Assembly: GCF_025602895.1 (NCBI RefSeq)
Contig: NW_026516269.1
Coordinates: forward strand, 186,001 to 250,000
Reading direction: 5' to 3'
DNA from: Polychytrium aggregatum
Lineage: Eukaryota > Chytridiomycota > Chytridiomycetes > Polychytriales
Length of the DNA: 64,000 bases
Within the stretch, counting starts at the first letter, position 1, and every line of letters starts with the position of its first letter. Below the pieces are notes generated by a model, which searched no databases, was not told the DNA's origin, and saw only the letters and a program-made list of their open reading frames with translations. The position numbers and the translations under genes are program-made. Below are positions 1 to 64,000 of the stretch, piece after piece.

Positions 1-84
1 CTGTAAACCGTCCGAGGTCCGCAATTGAAGGTTGGAAGACGATTGGTTGAAGATGCGGGATCGGATATGGATGTATGGATGCGT

Positions 85-943
85 TCAGGCAGCACGGACA
101 TTGTCGACAAAATGTGGCAGAAGCGCGGCGAGAATACGTGAGTGATGAGTGTGCGAGGCAAGGAGGTTGGCCGAGCCAAGACCGCAGCAACAAGTAGGCA
201 GACGGGACGAGACAGTACCGGCGCTGGTCGAGACGCCTTGTGGGTTCTGGCAGTTGTTCGAGTTTTGAGTGAGGTATACATAGAGTTTGGTACCAGAGTC
301 GATGATCACGTCGGCCTGGAAGGTGTCATAGAGGCTGAGGTCGGCGCACGGCTGTGAGGAGGCAAGAGATGGGAGAGACACGGCGATGCAGACCGATGAG
401 CGAAAGCGGTCAAACAAGAGGCAGAGGAGATGGCAGCGGGATAGCCGAATCAGAGCGGGCGGGCGAATACTTGGCGGTGGGCACCGGGTGTGCCAGGCAA
501 TCATGGTCACTCACAAAACTCAGATACCTGGAGAGGGAAGGCAGCATGAGCATCCCAAGAAGCAGGCAATGAGAGCAGGGAATCGATGTTGCCCCTAGCC
601 TCGATCTGGGCGAGACCGACCCGAAACCAACACCGGGGCCGATGCAGACAGCCTCTCCCGATCCATACAGGCACGGACAGCTCGGCGCAACATACCAGAA
701 ATCAACGACGTTGGGCAGCCCGGCGTGGCTCGGGGGATTGGGAGGCCCGGGCTGGGCAGTGACGGTGAAGCCGCTGGGACTGGAGCCTGGGCTGTACGAG
801 ATGTACGAGTTCCAGTCGGCGCCTATCGAGGCAATCTGGCCAAGAGGGGCATTTGGGAAGCACTGCTGGGCAGCAGAGGCAGTCATAACGAAAGCTAGAC
901 CCAGTGCCGCAAGCGATAAGCGGCGGTCGACGGAGACAAGCAT
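85..943 (-). CDS. Putative secreted cysteine-containing protein, two exons, 3' end uncertain
   Basis: Exon 1 is 943..515 and exon 2 is 351..85. The ATG at 943 opens a signal peptide-like start (LSLAALGLAFVMTASA, then AQQC). A GTGAGT donor follows exactly 143 codons, and the acceptor (CCTCACAG) restarts in phase 0 with PCADLSLYDTF. The mature part is rich in Gly, Pro, Ser and Cys (APSCPCLYGSGEAVC; NSNNCQNPQGVSTS), which suits an extracellular protein of about 231 aa. I recognise no family. The last 45 or so codons look non-conserved. A GTACTG near 206 could be a donor to an exon outside the window, so the C-terminus is doubtful. Earlier GT sites in exon 1 (near 620-630) are alternative donors. 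Confidence 0.6.
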
Positions 944-1613
944 GGTCAGGGAGGACCGACCAGCGTTTAGGAGAGATGGGGGCCGATGCGCAACAGGGTC
1001 GACGGCTGACGAAGACGGGGCTGAGGTTGGAGCAGACGAGGAGAGAACCGAAGATGAAGACGAAGCGATGAAAGCCAGACAGAGGACACGATCGGCACGA
1101 CGGCGATGCAACGCAAATGCAACGCAAATGCAAGGCAGGCACAACAGCAACAGCAATAGCAACAACAGCAGCAGCAATAGCAACAACAGCGAATATGCAG
1201 GATGAGTACAAAGGTAGCACAGACAGCCAGGGCGGATACAACCAGGGCCGACAAAGGGGGGGTCGGGACACAGACAAGAGCAAGGGGCCTGTCGCGTGGC
1301 AGTGTCACCACACGGCACTGTGGGGAGAGGGACAGCGGTACAGCCGGCGCGGGGGCGTGCGCGTGGCACAAGCCCGTGAGCGGGTGGTGGGTGTACAAGA
1401 GAGTGCACACCGACGTCGCACAGTCCTGTTCAGGGTGCGTGTACCGGAGCACAGAACGCGGAAAGCCCGCGACAGAGACAGCCCCCGTGCCACACCTCGC
1501 ACAGCGCGCGTGCGCGCCGAGCAAGCCATCGGGAAAACAGGGCGCGGCGCACAACGAGCAAGCGAGTGAAAAACGTGCAAACGGAAGGATGAGCAAAACA
1601 ACGGTGTGCAAAA
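944..1613. other. Intergenic region upstream of the secreted protein gene
   Basis: No gene is supported. At about 1100-1195 it holds an imperfect CAA/CAG/AAT-rich tract (plus strand) that produces long spurious open frames on both strands. The rest is GC-rich sequence likely to contain the promoter of the minus-strand gene starting at 943. Confidence 0.5.
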
Positions 1614-1684
1614 TGCCATGACCTGGAATCGAACCAGGGTCGGTGCGGCCACAACGCAATGTACTACCACTATACTATCATGGC
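1614..1684 (-). tRNA. tRNA-His (GTG)
   Basis: Read on the minus strand, the acceptor stem GCCATGA pairs with TCATGGC, followed by discriminator A. The D arm is GTAT...GTAC. The anticodon stem TTGCG/CGCA closes the loop TTGTGGC with anticodon GTG. The T arm contains the B-box-like GGTTCGATTCC. No intron is present. A TTTT run lies just downstream on the minus strand (1613 and below), a plausible Pol III terminator. The -1 G of mature tRNA-His is not encoded, as is usual in eukaryotes. Confidence 0.96.
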
Positions 1685-1693
1685 TGGTGTGAT

Positions 1694-1776
1694 TGGTGAC
1701 AGTGGGATTCGAACCCACGCCTCTTGCGAGATCCGAACTTGAGTCGGACGCCTTAGACCGACTCGGCCATATCACC
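1694..1776 (-). tRNA. tRNA-Leu (CAA)
   Basis: Read on the minus strand, the acceptor stem GGTGATA pairs with TGTCACC and discriminator A follows. The anticodon stem TCCGA/TCGGA encloses CTCAAGT, anticodon CAA. A long variable arm (class II) and a T arm with GGTTCGAATCC complete the fold. There is no intron, although tRNA-Leu(CAA) genes carry one in many fungi. It ends only 9 bp upstream of the tRNA-His gene, with no T-run between them. Confidence 0.96.
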
Positions 1777-2056
1777 CTGTTTCGGCACATCGATACTGGG
1801 ACTATAACCAAATCAGTTCATCACTCATTCACCAAACACACGTGACACACCACACCACATGACACACCACATCACTCACACCACATTGCTCACTCCATTT
1901 TGCTCACCCTACCCACAACCCACCCATCACACGAACAACATTCACTGTGTGTGGGCTACGCCGCCGCATGTGGTATTGAGGCTGTCTATTGCTCCATCAG
2001 CCCCCGTTGACATCGCCGTCCGCCTCGCCCCCTCTTGGCCCTCCGTTGTGTCTCGC

Positions 2057-5000
2057 TCACAGCCGCCTCAGGCGCTTCTGCTCCTCGAGCTGGATAAGCA
2101 GGTCGTGAAGCTGCTCGCGGTATGCCGCTTTCATATCCTCGATATCCGCCTCGAGCTCCTCGACCTTCTCTGTCTTCTCGCCCAGCATCTCGAGCGCCGA
2201 GTCATATCTGCGTCCGGTTGTGTCTGCCATCAGCACCTGAGGTACGGCAGTGTTCCTTCAATGCATGAACGCTCGTACCGACATGTTCTTACCGTTCCGT
2301 CAAGCTGCGGTACTCGGTCTCCAATCGGGCTAGTTTCTGCACATCCCGCTTCCTGTTTGCATCAGCAACCAAGATCAGCCTCCATAACACGCGCGATGAA
2401 CCTCGCCCTGACATAACCGGCAGCTCGACTGGCTCTGGTCACACTCACATGATATCAAGATCGTGTGTGACTTTGACAAGCTCCTCGGCCAACTCATCTG
2501 TCGAGAGATCCGAGACATGTTTCGTTAGTATCGCCAGGGCAAGACAGTCGCCTCTGAACACAGCGCATGGTGCCCTCCTCCATTTCCCGGCACGCAGCCG
2601 CTGTTGTCGAGTGCCAAGTTGGCGGGCTAGCGTGATGGCACATGGGCCAATTGCAAGCCACATAAGCCCCCTTGCCCAAGCGTGGCACCTTACCCCGTGT
2701 CTGCGTCGTTATCTTGAGCTGGGCTTGCAGTGCTGAGACTTGCGACTGACTCTGGCGCAAGGCGGACACCAGTTTGTCGATCGTAATTGCAGGGCTTGTG
2801 CCCGATGTGATGCTCTCACCGAGTCCGAAAGCCCCATCGCCTCCCTGCGGCGTCTGACGTTGGAGTTTAGTATTATAGGCCGATTCTTACGCTCTCGGCT
2901 CCTCAAGACAGACACGAATGTGCTTTGGGCGTGCCGAACAACAAACCTTGACTGAATAGCTTGATGCAGCTGTGTATTCTGACGGTCGGGGCGATCTCGC
3001 TGCGGGCGAGAGCACGGGGCTTCCTGTTAGCCCAATGTTCAGATCGAGTTTCAAGTCTGATCGGTCCCGCTGTCGCTTGCGTTCTTGGAGGAGCCTGTCC
3101 TCATGTAACCGGCGCTCTTCACTGAGCAACCGATCGAGCTTCCTCTATTATGCAGTGGCCAAAGACACAGTGAGTCATAGTCCATGATCGACAAAGAGCC
3201 CGAGGAATGCGTCGCACACGGCGCCTTACGTCATAGTCGTCGCTAGCTTCGCGCATTGCCCGCTGGTGCTCGGCTCGGAGCTTATCCTTTTCATCGCGAA
3301 GGGCTCCGATCGTCTGCTCCGCTTGCTCAAGCCTTTGGCGCTCGGACTGGTCGATGCCATTGGGTGGTAAGAAGGACATGTTCATTGTGGCGTCATAATG
3401 TCTCGCCGGTTGTACCAGTCGCTCGTGTCCGTCACGTTGTTCTACGCTTGCTTAGGTATCGCACAAGGCTTCAGGTTTGGCAAAGCTGCAATATGTCCGC
3501 CATCTCAAAATCGAGAATGGCTCGGTCACTGCACATACCTGCAGCGCTTTTTCAAGCTCCTCTCGCTGTGCTTGCTCGTGTTTGGCTGCGGATTCGATGG
3601 CCTTGTTGCTCGCCAGCTGGGATGTCGTGGATTCGGCGTCAGTGCCAATCGACACCTCGAGGAGAGCAACGAGCACCAGTGTCTGTGTCCTGCGTTCGTG
3701 GCGCCCTTACCAGCTTCTCGTACTTGTTCGACCACTCCGTCTCCGCTTGCAACGATGCGTTGAGTTTGGCCTCGCATTCACGAATCCGAAGAGTCAGACT
3801 GGCTTTGAGTCAGCAAATTGTCCGTCATCCAGGTATCCCTCCCGTCGCTCCCGGTGTCTAACGGATGAGGGAATTACTCACGAGCCCTCTACTTCCTGCC
3901 ACCCGCTGTTTGACTTTGCCAATTGTGCCTGTAGAATCTCGATTTGGCGCAGCAATGGCTTTTCTCGCATTTCTTGCGAAACAAAGGTGAGATCTTCGCT
4001 CTTGGCCTCGGCTGCTTGTAACTTGGCATGCAGTGACTGTGATGTCCAGTGGCGACGATGAGCCCGCGCAAAGTCCGACCGCGTACATGCTTGGAGCACA
4101 GTCGCATGCATACGATCTCAAGTGCACAGATACGTCGGTATGACACTTACAGCAACTTCGTGTCGGAGAGCGTCTGAACAAAGCCACCACAGCGAGATGC
4201 AGTCAGATTTACGAGGAGTCACAGTACTGAATGTATCGCCCATCAGCCGATCTGAATGCGGGATGAAGCAGCCCCGCAATGCGATCAGCGATACCTTCTC
4301 GGAGTCCAGATTCCTCCTCGACTGCCGACAGCGACAGACGAAGCTCATAGATCTGCAGACACACAATGTTAAACAGCAGCGCCATGTATCAGTGACTGCG
4401 ACGGAAGCAGTGCGCGCTCGGTTGACCCACTGATCGATGCACCTGCGATCTTGCAGCCCACCCACGGTGCGTCCACAAAGCAATCCATACTTCTCGGCGC
4501 AGACTCTGATCCGTGATGTCGGACGAGATCTTGAGTTCGGCAAGTTGCTTCTCAAGCTCTGTGTTCTCGTGGGCCTGCACTCCATCGGTAGTCCAATCCA
4601 GCAGACGGGATCAAAGTGGTGCTTTGCTATCAGTACGCTGCTGCGAGCATTCACCAAGACTCTGTATCACAGATAAATGGAGCTGCCGACCAACCATAGC
4701 TTCGAGTGCTTGTGTCTGGGCTGCTGCGACTGCCTCTGCGTTCTGCTGCCTGAGTTCGCTGATTTCTTTCCAAGACCTATCGAGTGCGCTCTGCAGACGG
4801 AAGTAAGCGCAATGATCGGTTGGGGGCTGAATCAGTCATCTCCCATCGATCAATCTTGACGATGGCCAGGAAAGCGCATACCTGGGTGTCCGCCTGTAGC
4901 TCGCGCAGCACACCCATGTCACTCTCGAGCTTGATGTTCTGCGCGTGCTGCTTATCGTTCAGATCGGTGATGTTTCGAATATGATCTGATGTCGAGGCAA

Positions 5001-7245
5001 GATGCACAAAGTACCAGGGAGGTCAGCCCATCCAAGTTGCCTTCAGAGAAGCATGGCTCACCGCGATCACACAGGCCGAGTCGAGCTCCTACTCACCGAT
5101 CTGACGCTTTTCGGACTCGGCCATCCGAACGAGCTTCTCCTTCATCTCAGCCACCTCAACCGACGTCGATGTCTTGTACTTGATCAGCTCTTTGAGCTCC
5201 TTTTCTGTCTCGGATTCTTTGGCCCGAAGCTTCTTGATAATGTTGTTGTTCTTGAGCTCTTTCTTGGAAAGTGTCTCACCTGTCCGTCGACCAAGACAGA
5301 CATCAGAGATACATTTGCGCATCCTCCATCGACCCAGTGAGCTATCGTCTGTGGGGTTGCCTCAGACTGCATGACATGGCCGCTGGACTCGGTGGTGCTG
5401 AATTGACACCCCTTGCCAACGACAAACAGTCATCGTCGACATGGTACCTTCCCGCAAGAGCCCTCGAATAGTTTCCTCTTTTTCCTGCAGGCGCTTGATC
5501 AGCCCATCGACAGTCTCCTGGCTGACGCCTTTGTTCTGGGTCGACTTTTTGGTCTCGGCTCGTTCCTAGACATCGAGAAGAGCCCAAGCACAATGAGGCC
5601 GCCGTATCCATAGCTCGACCATCGTCCATAGGTCCACCATTGCCCGTGGTCACTCTAAGAGCGCAAGCATTCAGGCATGTCGTGCAGAACCGATGAGCTG
5701 TTGCGGCTACATACCCTCTCGGCCTGGGCAAGTCTGGCTTCCGCCAAAGCCGCCCTCTCTTCACAGACTCGAAGTGACTCGCGGAGTTGGTGAAGATGAT
5801 CCATATCCAGACAATTCTCGGGCGGCTCGGAGACCTTGGTCGTTTCCAGAGTGCTCGCGGCTGTCGTGTGTACATTCTCTGGCTTCGTTTCGTCAGGAGG
5901 GCGTGGAGGCTGGCTCGCCCAAGTGGAATGCTTGCCATCGTTGGGATGTACCGGCATGGAGGGACATGAAAAGTAGAGGTCGGTGTCCTTGGACAGCGAC
6001 AGTGCCTCGGCCTCTTCCAGCACAGTCTCGCCTGTGGACGTGGTATCTTGTGGCTCGGGCGACGGCGATAGAGACAACGACGGTGTTGGATCGCCTGGAT
6101 GGCGAGCGGCATATTTGCTGGCACCGACCACTGCGTCAATCGGGGCCATGTCTTCCCTGTCTGTCCCAGTCTGTGTATCGGACGGATCAGCTTCAATTTC
6201 GTGTATCGTCGTCGGCACCGGCGAATTCTGGCCGGGCGGAGGCTCGTGCGGTAAATCGTTGCTGGTCGCCGGTGCTTGATCAGCAGCGAAGTGCTCCGCT
6301 GGCTTGGGAAATCCGCCTGGGAGGTCGCCCTCAGGAACAACCGGAACGAAACCGTCCGAGACCGACTCGGGTACTTTTGAAGGACTGGGGCTCTCGACAT
6401 GACTCTCGGTGTGAGTCGCGAGCTCAGCTTCTGTCTGTTTGGCTGGCTCTATGGCTTGCACGATCGGTAGCTCCTCCGAGTTTGCATGTTCCGCTTGTTG
6501 GATGCATGGTGCAGTCTCTTCGACCCGGTCCTTCTGGGCCGATCGCGAGCCGCCCGTGATGCTTTTCAGACGAGACTCGAGGCTGGGTCGCGGTGAGTTG
6601 GCGAGTCGGGCTCGATCGATGGCAGGACTCGCCGGCCCAGAAGCAGCAGCGGCGGCACCAACAGCGGCAGCAGCAGCAGCACTGTCTGCTCGTGGCTGAG
6701 GCGACCCGAGCTTCGGGCTGGAGGAGTCGAGGTCTGCAAACATTGTCGAGAAAAAATCGTCTGTGTCGTGAGGGCCTGTCGAGCCGTGCGATCCGATTTG
6801 AGGCTGGAGCGTTGGGCCTGAAGCAGCGATACGATTCAACGGATCGGTGTGCCGTGGTTTGGCGGTAGCATTGGCAATGGGCTTGCCTTGATCATCTATA
6901 TGCCGGGTTCAGGGGATCGTTTTTCCAGGACATTTATGGAGAACGAAACCATGAGCCACGAGATCGGGAACCGACTCGATGAAGCGATGCTCACTGCAAT
7001 TGCAAGATCCCGGTCGATTGGTTTGCCGTTCATGCATCTCCCTGGATGCTCGCGCATCCGCCAGAGATCCTCTCCCTCTATCAGTGCCCGGCCCAGTGTG
7101 AAGATCGCGACTCGGACGTACCGACGGTCGCAGGCCGAATCTCAAGAACCTTATCAAAGTTGGATTCCACCGTCATGATGGTGTTTTTGATCCAGGAACC
7201 AGCATCCTGCGACTGCGACGCGATATTGGAGAGCCAGTTGTTCAT
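2057..7245 (-). CDS. TMF1: TMF1/Sgm1-type golgin (TATA element modulatory factor), 18 exons
   Basis: Joined exons (minus): 7245-7122, 6895-5715, 5565-5448, 5279-5097, 4985-4882, 4790-4695, 4574-4491, 4352-4295, 4173-4151, 4036-3882, 3798-3711, 3616-3539, 3346-3230, 3144-2947, 2844-2694, 2497-2449, 2352-2293, 2207-2057. All phases close to give 1,005 aa. The N-terminal helix (MNNWLSNIASQ...ESNFDKVLEI) resembles the start of metazoan TMF. A Ser/Pro/Glu-rich region runs to about residue 430. A coiled coil follows with the TMF DNA-binding-type segment (LIKRLQEKEETIRGLLREGE; KKELKNNNIIKKLRAKESE, about 455-500). The last 50 residues (RYDSALEMLGEKTEKVEELE) are the hallmark Rab6/TATA-binding coiled coil. 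Family role: Golgi tether binding Rab6/Ypt6 in retrograde traffic. Exon 9 is only 23 nt. The small exons rest on frame closure and donor consensus, not transcripts. Confidence 0.93.
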
Positions 7246-7880
7246 GGTTGGGCACGGCCGGAGGCCAGAGTCGATGCCGCGGCTTCAAGGCAGACCGATG
7301 CAGGGCCGATGCAGAGCCGATACGGGTAAGAGATCAGGACAAGCCGGGCCAGTCGGGTAGAGATCGGCACAGGCAGGATGATTGAAGACAGAGGTCAACC
7401 GGAGAAGGCGCGCTCATGAAAGGCGGCTCTCGGCAGCGACAGTCGAATCCAAACACCGATCGTCCGATATAGAGTGTGAGGCATCACCGCTCCTAGGCCA
7501 TTCGTGAGGAGTGCTTCAAATTCTGGTGGATATCTATATTGAAGGCATCAATACCACCATGGATTCCCGATCATGTATTGAGAACGGATGATGCCAACTG
7601 GAGGCGCCAAATCGGAATGGCAAGCATAAAGTGTTCAAATCGTGAATGTTGCAAATGCCAACTTCCATGCAGATATCAGGAAGCAGCACCCTGTTCGGCC
7701 GGGTGGGGAATCAAATGGAAAGCTCACGCAGTCTTTGATTCGTTTTGACAGGTCGTGCACTTGAGCTGCCTTGGTGGCGTTTCTACATTGGCTGACAAAT
7801 TGATACCCTCCTCGGTTGCGTCCTTGGCGACGGGTCCGCCGCCGGCCTGGATCGGGGTTCGTTTGATACCCTGCCCTGAG
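7246..7880. other. Divergent promoter region between TMF1 and the ART-like gene
   Basis: No convincing gene. It holds a short GCCGATGCAGG-type direct repeat (about 7293-7325) and AT-richer sequence towards 7500-7750. It lies between two divergently transcribed starts (7245 minus, 8038 plus). Confidence 0.5.
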
Positions 7881-7882
7881 CT

Positions 7883-7890
7883 ATAAAAGT
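7883..7890 (+). promoter_or_regulatory. TATA box of the ART-like gene
   Basis: TATAAAAG sits about 50 nt before the inferred 5' leader donor and about 155 nt before the spliced start codon. It is a close match to the TATA consensus, and I noticed no comparable one upstream of the other genes. TATA promoters usually mark regulated or stress-responsive genes. Confidence 0.65.
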
Positions 7891-7941
7891 GGCCACCCGC
7901 ACTCTGTCTGGACGCCCTCAAAGCAGACTCCGGCTTCCAAA

Positions 7942-8035
7942 GGTAAGCTGTCCTGTCCTGCCTGACTCGTCCTGTCCTGTCCTGCTCTCCTGCTTTGCGG
8001 TGTGGGAAGAGAGGCGTCTAACACCTTCATGGCAG
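7942..8035 (+). other. 5'UTR intron of the ART-like gene
   Basis: Donor GTAAGC after CAAAG, a CCTGT-rich pyrimidine stretch, branch-point-like CTAAC at about 8018 and acceptor CATGGCAG. Splicing removes the upstream ATG at 8029 and leaves the ATG at 8038 as the first start codon. Confidence 0.65.
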
Positions 8036-8037
8036 AT

Positions 8038-8628
8038 ATGACCATTTATTACAGGGCACTTCATCCGGACGAGTACTTGTCTGATGAGGAAGAGGGTTAT
8101 CAGTACCTTCTCATCTCAAACTTCAACGAATCGATCAGTCTCAGTCAACATCTCCTCGTGTGGGACCACGATTTCATGTCTCCGACTCCATTCATTTCGA
8201 CGACAACCGATCCCCAATGGGTTGTGTTCCACGCAACCCGCCAGGCCAATTTTGAAGGGGCCGTGCGAAGAATATTGGTTTTCGCAACCAATACCGAGCC
8301 CGTGTTTGATTTCACGAAGAAATCGAAGCCAGAATTGATCAGGGCTTTCCAAGGTATAACCGAATCCAGTGATGAAGAGTCTGAAAGGGCCGTTAACTTC
8401 GGTAGAAGTGCGCATGAAGTCGTTTTTCGCAGAGACTTGAGAGTCAGATATGCGCATATCGTTGAATTGGATGATAGTTTCGAATTGTTTGCCCCCAAAA
8501 CAACCTTTAATGCTTGGAAGAAGGATGAGTTGAATTCCGATATGCAGGATAAAATAGCCAGTTTGTTTGCCGCCGCAGAAGATGATATTCTTTCTCAACT
8601 CTTGGGCGAGGTGCATATTGAAGAATAG
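8038..8628 (+). CDS. Small protein with ADP-ribosyltransferase-like (R-S-E) motif pattern
   Basis: A single coding exon of 196 aa. The start at 8038 is chosen because a 5'UTR intron with CTAAC branch point ends at 8035; unspliced RNA would start at 8029 and add three residues. The protein has no signal peptide or membrane segment. An arginine in the first strand (IYYRALHPDEY, R6), a serine motif (PTPFISTTTDPQW, S54) and a glutamate strand (AHEVVFRRDL, E127) fall in the order seen in R-S-E ADP-ribosyltransferase-like folds and in fungal domains of unknown function of that type. That is motif reading, not a proven homology. Codon use is visibly more AT-rich than in neighbouring genes, which may point to transfer or recent birth. 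The target and activity are unknown. Confidence 0.7.
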   Translation: MTIYYRALHPDEYLSDEEEGYQYLLISNFNESISLSQHLLVWDHDFMSPTPFISTTTDPQWVVFHATRQANFEGAVRRILVFATNTEPVFDFTKKSKPELIRAFQGITESSDEESERAVNFGRSAHEVVFRRDLRVRYAHIVELDDSFELFAPKTTFNAWKKDELNSDMQDKIASLFAAAEDDILSQLLGEVHIEE

Positions 8629-8905
8629 GAGTGCTTTTTCTTTCAAACGTGAATCATCCCCATTGTGATGACCAAGTCATCCCGACTCTTGTATTTTGTC
8701 AAGTGCAACAAGGATTTTGAATATATTATGCAATAGTCAACCGGACCCTCCGCCATATCCGGGGACCAAGTGCAACCGACGAGTACGGCCCCAGAGAGCA
8801 AGGGGATGGTGGGGGTAATATCCGCGTCGACATTCGATATCCAGCATTGGCCTGGTGCTGTTTCTCACTCCACGGAGATGAGAGTGCCGATTGACGACGA
8901 GCGAG

Positions 8906-9777
8906 TCACTTGGAGCTTTGCTTGTACATTTTCGTATCGAGGATTTGCACACCGCACATGGCACAGATGCCTGCAGATCGCCAGAGAGGCAGTGAGCGCA
9001 GGCATCTCAGGCAATCAGCTCCCATCCGTTGCTGCATCGCATCGAAGCGCTGGCGTTTCGGACATCCACCCCCCTTCGCCAGTCCTCGAACTCTTGGCTT
9101 TTCAATGGCCTCGCCGCGGTCGACTGAGAGAGTGCCGGTCGAACGCACAGCACCGCTTACCGTTCTTGTAGGCACACCCCTGGCAGTAAAACGAGCCCCG
9201 CTGGTGGACGTTCTGCTTGCAGATCCGGCACTTGGCCTCGTACGGGGAGAATTTTTGGCGGCTTCGGCCCGAAAGCAGCTTGTTCTCGTTGAGCTTGCGC
9301 CCGGACGAACCCACCTTGGCGTTCGAGGATCCTTCTTTCCAGGTGTCGGGCGCCGCCAGCGTCCCAAGCTTCCGTTCACCTGCATCGATAGGGCCGCTTG
9401 AGGGTTAAACTGTGTGGCGCTGCCAGGACGTTTGCTGCTCGCTGCCGATCACCCTCAGCGGGCTGCCTCTTGCGCAGATGCCCAAGCAGGAGTTTGTGTA
9501 TTGGAGGGCAGGCATCGGCATCGGCATCGGCATCGGCATCGGCATCGGCATCGGCATCGGCATCGGCATCGGCATCGGCATCGGCATCGGCATCGGCATC
9601 GGCATCGGCATCGGCATCGGCATCGGCATCGGCATCGGCATCGGCATCGGCATCGGCATCGGCATCGGCATCGGCATCGGCATCGGCATCGGCATCGGCA
9701 TCGGCATCGGCATCGGCATGCCCACCGAGCGGCCTTGCATCCATGCACAGCCGCAACTCACATTTAGCGCAGACCAT
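8906..9777 (-). CDS. CRIPT: CRIPT, cysteine-rich PDZ-binding protein family, 3 exons
   Basis: Joined exons 9777-9762, 9379-9161 and 8970-8906 give 99 aa, against about 101 in animals. Exon 1 is just 16 nt (MVCAK plus the first base of the next Cys codon). The protein carries the family's four CxxC pairs: [34 protein letters not shown] and [13 protein letters not shown]. The conserved core [10 protein letters not shown] and C-terminal YKQSS are intact. CRIPT is a conserved zinc-binding protein found in the activated minor (U12-type) spliceosome in animals; its PDZ role is metazoan. Intron 1 (9380-9761, 382 nt) carries a pure GGCATC array. The gene converges with the ART-like gene, 277 bp apart. 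Confidence 0.97.
9511..9714. repeat. (GGCATC)34 hexanucleotide microsatellite in CRIPT intron 1
   Basis: Thirty-four uninterrupted copies of GGCATC (GATGCC on the CRIPT sense strand), ending in GGCATG. It fills over half of the 382-nt first intron and generates stop-free frames in several readings on both strands, all spurious. Confidence 0.98.
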
Positions 9778-9996
9778 CGCGGGCCGGGGCGATCTGACGA
9801 AGGCGAAGCGGGACAGAGCAGGCGAGGGCGAATCATGCCAGTTTGTGTCACGCTGCCGATTCTGGAGGCGAGATGCTGTTGACGGACACAACACATGCAC
9901 TCCATTCTGTCTCCAGGCAGCCAGCGTACTTTGGAGGGGGGAATACACATGCGACAAGGGGGGGGGTGCCTATTGGGGTTGCTGCGACACAACAGT

Positions 9997-12888
9997 CTAT
10001 TGCTCGATTTTGGTAGAGAGGGAGACCCCGCTGTCTTGGGGCCTCCTGCGTTTGCGCTGGCATGCACGGCACCGGCAGTTGCCCTCCTCATCGGAGCTTT
10101 CGCTCTCAGTACTGCCGCTGTCGCTGCTCGAGCTGCTGCTGGAGGAGGAGCTCGATGGCTGCAGAGCCGGCACTGTCGCAAGCAAGTCGATTCGCTGAAG
10201 CAGTGCCGCATAGTACTTCGGCTCTCGCTTGAGATCGTCTGACTCGCGAAAGTTGCCTTGGGAATACTCTTTCAGTCGCTGATAAAGCCGGTCGGCGAGC
10301 TTTGGCCGTGTGAAGCGGGTCTTGAGCCAGACGTACTCCAGATTGCCCCGCGAGCAGTAGTTCTGAGTGACCGCCAGCGCAAAGTCTGGGCACCGACGCA
10401 TGATGGATTTATGAGCCACAGCACAGCAGGGTGAGGAGAGTTAGATCTGGCTGTCCGACAACGCTCGAGAACCAGCCACGCCTTCGCACCTTCTGTCTTG
10501 ACACTCTGCCATCTCGGGTGCTGGATGTGATGCGGCGCGCTCACCGAGATTGATGACGACATGCCACCATCCTCCAGGCACGAATACGGTTTCTCCTGGG
10601 CGCTGCAGGATTTCGACAACGCCGAGCCGGTCCAGCAGCGTTTGCCCATTTTCGTCCCGGGTGCTCTCGGCAGCGAGCTGGGAATAAACACAGGCAAACC
10701 AGGTGGCGGCTTCGTGGTCGGGCAGACCGCGGGGTTCGATGATTTTGCGATCGACCTGAGGAGGGAAAAGTGCCCATCTGTGTGTTTGGGGTGATAGGGA
10801 AGCAAGTCGATGTCAGCAACATAAGAGTCTGTTGGCCATCGGTCGCTTGAGCACAGGAGCCCCAAGTTGGGGTAGCGAGAGATAATGAACGGTCGAGAAC
10901 CATGGAGTACTCGGGATGCATGGACACCATTGGCTCCATGCATGGGATGCACGGGAATTGCAAGAAAGATGACAACCACAGGAAGCGCGAGAGGCACGAG
11001 GATCGCGAGACACAGCATATCGCAGAGTGTACCGAAACCTACCTTTTGCTGCCAACCAGCAATGCATTCCACGCACTCGTGCCAAGCGGGTCCTGTTGTG
11101 GAAGCGTTGCGTGAGGATGGGCATCCAACTGGGTCAGAATGATCAAGATCGATTACCCACTACAAGTGGTGAAACACCGACCAGCCGTGAGCCACTATCG
11201 TCCGGCTTCGAGCAGGGCAGCGATATCGGGTCGAGGCAAAGTCCTCCATGGCAAGGACTGCTGCGTGTGAAAACCATACCACATGGATGCCCGTTCCCGA
11301 GCGGGCAGGTCCCCAGACGACCCAGCGATGCGGCGGCCGCTTGCGTCCCGTCAGTCGAAACAAATCGTCCTCAAAGTACTTTGGAATTTTGTAGTCGCTC
11401 AAGAGCGACGCGGTCGGTGTCGACTCGGCCCAGGACGGATCGCCGCCGGTCGAGTCTGTTGGCTTTGGCCAGTCCTTCTGGGGCACTTGGCTCGGGCGGA
11501 GCTTGTTTTCTGAGTCCGGGTTCGCTGGTTGGCTGATCGTGCGACTGCTTGGTTCGCCCAGGATATCCAGACGACTAGGGTTGGCCATATCGACAGCCAC
11601 AAGCACTTTTTCTCGATCGATGCCGTTGCTGCGACTGGTTTCGCTCGTGTCTTGAGATGCGATTCCGGTTTCTTTACCGCTCGCCCAGTCGCCGATGCTT
11701 CCATCGATTCTGCTGCCGCCGTTCGTGTCTTGGTCGTCGAGCTTGGGCCGCTTCCGGGACTTGCCGGTGTTGTTGCGGCGTCGCTCGCCAAAGTTGGCAT
11801 CGAATATGTACAGAGGCGAGTCGTCGGTGACGCCGTCGTGGTTGAGGGCATAGTGCAGGTAGTACTTCAGAGGCATGTAGACGGGATCGCCGTCGTCGTC
11901 CTCGCCGACCTTGAACTTTTCAGAGTGGTATCGGTTGAACAGTTTCTTGAAGAGGCAGATCGCATCCCGCAGAAGTAACGCAGAAGTAACGCAGAAGCGC
12001 ATATATACATGGGGTGAGCGAAGCCAGAGCGATCGATTGGCGCCAGCAATGTACCGCAGGCCGATATGCACCAGGGCACATTGCTACAGCGCCGGGTTGA
12101 ATGGAAGGGGGAGGGGGCTTTACCTCGGCTGTCCATTCGGATTTTGCCGCCCAGTCGTCGACGGCGCCGGTGATGACGACGGGCGTCGCCTGACTCTCGA
12201 AGCGTTCGACAAAGTCGTCCTCTGAGACGGCCGAGTAGTCGATCCGCTGGACGGTGTCGCGGCTGCTGTCGATTCCAAAGTCCATGTTACGGAGGTGCAT
12301 CTTTTGCCACTCAAAGATGTCGAGTTCTGCGCAAGAAGGAGAGGTGGTCGTGACGGAGAGAGGGAGGAGTTGGGTTGAGTGGGAGGAAAGATGGAGGAAG
12401 GCACAAAGTATTGGTGGCGAATGACGCCGTTTTGCAAAATAGAGTCAGCGTCTGTATCATCGGAGGCAGGACGGCGTAGTTTTGGATGCCGTGAGCAACG
12501 GCGATTTGGTCCGCCATTGGAGCCGGCTGCGATCGGCGGGCAGATGAACCTGCGATTAGGCAGCAGGCACAGACCGGTGCTGTTCCGTCATCGAGCCAGG
12601 CCGGCACGATCGCAGGCCCATTGTTCGTTCGTCCAGAGATGGCGATCGATGTGGGGGGGGGGCTTTCGCTGTCCTCGGGTTGCAGCGGAGGGCGAGGATG
12701 GAGGGAAGATTGAAGCCAAGGACAAGCCGTAGGAGCTAGGATGGGCTTGTGCAGTGACAGGGCGATGGACAGAACGCACCAGATCGGGCGGCCAGCTTGG
12801 CCTTCTTGATCTTTTTCTCGAGGCGTTCTGGATTGACATCGGGCAACGAGATCCGCCGGATCGGAGCGCCGGCGTCGGTTCCGGCCAT
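9997..12888 (-). CDS. JMJD6: JMJD6-type JmjC Fe(II)/2-oxoglutarate oxygenase, 6 exons
   Basis: Joined exons 12888-12780, 12326-12124, 11945-11280, 11092-11043, 10777-10545 and 10385-9997 give 549 aa; human JMJD6 has 403. Family blocks are in order: FVERFESQATPVVITGAVDD, KFKVGEDDDGDPVYMPLKYY, DDSPLYIFDANFGE, PHRWVVWGPARSGTGIHV/DPLGTSAWNALL, PGETVFVPGGWWHVVINLD. The iron ligands H325-x-D327 and H415 and the 2-oxoglutarate lysine K342 (SKRW) are present. Extra length comes mostly from a charged insert of roughly 100 residues after the SPLYIFDANFGE block (about 160-290). The C-terminus has an 11-Ser run followed by an acidic stretch and a Cys/Arg-rich tail, as in animal JMJD6. The family hydroxylates lysines of splicing factors (U2AF2); arginine demethylation is disputed. 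It is nuclear. Confidence 0.96.
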
Positions 12889-13614
12889 CGGGGAGCGAGG
12901 ATCTGGAAGGGATGGAGACGGAGGCGGGGGCAGACGGAGATGGTATCGAAGCCGAGGCAAACAGCGTGCGAGAGGGAAGGGTTGGCTCCGGTGGCTCTGG
13001 AGGGGGCAAGCGCAGACTGGGCCGTGGTGATGACTCGCCGAACATCATGGAAACAAAGGCGCGACGAGGGAAATCGACGACCAGCCGGCGGACTGCGACG
13101 AAGCGATCACCGGACGCTTTCGAGCCAGCGGTGGTGCTGGCGCTGGGGTTCATGCATGAGTTCCTGAATACCCTATATTCCGTATGAGGCTGACAGCAGA
13201 GGCAAACACAAACAGCTGCGAGGAAAACCGAAAATGAAGAAAATAGAAGCGAAGAGAACCAAGGGAGAGGACGAAAGGGCAAATAGAGCAGTGATAGAGA
13301 GGAGAGGAGAGAGAAGGCTGAGTGGTAGAGACATGCAACAATCGGTGATACGGAATCGGGTGGACCAAAAGGGTTTGACAGCAGCCGGCCTCTCCGCAAA
13401 ATGGATGATGCTTTCGCTGGAAGGGAAGATCAACAAGAGATAATACAGGCCGCTGCTGTGACGCTTTTGGGTAGGAGAGGAGTGGAGCTGCACTACTTGA
13501 TGGTCGAGCTCAGGGGGCGGCAGTCCAGACGAGGAGGGGAGGGTGCAAAATTACAGAGACGACATCGACGCCCTTGATCCTGGCACTGCAAAGAGATCGT
13601 CAAAGCAGCCGGGA
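12889..13614. other. Intergenic region upstream of JMJD6
   Basis: No supported gene. It separates the JMJD6 start (12888) from the 3' end of the next minus-strand gene (13615). Purine-rich GAGA-type sequence at 13200-13330 may be promoter or 3'UTR. Confidence 0.5.
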
Positions 13615-16600
13615 TTACTTGCGCCGCAGCGTCCACCACTTGCGCTTGTCGTTCGAAGGCGTGTCGTTGAGGGAGGGCATGCTCTGCTTGCGCGAAACGC
13701 CCGACTGAGCCTCTGAGGCCCCGCTTCGGTCGCTCGCCTTGGAGAGGTTGCGGGGGAGAGTCGAGATCTCGGTTGGGGCCTGGTCCGAGAGCATAAAGGG
13801 CCGTCGGGCCGACTCGGAGAGCCCACCGTCGCCTCCATCGGCAGGGATGGATGGAAGCGGGTGGTGGCCCTTGGAGATCTTGCGTCCGTTCGAGGACATG
13901 TTCACCGCCATGGACGACATCGAGGTCGAGTGCATCAGCTGGCTCAGATGCGACAGACTTTGCTTGCGAGGCTGGCCCAAGCCCTTGCGTCCCCAGTTCT
14001 CGAACAGCGAAATGAGATCATCGACCTTGGTCGACTCTGGCTCGGGCAGCTCAGCTGTAGTCGTGCCACTGAGCGTGGACGAGGCCGAGCGCTGGCTGAT
14101 CCAGCTGTGGTCACCATGGATTTGCTGTCGGTGCTGCTGCTGTTGCTGTTGCGGCGGGTGGGGCGAGCTCGGCGACGACTTGACTCGGCTTGGGGGCACT
14201 GGGGCAATGGGCGATGGTGGAGTCGGAAGCGAAGTCGTCGATGCGGAAAAGTGAAAGACTCCATCGCCGCTCTTGAGACGGGCGACCTTGAGCCGCTTTA
14301 GGGTGCCAAAGAGCCCGCCTCGGGACTCGGGCCGTTCGGGCGAGTCGCTCGGTGACGGATCGCTCTTGGGCGTCCTTCCCAGTGTGCCGGGGGCAGAGAC
14401 CGTGGTCATGACCTGCTCGGACATGGTGCGCTCGACATTGGGCACGGCGGGAGGCTCCTCCGGGTCGTTGGCTGCCATGGGCAGGGGCGTCGACGCTCGG
14501 TTGGGCCGCGCTGGAGGGGTGGCCGGCCGCTCGATTTCGGCGCTGAATCGCTTGTATCCAGAGCGCAGCGATGACTGGGATGCCTTGACAAGGACCAAGT
14601 GAGTGGGGTCCACGGGGAGCACCGGCGTTGAGGCGTTCGATCGCTCGATAAAGGTGAGGTTGGATCCTCGGCGGGAATGCTGCCGGCCGAGGTTGGGTTC
14701 TTCGCCGATGATCTCAAAGAGCGCCTCGGGGACGACCGGGCGCTTGGTGTCGACCGACATCGCAGCCGGCGAGGCGGGAGTCCGCGGAAGAGAGGCGGCG
14801 AATATCGCAGTTGCCGCTGAAGCCGTGGAATCGGTGCGAAGCGGGGCCACAGGAGTTCCATCGCCCCGGAATGCACCGTCACGGATATCAAGCTTGGCAA
14901 GGGCAGGGCCAACGCTCGCGACAGGGGCTGGGAGATCCTGCAGAGGATCCGAAAGTTGGCCGGAGGCATCGGCGATTTCGTCCTCTTCTTCTTCTCTTCC
15001 TCGCCCTTCTTCCGCTTCTTCTTCTTCTTCTTCTCTTCCTCGCCCTTCTTCCGCTTCTTCTTCTTCTTCTTCATGGAGCACAGGTTGGACCTCAACGATG
15101 TACTGAGAAAGCACGGGACGGCTGGTGCTCTGGGGGGACTCGATGTCGATCCAGCCCTCGTCGTCGGCATCGTTGGGCGATGCGGGCGGTGGAGCTTCGC
15201 CCACGCTGCCGACGCTGCTGGCATTCTCGAGAATCATGCCGCTCTGGGACAAATGGTCGTCGTGGTTTGCGGGAGTGATGTCGTTGTCCTCGACGATGCG
15301 CGGCACGCCCAGGAGCGAATTAAGGTGTACCGAGGTGTTCTCGTCGATCCGGATGATGCGCTCGACCCCTTCATCAACCGAGGTGATCTTGATGTCGATG
15401 GGCTTGGTGACGGGAATCATGGTGTTGGCCTTGATCATCTCGGCAGTGCTAGGGTCCTCGCCATTGGCGACCAAGGCCAGTCGGTCCAGATGTAACGACG
15501 AGCGATATACGCGGAAGGATGTGCTGATGCGATGAGGGCGGGCTGGCAGGTTGGCGACGGGGCTTTCTTCGCTTGGACCCTCCTCGATCGTGTCGATCTT
15601 GTGGTGATCGGACGGCACGAAGGGGATCGAGGCGCGGTTGAGACGCTGGGCTGGAACTGTAAGATTGGACGGCCGCCTGCCGCTCGCAGACGAGACCTTC
15701 CGCATGGGCACCGGGCTGAAGGTCTCGCCGACGATGCTCTTGCGATTCGGGCTGTTGTTGGCAACCACGGCGACGAGCTGGTCGGCCAAAACATCGTAGA
15801 CCGACGCTCGCTTGGGCTCCAGGCTGTCTCCGTACCGCGACGTCCTCTTGGGCTCCAGAGTGTCTCCGTACCGTGACACCCTTCGCGCCGACATGCGGCT
15901 CTTGCGGCGATCACCTTGGCTGCCTTGCGAGTAGGAGCGTGACTTGCGGTTCTCGGCGCCGAGACCGAGCCCGTGCGGCGGCACGGCATAAAAGTCCTCG
16001 TCCACAATCTCGCTAAGAGCAGCTGCATAGGCGCGACTGATTCGCTTGGCATAGCGCGAGGTGCGCTTGGCAGAGTTGGCGGTGCCGGACTTGTCCCGGC
16101 TCTGGACAATTGGGCGCTTCCGGCGGCTGATGGTGCCGGGCATGGCAAAGGGGTTGGACTCGCCGTGGGATCGTACGCTGTCGCTGCCGGGCGTCTGGCT
16201 TCGCTGGGTGACCTTGCGGGTGATGGTCGGGGTGCGCGAGAGGTTGGTTGATGAGTCGCCAATGCCGAACGGGTTGGATTCGTTCACAGTGTTCGGGCCA
16301 GCGGCCAAATCGGTGCCATTGGGGGCCCGCTTCTGGCGCACGCGCTTGAGCGTCTCGGCGAGATAGCGCTCGTCCGGCTCGGGCGTGTTGGAGGTCTGGG
16401 TGTCGGCAGCAGGGACAGCGGCGGCCTGAGGCTGGGATATCGAACTGGCGATCGACGAGACACGCTCCATCGCAACGGACTCTTGGGAAGGACGGACGTC
16501 ATGCACAGCCAGGCGCGGGGTGGGAGCGGCAATCTCGGCTTGGGGCTGGGTGGCGACGACCGACGGAGGAATGTCGGGGACTTCGCTAGGAAGGCCGGCG

Positions 16601-18098
16601 CGGGTGTCATCGTCCAGCTTGGAGGCCGTGTTGGTGCGGCCCAGCACGATGTCTCGGAGCGCCTTCATGGTCGTCAGGGGCTGGAGGACCCAGTTGTCCA
16701 AGACAGGCTTCTCCATGCCAACGTCTTCCCACTGCGAGTCCTCCGATGTGTCCGAGGGAACGCGCTGCCCAGCATCGGCCTCTGCACCAGCAGCGCCATT
16801 GCCAGCTTGCAGCTCGTCCTTGTGGGCCTCCTGCAGCTCGTGCTCCCTCATAAACTCGGCCTGCTCAAGCTCGTAGAGGCGTTGCTGTTCGAGGAAGAGC
16901 CGGGTCTGTCGCTCAAGCTTCTTCTTGAGCAGCTTGGCTCGCCCGTGCGAGTTGTCGATGATCTGGGCTGGAAAGCTTTCGTACTGGTACTCGCCCGACT
17001 CACGCACCGGCTTCCGCGCGCGACCCACAGGGGGATAGCTACGCGAATCGGTGGTGAGGGTCGAGACACGCCTGCCGTCGCGAGCACGCTCGTCCTCGTC
17101 GTCAGAGGGAGGATATGGGTTGAAGTGGCTGAACACGGAGCTGAACGAGTCGATCCGGCGCAGACCTGGAGCGTGGTAAACAAGGGTTCTTCGGCGACGG
17201 CCACTCGAGTTGTGGCTCTTGCGCCGCTGTTTCTGGTTGTCCGAGTATGCCTGGAGCTGCTGGGCGAGAGTCGATGAGACTTCGAAGGCCTGGGGCCGTG
17301 GGACACCTGTGGAGGGGAGGGCAGAGGGAACCGTCAAGAACCGAGGCGAGATCGAAGCAGTTGGATGGGATGCACGGCAACGGAGACACTGGGAGATTGA
17401 GGGTGTGGCTCCTGCGATACACCGCGTGCTCCCAAAGAGCATGGAAGCATGGATGGGCGGCTGATACAAGGGATATCGAAAGGGAGACCCAAGGGACACA
17501 GCGACACGATAGTCGAGCCAACGAGTGTCGCGATGCTTGAGCGGGCACTGCGGGAGACGGTGGGACACGGATACTTACGCTTGTTGCTCCAGTCGCGAGC
17601 CATGGCGGGGACGTCGGGCACAGGCGGGGCATCAAAGAACTTGTCTTCCTCATGGTCGGTATGGAGCGAGGGCTCATATGTCCAGGACGTGGCACCGGTC
17701 TGCGACGGAATGCGAGCCATGGGTGTCGTGGGGACCGAGGGCTCGGGCAGCGGCTTGCTGCTCCAGCCGGGCGAGTCGTGGTGCTGATCGGCGTAGATGC
17801 GGACTTGTGCCGGGATCTGCGAGGCCGATACGCCCGAGGAGGTTCGGCTTCGTCCGCCATGGTTGTAGACAATGGATTTTCGATGTGCAGAGTGACTGCT
17901 GAAGGATTTTCTATGGTGTGAAGAAGCAGCGGAGCGTCTATGTGGGTTGCTTTGGCTGGAGACTGCTTTGGGGGGCTGCGAGAGGTCTAGGCGGGAGGTG
18001 GAGCGGCCATTCTGCTGTTGGTCGTCCTTGGACTGTCGCTTGGACGATATCTTTTGTTTTAAGGAGGAGACGAGTCTGCCGAATTTTGATGAGGACAT
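13615..18098 (-). CDS. Large intrinsically disordered Ser/Pro-rich protein, 2 exons
   Basis: Exons 18098-17579 and 17306-13615 (donor GTAAGT, acceptor CTCCACAG, phase 1) give 1,403 aa. The start MSSSKFGRLVSSLKQKISSK is a basic amphipathic helix. Most of the rest is low-complexity and disordered. It contains two Asn-Pro-Phe motifs in ESNPF context (ESNPFGIGDS, ESNPFAMPG), a duplicated SRYGDTLEPKR/SRYGDSLEPKR block, a two-copy 13-residue acidic repeat (EEEEEEAEEGRGR) near residue 860 and a basic end (KRKWWTLRRK). NPF motifs bind EH domains of endocytic adaptors, hinting at a cortical scaffold, but no domain is recognised. The frame stays open upstream to an ATG at 18743 (MGNQQSW), a possible longer N-terminus of 215 more residues. 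Confidence 0.82.
14992..15069. repeat. Two-copy 39-bp coding minisatellite
   Basis: A 39-nt unit, nearly pure pyrimidine on the plus strand, is repeated twice in tandem inside the disordered protein gene. On the coding (minus) strand each unit gives 13 residues, EEEEEEAEEGRGR. The flanks are further TTC runs. Confidence 0.9.
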
Positions 18099-19856
18099 TC
18101 TAGTGTTGGGTTGCTGTTCTGGAGCCGCAGGTGGATCCACGACTGCGGACGATTGAGATAACAGAGGCGGATGGGATGGAGGGCACACAGCAGGTGGGGA
18201 TGATTGGGTCGTGACGGTTGATTGGACCGAAGGTACCAAGCGCAGCGAGGGCGAGGAAAGCGTGGGGTGAAGAGGTGTTGGCGAGCGACCGCCGACGGGA
18301 GGGCGCAGATGGGGAGGTGATTGTCGCACGGCAGAGGTATGGCGATATGGCGGGGGTTGGGGACGGGAGGGAAGTTGGGTGGAAGGAAATGGAAGCGCAA
18401 GCGGGGGTTGGCAGACGGGAGGGGGTTGCGAGCCAGGACGATATCGATGCGAGGATAGAAAGAAGGATGCATTTGATGGTTGGCGAGAGCAAGCGAGTTG
18501 AAGTGCGTCCACGGGCGGATGCGGATGAAGGACAGCGTGTTGGTGAAAGTCGGGTCGTTGGCGGGACGTTGATCGTTGCCGTTGGCGGCGACGGCGACCA
18601 GAGCGGCGTTGTTGGTGAGGGTGAGGTTGTGGTTGTTGATGAGAGTGAGGTTGTGGTTGCGGTTGTGGGCGAGGTGAGTCCAGCACACCCGCGATAGGAT
18701 AAGCAGACATGTCCGACGCCGGCCAGGATTGTTGGTTTCCCATGGTTGCGGTTGATGCAAGGTGCCGGGGAGTATCGGAATTGCCAGAGGACCGAGTTGG
18801 GAAGAAAGGACACAGAAGTCCAGGCAAAAGGGAACAGATGGACGGCAGAGGGAGACGGATTCGGTGAGCAGACAGAACAAATCAGATGAGCCGAGCGACG
18901 GGCCGGGTGACGAGCCAGGCGATATACCGGGCGATATACCGAGCGATGCGCCGGGGCGGGGGGGGGCACATTGCGAGACAGACGATGCGGTGGGTGAGCC
19001 AGGCGGCGTGCAAGATGGGTGCAAGGCCGGACATTTGCCACGAGGAGTCCTCTGTGGGAGCGGCAAACCATGTCCGGGGGCAAGGATGTTCGGGCAACAA
19101 GACATACCGAGGAGGGGATGGAGATGGGGGTTGAGGGATCGCCCGGTAGTTGTTAAGTTGCGATTGGTAGGCTGTGATGGGTGGGCTGTGATGGGTAGGC
19201 TGTGATTGGTAGATTGTGATTTATCGATTGAATCGGCGACGGCGTTGGATAAGCACTCGAATCGACGGCGTTGAATGAACAGTCGGATCGACGGCGTTGA
19301 GTGAACAGTTGAATCGATGGATTCAACCACGTTCCGCAGCAGCTGTGGAGCAGCAGCAGCTCTATGTGGAGGATGCCCGCGGAAGGCGATGAGGACTTCT
19401 GGAGGGAGGCGAGCAGGATCGATGAGGGCAAAGGAGACGAACGACGGCGGGGGGACCAACAGCTATTTCGGGCAGCAGCGACTGTGCACTGTCACTGTGG
19501 CGCTGTCGCTGTGCACTGTCACTGTGCTGCTGCCACTGTGCTGCTGTCACTGTGATTGCTGTACTGTGATTGCTGTCACTGTGCCCCATTGTGCTGCTGA
19601 CCCTGCTTGCACTGCGCCGTCGCACAGCCTCTCTCGCCGCGCACCATGTCGCACACGCTTCCCGTGTCCATCGCACGTGACATTGCACGTGACTATGCCA
19701 GGGTTGGCTCTCAAATCCCGTCCTCCACAACCACAACCGTCACAACCACAACCACAACCACAATCACAACCTCAGCACCCAACACCAGCACCGGCACCGG
19801 CCCAACGCTATCACCAACACCATCGCCAACACCGGCCAACACTGGTCCGTCCCGCC
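18099..19856. other. Divergent intergenic region between the disordered protein and WDR7 genes
   Basis: Several long open frames exist here on both strands, but they reflect compositional bias. Repeats include GTTGNTGAG-type sequence at 18600-18670, CTGTCACTGTG repeats at about 19487-19590 and CACAAC repeats at 19725-19775. The minus-strand frame continuous with the disordered protein gene runs to an ATG at 18743. Confidence 0.5.
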
Positions 19857-22800
19857 ATGTCCTCGTCGCTGGCCGTGCCCCTGGCCATCTGGAACAGCAT
19901 TCCAAACTCGCTCGTCACCCGTGCCCTGGCCTCCGACGATGGCCAGACCGTGCTCGCTGCTCTCGAGTCGGGCTATCTGTGGCTCTATACCTTCCACGCA
20001 ATCGACTCGTCCAATACCCCGCAAGTGCGTCTCATTATTGCGCTCCCTGCTGAGTCCGCCATGCTCGTGCTCCGTGAGCTTCAAGGACGGGCCTGGGGGC
20101 CATCGCGCTCACCGTCTCCATTCTTCCGGCTTTTCCAGCTACGTCCCCGCATCATGCTGATGGGCCACAGATCCGCCATCGCCGCCATGACCCTCATTCG
20201 GTTCGAGATTGACTGCGTCCCCACCCGCGAAAACGTCGCCATCACAGCTTCAGAAGACGGGTAAATATCGTGTGCCGTGTTGCATATCCGGATATTGCCT
20301 CTGGGCATGCGCTCGATGCTGGATTCGAGCTCTCCATCCACCCACCCACACCAACAAGCGACAAGCGACAAGCGCATGTGCCGGTCATCAGGAACCGCAT
20401 CAACCTCGAGCCCGGCACCTCGGTTGCAACTGCGGCCACATATGCGATTCGAGTTATTGGGCGCCACATCGGCTTCTCCGCAATCTCTTGCTGATGGTCC
20501 ACATTTGGGTTTCACAGCGAAGCAGCAATGTGGGATCTGGAGGACGGCCGCTGTCTCGCCGTCAACACCAACGCGTTCCCGGGCATCCCAACTGCTCTCA
20601 AAGTACGTTCCCTGTCCGCAGTGCATCGTGGACGACTGGGAGATGACGGGGATGGTGTTTCTCATAGCAGCCCAGCATGGACCGGACAATGCATCGCAGC
20701 AGGCTCTCGGCTCTGTCGTTGTATCCAACATCTGCTGGATAGATTCGATCGACTCGGCCGGCCTTGGACGCTGGTTTCCCGCATTATGTGCACTCTCCCG
20801 TCGCGGCATCCAGGGCGGCGCTAATTCCAATTCCAATTCCAACTGACTCAATAACTCGCCTGTGGACTTGTCGATTCGCAGCTGTCTTCGTCCGGCAAGG
20901 TCGTATTCTGCGGGGGCTGCTCCAACGACATTACCGTGCTCGGCACGGATACCCTCGAGGTAAGCACCCAGCGCCGCTGTCGTCACTGTCCGCACGGCAT
21001 CGATGGATGCGCTGTTGGCAGGCATAGATTGCATCCGTGACCCTGCATTGGCTTCCAGATTATCAAAACATCCAATCTCTACGACAACTGGACCAGCTCC
21101 ATTTGCTCATGCTACACAGGTTGGTCCGTTGCTGTTGACTTTGGTGGCTTCTCCGCATTTGCTTGCCACATATTCGCTGGTGCAACCACATTATCTCGAA
21201 TCCAATCGCCAGCCACTAACGGCACATTGCTTGAAACGGCTGGGTGCTCGCTATTGAATGTCTGGCCACTGGATCAACGTCCGCGATGCAACAATCACAT
21301 CGCCCCCCCCCATTCGACTATCCCCTCGCCGATTCATCCACATTCCACAGAGACAAAGGGAGTCGAGCGGGTGTTCTCGATCACGTTCGACGGCTGGCTG
21401 TGCACCATTCTGTTCGACGAGAACAAGGGCGAATTCCAGACCGATTCCATCAACAAGGTCAAGATCGAGTATGCCTCGGCAGTAGCCCCCGCCTTCTCCA
21501 TCGAAATCAATCCGTTCGACCGGAACATTCTCTTTTGTCTGCAGAGAAAATCGTGCTGTGTAAGTGGTCGCGAGCGCTGCCGTCGCCGTGTTTGCCCAAG
21601 GAGCGGCTATCAGACCCCGGCCGCCATCGCCGATCAGATTCAGCGGCTGTTTCTGTGAGCTTACTCCAGGTTCGGCACCAACCAGGTCTATGGAATCAAG
21701 CAGAATGCCCTCTCGTTCATCGATAACTTTGAGTGTCCACAGCCAGGACAGTTTTGGATGGGCGCTCGTTTCCTGTCTGCACGGACGATCCTGCTCTGGA
21801 CCAAGAACTCGAAGGCCTTTGTGTATTACCTTGGCAACGAAAAGGACATTCACCGAACGACCTCCAACCTGATTCCTCCCAATGCCATCGTCCTGGTCTC
21901 GGACGGCAGCACCACCATCTACGTCAATAGAGACAGCTTGCTGGACTATCTCGAGACACCGACAAAGTAGGTTGGCTCGGCCGCGAGCTCCCTGGTGCTT
22001 GGCGTCCACTGTTGGAACCGGTTCAAAGACGCAGTGTACCACATCGGTGGGCGTTTCTACGAACGACGCGAACGGTGCTTGCCGATGGAACCCTGAGTCC
22101 CGTGTGGACAACAGTCATGCTGCTCTCGCCCGGCGCTTGCTTGCATGTTTCTGGTGCACCCTCCCGCAATCTGACACCGTGCATTGCGCACGAGCCACAC
22201 GTTGTCCATGAGTCTATCGACTCGCATCCGCTGACTCGAATCCTCCATCCAATGCCTGTCGACAGCACCAAGGTCCTGGTGGCAGCCTTTGAAGGCACTT
22301 CCGACGAGTACAATTCGGTCATGTGTCTCGTTCCGTCGGACCCGCACCACCCCAACTCGTGCCATTATCTTTTGTCGTTCCGCAACACCCGATCCAAGTG
22401 CGACGACATTGACGTGTGGCCGTTTTGGGCGAGCAACATTGGGTCGAGAGTGGCTTTGGGCATCCAGGAGGCCCCCTATCTCGCGGCCGTCGGAAAAGCT
22501 GGACTCGAGCGCATCATTCAGTTTCGAGGTCCCAGAAGTAAGGCCCTCTCTTCCTAACTCGTGTGTTTGGACAGGCATTGTGTAGGGTTTGCAGGGACGA
22601 CACATGCGATCCGAGCAGCGCCGGTGGCTGATTTGGATCACCGAGATTGTCCAACTGATCTCGTGCGGGGCTATTATCCGTGCCCTCAGCCGTTCGATTT
22701 TCGGCCATATGGCCCATCAAGCGCATTTCGCTGCTGGAGATCACCTCCATCACGCTCGTCATGGAAAAATACGTCGCCGTTGGACTGAGTAAGCCGAGAG

Positions 22801-25800
22801 TGGGCCTTGCGACGACGGTGGTTGTTGGGCTTTGGCCAGGAAGGAGAATGCAATATTCTGCATCTCTTCCAACATCGGATATCGTCGTGGCCTCTGATCG
22901 ATGAACTTGTTGATTTTGCTCGGCTCTGGTCCCCGCCGGTAGACAACGGAAACATCCATATCTGTCTGGTCTCTGCGCCGTTCTTCCACAGCGTCGAAGA
23001 TCTGGTCGAGCATCACAGCATCCGTATGCTCAAGGCACACACGGGATCCATCACCTGCCTGCACACTCCAAGTCTGAGCCTGACCCGAGGCAAGCACATC
23101 CTGTTCAGCGGCAGCGAGGACTCGACTGTCAAGGCATGGGACATCGAGTAAGTAGAGCCGAGGCGATGTTGCACATGGCCATTGCAGTTTTGCGTCAGTG
23201 GCATAGCCACGGAGAAAACTCGTGTGTTTGTCTACTGTACATGTTCTTGTGAATGTGAAGAAAGCGTCTCTTCCCATCCTCATGCTTTGGCTGACGCTGG
23301 TTTTGGTCGCATGCCAACCAGGACGGGACGATTGCTGGGCGACTTTATGAACCACACGCAGAGTGTCTTGACGCTGCTGGCGGTCCCGGAAGAGACGAAG
23401 CATCATATCCACCACAGCATTATCTCGATATCTGAAGACCACTCCGTCGCCGTGATTGACATTGAGGAGATGTATTGGTACGCATCGATCTGGCTGGCGA
23501 AGGGATGAAGCGGCTAGATGGCGGGCTTGTTTTACTGAGCCACCAGCGACCACTGCTCCTGTCCGTGTGTCTGAGACTGGGCGCTCATCTGCCCAACCCG
23601 GGCTGGCTCGCATGGACGCCCTGTCGCTCTTGCTGTGTCGCGGCTCAGGCTGATCAGCTAACTCTCCCGTTTCGTGCGCCTCTGCTGTCCGGCCAGCCTC
23701 TATCGCTTCTCGGGACATCCCTATCCGATCATGAACATTTACTTTCGCACTGCCGATGACTTTTTCATTGTTCAGTGCACCGACGGCTCGATACATGTGT
23801 GGCAGGTGCGTTTATGTGTGCGTGCACGTCTGGTGTTGTGGGTGCATGGCCCTGCCCTATCGAAATATCGACTGACGTCTGCCCGTGTGCGTGCGTGCGT
23901 GCGTACGTGGCAGCTGAAAACTGGGCACTTGGATCGTATCGAGAGCGGTCCCGTTGTCGATGATATTCTCGACGGCTGTGACAGCTCCATCAGGTAAGCT
24001 TATGTGATATAATCGCAACGGCTCAGCCTCGATGCGCAACACTTCTTCACTTGTGAGAGACAAATATGCTTGCGAGCGGAATCCTGTCCATGGTTTCGTG
24101 CTGCTTCAATGCTGGCCATGTTGCCGTTGAATCCTGGTGCTTTCCAACGCCTTTCGCTCGCCGTTGCAGTTGTCGCAAATATGGTCGTGACTACCAACTC
24201 GCCAGCATCAAACAAACCATATCCGCGTTCCCGATTCACAGCACCGATAAGGGTGAGTTGTCGGATGCCGCTGCGGCTGGATGTGTGAGCAACGGCGTAC
24301 GCCAGGATGCTGATCGTAGCGCATCTTTATGGCCATTGGCGCCGGCTTTCAGCACCGCCCCCGGTCCTGGTGTTCCTCGTGAACGTCAAGCGCCTTGCCA
24401 ACGACATCTACAGCAGCCAATGCACTCTCAGCCCGCCAAGCTCCCCGATCCATCGACACAACCGATCGAGGACTGCCACGGCGCGATCCGGGAGCGAGGA
24501 TCTGGGCCAAAAGTTGCCCAACCGCGCAGCCTCTCCAAACAAACAAATCACGGAAATGTTCAAGCCCATGATCGACAAGGTCAAGATCATGGTCGAGAGT
24601 GTCGCCTCGTCCGCGGCTACACCCACGGGCGCACGCACCCCCGTCGAAGACACATCCAACTCTCTGCCGCAAAAGGAAGCCGAAGTCACGATCAGCGAGC
24701 CCGTCAGTCAGACGACGCTGGACTGGGGTATTCTTCAGGCCGTGTTTTCCTCGCTGCTGTCCTGGGGGTTTGAGGGCGGCGTCGACGGCATCTGCGTGAG
24801 CAAGTTTGGCCTCTTGCCACCCCAACCCTCGGTCGCGTTTGGGTTCAGAGGGTAAGACGAACGACCGACTGGCCGACCGACTGGCCGACCGACTGGCCGA
24901 CCGACTGACCGACTGGCCAACTCACCGGGGCAACGCCAGTCTCTATCGCGATGGTGGAGAATCTGCTGTCACTGACGCTGCCTCTCCCTCTCCGATTCTC
25001 AATTGGCTAGGACGAACGGATTCCTGTCCATCTTGGCCCCAAACTCTGGTATTCCGTCGCAGGACTGGAGGGTCTCACCGACAATCAGCGCATCGCGGCT
25101 GCTGATGATCCTATCTTTGGTTCGCACGGTCTTGTCGATGAAGGGTGAGTCTCGATCAAGCTCGCTCGTCCGACACAACAGCAGCGGTCTCTCGTTGCGT
25201 GCGCGCTGGAAGGCTGTCGTGCCAGACATTTGCCTCTCTCCATAATTAATTATGAAGAGCCCCAAGAAGAGGGAATGGGGCGGTGATGGGATCGTTCCTT
25301 GAAGCGCATCTTGCTTCGATCCGGCAGTGTCCACGACTGACATGCCCCCCGTTCCTCGTCGCTCAGGTCTGGAAGAAGATGCCATTGCCGTTATTACCTA
25401 CTATGGCGCAACCCTTCCCCACAGCATCGGATCTCGGTTCAAGTTTCCTTCATTCTCATACCTCGCTCGGTTCTGGCAGGACCCCGTGGGTGAGGACTCG
25501 GTCATTCCGTCGATCATCGCACCGAATCCACGATCCGTCTGGCTATGATGGGCCATCATGCCTCTGCGCCATCCGACACCGTCTCTGAAATGGATCAGAG
25601 GTCGTCGAATGTCTAATCTCTCGCCTTACTCACTCTTCGGATCGCACCAGCCGACATTCAGCAGGCCGCTCGGAGTCTTTTCAATATGGCCCTCAGCAAA
25701 ATGCCCGAGGAAGAGCGCCAGTCCGTCATCAACTACTGGAAGTCGTATCGTAAGTCTAACCTCGGGTTCTCAGAGACGAATGTGAAACATATACGCTGGG

Positions 25801-27850
25801 TGCTGCGACGAGAGCGGGAGGAGCGGCCCTCTCCCCTTTGCATGGAAAGAAACGAGACTCTATTGTACTTGACGTATCCGACATACACCTTGTCGCTGTT
25901 TTTCTGACCTGATCCTGCCCTGCATCCTGGCATCGACCGCCTTTGTCCAGTCCCAGTGTCGTATACGCCCCCCAGGAAGGAAAAGACAAACATGCGATGC
26001 GCAATCATCATGGGGATCCTTGGCGTTCATTTCCCCAACGCATTTACCCAGAGGTTTGTGCAGTCTCTGCAGTTCGTCCGGCTGTCTCGTCTACCAATAT
26101 TGTAACCGCCACTCCTAACCCCACGATATCAGAAACAGTTTCACTAATAATCGCAGCACAACTGTGCATATGTCGCCGATTGCACAACTCTCACGAGATA
26201 TCTCTACTGCATTTGCGTATCGGACAGGATCTGCAAGGATGTTGCCGAGTCGCTCGACATTGCCCTCCGAGACGACCAGAAGAGCCACATTGCGTACCGC
26301 ATTGCCGCCGTCGAGATCATTGGCCACGGCTTCACGACGTGGGAGCCCCATATCAACGGGTCGGCGGTCCTCCGAGGCATCATAGCACTGACGGGGCTCG
26401 GGATCGCTCCTGCCCCGAGCTCCGTGTCTAGTGGCGCTGTCCAGAGCACGCTTGTGGTGCCGGGCGGGTCGATAGTTCGAAGTGGCTCCTCCAAGTCCCT
26501 GAGCGCCTCGACCAGCCTCAAAACAACCCTCGCCGGCGGCAACAGTAGCTCAACGAATATTCCATCGCCATCAGGGCCGTCGTCTCAGCCACAGCCTCAG
26601 CCTCAGCAACAACAGCAACAGTCACAGCCGCAAGCTCAATTGCAATCGCAACCGCAATCGCAACCACAACCGCAGGCTCCACCTACACCGCTCATGGTGA
26701 TTGCGAGACAGGCCATAATCCAGATTGCCTCGGCAAACACGCCACTGTTTATATCGACAGTCACCTTTGATTTGGTCCACTCCAAGAGCATCGAAGAGCG
26801 ATCGGCTGGCCTGAAACTGCTTGGAATGTTTATCGCAAGGGTAAGCGTGTTTGCGGAAGGGAGGGAGCAAGGAAGGTTGCTTTGTGAGCACCAGTCATAG
26901 GCAATGTCGGACGCTGCCCTCTGAATTTGATCTGTGGGTCTGGGCAGTTCGACATTCACACACGACCTCGCTCAACCCTGTAGAAACCGTCGATCCTCTA
27001 TGCTCACTTGACTCGAATCGCCGAAGCCATGGTCAAGTCTCTGGATCCGAACCAGCCAGTGATGCGTGACGCTCTGCAGCCCATCGTGACCTTCAACTTT
27101 GCAGAATTGGTCAGGACCTATCCAAACGTCTCTTTTCACGCTGGAACTCAGCGACTGGCCGTGGGCACCACCGAGGGCGTCAGCGTTGTGTACGACTTTA
27201 AAACGGCCACCAAGGTTCAAATTCTGGAGGTACGGCGGATGCCATGGATGCGCAGAGCCAGCAAGCGGTGTGGTGATGGGCAAACGGAGGACGAGGACTC
27301 GATCGCATCCAGCCACCAACTTGCATAGCCCCGCCACTTGCATATCCATCGACGGCAAGCACAAAGCTGACCCGTTGTGCGTGGAGGGGGGCCGACAACG
27401 GCACTAACTCCAATGTCCTCGTCTGGCTTTATCTGGTCCTTAGGGACACGCTCGCCCCGTGACCGCTGTTTCGTATTCGCCCGACGGCAAGATGATTGCA
27501 ACGTTCTCGATCGAAGAAGGTTCTGTGAGGATATGGCAGCCCTCGTCCGGATTCTTGGGCATCTCGGCGGCACTGGCTTCTGTTGGTGCCGTCAGCCAAA
27601 TGAAGAGTTTCCGGACTTTTAATGTGGGATCCCCAGAGGGTGAGTGCCGTTACTTTGAGTGCCCGGGGTGCAGGAGGAAAGGCTCTTTTCGCCGATACTG
27701 ATCTGTTGCTTTATCGTGTGGCTAAATCGTCCTCATCCAGGGGCGGCGTTGCTGACCGATGTCCTCCACGAAGTCAAGCTCGACTGGGTCTCTGACCGAA
27801 CGGTCAAGCTGAGGAGTATCAAGGAGCTGGAACTGTCGTTTACAGTCTAG
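19857..27850 (+). CDS. WDR7: WDR7 / rabconnectin-3 beta homologue, 23 exons
   Basis: Exons: 19857-20024, 20139-20260, 20518-20602, 20882-20959, 21059-21119, 21351-21557, 21660-21966, 22035-22537, 22690-22788, 22943-23147, 23322-23477, 23697-23805, 23914-23993, 24170-24252, 24353-24851, 25011-25144, 25367-25489, 25651-25749, 25951-26053, 26228-26840, 26984-27229, 27444-27639, 27741-27850. All phases close to 1,461 aa; human WDR7 is about 1,490. N-terminal WD repeats include AAMWDLEDGRC, SGSEDSTVKAWDIETG, ISEDHSVAVIDIEE and CTDGSIHVWQLKTGHLDR. A helical middle follows (VLVFLVNVKRLANDIYSSQ), then C-terminal repeats (GHARPVTAVSYSPDGKMIAT). WDR7 partners DMXL/Rav1-type proteins to assemble the V-ATPase on endosomes. 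Yeast has no WDR7. The exon 6/7 junction is least certain. The intron at 20025-20138 is 114 nt without an in-frame stop, so it could be retained. Confidence 0.94.
24858..24918. repeat. 12-bp tandem repeat in a WDR7 intron
   Basis: About 4.5 copies of CGACCGACTGGC lie directly after the GTAAGA donor of the intron 24852-25010; the last copy is degenerate. Confidence 0.9.
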
Positions 27851-28321
27851 GCTGCACGTTTGAGATGTGCGAACGAGGTGTGCATCTTTGAGTCGTGGCG
27901 ATCCGCAAGTGCAGAGCGCAAACACAGAAACAATAAATCAAACAGAACGAAGATGCCAGAGAGGCCTGGACTCTTCAGATCCATTCTTTATAGAATATCC
28001 CGGCCGCATGTCGTCGATGGCGATCGTGAGATTGTGATGCTCGCTAAGCCTCCCACAACAATCGACTGCATACTGCCTCGCACAGAGACTCCTTCCATCT
28101 GAGCTCGCTGGCATGCATGTCTGGGCAGACCATGGAATCGGCGCGGCTTGTTGGCCACCCGATTCGAACCAGACACGACATTCTCCACAACAACGGCGCC
28201 TTCAGCTTTCGCCCCTTTGCCCCTTTGCCCCTCGCCCCTTGGCTCCTTGCCATCTGCCTGTCCCTGTTCCTCGCCGACAGCATCCCGCTGCCGTTGTCTC
28301 TCCTGCCGACTTGGCTCCGAC
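27851..28321. other. Intergenic: WDR7 3' end and A-T-R gene promoter
   Basis: No gene is supported. AATAAAT at about 27930 is a candidate polyadenylation signal for WDR7. A CCCCTTTGCCCCTTTGCCCCTCGCCCCTTGG pyrimidine-rich repeat at 28211-28245 precedes the next start codon. Confidence 0.5.
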
Positions 28322-31300
28322 ATGGTCGTCAGCACCCACGACTCGGACGACATACTCGGCATCGAGGTCCAGCCCATCGAGTCGATGGAGGAGGATGCCG
28401 AGATAGTCGAGGTGTCCGCAGTCGAGCCCGAACCTGTTCAGCCCGAACCAGCTCTGCCCGCCGACCCCTTCGACCCTTGGGTCCATCCGGTCGAAGCCTT
28501 CATCCGGATGGCCCGCGACGAGCCCGATGCCCTCTGCATCAACACCTACGAGAGCGGCGAGTCTGTGCGCTACTCATACCGCGATGTGTGGAAACATGCA
28601 TACTCAATCGCCCAGGCTCTCAAGGCGCTTCCTGGCTGGAACGACGACGACCACGAGGTCGTCGGCACCTTCTGCGAGGCCGAAGCCAGCTGGGTGTTCT
28701 TCTCGCTCGCCGTGTGGATGCTGGGCAAGTGAGTATCGGCCCAGATGCTGTGATTCGATCTGTCTGTTGCATGGTCCTGGCTGTGGATGTCGCTGCCACC
28801 AGTCCAGGGTCAGAAGGATTGGCTGTGGAATGTGCTGTGAGTGAATTCTCCCTCCAGGGATGACAGGCAACAGCCGCAGTTGACTCACCCACGTATCCAC
28901 CGACAGGAAAACCCTCAACTTTGGTCTCAACTGGCCATCGGCTGTCCGCAAGGCCATCTGTGCGAGGTATAGCATCAGCAGCGATGAGCCAAGGAGGCAG
29001 TCCGATTGTGGGTGGAGTCGACAGAGTGGGAGACTGACCCACGATCGACAAAGCCGGGACTGACGCACTCTCGATCACCATGGCACCCAACAGACACTCG
29101 GTCAAGTACATCCTTCACCACTACACCAAGCCTGGAAGGACGGAAGGAGTGACGTTGGTGGACGGTGGCACTTTCCCGATGCTCAGCGAGGTCCCTGCTC
29201 CATCGCTCGAACTCTGCGAGCCACTCGATGATATCGTGGCAATCCAGTGTACCTCGGGAACAACTGGTACGTGGAATAGTCAGGAAGAACGGCAGAGCAT
29301 GATGTCGGATGGTGGACAGCTTGGGGCATGACATGAAGCAAGAGGTTGTGCTAACGATGCATGTACAATCAATAACTCTGCTTCCTGCATCCCCGTCGCT
29401 CACACAGGCATCCCCAAGTCGTGAGTTATCCTGTGGATTCTGATGTTGTGGATTCTGTTTCTGTGTCTACCTGATGCTTGTTCACAGTCACAATTGACCG
29501 CATCAACACTCGTGGACTGAATCCTTCTGTGTTTGATGTTGATGGTTGCAGTTTCAAGTTTGCACACACTGGAATGATCACAGGTCGAGCCTCTATTGGA
29601 ATGCTGAAGAGTAGCGTTGGGCTTTTGCAGGTAACTATGCTTGACATCGAATATCGCATTAATACGTGGGCAATACTGGGTATACTGACATTGATTATTT
29701 TTAGGCTCCATCCTTTGTGGCCACATTCGGCTCACTTCCTTGCGTTCTGAATCTTGGAGGATCTGTGTGGATTCCAAAGCCAACATTCCACGCAGTTGAG
29801 AGAGCCAACAACGTCGCCCAACTACTGATTGAAGATGTTTCCTTTATATACCTGGTAAGTAGCAGGAGAATGAGCCGGATATTTAGTATCTCGTTCCTAG
29901 CCTCAAGTTACTCATCGTCCCACAGACCCCCACATTCATGAAGTTGGTCATCAGCACCGCCGCTTCCCAGAGCCCGACCGTCAAATGGATGAAAACAAAG
30001 TGTATTGCGTTGGGGTCCGAGCATATTCCCATGAGTGTCATGCACATGACGAGGGAGAGATTCCCAAATGCCGAGATCCAGTCGGGATATGGATCGAGTG
30101 AGGTACAGTTCATCCGTTCACATTTCATCGCAATGTATTGCACGATCACTAAACAACACACCTCGCCAGGCAGCAGTTGTTGGTGCAATTTCATATATGC
30201 GGATCCCGAACAACAGCCCCATCCCAGAGAAGTTGGTCTACAAGCTGGCCAAGCCTGGGGTGCGCTGTCTCCTCTTTGACGAGGAGGGCAATATCGTTGA
30301 TCAAAATGTCTCCAAGAGTGGAATACTGGTCTTTGCCGTCGACCCCGACCATCCCGTCCGCAACCACCCCGACTTTGTCAACGCCGATCCCAACGACAGA
30401 CTGGCCTCCTTTGGCTTCCTCAGCGACGGCTCGCCTCGTGTCTGCACCATGGACTGGGTCGAGATGATCAGCGAGAACGAGTTTACGGTCGTTGGAAGGT
30501 GAGTGCAATATCCCTGTGCCCACCGAGTGGTCTGTGCCCTCCTTCCACTGGTTCTCCGCCAATCCATCCCACACTCTGCTTCAACATGTCTCTCACACCT
30601 CCAGATTCGACCAGAAGATCAAGGTCAACGGTGTCTATGTCGACCTGAACCATCTCGAGGCCCTGGTCGTCCAGCACCTGAGCCACACCATCGCCGACTG
30701 TGCGTTTGTCCAGACCTCCGAGAAGAAGATCGTGATGCTGTATGTTCTCCAGGCCCGCCCCACGACCCGCACCGAGCCCAGCGACATCATCCGGATGACC
30801 CAGGATCTGCTTGCACTCGTCAACGTCTCCAAGGTGCCGATCCACAACTGCTTCCAGCTCGACGAGATCCCCATGATCGAGATTGGCAAGCGCGACCTCA
30901 AGAAGATCAAGTGGATCGCCGAGAACAACGATCTGCACCAAGGATCCGTTGTGTATCCCCGTCTCGCCCCCAGCGAGGCCCCGCTGTTTCGCATCGCGGC
31001 TGCAATCTCCAGCCTCGGCAGCCAGCTCCTCGGGATTCCCTCTCTCGACGGCCGCAACTACAGCATCAGCGGAGCTGGGTTTGACTCGCTGAGTGTTGGC
31101 CGCCTGGCCCTGGCCATCAAGGAAGAGTACGATGTCGAGATCTCGCCGATGATGCTGCTCTCGAACGGCCTGACGCCCCTCGATGTCGCCCAGCTGGTGA
31201 TTGATCTCCAAGGCAACCACCCGCTGATGCCGCCGACAGTCGACCTCGACCAGGAGGCCGCCCGGCTCGACGATGCGAGTGTGACGGCCGAGGGTCTCCC

Positions 31301-32028
31301 TCCACTTGTCTTTCCCGAGTCGCCTCGCGGCATCGTCCTGACGGGGGCCACTGGCTTCCTCGGATCGTTCCTGCTGTACGAGCTGGCTGCCAAGTTCCCT
31401 GCTGCCAGGATCTACTGTCTGGTCCGAGCCGCGAGCGACCAGGCTGCCATCGACCGCATCTTTGAGACAGCCAGGAAGCTGATCCTCAACCCGCAGCAGA
31501 CGCACTACCTCGTGAACAGTGTCAAGCCGCGACTCGTTGGTGTCTGCGGCGATCTGTCGCTCGACCAGTGGGGACTGACCAACAAGCGATGGAAGAAGAT
31601 CAGCAAGGAGACCGACATGGTTGTGCACTGCGGCGCCGAGGTGCACTGGCTCGACGACTATGAGGCGCTCAAGGGGCCGAATGTCCTGGGCACGGCGACG
31701 GCCCTGCGGCTGGCCACGACCCACCACCTGAAGCCGCTGCACTTCATCTCGGCGGTCGGGGCGATTCCCATGGCACGGGGTGCAAGGACGCCGCTCGAGG
31801 AGAGGGTGTATTCCAACTGGAACGTCTCTGGCGGGTATGCACAGACCAAGTGGGTCTCTGAGCAGCTGATCAACAAGGCACGATCGAGGGGAGTGCCTGC
31901 GACGATCATCCGACCATCGCTGATTGCAAGCGACAGTGTCTATGGAGGTGAGTCACTGGGTGTAATATGGCAATGTGGTGTGGTGGTGTGGTGGTGTGGT
32001 GGTGTGGTGGTGCAGCAGCTCATCTCAG

Positions 32029-32121
<93 letters not shown>

Positions 32122-32792
32122 TCAGTGTGCCACTCGGACGACTACATCTGGCAGTACATCAAGGGGTGCATCCGCATCGGGATCGCTCCCTCCAATGCCA
32201 CCCCCGTGACCATCACCATGAATCCAGTCGACCATGTCGCCAAGGTGGTCGCTGCGATCGCAGCCTCCGAGGTGGCCCTGCCCAAGTTTGTGTTCCACAT
32301 CAGCGACCCAGAGCGCAGGTGAGATGAACGAGCGAGCCGAGTGGCAAGCAGTCAGGGAGGGCAGGATGAGTGCCATTCCTCGGCAGTCACTCGCTCACCC
32401 ACACCACCATCCCACACATCCTGTCCCTCGGCCCACCTCGCAGCGTCGTCACCGAGACCAAACTGTTCGAGATCGTCAATGCCTATGGCTGGCCCGTCAT
32501 GTTCGAGACCCGCGAGCGATTCAAGGCCCTGCTTTACCGACCGTCGCTGCCCAACGGCTCGTCGATGCTGACGCTCATGCATCTGATCCTGAGCATGTCC
32601 TTCCTGGTCGACAACACCAACACCCGGTCGATCTATCCGGCCCTCGGTTCCCAGGCCGGGAGGATCGCCGGGCGAGGGCTGCTGTACTTGACCCACATCG
32701 GGTATCTGCCACCTCCTCTGAACCCTCCGTCGCCGCTGAGACCCGAGGAGCACCCGCGGCCCAACATCTTCCGTCCCGACACCCACAACTAG
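28322..32792 (+). CDS. NRPS-like adenylation-thiolation-reductase (A-T-R) enzyme, 11 exons
   Basis: Exons 28322-28728, 28907-28966, 29094-29266, 29408-29420, 29552-29630, 29705-29854, 29926-30102, 30170-30498, 30605-31947, 32126-32318, 32444-32792 give 1,090 aa. The adenylation domain (about 60-570) has the P-loop CTSGTTGIPKS (206-218), split by a 13-nt exon, and SGYGSSE. The carrier site is [13 protein letters not shown] (Ser about 621, phosphopantetheine). The C-terminal Rossmann reductase shows [20 protein letters not shown] (about 707) and catalytic [12 protein letters not shown] (Y875, K879). The layout matches alpha-aminoadipate reductase (LYS2) and fungal A-T-R enzymes: acid activated, loaded as thioester, reduced to aldehyde or alcohol with NADPH. 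It lacks the extra N-terminal part of LYS2 and the A-domain sequence differs, so the substrate is unknown. No tailoring genes adjoin it. Confidence 0.92.
31972..32120. repeat. GTGGTG and (CACTCT)15 arrays filling an A-T-R gene intron
   Basis: The 178-nt intron 31948-32125 consists of a TGTGGTGG-type array (about 31972-32014) followed by 15 perfect CACTCT units (32031-32120) that run straight into the CTCTCAG acceptor. The array is therefore the polypyrimidine tract of this splice site. Confidence 0.95.
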
Positions 32793-33189
32793 CTCGGTGG
32801 TGGAGGTCACTGCATGTTTGGCAGTGCCATTCATGGCGCATCCCATGCACAGCCATGGTCCTTCACTTGCACGGTGCCTCACAACTCCCTGACACACACT
32901 CCTGATCTATCGCTTCGGAGTCTGTGCACGACATCCAGTGCTTGCCGATGTGTCCCACTCTCACCCCGTCCACATACCCCGATGTCGCCCCAGTCACCCT
33001 GTCGGCAATTGACTGTCTGTCCTGGTCAATATCACAGCCATCTTGGATTCTCCATGTGATTCCTCCGTCTGGTGCGAGTACTTGTGGACAGAGACATGAC
33101 TGCTGATGCAACAGAGTGATTGGATTGGAGTGTAGATCGCCTGAACTTGATATTCGCCTGGACTGGCACGCTCTGGATGTGGAGTCACT

Positions 33190-33880
33190 CGAGACGACTG
33201 AAATCCCGCAGATTGTCCACCAGAGAACCCGGTGCGACGCAGGAAGGACTGGATACAAGAATATCAGCACCATCGAGACCATCTTGTCGTTGTGGTCCAG
33301 ACGGTCTTCCCAGACGGCTCGGTTCTGGAGGGCCAGCTGCTTGAGGCGGTTGGGCAGGGTGATGAGCCCGCATCTGAGGTGCATCGCTCCATAGGATGTG
33401 TTCCGCACCACTCTGACGAGTCGGGTCAGACAGTGCATCTGTGCTCGACTGAGTACCACGGCTTGCTGCTTCGTGAGCACTTCGAGGGTCAGTCCATACT
33501 CGAGCATGGGCCGAACGAAGGTCTTGAACACCCTCGTCACCGTCTTGGCCGAGTATCGACCCAAGCTCATTCCGTGCTTCACCAGCTTGTCGCCGGCACC
33601 TCTAGCCTTGTGAGTGATGTTCTGGATCTGGCGGTCCGTCCTGAAGCCGTTGATGTCGACGATGGCTCCGAGGTACCGGAACTCCTTGGCGACTGGCAGC
33701 TCCTTGCCGTACAGGTGCACCTTGGCATCCTTCTCTGGGTGCTGTTCGGTGAACATCACCTCGCACTTCGGGGGCGAGAACTGGTATCGATTCTCGATGC
33801 TGTGGGCCTCGCAGATGTCGAGGAGGCGCTGGGTCTGGTTGGGGCGGCAGATGAGCACACCGCGGGGTGGCATTTGAGCA
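33190..33880 (-). mobile_element. Non-LTR (LINE-type) reverse transcriptase relic 1
   Basis: A minus-strand open frame (32863-33960) contains the region after the RT palm: RLLDICEAHSIENRYQFSPP, KCEVMF, EFRYLGAIVDINGF, VFKTFVRPMLEYGL and LSRAQMHCLTRLVRVV. This is the typical thumb and downstream part of LINE-type ORF2. The catalytic palm with YADD is missing, so it is a 5'-truncated dead copy. Frame edges beyond the stated span show no similarity I can recognise. Confidence 0.85.
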
Positions 33881-33960
33881 CTACGTTTATGGGCATCATA
33901 AGAGCCCTCCGTAACCAGAGTGCCTTGTGCTGGTGAGCGAGAGCGCTTCTTCCCGTCCAT

Positions 33961-34518
33961 GCACAGCGGCCTTGGCGCTCAAATTGCCCTTGGTGACCGG
34001 ATAAACATGGAATATCGGAGTTGGACAAGGAGGATTTTGTCTCGATCTGCTCCATGGAGTCGCAGGGGTGGCACCACATGGCTTGGTTGGTGCTGCGAGA
34101 AAGGGGACGATGCAGAGAACATCCAAATAGGAATTTTGTGATCATTGCGGTCTGCACCATCGCTTTCTGCTCTTCGATGCAAAGCTCCCTCAATCCGTCG
34201 AGGAGTAAGAGCCGGAAGATAAATTGAGACAGCGCCGTGCATTGAAAACCTCATTACCTGCCTCGCCCTCAAGTCGCCAGGTCAGTTTTTGCTCCAGGAC
34301 GGGGTCACTCGAGTTGCTGCGACCATCGCCGGTGTTGTGATCTCTGTTGCCCATGCTGTCGCCACTCTGCTAAAACCCATGCTGTCATGTTCCCATGCTG
34401 CCGGTCCATCTGGGCTGACCTCTGCAATATCAACTTGCATCTCCATCGACTCTCTCGGTTAGCAGACCCAGGTTTCCATTTGACGCCCGTCTCCAGCCCT
34501 CCCCGTCACACCTCCAAG
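33961..34518. other. Intergenic, upstream of the small secreted protein gene
   Basis: No gene is seen. CCATGCTG motifs recur at 34350-34400. It probably contains degraded retroelement flank and the promoter and leader of the gene starting at 34519. Confidence 0.45.
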
Positions 34519-34905
34519 ATGAAGTCCAAGCTCGCTTGTCTCGTCGCCCTCATTGCTGCCTCTGCTATCCAGGCTCAAACAGTCACCGGTGCTCAAATGT
34601 GCGCCAATATCGGCTTGTGCATCAAAGATACCAACGGCAACTACTGCTACGATGATGTCATGAGCGATCTCAAGATCGTGCAAAACGCCGCGGATATCCC
34701 CACCATCCAGAAGTATCTCTGCACCGAGTGCCTTCGCGACATCGTGTTGTGGGTCGAGGCCAATCCCAGAGCTCCTGCCAGCACGATTGCCCAGTTCCAG
34801 AACTTAACTCGGCAGGTTGATCAGGTCTGCGGCTCCGACTTTCTGCCTCTCTTCCCTCCCCCTGCCTCCGATTCACCTACTCCTCCTGTCGTTATGGGCG
34901 CATAA
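34519..34905 (+). CDS. Small secreted cysteine-containing protein
   Basis: A single exon of 128 aa. The start is placed at MKSKLACLVALIAASAIQA, a textbook signal peptide with a cleavage-like AQA site. The mature chain is about 108 aa with six Cys (MCANIGLC, NYCYDD, YLCTEC, QVCGSD) and ends in a Pro/Ser-rich tail (PPPASDSPTPP). The size, secretion signal and Cys content resemble fungal secreted proteins of unknown role. It sits between two dead LINE fragments, a neighbourhood often occupied by fast-evolving secreted genes. I recognise no family. Confidence 0.82.
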   Translation: MKSKLACLVALIAASAIQAQTVTGAQMCANIGLCIKDTNGNYCYDDVMSDLKIVQNAADIPTIQKYLCTECLRDIVLWVEANPRAPASTIAQFQNLTRQVDQVCGSDFLPLFPPPASDSPTPPVVMGA

Positions 34906-35690
34906 GTATGGGGGGAAGGCAGCGGCCGGATAACTTCTCGTTCATTTGTTTCGTCCACGCAATATTTGATGAGTTCGGACTGGTTGCGCCATATTCGTAA
35001 TTCAATCCGACAGAACGGGAATCCTGGAATTGCTCCAAATTTGGGGCGATCACACCCATTGGCACAGACCAGGGCTCTAGATTATTTGGATTGAAAGGGC
35101 TCATTGCTTCCACACATGCCCTTCGCTGTCCTCGTGTCGTTACATGCCACAATCCCGCCGGTCCCAAATTCGCTCGTTCCAACCCCGATCCAGCTCGTCC
35201 TGCTGCCTCCGTTCGCGGAGGGTGGGAGACGGCTGGAGCTGTCTGGTCGCCTTTGCTTCAAAGCGTCCTGTCTTTGATCGTTGGTCGCCCTCGTCTGCTC
35301 GCCCACATGCTAGCATCGGACTCCTTAGATATATTGTTTGTTTACGATAGTTGTATTGATTCAAGACAACATGCCATCAGCACCATGCGGTACCCGGCAG
35401 TGAGCCTCCAAGCACGCTCACACACCCCTGTTGCGGCTCTCGCCGCCTCTCCAGCCCACACGGCTGACCATGCGAGTGAACACTTCCTCCAGGAGGTCCC
35501 ACAGGAATTCAACTGTCTCGAGGTCCCGCTCAGGGATTCGTTCTCTCTGGCCATGGGAGTTCCTCTCAGGGATCTCCTCAAAGCCCATCCACGGCTTTGT
35601 TCGTTGGGGTCGCTGTCGTGGCCTCGAGAACCTGTGCGCCCCAGTCGCTCTGTCACTGCTCGGTGTGGGGAGAGGGCTGCCTCTCTTGCT
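34906..35690. other. Intergenic region without a recognised gene
   Basis: AT-richer sequence (34940-35110) followed by ordinary sequence. Open frames here have no conserved features and overlap each other on both strands. Confidence 0.45.
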
Positions 35691-36546
35691 GGTCATGGGA
35701 AGTGGTGTGTCCACCACTCTGTGTAGGCAATCCGCAATTGAGGTTCAGTGCTCCGTGTGATGTTGAGAGGGCTGTGCGGAACAGCAAGTTCAGGCAGAAG
35801 GTTTGTGTCCGGTGGAGCCGCTTCTGTTCGTTCTTTGGGATGGCGTCGAGGGCGTGCCCGTATTCCATCATTGGCCGCAGGAACGTGCGGTATGCAATCG
35901 TTAGGGTCTTGGCCGTGAGGTTTCCAAGGGTCTGGCCCATCTTGGCCATGTTGGATGCTGCTTCTCTTGTCCTGGTCACCATTCGGTCCTGGCAGATCGT
36001 CGATGAAGGCGCTGAACATGAGTGGGCTCAGCACTGATCCGTGGATCAGTCCTTTCTGGAGCCATACTGGCTTGGATCTTCTGCCCTTGCTGACCATTTG
36101 GATGGATACCCGGTCAAACATGGCTTTGAGGAAGCCGAGGGCGATGCCGTTCATTCCTCGCTGCTTGAGCTTGGTCCACAGTCGCTCGCGCCATACGGTG
36201 TCATAGGCGGCCTTGGTGTCGAGGAAGATCAGAGAGTACTCCTCGCCGTTCATCTTGTGGTGCTTGATCAGGGTGTCCCCAAGCCTGTGTGTGATGGATA
36301 TGATGGTGAATTGTTTGTGGAGATCGTTGATGGCGATAACCGGTGCGACATTGATGGGTCCCGGAAGTTGGGATAACATCTCGATGGATCGAGGCTTTGG
36401 ATCGTCCAGACGGTTTCCTCTGGGACCTGGTGGAATGTGACAGATGGAAGGGAGGACCAGATATGGCTGGGATCAATAGACTCGAGCGACTCCTTGTGAT
36501 TCAACAGGTGAATTGACATGTATTTACTCTTCTGGGCCTTGGCCAC
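35691..36546 (-). mobile_element. Non-LTR reverse transcriptase relic 2 with internal deletion and frameshifts
   Basis: Minus-strand pieces in order: a segment ending VPEETVWTIQSLDPS, then in another frame PVIAINDLHKQF, RT motif A (YSLIFLDTKAAYDTVW), RVSIQMVSKGRRSKPVWLQK, GLIHGSVLSPLMFSAFIDDL. After another shift comes RTFLRPMMEYGHALDAIPK. The YADD-containing stretch between FIDDL and the thumb is missing. At least two frame changes and one deletion make it non-functional. Confidence 0.88.
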
Positions 36547-36559
36547 CCTCCTTGGCAGT

Positions 36560-37181
36560 GAGGCACGCGGTGATGTGTGTTGATATCTCGGTGTGCGCTC
36601 TCGCTCGATGAGGATCCCGCAGAATCGAGATCAGGTGATAGCATATACACACTCAAGCGCAATTCAGCCGTAGGTCACATCCCCGCACAATATGTGGAAA
36701 GCATCTAACAGTGCCACAGTCTTGAATGTCAATTGTCTTTGTGGGCTGAAGACAGTCGCTCCAATGTGCCAATCACTCACCCAATCGATTGATGTCACTC
36801 GAATACATCTTCTTGCCATGAATGCCGCAGTGCTAAGCCAATGCTTGTCGAACTGACACAGCATCGCTTGAATGAAGGGACAGACACATAAGGGACAGCC
36901 ACATAATCGTGCTGGCATATTCGCCCTTGGCATCGCGTCATTGAACCAGTTGCCCATCAGGACCGCCGTTGATTGGAAAACGGGACACTGGATCTTTTTA
37001 GGTTGCCGTCTGGACGACTCCCTCGGATATTATCAGAGTTGGCAGTCGACCTCTAGCTTTCGCTCCTCCTCCCCACCGTCTCGATCTGAGCGCCGCTATC
37101 CAGTTCATCCAAAGTTGGTGGTGATTCTCACTGAAGCGATCAGACCCTTGTTGGCGCAGATACTACGCTGCGATACACATC
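36560..37181. other. Intergenic, upstream of the PstS-GPCR gene
   Basis: No gene is supported. It likely contains the promoter and 5' leader of the gene starting at 37182. GGGACAGACACATAAGGGACAGCCACATAA at 36876-36905 is a short imperfect direct repeat. Confidence 0.45.
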
Positions 37182-40100
37182 ATGCTCCCGCACGCATCAC
37201 GGTGGCTCCTGGCCTGGTGTTTGGCCGCATCGCTTTGCTTCCGATGTGCAGGTATGGCTGTTTGCATAATTTCCGTCCAGGCTGCATCCACCCCTTCGCG
37301 ACTGTCATTACCTATGCGCTCAGTAACCTGAGTAATCTTCTCGTTCTGCGCATAACCGCGACAGACGGATGGGTCCTGGTCGAGCCGATACTCCTAGGTG
37401 TTGGTGCGGATGCCCCGACGGAGGTTTACTCGGCACTAGCCAACTACTACTCAACCTACGATCCATACTTCAACTATGCCTACACTGGAATCGGCTCCGG
37501 AGCGGGTCGTGCGGCCCTCGTCGCCGGATCGACCAACTTGACCTGGGCAGCGTCCGATAGCGTGCCCTCCAATGTCACATTTGTCGGACCTGGGAACATT
37601 GTCGGGCAGTTTGTCCCAGTCCCCTCAGTCATAGGGCAAGTACATCCTCCTTGATTTCCTGGGCGGAATCTGTCGGTTGCTCACTGTTTCTTGGATGCAC
37701 GCAACCATCGTGCGACCACCAGAGCCATGCATTGACACGATCCCTGACATCCCGATCCTATTCAGCTCCGTGGCCGTCATCTATCACTTGAATGTCACCA
37801 ATCTTACGCTCACGCGGCAAAATGTCGCCGATATCTTCACCGGGAAGGTTGTCTACTGGAACGACACTCGGCTGGTTCAGCACAACCCTGCACTGACCTC
37901 CATCAACGCGCGTATCCAGGTCATCGCCATTAGCGGTTCCTCTGGAATTGCCTCCAATTTTCTATATGCTCTCAACAGCATCGACCCAACTCTGAACTTG
38001 GGCAACTCCCTGTCGTACCCGCTTTCGACATGGGGCCCGGCCACTGCAGCATTCTACGGCTCCAGCAACACAATGGTCTCGGACGGCATCCAGGTCACTC
38101 CGTACTCGATCGGCTTTGTCGACTACCCGTCGGCCTCGACAACCCTGGCCTCTCTCGCCTCAGGGCTGAACCTGTATGCCATCGCAAACATCATCAACCG
38201 CAACGGCGATGTCGTTGCCCCATCCATATACACGATGTCGGTGAGTTTCCAACAGCTGTACTGATAAACCAGCGACCGTGAGAAACTCTATCTGCGGACA
38301 ACACCGCTTGAGCGATAAATTGGCAAGGGCATGACCGGCAGTCCAATCATACGCATGTGTCCCTGAGCGGCCAGTCAGCTCACTGGACATCGATCACCCA
38401 TTCTCCCTTATTTCCTCATCAGAATGCCCTTTCCACAGCAAGCACCACAAACGTTTCGTCTCTGCGACACTTCTCGGGCGACATCGGCACATACATTCGC
38501 TCGACCTACATCGACACCACCACGCCAAATGCATATCCGTTCATGGAACCGTCTTTTATTCTCCTTCGGCAAGACTCCCAGCCCTACAGCATCGCCGAAG
38601 CTCAAATGCGTGCCACACTTCGTTTCCTCTTCTGGATGCTCTTTGGCGGGACAGAGACGGTGGGTAATCCGCGACATACTATGAACGGCTTGTGCAAGTG
38701 TCTGTCTATGGTGATTCTGTACGGCAGATCGATCTGAGTATGTGTGAACTGGTGGCCCTAACGCCATATATGTGTCTGGCCATCATCCTTCAGCAACCCT
38801 CGAATCGATCGACAGCATCGCCTTCAACCGGCTCCTTCTATCTTCAAAACAAATACATGCATCTCCAGGATCCCGATTTTCGACGCTTTGCGTATGATGC
38901 ACTCAAACTGGTCACCCAAAACGGAAAGGTGCTCTTTGATGCATCTTCTCCATGCAATCCGCACTTTGACGCTAATGGGACCTATATAACCGCCAACTCC
39001 TGCAAGCACGGGTACTGCGTCGTCGATGGTCCGTTTCAAGACTCCTCAGTGACTCGGTGCATCTGCGATGCTTGATTCATGAACAACATGCAACTGGATT
39101 GCTCTGAGCCATCCGCGCCATTCATGATCCTCTTTTACGGCGTCGAGTCCTACAACACTGCCATTATGGCGTTCCTGAGCATCACTGGGCTCATCAACGC
39201 CGCCATCCTGGCCATGCTGTTCGTATTTCGAGAAAAGCCAAACATCAAAGCTATTTCGCCGAATTGTTGCTACATAATCGTTGTCGGGGCCCGTAAGTTG
39301 AGTCGACGCACATTTTTTTGGAACCCGACAGCCAGAGCCGAGCTCAAGGTGGAAGTGCGCCATCAGTTCAAGCGAAGGCCGTGATACTACCCGGAGTTTT
39401 GATCTGACTTTTGTTGGTATCGGTTCTAGTTTTTGGTCAAATCGGCGCACTATTCTATTCCGCCGAGCCCAGCACCTTGGTTTGCTCCAGCCGGATGTTC
39501 TTCCCGGTCATTGCCTTCTCCTCAATCTTCAGGTTTGTTGTCGTAAGAGGATCATTATCCCCCCCCCAAAGCTCGAGAGATATCTTCTCTTTCATGAGCC
39601 CTCGCACTGCCTGTCGGCTTGGATGATAGCCGCATGCTCGCTCGCTCACTCGCTGACTGCTGGTACTCTTTCTTGCCGCCAAACTGCATGCAGCATGCTC
39701 TTGATGAAGTCTGTGCGGATCTACATGATCTTTGAAAACCGACGCATGCGCGTCTTCAAGACGCCGGACTGGAAACTCATCCTCGCGACGCTTGTCGCGT
39801 TGGTTGCCGAGATTGTGGTGTGTGCGGCATGGGTTGCCGTGGAAGGCCCCACGGCCGAGGTCGAGGGCAGTTTCTACGGGCTGGTATGCACGGCGACGTT
39901 TTCGTCCACGGTGGTGCCCGAGATTGTCCTCTACGTCATCAACGGAGCCATCATGCTCGGGTGTGTGGCCTTTGCCTATCTCACCCGCGGTGCTCACGAG
40001 CGCTTCCAAGAGTCCAAGGTCATTGGCATATGCAGCTACATGGTCTCCCTGACGTTGGTGCTGTGCCTTCCGATCGTCTACATTCTCTCCGGAAGCTTGG

Positions 40101-40924
40101 ACTCGCAAGCACTCTTCACCGTGGGCCGCGTGATCCTGGCTTGCTTGATCATCACGATCTCGTCGTTTGTCCCTGCAGCGCTGTTTGCAGGCAGGATCAT
40201 CGGCGCCCTCCGCTCTGACCCTGGCGAAGATGAAAAGTCGGGAGCCCCCAAACCCATGCACACATCAGATAATTCCAGCATCCAAAGTCAGGGCATGTTG
40301 TCTGCAGACATTGTCACCTACGTATATGACTGCGGCGTCCAAGGTCTCAAGTTTGGAGGTGCCTGGGTGTCATCGACTGTCCTGGTGTTTGTCACCCTGG
40401 ACATCATCGAATTTCGTGATCCCAGTCTCGACGGCCCCATCCAGGCAAGCTTCCGCTTCTCGGCATGTGGATGCGAGCTCTGTGACCCCGAATCAGATCC
40501 CGAAGGTGGCAAAGCACTTGCCCGAAGCGTCAAGCTCCGAAACAGCAAGTCTCAGCTCACGCTCGAGTTCGGATCAAAGGAGACAGCACTGACGTTTTTG
40601 AACAACTTCAAGGAAGCCAAAGCCAAGCCTCGTAATTCCAAAGTCAAGGAATCGGGGCCCTCGGTGACCTCGGAGGACAATTGGGGCATATCGCCAACGG
40701 AATCCTGGGCAATCTTGAAAGGCCCAGCACCGCCACGAACCGAAAGTGCAAAACGATCGTTAATCAGGAGTCTGGGGACGTCAGCGCATCTGGAACAAAC
40801 GATCGAATCATTGCTTCTAGATTTGACGAAAGCATCGACAGCCAGAGGAGCTGAATCAAACCAGGAATATGTGGTCATGGTGGATAGAACTCCGGTTTTC
40901 AATTACATGGGGGGCTTTACTTGA
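37182..40924 (+). CDS. PstS-type phosphate-binding ectodomain + EGF-like + class C GPCR 7TM fusion, with in-frame TGA
   Basis: Exons 37182-37251, 37365-37639, 37725-38240, 38423-38659, 38794-39292, 39430-39532, 39694-40924 close in phase (977 codons including an internal TGA at 39073). Exon 1 is a signal peptide (RWLLAWCLAASLCFRC). Codons 35-400 resemble PstS/PBP_like_2: GVGADAPTEVYSALANYY, GIGSGAGRAAL, ADIFTGKVVYWNDTRL, SGSSGIASNFLYAL, YSIGFVDYPSAS. Cys spacing at codons 420-470 (SCKHGYC...RCIC...C) is EGF-like. Then come seven helices with class C marks: IKAISPNCCYIIVVGA, TLVCSSR before TM3, KSVRIYMIFENRRM, GLVC in loop 2. A cytosolic tail of about 230 residues follows. It probably acts as a plasma-membrane sensor for phosphate or an anion (inference). 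The exon 2/3 join is the weakest. Confidence 0.83.
39073..39075 (+). other. In-frame TGA inside the EGF-like module of the PstS-GPCR gene
   Basis: The frame reads ATC TGC GAT GCT TGA TTC ATG AAC AAC ATG CAA CTG GAT TGC. Coding character continues on both sides in the same frame, and the Cys of the next codons completes the EGF-like pattern. A Gly codon (GGA) would be normal here. The nearest frame-compatible splice (GTCGTC at about 39022 to CTGAG) has a poor donor and would delete half of the module. Confidence 0.85.
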
Positions 40925-41280
40925 TGTACCATTTTTAATGCTTCGGGTGGGGAGAACAGGAAAATAACCTGCGGAACGCCCCGTCTCCGTTTCACAGTTG
41001 AGAGTGCGGGCAGCCCGGAACGAGCCGATATTGCTCCATTTCGGACAGATATGTCAGCACCTCTCCGCCAACATGAGAAAGATAGACGGGCCTCACAATT
41101 TATTGTAACGGCGAACGCGACTGGATTGTCCTGGACAATGACATCAATGACATTCTCTTACTATTGGGATGGCAAATACCGCTCCGGACCCAGCGGGCGG
41201 ACTCTTTCTGTTTCAAAAGCGCACTTTTATTTGCGTGCGCCAGCCCTTAGCATCACTGATACTCGACAAATCGACGTTCT
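40925..41280. other. Intergenic, 3' of the PstS-GPCR gene
   Basis: No gene is visible. It probably contains the 3'UTR and flank of the adjacent retroelement relic. Confidence 0.45.
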
Positions 41281-41625
41281 GGAAGGTGGCTACATGCCTC
41301 CTTCCCTGATGGCTCCCCACGATGTGCTTCGGACCACTTTGAACAGCGCCGTGAGGCAGTGCATCTGGGTTCGGTTGAGTGTCTTGGCTTGTTTGGCTTC
41401 GAGCAGATCGAGGGACAGAGCATACTCCATCGTCGGTCGGACAAAGGTCTTGTAGACCCGCACCAGCGATCTGGCGGTCATGTTGCCGAGGGTGTATCCT
41501 TGCTTTGCGATCCGTTGGGCCACTACTTGGGCTGTCGCCGTCATCCTCTGGATCTGTCGGTCCATCTGGAGGCCGTTGACGTCGAAGGTGGCTCCGAGGT
41601 ACTTGAACTCCTTGGTCGGTTCAAG
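41281..41625 (-). mobile_element. Non-LTR reverse transcriptase relic 3
   Basis: On the minus strand: TKEFKYLGATFDVNGLQMDR, SLVRVYKTFVRPTMEYALSL and NRTQMHCLTALFKVVRSTSW. It corresponds to the same post-palm region as relic 1 but with different sequence, so it is a separate copy or subfamily. It lacks the catalytic domain. Confidence 0.85.
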
Positions 41626-42532
41626 TCATGCGATCAAGACATGTCCGGTAATGATTGCAGCATCACCACCAACCAATTCAGTTCATCCCAACAGCACCGC
41701 AACCCGAGACCACCGATGGATAGAGTTGCCACTAGATTAGTCTCAAGCGCACATATATGTGTGTATTCAGGATCCATTGACAAAAAAAACGATTGCAAAA
41801 GCGGAGGGGGTCCTGTTTCCACGCTGCGAGCACTTTCATCGACAACATAAATAACTTGATAAAGGAAAAACTCTGTTGCTGTAGTAGTTGTTTTTTCTTC
41901 TGTCTTTCTTTCGTTCTTTCGTTCTTTCTTACTTTCTTTCGTTCTTTTGCTTTTGCTTTTGCTTTTGCTTTCCTTCGAAAAGGGGCTGATGTGTTTTGTG
42001 CTCTATGAGATGGGGGAAGGGGCAACAGATGCTTGAACATGCTTGGGGGATGGAGCTTTCGCTGGTATCGGTGTTCATCCTTCCCGAGGAGGCAGCAGCA
42101 GAGAGCCGCCTTGGTCTATGATTGAGATTCTCAGGCGGGGCAAGCTTTGCAATCTGGCACAAGGAATATCAGAGCTCAATCGACGGAGAGAGAGTGTAGA
42201 AATAAAAGGGAGAGAGAGAGATAGGGAAAGAGCGCGGCAGACACAAGTTGAAGCCAATCCGTCTGGTGAAAGCAGCCATCGATACCAGCAACTGAGCCCA
42301 ATCTTTAACCGCGATCTATACCAGCAAGCTGGGGAGGGGTCTTTGACAATGTTTGGTGAAGGAAAGTAAAGAGGGATAGGTACAAAGGAGGAAACAAGAT
42401 AAAGAGGGACAATTCGATGAACAGGTAAAGGCACAGCAGCGGCGGCCTCATGGGCTGGGAATGAGAGGCTGACGGTGAACAAGGCGATATATCCGAACGA
42501 GTCGAGGGACATTTCTCCAGAGCGCTGCCCGA
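41626..42532. other. Intergenic with pyrimidine and purine tracts
   Basis: No gene is seen. It holds a TTTC/TTCG-rich tract grading into TTTTGC repeats (41880-41975) and a GA-rich stretch (42180-42235). It contains the 3' flank of the minus-strand LRR gene ending at 42533. Confidence 0.5.
41880..41975. repeat. CTTT/TTCG and (CTTTTG)n microsatellite
   Basis: Imperfect TTTCTTTCG units followed by about four perfect CTTTTG units (41947-41970). Confidence 0.9.
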
Positions 42533-44629
42533 TCAGCGCCAGACACTGAGGTTGTCGTTGGAGCGGACGAGATGGTGCAGCGTCGAATCGAGGTCGGGAA
42601 TCTGGTGCGAGGATAGACCATACAGAGCAATGGAGCTGAGCCCTGTCAGGGACTTGAGCGGCTCGACGGAGCAGAGTGCCTTGCAGTCCGATAGATCAAC
42701 ATCGCTGAGTTGCGTGCAGGGACGAAGTGCCTCGATCGATCGGAGCGACTCACAGCCAGTGAGATTGATCGAGCGGAGATTGTGGCACCGGCTGAGCACG
42801 CTGATGGACCTGAGGGTCTTGCAACGGGCGAGGCTGATACTCGTCTTTTGAGAGAGATCCTCCAGGCTGGCGCACTTTGCCTTCTCCAGGATGATGGCGA
42901 GGGATTCAGGGTCGACCGGCTCCTCCTGGGGCACGTCACTCTGGTCGTCCTCGTCGATCTGATCCCAGCGATCCTGATGGCGCTGGCTCTCTTGCCGGTG
43001 CTGCTCCGGTCCGCCAAGCTGGCTCAGCTCGTCAGCGCGAATCTCATTCGTCTCCATATCCCCGACTGCCGCAACAGAGTCCGATTCGACAAAGAGACCG
43101 GACCCGCGGCGAATGCGGTCGTCCACCGGCGCGAGCTCAATGGCTTCGTCTTCGACGCGGCCTTCACCGAGCACCGACAGATCAACCGAGAGATCGGAGA
43201 AGGAGCAGTCGGGCTCGGGACAGTCGCTGCCGGCTGGTGCCTCGGTGCCGTCGACGGACTGAGATTCCAGCTCGAGCTGGCTCTCGTCAAAGGCCATATC
43301 GACTTGCAACTCGTCGTCGGCGGGCGCGTCTTGGTCCTCAATGTCTGTGGGAGGCTGTGACTCGGCAGCGTGATTACCGTTGGGTTCGGCTTCGAGAGAC
43401 AGGACTGGGACAGATGCTTCTTGAGGCAAAGAAGCATTATCTGCAGAATCAGGTGCTTCTGCGTGTGTGTCAGCAACGACCGGAGCCAAATCTTGCGCTT
43501 GTTGGGGTGGCAATGTGGCCGCATTTGACTGCTCGACAGGGTCGCTCGGGGTGGCAGCCAAGACAGGAGCCCTGTCCTCGGCCACGACTGGGAGGATGGC
43601 GGCTGGGCTCAGACTGGGCTGGCTTGTGGCGGGGACGACGAATGTCTCGGCCGGCTCTTGGTGCTTGATCGGTGCGCGAGAAGGCGTTGCGGAGGTCGAT
43701 GGCTTTGCGATATCGCTTTGGGCTGGTTTGCGGGCGAGTGCTCCAAGGAACCCCATGATCAGGTCGGTGCCGACGTTCTGCGTCAGGTTGCCGGAAAGCA
43801 AGGTCTCGGGCTTGAGGATGGACCGGACAGTCAAGTCTGTCGCTGAGGGCTGTGGGCCGAGAGACTTGAGGGCCGTTTCCATGGCAGCAACTCGAGAGTC
43901 TAAGACGCTGCAGCGGGCCTCGAACTGGGCGGCCTGCTTCTGCCAAGGGCTTGCCGGATCGGCGATATGCGAGGCGACGGCCTGGACGAGGGCCTGCTTG
44001 CCACTTTCGCCAGCGAGGACGAGGGCACCCGAGCCCGTCATTTGGCCGGACTCGAGAGCACTGACCTGGTCGTCGAGCTGGTGGATGCTGCCGTCGACGA
44101 GATCCAACTTGAGAGTGAGCTGGCTGAGGTGGGCTTGGAAGGCCGTGCGGTCGAGATCCATATCGGCGGCAGCCTCCTCAAACTGGGAGATCTGCCCAAG
44201 CAGCTGGAGCTGAGCAGCGGCGGCCTTGAGCTGAGCAGCCTCGACCGAACCAATGCGGTCGCAGAGGCCCTTGATGGCGGCTTCGACCGAGCCAATGCGC
44301 GAGACCTTGGACTCGAGGTTCTGGAGCCGGCGCTGGAGCTCGTCCACGCTTTGGGGGTCGAGCGAGTGGTCAGCGCGGATCAGGTCGGCGATTTGGGTTG
44401 CCACGAGATCGGTGGAGGCAGGCCCGGCTTGGCTGCCGAGAGTGTCGAGTGCGGTCTCGAGCTTGGTGACCTTGCCGGCGAGCTGCTGCGACTTGGCCTT
44501 GAGCGAGGTGATTTCGGAGCGAAAGTGGGAGACAATGAGCCACAAGAGGCCGCTCAGAAAGAGGTAGAGCCATGTGAAGGAGCCGGTTGCAGAGGAAGCG
44601 TCATCGTACACGCTATGAAAGCCGGTCAT
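42533..44629 (-). CDS. Single-pass membrane protein with coiled coil, acidic linker and C-terminal LRRs
   Basis: An intronless gene of 698 aa from the ATG at 44629 (MTGFHSVYDD). The frame is open further upstream but contains no nearby ATG. One hydrophobic helix (FTWLYLFLSGLLWLIVSHF, about residues 18-36) near the N-terminus suggests a tail-in-cytosol or type II anchor. A coiled coil follows (about 38-200, with IGSVEAA repeats), then an Ala/Pro/Glu-rich disordered acidic region (300-560). Leucine-rich repeats of about 22 residues end the protein (CKTLRSISVLSRCHNLRSI, CESLRSIEALRPCTQLSDVD, CKALCSVEPLKSLTGLSSI). The family is not recognised. The LRRs probably bind a protein partner. It is divergent from the LOG gene. 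Confidence 0.8.
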   Translation of the reverse strand: MTGFHSVYDDASSATGSFTWLYLFLSGLLWLIVSHFRSEITSLKAKSQQLAGKVTKLETALDTLGSQAGPASTDLVATQIADLIRADHSLDPQSVDELQRRLQNLESKVSRIGSVEAAIKGLCDRIGSVEAAQLKAAAAQLQLLGQISQFEEAAADMDLDRTAFQAHLSQLTLKLDLVDGSIHQLDDQVSALESGQMTGSGALVLAGESGKQALVQAVASHIADPASPWQKQAAQFEARCSVLDSRVAAMETALKSLGPQPSATDLTVRSILKPETLLSGNLTQNVGTDLIMGFLGALARKPAQSDIAKPSTSATPSRAPIKHQEPAETFVVPATSQPSLSPAAILPVVAEDRAPVLAATPSDPVEQSNAATLPPQQAQDLAPVVADTHAEAPDSADNASLPQEASVPVLSLEAEPNGNHAAESQPPTDIEDQDAPADDELQVDMAFDESQLELESQSVDGTEAPAGSDCPEPDCSFSDLSVDLSVLGEGRVEDEAIELAPVDDRIRRGSGLFVESDSVAAVGDMETNEIRADELSQLGGPEQHRQESQRHQDRWDQIDEDDQSDVPQEEPVDPESLAIILEKAKCASLEDLSQKTSISLARCKTLRSISVLSRCHNLRSINLTGCESLRSIEALRPCTQLSDVDLSDCKALCSVEPLKSLTGLSSIALYGLSSHQIPDLDSTLHHLVRSNDNLSVWR

Positions 44630-45373
44630 TGGAAACAGGCAAAGGACGACCAAGAAGAGGCACAGAGAGGCGAGAGCAACGGGTCGTCCTGGCTGGGGTT
44701 TGTGGGTAGCAGCGAGATGAGAGAGCAGAAACAGCGCCGAGGAGGAGGAAGAGCGAAAGTCGACGCAGACAAAGAGGATACAGATACGGTCGAGGAACAG
44801 GACAGGGCTCGATGCGATGGAGGTTCGAGCTGGACGGACGCAAGTCCAGGCGAGGCAGAGGGGAGTTGGAGAGCGGATGGCGGCCAGAAGGAAGCGCCCC
44901 AGAATGAAGTGCCCCAGAGGCCGGGGACGGAGGGAATGGACGGACGCGCGGCCCGAAAAGGAAAGAGCGCGCCGCGGCTGTCGCAGTGCGGCGCCAAGCT
45001 GCGCACAGAGACTGCGTGGCCGCAGCACATCCAGAGCGAGGCTCGCCACATGCACTGCCACATACACTGCCACGGTCGCTGCCACAACAGTCGGACAGCA
45101 CCGTTGTCATCTCTGGCTTCTGGCACTCAGATATCCCTGGATGTGCATGCTGGCGCTGTCCACCATGACCGAAATGCCCTCGAGTCCCGCGATGTGCATG
45201 TGCAGCGCTGCAGCCGTCCGCGAAAGCTGAAGCACAAGGCTGAAACGCTGGCCGAAATGCAAGCCGCAGCGCAGGCACCAGCGATCGTCCAGATCAACCT
45301 CGACCGCGTTCTTGCCGCCGATTCCCGCTCTCTGCCCTTCTGCCCGTTGGCAATCCAAACATCCAGCGCCACC
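44630..45373. other. Divergent promoter region between the LRR and LOG genes
   Basis: A GC-rich region with long open frames continuing from the LRR gene on the minus strand and none with conserved features. CACTGCCACATACACTGCCAC at 45053-45073 is a short direct repeat. Confidence 0.5.
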
Positions 45374-46448
45374 ATGAACAACATTTGCGTCTTTTGCGGC
45401 TCTTCCGACGGGGTCTCGCCCGTCTACACCGAGAGTGCTCGGCAGCTCGGCAACGAGCTCGTCCGCCGCAACATTGGCCTGGTCTATGGTGAGGCACACA
45501 TTCTCGATGCCGCCGCCCCGCCCGCCTTGATTCCATCGACCATACCAGCGGTCGGCCGGCTCCTGTGTGTCCAGTGTAGCTGACCTCGCTTCGCCTGCAC
45601 TCTCTCCTATCGTCCATAGGCGCCGGTCACCTTGGACTGATGGGCACGATCGCTAAGACGGTTGCCAACCAGGGAGGCAAAGTCCTTGGGATCATCCCCA
45701 CAGCTCTCTCGCGATTCGGCAATGGGCTGAACATGATCGGCGAAACGATCGAGGTCAAGGACATGCACTCGCGCAAGAAGCTGATGGCCGATCGGTCCGA
45801 TGCCTTTATCGCGCTCCCGGGAGGATACGGTAGGCGGGGACGACTGGGCTGATGTTCCAAGCAAGGCGAGTCGAGCGATCAGACGTCGGAGATGTGGTCC
45901 TGTGCGATGCGTCCTCCTCGTTTGATGGACAGACTTTTGGAGGATTGGGCTCATACGAGTGCCTGCTCTCGATAATAGGCACATTCGAAGAGCTGCTGGA
46001 GACCATTACCTGGTAAGCAGTCCGTAGTATAAAAGGAGAATCGGCCAACCCAAGATGGGGATCCGGCCCTGAGACCCGAGATCAGATCAGATACCAAAGA
46101 GGGCAGAGATCAGGTCCTGATGAAGGCTGTGGTAACGCGTAGGTCCCAGCTCAACATCCACTCCAAGCCCATCGGCATCCTCAACACCAACGGCTTCTAT
46201 ACGCACCTGATTGCCATGATCGACCACGCAGTCGCAGAGGTAGGTCGCCGCCGATCACGTCCCGAGGCGCTCGCGATCGTCCCTGGGTGCTGACACTCGA
46301 CACGACGCTGCCGCAACAGGGCTTCATTCGTCCCCAGCAACGCAGCCTGGTGATTGTGCACGAAGACCCAGTCAAGCTGCTCGATGCCCTTGCTTCGTAC
46401 ACCAAGACCCAAGTCAGCGACTTTAAGCTGGACTGGTCCAGCGCTTGA
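45374..46448 (+). CDS. LOG-family cytokinin riboside 5'-monophosphate phosphoribohydrolase, 5 exons
   Basis: Exons 45374-45488, 45620-45829, 45979-46012, 46143-46239 and 46320-46448 give 194 aa, the normal size. The N-terminus [15 protein letters not shown] and [18 protein letters not shown] form the nucleotide fold. The catalytic signature [20 protein letters not shown] includes the Arg and the PGGxGTxxE glutamate. The end ([32 protein letters not shown]) is typical. LOG enzymes release free cytokinin bases from ribotides, and wider family members hydrolyse AMP-like nucleotides. The PGGYGT motif is split by the phase-1 intron after exon 2. Exon 3 is 34 nt. Cytosolic; no targeting signal. Confidence 0.96.
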
Positions 46449-47131
46449 AGGATCCTGTCGGAGCGCCCATGATAGAACATGACGATGATGCAGACCAGAG
46501 CAGACCACAGATCAGACCAGAGCCGACCACAGACCAGAGCCAAACTGTTGCTGCTGCTTGCACAGTGTGCGGGATCGCTGTGGCCCGGCCGTGCGACCCG
46601 GTGCGTCACCCTGCAGGGCGCGCCGTGTGACCGTGACGCTTCATGAGTCAGCCATGCCATGTCGGTCCGTCTTTGCGTCCTTTTGTCCTGGGCTGTGTGC
46701 CTCTGCCCGTCTTGCCGTCGTCCATCGCTGCCGCGGCCGTCTGTCCGTCTCTGCTGGGCTGTCGCCTCGTCCTGCCGCTTCTCCACCCACCCACCCATTT
46801 GAACCCTCGCTCCCACTCATCCAAGTTCGGCTGTCAGCGTGATATCCAGCAGCGACAGCACACAGCAAGCACAGGCAATCCCATCATCGACTCAAACCTC
46901 AGTCCAGTCATATCCATTTCCCACCTGCTTTCGTCTCAGTCCGCCCATCCGCCCATCCGCATCTTTCCTGCTCGCTCTCTTTCTTCCCCTCTCTCGCCCA
47001 TCACGTAGAGCCGTTCGCTCATATATCGCTGCAAGAACCCCATCCTATCTACCTAAGCACACTCTCCCTGACTCTTCCCTGATTCGACCCGACACTCGAC
47101 CTGACACTCGACCACCGCCTCGCTCCCCAAC
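46449..47131. other. Intergenic between LOG and the low-complexity protein gene
   Basis: No gene. A GACCAGAGC/GACCACAGA-type imperfect tandem repeat lies at 46490-46545 and a CGACACTCGACCTGACACTCGACC repeat just before the next start (47088-47114). Confidence 0.5.
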
Positions 47132-49439
47132 ATGACCCAGACAACCTATCCGACCTTTGCCCATTCGCCGCTGCGCTCCTCGTGGGTCCCCGACCCGCCT
47201 TTGATGCGGGACGGCGAGATGCGCAAGAGTCGCGTCCGGAGCCTCAAGCTTGGCCAACACGACACCTCGTCGTTCGGTCCGCTCCTCCCGTCGCCCAGGG
47301 TTCATCCGTCCAAGAGCTTCGATACCTTCCCGTCGATCCTGCTGAACGCCGAGTCCGGACGAAGGTCGCCCGAGCCTCGTCGCACCCGCTCCCCAAGCCC
47401 GACTCTGCCCGAGGAACGAGTGTCTCTTCCTCTTCCTCCTCCTTCCCCTCCTTCTTCGCCTTCTCCTCTTCAGACCGAGAAGCCCGTGACGAGGCGGCGA
47501 TCGGTGTCATTCAGAGTTCCGTCAGAGAGCACTCCAGAGCCCCATGGCCCCAAAAGAGCCTCATCGTCTCCACCTTCCACACCCACTTCGCCCCCGGCCT
47601 CCCCGATATCGCCGCCGCTTTCGCCATCCTCCCCAGTCTCGCCCACCTCGCCCACCTCGCCGGCATCGCCAGTGTCGCCAGTATCGCCGGTGTTGTCAGC
47701 AACGCCCCCGTCTTTGGCTTCCATGGCCTCATCTCCTGTCCTTGACAAAGCTGCCCACCCACCACAAGAGTCTTCATGCCAGTCGCAACCGGCGTCATCG
47801 AGCAAACCCGAGTTACCATCTGTATCATCGAGCGCGTCCACACCATCTTCTGCATCATCGGGCACATCCGTGCCGTCGTCGGCAAGCACCGGTGCTGGAG
47901 CGACCCAGCCGCGAAAGCTTCATCGGGGCCCGGTCTATCGCATTCTCGACCTCAACGAAACCATCCGTCAGGCACTGCATGCTCGCCATCAGCTCTCGCA
48001 CCAGATTGGCGACATGGTCGAGGAGATTGTCGATCTCCACACCATCAAGACGCGCCAGGAACACCTCAAGAGTCCAAGTCAGGCGACTCCGACCAAGCTG
48101 CACACCTCCTCGTCGATGCCGAACTTGGTCGCGTTTCTGATGCCGTCGGCCCGGGATGCCCAACCGTCTCCGCGTCCCGAGAGCCCTGCACCGTCGTCTG
48201 GATCGCGGTCCAGCGCTGTGGCAGTCCCGTTTTCGCTTGCATCGGCCACGCTGATATCCGCCCTGCCACGCCTGCCGTTGCTCGGCTTGTTTGCCGAAAA
48301 ACGCAGCGTGAAGATGGATCCTGCCAGCAATGCCAGCGTAGTTGATGTCGATGCTGATGCTGATGCTGATACCGACACCGATGTTGCGGATGCTATGGAT
48401 GCCACAAATGCCATGAATGTCATGGATGCCATGGATGCTATAGATGCCATGGATACTACTATGGATGCTGCAGTCCCACGCATGGCACCTTCAAGCACAC
48501 ACGAGAAGAAACGAGGTATCGCCAGTCTGAATGCCAACAACAACAACGTCAACAACAACGTCAACAACAATGTAAATAACAGCGTCAACACCAACAAAAG
48601 CAACGACCGTAACAGAGCTGAAAGTGACCCGGATGAGGCCCTGGAGTATTACCAGCGCGGCCTCTTCAAGACCCGCAAGCGATTGGCTCTCAGTCTCAAG
48701 TACGACCTGATCGACGCCGAGGAGCGGGTCGCGCAGTCGGATTTGTTCATTTTGCAGTCGGAGCTGCAGCGGCTCGATGGGCGGCTCAACGAGCTGTTTG
48801 CAGAGCGCAAGAACATCAAGCAGATCCAGAGTAAGTTCGAGAGACGGAGCGATGACAGGGAGACGCTTGTGCTCGGCGTGTGACTGGGGTGGAAGGGCGG
48901 CTGGTTGGGCGGCTTGCGGCTTATCTGGGCGAATATCGGAGATGGCACGATTGGTGTGCTGGTGATGGCGACGATGGCAGTGACGATGGCGACCATCGCG
49001 TCTCTGGAGATGGCAGGGGGGGGGCACCGACATGTGCCGCGACATGTGCCGAAAGCCGCCTAAACTCGGGTGTGGCGCGGGGGGCTCGCCGTGCCTCCCC
49101 ATCACCGCTTTGGCCGTGCCCATGGCGATGGCGGCGCGTATTGGTGCCCCCCCCCGCTCGTCCGCCTCGGTTGGTGCTTAGTCTTTGGGGGCCCACTCTT
49201 CTAGGTTGGTGTGTCTCTTTCCCCCACGCTCAATCAACACGGGAAAGGCCCCGGTCTGCACTGGCTCATCGAGTCTCTCCTTGCCTCTGCCAGATCGCTT
49301 GCTGTTCTCCCCCCGCAACAACTTTAGCCTTCGCAAGAGGGTGCTGCTCAAGCGTCTGATCAACGCCATCTCGGAACAGCAGTTCGAAGACGACAACGAC
49401 GATAACATCAGCGACGAGGGCCTCAAGATGTCGCTGTAG
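47132..49439 (+). CDS. Low-complexity Pro/Ser-rich protein with C-terminal coiled coil, 2 exons
   Basis: Exons 47132-48830 and 49294-49439 (donor GTAAGT, acceptor CTCTGCCAG, phase 1) give 614 aa. The N-terminal half is Pro/Ser-rich and disordered. A helical block (VYRILDLNETIRQALHARHQ, about 275-310) is followed by a repeat-encoded stretch of Asp-Ala and Met-Asp-Ala (from about residue 408), an Asn-Val-Asn run (about 470-490) and a charged coiled coil (ALEYYQRGLFKTRKRLALSL; SDLFILQSELQRLDGRLNEL). The final exon adds VLLKRLINAISEQQFEDDND. No family is recognised. The conserved-looking parts are the short helix and the coiled coil, suggesting a scaffold or adaptor. Confidence 0.84.
48346..48475 (+). 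repeat. GATGCN-type coding microsatellite
   Basis: Degenerate GATGCT/GATACC/GATGCC units encode an Asp-Ala then Met-Asp-Ala rich tract within the 614-aa protein. Confidence 0.85.
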
Positions 49440-49785
49440 CCGTGGTGGCTGCGACCAAGGGCCCGCTCAGTCAGCGCCCCCCAGAGTCGAATGCAGAGGA
49501 CGCGCCACCTTTGCGGCTCGGCCGTGGCGGTCTGAGCCATCACATGTGCTGACCTGGTGTCAGCGCTTCCTGGCGCGGACTGGCCAAGGGCCGGCTCTGG
49601 GAACCCGGGTGGGGACTGACCGTTTCCCCGGATGCGGCGGTTGGTATGCTATCGAACGGATGGATGCAGCAGGCCCGAGCTGCAATGGCGAGTCCACTTC
49701 GACAATATGGTTGATGCCGCTCTCAAGATGCGATGAGGGTCGCACTGAAGCTGCAGCGCAACCCACTCCCGGGATGCGGTTGATA

Positions 49786-49819
49786 TCGATGTCGATGTCG
49801 ATGTCGATGTCGATGTCGT
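49786..49819. repeat. (GATGTC)5 microsatellite
   Basis: Five consecutive GATGTC units. It differs at one base from the GATGCC unit in the CRIPT intron. Confidence 0.95.
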
Positions 49820-50640
49820 CCGTCCAGGCTGCATCCTGGACACACTTGATGCGCCGCGACAAAGCACAGGCCGTTTCCCGAGCTTGGCCCATCCAGGCGA
49901 TAGCCGGACCCACCTGGCCCACCTGGCCCAGAAAGGATACCCGGGAAACCTGGATGACTGGTGGGCGCTGGACCACCGTCGGCGCCATTCTTTGCGTTCT
50001 ATCCGTCTCTGTCTTTCCGTCCTTTTTTTCATTTGCGCCGTTCTTATCAACTGATCCAGCACACAATCTATCATCGTCTCAATACACTATGTTGAGGGGG
50101 GGGGTCTGACTCGCCCATCGAATCTTCGACAGCCGTCCTTCTGATGACCCGGCTGACCAGCCCTCGTGAACGGCGCCACAAGGTTCGCAGCGAACCAGTC
50201 GAGATACCTGGATCTGCTGGGGGAAAGACCCCGCGACTGGCGAGGCAAATTGGCCGTGGGAGCGGCCGATGAAGCGGAGTGAGAAACGTATTTGTGTGAG
50301 AGCAAATGAGCCGCCGGAGGAATTATGCTGATGGGGCGAGGCGTCTGGCCTCGGAGATGTGTGCCAGAACGAGATCCTCGCACAGCGGTGATTTGAGTTT
50401 GCCGCCGCTGGGCTGCTGGTGACCAGACCGGACCTGTCACATGGCGATGGTCTGGGCGTGCCACCTGCCGAGCGGCCACCCCCGGCCGCACGAGAAAGGC
50501 GTCGGTGCGAGCAATGCAAGACGGGCGATGGCGAGCAGAATCTCTTGGGCCACCAGCCAGCCAGTCAGCCGCCAGAGAGCGGGTGGGGCCGCCACACCCA
50601 CCCCGTTGCTGCCGAAAAAAAGAAAGGGAAGGGAACTGCC

Positions 50641-50692
50641 TCAGTGCCTGGGCAGTGCCTGGGCAGTGCTTGGGCAGTGCTTGGGCAGTGCC
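50641..50692. repeat. 11-bp tandem repeat AGTGCYTGGGC
   Basis: About 4.5 copies; the first two carry C and the next two carry T at the variable position. Confidence 0.93.
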
Positions 50693-51961
50693 ATGAGAGC
50701 AGCGGGACAGGGGTGGATCGAGATGTACTTGCTGCCGCGGCTGGGCAGGTGGGCGGCACAGATCGCGCCAGCGCGAGATTGCCAGCGACCAAGGAGGACA
50801 GGGGCAGAAGCCATGCACTGCGCAATGGTTGTCATGGCCATGCACATGGACAAGCAGGCCCAGCCGGAAGGACGAGATCGTTCGCGATCGGGAAGACGCG
50901 GGTGGCAGTGGGGGGAGGGAACAAGGGAGTCACGAGCCGGCGTTGCGGAGGGGTGGCAGGTGGCGCTCGTGCCTGAACAAAGGACGACCAAGCGCGGCTG
51001 CACCCCTTCAAGGCTCAGTACTGCGCGAGTGCACGTCGAAGCGGGTGCAGATGGAGTGGGGGTCGATGGAGCGAGTGCAGATCGATGGAACGAAGCGATG
51101 GCGATGGCTCGAGTCGGGCAAGCAGCAAGTCCAGCGACCAGTCCATCGATGCGGATCTAGAATGGCAGACACAACAACACACTCAACAGTAACAATGCCG
51201 CCGCAGACAACGGCCACAGCCACTGTGCAAATTTGACTCAGCGCCCTGTCCCCCCCCTTCAAGGCTGCGCGCAGCCTCACACAGACTGCGTGGCACAGCA
51301 CACAAACTGCGTGGCGCCTGTCTGTCGGTGCACGCCCCCGCCAACAAGGCGCCTCGCGCCCTCTTTTCTTTTCGCTGCCGTGTTTCCCCGCGTTGCCCTT
51401 TGTCGCCCGCGGCCCTCCCCTGTCTCACCCCCGACGCTGGCTTTAAATACGCCCGGCGCCCTGAAGCACATCCTCAAGGCCCTCCAAGGTTCGGCGCTGG
51501 CCAGAAGAGAAAAGGTGTCCGGCACAAGGGCCTCCCTTACCTTTGCTGCAGTTGCTGTCGTCTGCTTGCCTTTGGCTTGTCGTTTGCTTGTCGTCTGCTT
51601 GTCGCTGGGCGCTCCTCCACCGGCGTCTGCTATATCGACCCCTCTATCGCCCCGGCCATCGCCTGCTCCGTGGTCTTCTTTCGCCCCAGGACCTTCTCTC
51701 TTGCTTGGATCCCGCGGCCTGTGCTGGAATCCTGCGACTTGCGCTGGAATCGTGACGCACCACACCGCCTGGGAACTCGACACTCGCGCTGGACTTTCGC
51801 AACAAGTGCCTCAGTCCCGCCCCGAATCCCACCCCGGATCCATCTCGGTCTGAACGTCTCCCCAGGCTCTGCAGCAAGCAAGCACCGAGCCTCGTCTCGC
51901 CCACGGCCCACTCCCCTATAGACTGCCCACTACAACTCACCATCTTCGACTCTGCGCCAAG

Positions 51962-54900
51962 ATGTCCTACCCTGCCAAAGAGATCGAGGCGTCGATGGAC
52001 TACGACTGTGTCGTTGACCTTCTGCACGAATCCAAGGCCCCAGCCGTCGCCTCCACCGACTCTCGATCGCTGCTCACCCACTCGGCCCTCAAGTCCTTCA
52101 TCATGGGCTGCCCCATCGGGCCCATCAAGCCCAAGCCCAACCTGCGAGTCGGCATTGCCTTGCCCGACAGCCCCGAGCTGGCTGTCTGCCTCATCACCCT
52201 CATGACCTACTGCACGGCCGTGCCGCTCAGTGTCAGCCTGACGGCCGAAGAATTCGAGGTCGAGCTCAAGAGCTTGAAGGCGAAATGCATGATTCTGCCC
52301 GTCTCCATGGCCGAGGTGCGTATCTCGATACCATGTTCGGTGTCGTCGGGGGGCTGGTGCTTTTGTGCAAGCCGGGCTGGCTGGTTCGCGGATGGCTGTT
52401 CTGTGCCTCGGTTCGCTCTGGAACCCTGTGCGCGGTGTGTCGGTCGGCCATTGCACCACCGGCTTGGCATTGTCGCTGCAGCCAGCACATTCGACTGCCC
52501 TATTCTCGATGCTGTTCTCGATGTTCTCGATGCTGCTCTCGGGTGTCACTCACCTCCATTCGGCCCTGCTCTGTCGCTTCCAGGATCCCGTCGTCAACCG
52601 TCTCGAAGGCCTGGGCATCCCTGTCTTCCTCCTCACCCCCGATTCCCTAACAGCTGGTCTGTTTTCGATTCAAAGCTGCCGCCAGCGCCAGGAACCGCCC
52701 AAGGACAACCGGAGATCGAGGGCCTATTCGATGCGACACGAGTACTCGGCTCCCGAGGACGAGGCCATGCTTCTCCGTACCTCCGGAACCAGTGGCAACA
52801 AGAAAACGGTGCCCTATACCCTGCGCACGCTCCTGGTCGGCGCCATGTGCGTCGCTCGATCGTGGGGCCTGAAGGTACGCACATGATGCCAGACAAGCAC
52901 CTTGGCATTCCTCCTCGCTGCCTTCCTCCGCGCTGCATTCTTTTCTCCCAGCTTGGGACATCGTGCTCGCTCATTCTGTCGCCATCGTCTGGCCACCCAA
53001 TTCTCACGCGCTGTCTCGTTGTGTCGTCCGACAGGAGGGAGAGGTCAATCTCAACATGATGCCCATGTACCACGTCGGCGGCATCGTCCGTAACTGTCTT
53101 GCCGTCATCCTGAGCCGATCGTGCGTCATCATGACCAAGGGCTTCGACCCGGTCGTCTTTTGGGACATCATGGAGAACTCGCAGGTGACTCCGACGTGGT
53201 ATTTCGCCGTCCCCACCATGCACCACGCCATCCTGCAGGAGGGTCGGCAGCGCTTTACCGGTGCCAAGAAGGTGCCCACTTCCATTCGCATGATCTGCAA
53301 TGCCGGCGGCGGTCTGCTGCCGTCGCTCGCTGTCGAGCTGCGTGAGTACTTTGGGTGCACTGTCCTGCCGTCCTACGGTATGACAGAATGCATGCCCGCC
53401 ACCACGCCCCCGCTGAACTACAAGCTCGACCGGCCCGGCACATCCGGTATTTCTGTGGGTAAGTGAGTCCCACTGATTCACCACTCTGTGGCAGCAGCAC
53501 CAGCATGCTGTGCTGTCGTCCATGATCACTGGATCCCATTGGATCCCACTGAATCTCATTGCATCTCATTGCATCCCACTGAATCTCTTTGGAACTCTGT
53601 CATCCTCTCATTCCCAACTCACCCGCACTTTCTCGCCCAGGTCCCGAAATCGCCATCTTTGACGGCAACGGAGACCGCATGCCTCTTGGTCAGATTGGCA
53701 ACATTGGTCTCCGCGGCGTGCCCTGCTTTGGCGGCTATGAAGGCGACGAGGCTGCCACCAAGAAAGCCTTCAACAAGGAGGGCTTCTTCGACACGGGCGA
53801 TATGGGATACATGGACAAGGAAGGATATCTTTGTGAGTGTCTGGTGCCATTTGATTCCCTCAACGAAAGCTGCTGCTGCTGGCTAGAGGATCCAATCTGA
53901 ATCGCCTTGGTAGTCTGCAGCGCCCGTCCGTCTCTTGATTTTGTCATTTTCCTCACTCTCGCATTCCCACCATTGTCTCTTTTCCAGTCATCACTGGCCG
54001 CTCAAAGGAAGTCATCAACCGTGGCGGTGAGATTATCTCGCCCGTCGAGATCGAGGATGCCGTCGTCGCCCATCCGCGAGTCCAGCAGACCCTGGCCTAC
54101 TCCATTGCCCACGATGTGTTGCAGGAGACCATCGGTGTTGTCATCGTCTCTGAGCCCGGTGCCCCGCGAGTCGATCTCAAGGAACTGCAAAAGTATGTCT
54201 CGCTGACTGAGCGCACCGCTGGGTGGTTCTATCGAGTGCACTGCTGAATGGTGGCGCTTGCCCATGCCTCGTTTGTCTGGCTCGCGGGTCGCTGCCTGTC
54301 AGCGTTTCGTATTGCCCTGATATCCGTGGCCACCGGCTCCGGCTTCTCGGAGTATACCGTCGCTGACCGCACCCTTCCTGTGTGTGCCTAGCTTTGTTTC
54401 AAAGACCCTCCACCCCTCCAAGTGGCCCCAGGCCATCTGCTATATGGACAAACTGCCCAAGAACCAAGGCAACAAGCCCCTCCGTATTGGCCTGGCAACC
54501 CGCCTTGGCATCAAGGAGATGACAGACAAGACTCCTATGTACGACCGTCTCTTTGAAGCACATGCCCCTCCCGTCACCGCCAGCATCAAGGAGCCCATCC
54601 CATCGCGCCTCGTCATCATCAACGAGGAGCGAGTCAAGCGCCTGGCCGAGAAGCACCCAGATGTCAAAGAGGCCGCTGTCCTGCCCAACCCGGACGGCTC
54701 CATCAACCTCTACATCGGCACTTCGTACACCGGACTCGATCAGGCCAGCATCAAGAAGCACATGGACGGCCGCATCCACGACTATGAGCATCCCAAGAAG
54801 GCCATCTTCATGCCCAAGCTGCCGCGCTTCTCTGATGGAGAACTGGACTATGACGCCCTCGAGAAGATGGGCAGCGCCAAGGGCGGCGACTCGGAAGGCA

Positions 54901-57900
54901 TGCCCCCGATGCAGAAGATGGTCGCCCAGATCTTCAAGGAAGCGCTTGAGCTCGACCACATCCCTGGCGCCGGCGACGACTTTTTCGAGTTGGGTGGCAA
55001 TTCGCTGACAGCCGGTCGACTTGCCTCGTTGATCAGGTAAGCCCCTCACCGTCCAGCAACTCCTGGTCGTTTCAGTTCGCCATATTGACTGTATCGCCAC
55101 GCATTCTTTGGCTGTTCAGAAAACGCTTCGATGTCACCATCGCCGCCATGATGTTCTTCCAGAGCCGCACGGTCGAGCAGATTGCCGGCTTGATCTCCGA
55201 GATGCTCCCTGCCGACTTTGTTATGGAAGAGTCCGAGATGGGCGCCGCCAAGAACCGCCCGCCCCGCCCTCGCAAGCCCAGCCCGGCAAAGTCGTCTGTG
55301 GCGCCCGTGACCCTCTTTATCCAGGCCCTGCCCTTTTTCTTCGGCCCGTGCAAGGTCGTCCTCCAGTGGATCACGTTCGCCTACGGCCTCAAGCTGCTCG
55401 AGTTCATCTATGGCATCTTTTTCGATCAGCGCCGTACCCCGGCCATCCGCACGCTCATGGTCATCCTGTCGCTGATTGGCACCAAGCTGTCGTTCTGGAC
55501 GATTCTGCCCATCCTGGGTATCCTCACCAAGTGGATCATCATCGGTCGCTACAAGGCCGGCAGGTGCGTTTTGCTTCCCCCTCACCCTATCGTGTCTAGG
55601 GTCACACCGTGCTTCATCGCGATTCCCTTCTGGTCTGTGATCAATTGCGCCGCTCGCTGACAAGTACTTCTTTCTGATCCGCCATCTCTCTCCGACACAG
55701 CTACCCTCTCTGGGGCTCCTATTACCTGCGCTGGTGGTGGGTCGACCAGGTGCTCAACCTGTGCGGCCACGGCATCTTTGGCGGCACCAACTTTAGCCGT
55801 GTTCTCTACTTGCGGTTGATGGGTGCCTCCATCGGCAAGAACGTGCACATCGACTCCATGACCAACATCCGCGAGTTTGACCTCGTTCGCATCGGCCATG
55901 GCTGTGCCTTTGACACGAGCCGTGTCCGCCCCTTCACCATGGAGACCGGCAAGATGGTGCTGATGCCCATCCGGATCGGCCACTACTGCGTCGTCAACGT
56001 CAGCACCGTCATTGCCCCTGGCGCCACCGTGCCAAACAACACCGTCTTCCCGCCCCTGTCGTCCTCGTACGAGCTGGAGGATGCCTCGACAAAGTACACG
56101 CCCCTTTGCCGAACGACAGCGCCCTCGCCCAACCTTTTCGTCAAGGCCCTGCTCGGCTATCCCATCCTCTTCCTCGTGTGGTTCATATCCTCGATGCCGT
56201 GGATGTTTGTGCTCAACCGTATCGCCCAAGTTCCCTTCACTCCCGATAACTCCCTGACCACATCCTTTGCCGAGATCCTGCTCTTTTTCGGCAACCCGGC
56301 CCGTGTGGGTCTCCACATGGCTGCCGTGTGCTGCAACCAAGTTCTCAGCCCGATCGTTGGCCTGCTATGCTGCATCGTCATCAAGCGTGTCTTTATCGGC
56401 AAGTTCAAGGCCGGGCCGCGCAAGATCACCCAGCTCAACCTGCTGCGCTACTGGCTCATGGAGGAGCTGCTCGGCGACGGCACCTTCCGCGGCGTCTCGG
56501 CCCTGATCGGCAAGCACTACGAGCTCACTAGCATCATCTACCGCGCCCTGGGCTCCCGCGTCGGCAAGCGCATCTACTGGCCGGGCACGCCCGTCAAGGT
56601 CTATGAGTTTGATCTGTTTGAGGTCGGCAACGACGTCGTCTTTGGCTCCCGCTCGCACATTGCCAACTCGGACCACTTCCAGAGCGCCAAGATCATCATC
56701 CGCTCGGGCGCCATGTTGGCCGATCGCTGTGTGCTGCTGCCGGGCTGCACCATCGGCCGTAACTGCGTCATGGGATCGGGCGGTCTCGGCAAGGCCTTCA
56801 CGTACTATCCGGACGGATCGATCTGGATCGGCTCCAAGAACGGCGGCGCCACTCTCTGGGACGCCGGCGACCCGGTTGCCGCCCGCTCCCAAGACACCCG
56901 CACCCCATTCGCCCGCGCCTTCTATATGGGCACGGCCAACTTTTTCGTCCTGCCCGAGGCCATCTGCATCCTCTACAGCACCTTCTTCGAGGCCTTCACG
57001 GGCTGCTACTGGACGATGGGCATCACCGGCGCCGCCATGATCGGCCGCATCGCGGTCATGCACAACTGGTTCGGCAACAACATCACCTACCTGTCGTACT
57101 TTTGGCCGCTGTTCTTCTTTGCCACCGCGACGGGCACCTTCCAGGTCCTCAGCTTCGGCGCCCTGTTCATCACCATCGCCATGAAGTGGATGACCATGGG
57201 CAGACGCAAGGTCGGCCGCTACGACTGGGACCTGTCCTCGTACTGCCAGCGCTGGCAGATCATGCTGGGAGCACAGTCGATCCGCCACGGCCTCCTCGAT
57301 CGCATCCGCGGCTCCTGGTACATTGTTGCCTTTTTCCGGGCTCTCGGCGCCAAGGTCGGCAAGCGTGTGTGTCTGTACCCGACCGGCGGCGATCCCATGA
57401 TGACCGAGCCCGACCTGACGACCTTTGGAGACGACGTTGCCCTCGACCGGGCCAGTGTCGTGTGCCACATCAACAGCAAGGGCCAGTTTGCGCTCAACCC
57501 GCTGGTCATCGGCAGCGGCGCCGTGCTCCGGGCCTACTCGCGCCTGCTCTCGGGTGCCGAAATGGAGGAGGACTCGACCCTCCTCGAGCACACCCTCGTC
57601 ATCAGTGGCGACATTATCGAGGCCGGCACTGTCTGGCAGGGCTGGCCATCGTCCGAAGTCACCCCGAAGGCCCCCGTCATCCCGGCCCGCAAGAACACCG
57701 ACGGCAAGGCGACGCTTGGCCGAGACGACCGAGCCGGCACCATTCGCGGCTCTGCTCGCTCCACCAGCCGCGCCGGCACCCCGAACACAGGCTCGGTGAC
57801 TCGCCAAGGCACACTCCCTCATCGCGGCCAGAGCATGTCCCGCAGCAAGTCCAACACCCGCGAACGACCGATCCGCGGCCAGTCCGACTCTGCGGAGCAA

Positions 57901-57993
57901 GACCGAGAAGGCGGCCAGCGCAGAACTCGCCGCTACCGCTACTCGCAGTTCCACGGCACCTTCAAGCGCTCGACGGCTGTCCAGGGTCGCTGA
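51962..57993 (+). CDS. Pls-like NRPS: adenylation-thiolation plus membrane-embedded tandem C-terminal domains, 8 exons
   Basis: Exons 51962-52315, 52584-52874, 53035-53458, 53641-53832, 53988-54192, 54392-55036, 55120-55563, 55701-57993 give 1,615 aa. The adenylation domain (1-550) has LLRTSGTSGNKKT (about 181-193), LPSYGMTE and FFDTGDMGYMDKEGYL. A second adenylation C-subdomain-like unit follows (VKEAAVLPNPDG; PKLPRFSDGELDYDAL, about 555-650). The carrier site is DDFFELGGNSLTAGRL (Ser about 692). Then come three pairs of membrane helices (about 770-845, 990-1090, 1265-1350), each followed by a hexapeptide-like module (GASIGKNVHIDS; GSRVGKRIYWPG...GCTIGRNCVMGSGG; GAKVGKRVCLYP). This A-T-(2TM-C)x3 order is that of epsilon-poly-L-lysine synthetase. 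Pls makes isopeptide-linked homopolymers without condensation domains. The monomer here is not deducible. The basic Arg/Ser tail is an extra. Confidence 0.9.
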
Positions 57994-58431
57994 GGCGGCT
58001 GAGCAACGCATGCTGGAGCTGACAGCGTCGCTCCGGTGTCTATCTGGCATCTCACTTTGGTGTCCTTCACTTTGGTGTCTCTCTCCCATGTTCCCTTAAA
58101 TTGGATCATCTCTCATAGGGATAATATAGCAGCGTACCCATTTTGAAACAGGACACCTTGCCTTGACTATAATCCATCATGGCCGTCCATCGCACCCTCG
58201 ATTTTCTGCGACGCTGCACTGCGATACTGCCCCGCCCTGAATCGCAGCGTCAGCGTGGCGCCCAAGCAACCCGCCGAGGTGCCTGTTGGGACGCGGCGGC
58301 TTCTGGTCCTTATCACCCAGGCGTGCGCAAAGGGCGATCGGCCCAACCCGACTTGCCCATTCATCGTGCACGATCGATCGATCGTCTGGGTAGCCAGTGC
58401 ATCCACCCACTCACATCCACTCATCCGCCCC
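57994..58431. other. Intergenic between the Pls-like and CTK3 genes
   Basis: The TTTGGTGTC direct repeat (58055-58080) and TTAAATTGGATCA sequence probably belong to the Pls-like 3'UTR. No gene. Confidence 0.5.
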
Positions 58432-60090
58432 ATGCCACCGCCGTCGTTCGATCCCGACCTCGACTCGTTCTATGTCTTCAAGCAGCTGGGCGAGCGACTG
58501 CTGGACATTGCTCGCCGTGCCAAGAAAGAAACCATCATCGACACCTCGTACTTTATGTGCTTCTACGGCGAATGGCACCACGAAACCCTCTTTGAGCTGC
58601 TGCTTGAGCGGCTGGACGTGATCCAGGTGAGCAAGCGGGCTCTCCCAGATGGACAGATCGACACTTGATCGCAGCAGAGCCGTCGACCCTTCTCGCACCC
58701 AATCCATGTCGACGCCGACCCCCGGACCACTCATCCGCATGCTTGGTCCCAGCCCATCCAGCGATGGAGGATCATGATCCTGCTCGACTATGTGTGCGAT
58801 CGCACCACCTTATTCAAGTCCCACATTGCCGAGAATTTCGAGGAGCTCTTTCGGCTGACGATCCCCAGCAACGATGTCTCATCCAACGGCGTGCGGTTTG
58901 TCAAAAAGATCCTGAAAAAGTGGGCCAAAGAAGGTTTTGTCCCGACCAAGTCTGTCACCGCTGCCGAAGAGCGGTTGGAGCCTTTCCAGGGCGTCATGTA
59001 GGATTCTGTTATGGGGGGTCTTGGAGGAGGCGAGAGGCGGGAGGATATGGCCCTGCGGCCCTGCCTTCCTTCGTGGATGAGCCGACAACGAATCGGCGGG
59101 CTGCAGTGGATTCTAACAGTCATTTGTCCCGCTCGCAGCGATGAGCAAGGTGTCGCTGCCGAGAGGCGCTCCTCCGATCCCCATCACGATCCCAACGTCG
59201 TCATGGGCCTACATGTCAAGAAGATCCAGGACAAGATTGAGACTGAGCGAGAGCAGGTAAGCTGCAGCCGACTCCTCGAGACCTTTTGCTCCAGGCTTCA
59301 AGCAACCGCAACTGCAGCCGCGAGCAGGAGCCTTCGCGGGAGACTCTGACCGCCTGGCTGACTTTGTCCGTCGTCGGAACGGCAACAGCACAAGCGGAAT
59401 CGAGAGGCATATTGGCTGCAGTCCACCAACGACATCGACATGCGGAACAGCTCGGGCCATGCGATCGAATTCTCGAGGCTCTGGCAGACGCTGCCTGACC
59501 TCGACCAGCGCGACCTCTGCGATCTCCTCCACGAACATCAGACCTGGCTCATGGACACCTGCGGCGAGGACGAATGGGACCGGTTTGTCGAGCGAGACTG
59601 GGAATCGGCCCCCGCCGACCCGCTCGTAGCATCGCATCCATATGACTATCATGCCGGCGTCCATGGCGAGGGCGGCTATCCAGACAACAGCATCCACGGC
59701 CTTGAGCCTCCATACGCGGCCGCTCCGGATGAGCATGCCCGCTCCTCACTCGGATATGCGGGTTATTCAGAGCCGCCTCTGGACGCACATCCGTCTGGCT
59801 ATCGGTCGGACCGCGATTACGAGCAGCCTCAAGGCCAGGCGCCGCCGTCCTCCCAGCAGCAGTCTGGATATCAACACCACGATTCGAGCAAATACGACGA
59901 GCAGTACTCGGCCTACTACCAGCAACAGCAGCGCCAGAGGCATCCCGGCTCGCAACATCCGCACGAATCTCAGCACGATTACCACTACCAGCATCAGGCT
60001 GCGCCAGACTACCACGGCTCGAGACAGTCGTCGCAGGGCTACGGCTCATACCCGTCATACGAACGCAGCAGCACCCGAGCGGAGAAGTAA
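58432..60090 (+). CDS. CTK3: CTD kinase subunit gamma (CTK3-like), 4 exons
   Basis: Exons 58432-58626, 58762-58997, 59139-59256 and 59389-60090 give 416 aa. The N-terminal helical domain (ERLLDIARRAKKETIIDTSY; WHHETLFELLLERLDVIQ; MILLDYVCDRTTLFKSHIAE; VRFVKKILKKWAKEGFVP) follows the CTK3 VHS/CID-like fold. The next block (HKRNREAYWLQSTNDIDM... FSRLWQTLPDLDQRDL) matches the CTK3 C-terminal region. The last 190 residues are a Tyr/Gln/His-rich low-complexity tail (YSAYYQQQQRQRHPGSQHPH) not typical of yeast Ctk3. In the CTDK-I complex with Ctk1 and Ctk2 it promotes Ser2 phosphorylation of the RNA polymerase II CTD in the nucleus. It converges with ABRACL, 181 bp apart. Confidence 0.87.
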
Positions 60091-60271
60091 GACAATTACT
60101 CCGGTCGTTGCTGGAGAGCGCCGAGAAGCAAGCATCGCGATGCCAAAGGGGTCATAGGTGGCTCTATTCGGCTGGGTCTTTGGATTGCCTGGCAAAGCTG
60201 GTCCGAGCCAGCCGCACACAAAACGACGACCTCCCCCAGGCAGCAGTATCGCCATATCATGCGTGCCGCAA

Positions 60272-60860
60272 TCAAGGGTTGTAGTCGTCAACCAGCAAAA
60301 CAATATCGACTTGGTCGCTGACACCTGGACATGTGGGGGCGGGGGTGGGGAACATCAGTGCCAGTGGAACCTGCCATCCAGACGGGATGCTGATAGTCCA
60401 CTGGGCCAACTGCAAGCAGTTGATGGTGTTTCATTGATGCTGCGCTGCGTCCATAGTTGCGCAATACATACCCTGCAGGAGAAGCTCGCTTGCATAATTG
60501 ACGACCTTGGCTTTCTTTGCGGCCTTGAGGGTGCCGACGAGGGCCTCGAAGATGTTGGCGCAGCGATCGTCCTTGACGATCACTCCAAACTTGACCGAGT
60601 ATTGTCCGGACGCTGGCGCCGACCAGGGATCGCCAGGGATGGAGAGGTCGAAAGGAACCAAGGCGCAAGGCTCAGTCGTTCGAAGCAGTGCTGGTGAGGT
60701 GGGGAGCCCCCGGCTGACATCCAGCAACTAGTTTCGCGGCCATGTGGTCAGGGATCGGATCGACCCTGGCTCGATATGAAGACTCACCATCGCAGGTACC
60801 GAGACGCTTGATCTCGCCGATGAGCAGCTTGATTTCCTGGGCGACTTGGGCGGGAGTCAT
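60272..60860 (-). CDS. ABRACL: Costars-domain protein (ABRACL-like), 3 exons
   Basis: Exons 60860-60788, 60612-60472 and 60324-60272 give 88 aa; the animal protein has 81. Diagnostic blocks: EIKLLIGEIKRLGTCD, GQYSVKFGVIVKDDRCANIF, EALVGTLKAAKKAKVVNYAS, ELLLQG and DIVLLVDDYNP. The whole protein is one Costars winged-helix domain, related to the C-terminal actin-binding part of ABRA/STARS. It is implicated in actin regulation and cell motility in Dictyostelium and animals, which would suit an amoeboid or zoosporic stage (inference). The start at 60860 gives the family's usual N-terminus. Confidence 0.96.
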
Positions 60861-61197
60861 CTCGCAGCGGGTGTCGATGCAACGGGTGGTGATAGTGTGA
60901 TGGCGGGCAGCAAACGTTTCTTTGGTCGATAACACAGCCCAACGATTCTCCACGGCGCTTGGCGGTTCGGCTGGTGCTTGTCGATGTGCTTCGATTGCTG
61001 TTGGTGCTCCTGCACGGCTCCCGGGGGCACTGGCAGTGTCGGATGAGATGAGAGGATGGGGGGCAAGGCCGCCCGCTTTCCTGGCGCCCTGGTCGATTGC
61101 CCCAGCCCAGGGTGTCCCGAAAGCCTTCTGTCCTGATCTGCCCGCCTCCTCCCTCATCGCCGTCGCCGTCACCATCGCCAAATCGCATCCGCCCCCA
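60861..61197. other. Divergent promoter region between ABRACL and the RUN-domain gene
   Basis: 337 bp with no gene; both flanking starts point outward. Confidence 0.5.
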
Positions 61198-63948
61198 ATG
61201 AACCCATCGACAGCAGCGACGATGCACCCCATTCTCTCGCGTGCAACCTCCCAAGAGATCCAGGTGCTCTATTCGCAGTTCAAGAACAGCCTCGATCTCC
61301 TGATCGACCATGCCGCCAAGACTCCGATACCCGAGCTCGAGTCAATGACAACCCCGTTGACGGAGCGCCCGCCAGGTGCCTCGGACAAGTCGATCGAAGA
61401 GGGCACCGTCTATCTTGGCCAGGTGTGCTCGACCATGGAGGAAATCTTCTCGCATGGCTTCATGGGTAATGACAGCAGCGAGCCTGCCAACGACGGTTGA
61501 GCCCAAACGACCTCGACTGCCGCCCATTTCATGCATGGCTGCGGATGAGCCATCGGTCGCATGCGCTTATCCATGACTCTCCACCCTCCCCCTGCCCGAA
61601 TGCAGCCAAGCGGAGCTGGCTTCGGACCAGAACCGTCTGGGATTTCATCGAAGAAACCCTCCGCAAGTACTCGAGCGAGCAGATGGATGTCCAAGCAACC
61701 CTGGCCACCGTCAACACCATGACCGAGGCCAACCCCAGCATGCGCACCAAAGTTTGGATCCGGCTGGTGAGAAATGGCTCTCGGAGTTGCATTCGGCGCC
61801 GCCGGAGTGCCCCGCATATACCTCGCATATACCTCGCATATGTCCAAAGGCCCCGCTCGAGAGGCCGCAGCGACGCAGCATGTCGGTGGCTGACGAAACA
61901 GTCCTATTGTCCCCGCCAAAGACGCTGATGCAGCAGACCCTCGGCGACCACATCCACACCCTGATTGCGAATCGGACGGTGCTCGCTGCGTGGTACGAGC
62001 CATGGGCATTCCTGATGCAGCCCGACAAGGCCGACCCGCTCATAGGTCGGTGCATCTCCTGCATGCAACCACAAGCCGCCGACTCGGTTCAGACCTGACC
62101 AGCAAGCCCTCCCCCCCTGCCTGGAGTGAAGCACCCATACTGCCGAGCATTCATCGCACTCACGCCGAATGCGGGGGGTTCGATAGCGTACGATTGGGCG
62201 CCTTTTCTGACCAATTCTGCGCTTCGGGTCATTTCCCCTCATTCAGGAATGCTGCAGGGTCTGACGCAGCTCGAGTTCAATCTCTATCTCAAAGACGAGT
62301 CGTCGGAGCTGCTTACGGAAAGCAAGAGGTTAGTGCGCTGGGTCGGTCCATTTGGTCGGGCGTCAGCACTATCTCGTTGCCAGCAGTATATATGCATGTG
62401 GACAGAATGAATGTCCTGATATTCGTTTATTGTGCCGTCCAGTCGAGCGCCATCCACAAGCACTACAAATGCGGCCAATGCTGCGAATGAGCTCCTCAAG
62501 ACCGGCATCGCGGGTATCGGCAGTCTCACCGAGAGCATCAACATCAGTGGCATCGCCGCGTCTCTACAAACCAAAGTCGAAACAGGTGCTCGGAGATTCT
62601 GAGTGTAGCCGCTTGTATTTGTGATAGTGCAGTTGCGGGAGTCGCTGCAAATCAGGCTGCCAGTGCGATCCGATATGCACTTGACCTGAATGTCCATCCT
62701 AAAGCAGCGGCTGCCTTTGTCTCTTAACCCTCGACTATCACAGTGCGCACTGATGGAATCAATCTGCTCGCCGAGTCCCTCAAATCCAGGTTCGTCCGCG
62801 AATAGCATGCCCCCGACCTCGTCAGCACCAAATGCCGTCGTCCGCGCTAATCCGACTGGGATACGATGGTGAATTCGATAGATCCCTTCCAGTCTCCTCG
62901 CGCGGTGCAGGCGAGGCTAGCGAAGAACTTGAGAAGCTTCGGACTCAGCTCGAAGCTGAAAGAAACATCCGGGTGCAGCTGGAAGTCCAGATTCTGTCGA
63001 TGCAGCGGGCCAAGGACGACGACGAGCTCAAATTCAAGTCCGACTTGGCCAAGATGGAGCAGAAGGTCCGGGAACTTGCTCAGTCGCTCGAGGTACATCC
63101 AAGTCCACGGACAGCTCGCATTCAGGATGCAGTGCCGACTCTGTGCTCTTTCTGGTGGCCTGGGGGCCATTGTCCGACTTTGGTTATGCCTAGTCGGATC
63201 CATGCTCGACACGTTCATCGATTTGATTGTAATGAGATGGGGCTGACACCATTCTGTTGCGCGACTCTCTGCTGCACAGCTGAACGATAACCGCCTCAAA
63301 GCGACCCGAGAAGAGTTGGCACATAGCCTGCGCGACCAGGCTGACCTCAACGCCCAGCTGGAACGTGCTCGTATGGCTGCGCGCATCGCCAAGGTCCAGC
63401 TCGAGAAGCTGCAGAAGAGCCAGAGGACTGCATCTGGGTCACAGTCGCAAGACAGCGCCGAGTCGCTGGGCAGTGCCCCACGCAGCCCCGTCTCCGGTCC
63501 AGCCTTGCTCTCCATCCAGACCGGACGGACAGAGCCAAGTCTGGAGCGCGACACTGTTCAGTCCAGAACCTTGGCCCGCTCACCGCTCGAGCCGCGGGGC
63601 GACACTGGGCTGACTGGAAGCGATGAACTGAGGTCGCCCGAGGGCTCGATGGAATCCATCGGCGATATCCCTTCGTCTCTTCCGACGACGCCGATCACCT
63701 TTATGGCAGCCGATTTGCCGATTCCCGGCTACCAAGATGATGCATCCAGGACCAACGAGGCTGCCGGGCTGCCGCACTCACCTACCACTCAGCCAACGGA
63801 TGGTGCTGGATCCAAGCGACTCTCGGCTGCTCCGCCTGGGATGCTGCGCCAAAGCAGCGCTGGTCAGAGCAGTTCAAGCCAAGGCGCTTATGGCACCAAG
63901 AGCGCAAAGAAAGGCAGTCGCAACAGCATCACTCTCGAGTCGCTCTAA
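61198..63948 (+). CDS. RUN-domain coiled-coil protein, 8 exons
   Basis: Exons 61198-61465, 61606-61766, 61871-62045, 62247-62328, 62443-62585, 62744-62789, 62921-63092 and 63280-63948 close to 571 aa. The RUN domain (about 30-225) shows LGQVCSTMEEIFSHGF, TVWDFIEETLRKYS, PSMRTKVWIRL, AAWYEPWAFLMQPDKADPLI and LTQLEFNLYL. A coiled coil follows (EELEKLRTQLEAERNIRVQL; NDNRLKATREELAHSLRDQA), then a Ser/Pro-rich disordered tail ending SRNSITLESL. RUN domains serve as effectors of Rab, Rap and Arl GTPases in endosome or lysosome transport. The layout is RUFY-like but there is no FYVE zinc finger. An ATG at 61225 (MHPILS) is an alternative start. Exon 3's acceptor is inferred from frame only. Confidence 0.88.
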
Positions 63949-64000
63949 GCAATTTGTCACTTTGGGGCAGCTTCCCTAAACAAAGAAAGCCACGGTCTGA

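Follow-up and report, generated by a model that had tools for sequence, protein, structure and literature searches.

Does the locus at positions 37182 to 40924 of the window, by which we mean the whole stretch of 64,000 nucleotides of Polychytrium aggregatum DNA that was analysed, encode a receptor in which a PstS-type phosphate-binding domain is joined to a class C GPCR, and would such a receptor sense phosphate? We know of no extracellular phosphate receptor signalling through a G protein that has been characterised in fungi, where known phosphate sensing is the work of transporter-receptors and the internal PHO pathway. The initial annotation proposed such a receptor, for phosphate or another anion. 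The reading that we consider likely is a different one: that the locus is one member of a large class C receptor family whose binding domain is PstS-type, that its clade has lost the phosphate pocket and probably answers to another ligand, and that the copy in the window has been truncated.

Seven exons, all on the + strand and placed by eye against a paralogue, can be read between 37182 and 40924, and all of their phases close. Exon 1 (37182..37251) supplies the start codon and a hydrophobic stretch that by eye resembles a signal peptide. Exon 2 (37398..37635) opens the PstS-type domain, as judged from the PBP_like_2 match and the pocket alignment discussed below, and carries ligand positions 10, 11, 38 and 56; exon 3 (37766..38240) continues the domain, has I at positions 135 and 141, and contains ADIFTGKVVYWNDTRL and YSIGFVDYPS, so that the motifs quoted in the initial annotation are indeed present in the spliced translation. 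The PBP_like_2 match ends at about 38608, within exon 4 (38423..38659). Exon 5 (38794..39292) encodes the linker, an EGF-like cysteine module (~38953-39102) and the first transmembrane helices, exon 6 (39430..39532) more of the 7TM region, including a cysteine aligned with the TM3 cysteine of mGlu2, and exon 7 (39694..40924) the remaining helices and a cytoplasmic tail. The class C seven-helix domain, 7tm_3, spans introns and extends from 39151 to 40174 in the spliced model; the genome profile search places it at 39683-40174. Donors are GT in five introns and GC in one (after exon 2), with AG at all six acceptors. A home-made spliced aligner, given the paralogue protein as its only query, reproduced introns 4, 5 and 6 and the stop codon described next, placed introns 2 and 3 otherwise, fell short of exon 1 and introduced a spurious intron at the 3' end.

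The spliced reading comprises 950 codons and is interrupted at codon 434 by an in-frame TGA (39073..39075) inside the EGF-like module, which separates the ligand domain from the 7TM region, and the window sequence taken alone would yield a product of 433 residues. This stop was overlooked in the initial annotation, whose description of a single open protein therefore does not hold; the PBP_like_2 and 7tm_3 domains, the signal-peptide-like first exon and the phase-closing exons that it described do.

Both halves of the proposed fusion are recovered by profile searches. The piece before the stop matches Pfam PBP_like_2, the family of PstS, over residues 24-323 (3e-16, 60.4 bits, curated cut-off 27), and the piece after it matches 7tm_3, the seven-helix domain expected of a class C GPCR (3.6e-35, 122.3 bits, curated cut-off 33.5). 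In the PDB, the best match of the window's 7TM region is mGlu2 (3e-13), and metabotropic glutamate receptors are closest among the best 60 of 71 chain sequences with E <=0.001. The large extracellular Venus flytrap of a class C receptor is recognised here from sequence only, as a PBP_like_2 domain and not one of ANF type. The paralogue L028 (contig C365) carries PBP_like_2 (5.7e-24), EGF (PF00008, 1.7e-5) and 7tm_3 (2.3e-38) in a single uninterrupted frame of 1084 residues, and its flytrap matches E. coli PstS in the PDB (1qui, 1.2e-18), with phosphate-binding or phosphate-transport names on 17/17 matched sequences. The EGF-like label in the initial annotation is borne out for the window by its cysteines and by alignment with the L028 module; the window's own module gives no Pfam EGF match. 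The cysteine-rich NCD3G linker was not found at E <=1 in the three proteins scanned, and the paralogue shows EGF in its place; this linker is absent from GABA-B and hence not universal among class C GPCRs.

Across the genome (64.7 Mb, 418 contigs), where counts of profile matches are lower bounds, we detected at least 58 matches to 7tm_3, which matched none of 14 prokaryote control genomes, and at least 28 to PBP_like_2, which matched 13 of the 14, as expected of a bacterial family. Every one of the 28 PBP_like_2 matches is followed on the same strand, 424-1866 bases downstream, by 7tm_3, against a chance expectation of ~0.0015 per match. Of the 48 clusters into which the 7tm_3 matches fall, 20 lack PBP_like_2; the 28 fused copies sort, by our own grouping, into some 13 sets of near-identical sequences. 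The order PBP, EGF-like, 7TM is kept in all 19 copies that were modelled (of the 28). Fifteen of these models run uninterrupted from flytrap to 7TM; the stop occurs in the window copy and its presumed allele, and a single frameshift in each of two copies on contig C35. Because the L028 frame is uninterrupted and the pairing holds in 28/28 matches, we conclude that the fusion of PBP_like_2 with 7tm_3 is real and represents the family's usual condition. The central claim of the initial annotation, that a PstS-type domain and a class C GPCR are fused in a fungus, is thus upheld by the two Pfam halves, by the L028 frame and by fungal-type matches elsewhere in the genome: Zn_clus (27 matches) together with radial spoke 3 (four) fits a zoosporic fungus. 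G-protein signalling components were detected as well, with 80 exon-level matches to G-alpha, many of them weak (best 5.6e-57; one of the 14 controls matched, below the cut-off), and 20 to RGS.

What, then, has become of the copy in the window? The same TGA is present in a copy on contig C113 (99.4% identity over 6.5 kb) that we presume to be the allele of the window locus, while two near-identical copies on C35 and C382 (~95.7%) have a sense codon at this site. A reassigned TGA was judged unlikely, as the in-frame stop occurs only in the window and its presumed allele among the 19 family models, a count to be read with the caveat that the spliced aligner can conceal a stop inside an intron. 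With exons fixed, comparison of the presumed alleles gives 10 nonsynonymous and 6 synonymous codon changes (7 and 3, respectively, upstream of the stop and 3 and 3 downstream), which suggests weak recent constraint on the window locus; these counts supersede the dN/dS of 0.70-0.75 between the window and its nearest copies, an unreliable value since the automatic models differ at exon ends. Introns 3 to 6 of the window differ from those of locus L018 at 0, 2, 0 and 0 sites and from those of L019 at 0, 0, 0 and 2, as against 6 differences in intron 3 from the presumed allele, a pattern that points to recent gene conversion between loci.

As sequenced, the window copy could give rise to no receptor, only to a predicted secreted binding domain; probably it is either a pseudogene of recent origin or a truncated form. 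It might be argued that the locus is a working gene for that soluble domain, a decoy or scavenger derived by truncation of a receptor gene, given that the 433-residue product starts with what resembles a signal peptide and matches PBP_like_2 over residues 24-323, that the stop is common to the presumed allele, and that the frame is without other lesion. However, the stop disrupts the EGF-like module, the 7 nonsynonymous and 3 synonymous differences before it speak of no strong constraint, and much of the gene is near-identical to an intact paralogue, as after gene conversion, which makes the lesion-free frame weak evidence of function. On these grounds we regard a working decoy or scavenger gene as rather unlikely. 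Neither the window nor the C113 copy has a second stop or a frameshift after the TGA, which fits a young or converted pseudogene and also a truncated form in use.

We aligned the 19 fungal rows with residues 3-197 of E. coli PstS (a variant chain, with G at 137), for which we take the phosphate ligands to be T10, F11, S38, D56, R135, S139, G140 and T141, letters that agree with the E. coli chain in the alignment. The window keeps S38, D56, S139 and G140 and has D, A, I and I at positions 10, 11, 135 and 141. It belongs to a clade of seven rows (the window, C113a, C35c, C382a, C323, C410 and C39), all of which have D or N at 10, A, P or T at 11, I or N at 135 and I, M or L at 141, with further changes in C323 (T at 38, V at 139) and C39 (A at 139). 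The other 12 fungal rows all have F11, S38, D56, S139, G140 and T141; R135 is present in 11 of them (C62 has H), and T or S at position 10 also in 11, the remaining row not covering that position.

Bacterial relatives came from a non-exhaustive search that returned none in its first form and six loci in its second, which used two patterns. F11, R135 and T141, with T or S at position 10, occur throughout the seven bacterial rows, one of which (L043) has A at 139. The window clade is supported at 100/99 in a whole-protein tree and at 100/98 in a binding-domain tree that includes the seven bacterial rows, and it is nested, with the bacterial rows rooting the full pocket as ancestral; the pocket is therefore ancestral and was lost once. 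Both trees carry long-branch warnings (C62, C113b, C35a and C365), none within the window clade, and the binding-domain tree a composition warning for E. coli PstS and L041. A recent transfer of the binding domain from bacteria was judged unlikely in view of the same material: the six bacterial loci are 23-30% identical, and the fungal rows fall on one side of a 100/100 branch.

As a control for the pocket loss, near-identical rows were removed, which left 5 of the 7 clade rows, 9 of the 12 other fungal rows and 5 of the 7 bacterial rows. Outside the clade, 41 columns then showed conservation of 75% or more; four of these were altered in at least four of the five clade rows, and all four are ligand positions (4/8, as against 0/33 non-ligand columns; Fisher p 0.0007). 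At 85% conservation the corresponding figures are 3/7 and 0/30 (p 0.0045), the columns in both cases sharing a single history, one loss event, so that the p values overstate independence and serve as a guide only. Estimates of dN/dS are 0.13-0.18 for distant members, with dS saturated, 0.33 for C410 against C39 and 0.40 for C335 against C380. Taken together, the alignment, the trees and the dN/dS values indicate a single dismantling of the pocket in the window clade, with constraint maintained on the remainder of the domain.

The receptor plan of the family is one in which a PstS-type Venus flytrap is followed by an EGF-like module, a glutamate-family 7TM domain and a conserved cytoplasmic tail. 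By analogy with class C receptors in general, a ligand would close the flytrap, the linker would pass this closure to the seven helices, and these would activate a heterotrimeric G protein, with transport playing no part. It is reasonable to suppose, from their retained residues, that the pocket-keeping paralogues sense phosphate or a like anion; members of the window clade would most likely bind something else, or act as ligandless partner subunits. One may go further and propose that the clade comprises receptors for a new, non-phosphate ligand or GABA-B-like ligandless partners of phosphate-sensing siblings, and that the window locus is now a secreted soluble binding protein, a tentative and somewhat doubtful extension. 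One receptor frame, in one genome, with its PstS pocket full in some members and dismantled in others, offers a natural test set, the first group suited to the study of anion sensing and the second to that of ligand switching or heterodimers.

Loss of four ligand positions, the arginine included, argues against phosphate for the window clade, and phosphate sensing by the window copy is accordingly unlikely. A receptor whose PstS domain binds phosphate and whose signal passes to a G protein, as the initial annotation envisaged for this gene, would draw on the clear PBP_like_2 match, on the retention of S38, D56, S139 and G140 and on the match of a full-pocket paralogue to PstS structures. Yet positions 10, 11, 135 and 141, four of the eight, are replaced in 7/7 rows of the clade, and in the window the stop precedes the 7TM domain; as an account of this gene, we find direct phosphate reception very improbable.

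Plasmodiophora brassicae, a rhizarian and not a fungus, offers a comparable case. Its 7tm3 proteins carry SBP_bac_1 or PBP_like_2 domains, and each is a single coding region in the transcriptome according to the authors, who name four of them phosphate transporters and report no such fusion in other eukaryotes (PMC4815078, in its available text); we infer that these four are the PBP_like_2 ones. The likeness to the present family lies in a binding domain fused to 7tm3; the difference is that in the available text the fusions are called transporters and held to be unique to that species. Were the same to apply here, the family would consist of nutrient transporters and not receptors, a name that reflects the origin of the binding domain in bacterial transporters (PMC4815078, in the same text). 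Against this, the membrane part is predicted to be 7tm_3, with mGlu2 as its best match in the PDB, PBP_like_2 is tied to 7tm_3 in 28/28 matches, and G-alpha and RGS are encoded in the genome, which together make a transporter highly improbable. That the halves are two unrelated adjacent genes or a chance assembly of exons, as the in-frame stop between them in the window might suggest, is barely credible and was rejected, given the uninterrupted L028 frame, the order PBP, EGF-like, 7TM in the 19 modelled copies (of 28) and the 28/28 pairing.

The initial annotation knew of no characterised example of the pairing; the architecture of PBP_like_2 with 7tm_3 is, however, already in print (PMC3251606 and PMC4815078, in their available text); new here are the large family, the pocket-less clade and the truncated copy. 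SPPG_06488 of Spizellomyces punctatus, like the present family, is a chytrid glutamate-family (7tm_3) receptor with an N-terminal PBP_like_2 domain (Krishnan et al. 2012, PMC3251606), and the same paper describes Allomyces receptors with other binding-protein domains. Its available text names one sequence, without pocket analysis; the present genome has 28 copies, the family shows an EGF-like linker and a conserved tail, and one of its clades lacks the phosphate pocket. Class C GPCRs of anaerobic gut fungi likewise place a type II binding-protein fold on a 7TM domain, a few with EGF-like domains, but their type II domains resemble sugar-uptake binding proteins, according to the available text (PMC5168858), whereas ours are PstS-type. 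Metabotropic glutamate receptors share the 7TM domain (mGlu2, 3e-13) and the layout of flytrap, linker and 7TM, and differ in having the animal ANF/LIVBP flytrap and NCD3G linker (PMC5168858, available text) in place of a PstS-type domain and an EGF-like module. The family also bears on the uptake of different bacterial-type binding domains by class C receptors. Bacterial PstS (e.g. 1ixh, 8ods) is of the same domain family and shares its ligand residues with most paralogues here, but is a soluble transporter subunit with an ABC permease (PstC/PstA) as partner, where the present domain is fused to a 7TM, and the pocket is lost in the window clade. Glutamate-class homologues have been reported as enriched in Blastocladiomycota and Chytridiomycota (PMC12842992), in a paper whose main text, as available, contains neither 'PBP' nor 'periplasmic', and in the available text of another, further class C receptors of early fungi are placed close to GABA receptors (PMC5705715). 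Our literature search, with preprints and most subscription papers outside its scope, listed no paper on the ligand or pocket of PstS-type receptors.

Downstream of the helices, about 115 residues after TM7 (40286..40630 in the window) are conserved in 9 of 10 aligned paralogue tails, that of C62 being 18% identical to the window's. Pfam matches to this region are weak, each in one of the ten members (PH_29 0.0025, PH 0.13, WH1 0.16), and unrelated families score alike (Phage_blade 0.098, DUF6226 0.02); in the PDB it weakly matches the EVH1 domains of Ena/VASP proteins (0.21). The tail domain is perhaps PH-like.

Exchange among the receptor copies may have shaped the gene in the window. Its introns 3-6 (38241-39693) are nearly identical to those of another locus (L018 and L019 in the intron-by-intron comparison), and the presumed allele differs from the window in intron 3, a pattern suggesting that receptor copies have undergone gene conversion with one another. 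The window gene also has one GC-AG intron among its six, with the donor at 37636. Such an intron occurs, once per model, in 9 of the 19 automatic models (C16, C212, C335, C369, C380, C410, C39, C62 and C35b, named by contig), a frequency that seems above the usual.

Some copies are grouped on their contigs. Contig C35 carries four PBP_like_2 copies in two clusters, at 246-254 kb and 924-932 kb, and the L027 models C35a and C35b from this contig have one frameshift apiece. Contigs C410 and C412 each carry two receptor copies in opposite orientation, at 59579 (+) and 135287 (-) in the former and at 59797 (+) and 135655 (-) in the latter, an arrangement of the kind that an extensive inverted duplication, or a palindromic assembly, would give.

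In the genome-wide pairing of PBP_like_2 with 7tm_3, five 7tm_3 matches of equal score (59.5 bits, positions 5-131), on C210, C334, C359 (two) and C104, had no PBP_like_2 found upstream; these are perhaps a further predicted group of class C receptors.

The similarity of the C35 and C382 copies to the window ends a few hundred bases beyond the receptor gene. Upstream of the gene, a Pfam search detected a reverse-transcriptase fragment at 35693-36472 (-) (RVT_1, 1.5e-9). Downstream, a frame at 41290-41625 (-), without a Pfam match at 0.001, resembles by eye the 3' part of a reverse-transcriptase element. Elsewhere in the window, a 747-residue frame at 55750-57993 (+) contains bacterial-type hexapeptide transferase repeats (Hexapep, 2.1e-11).
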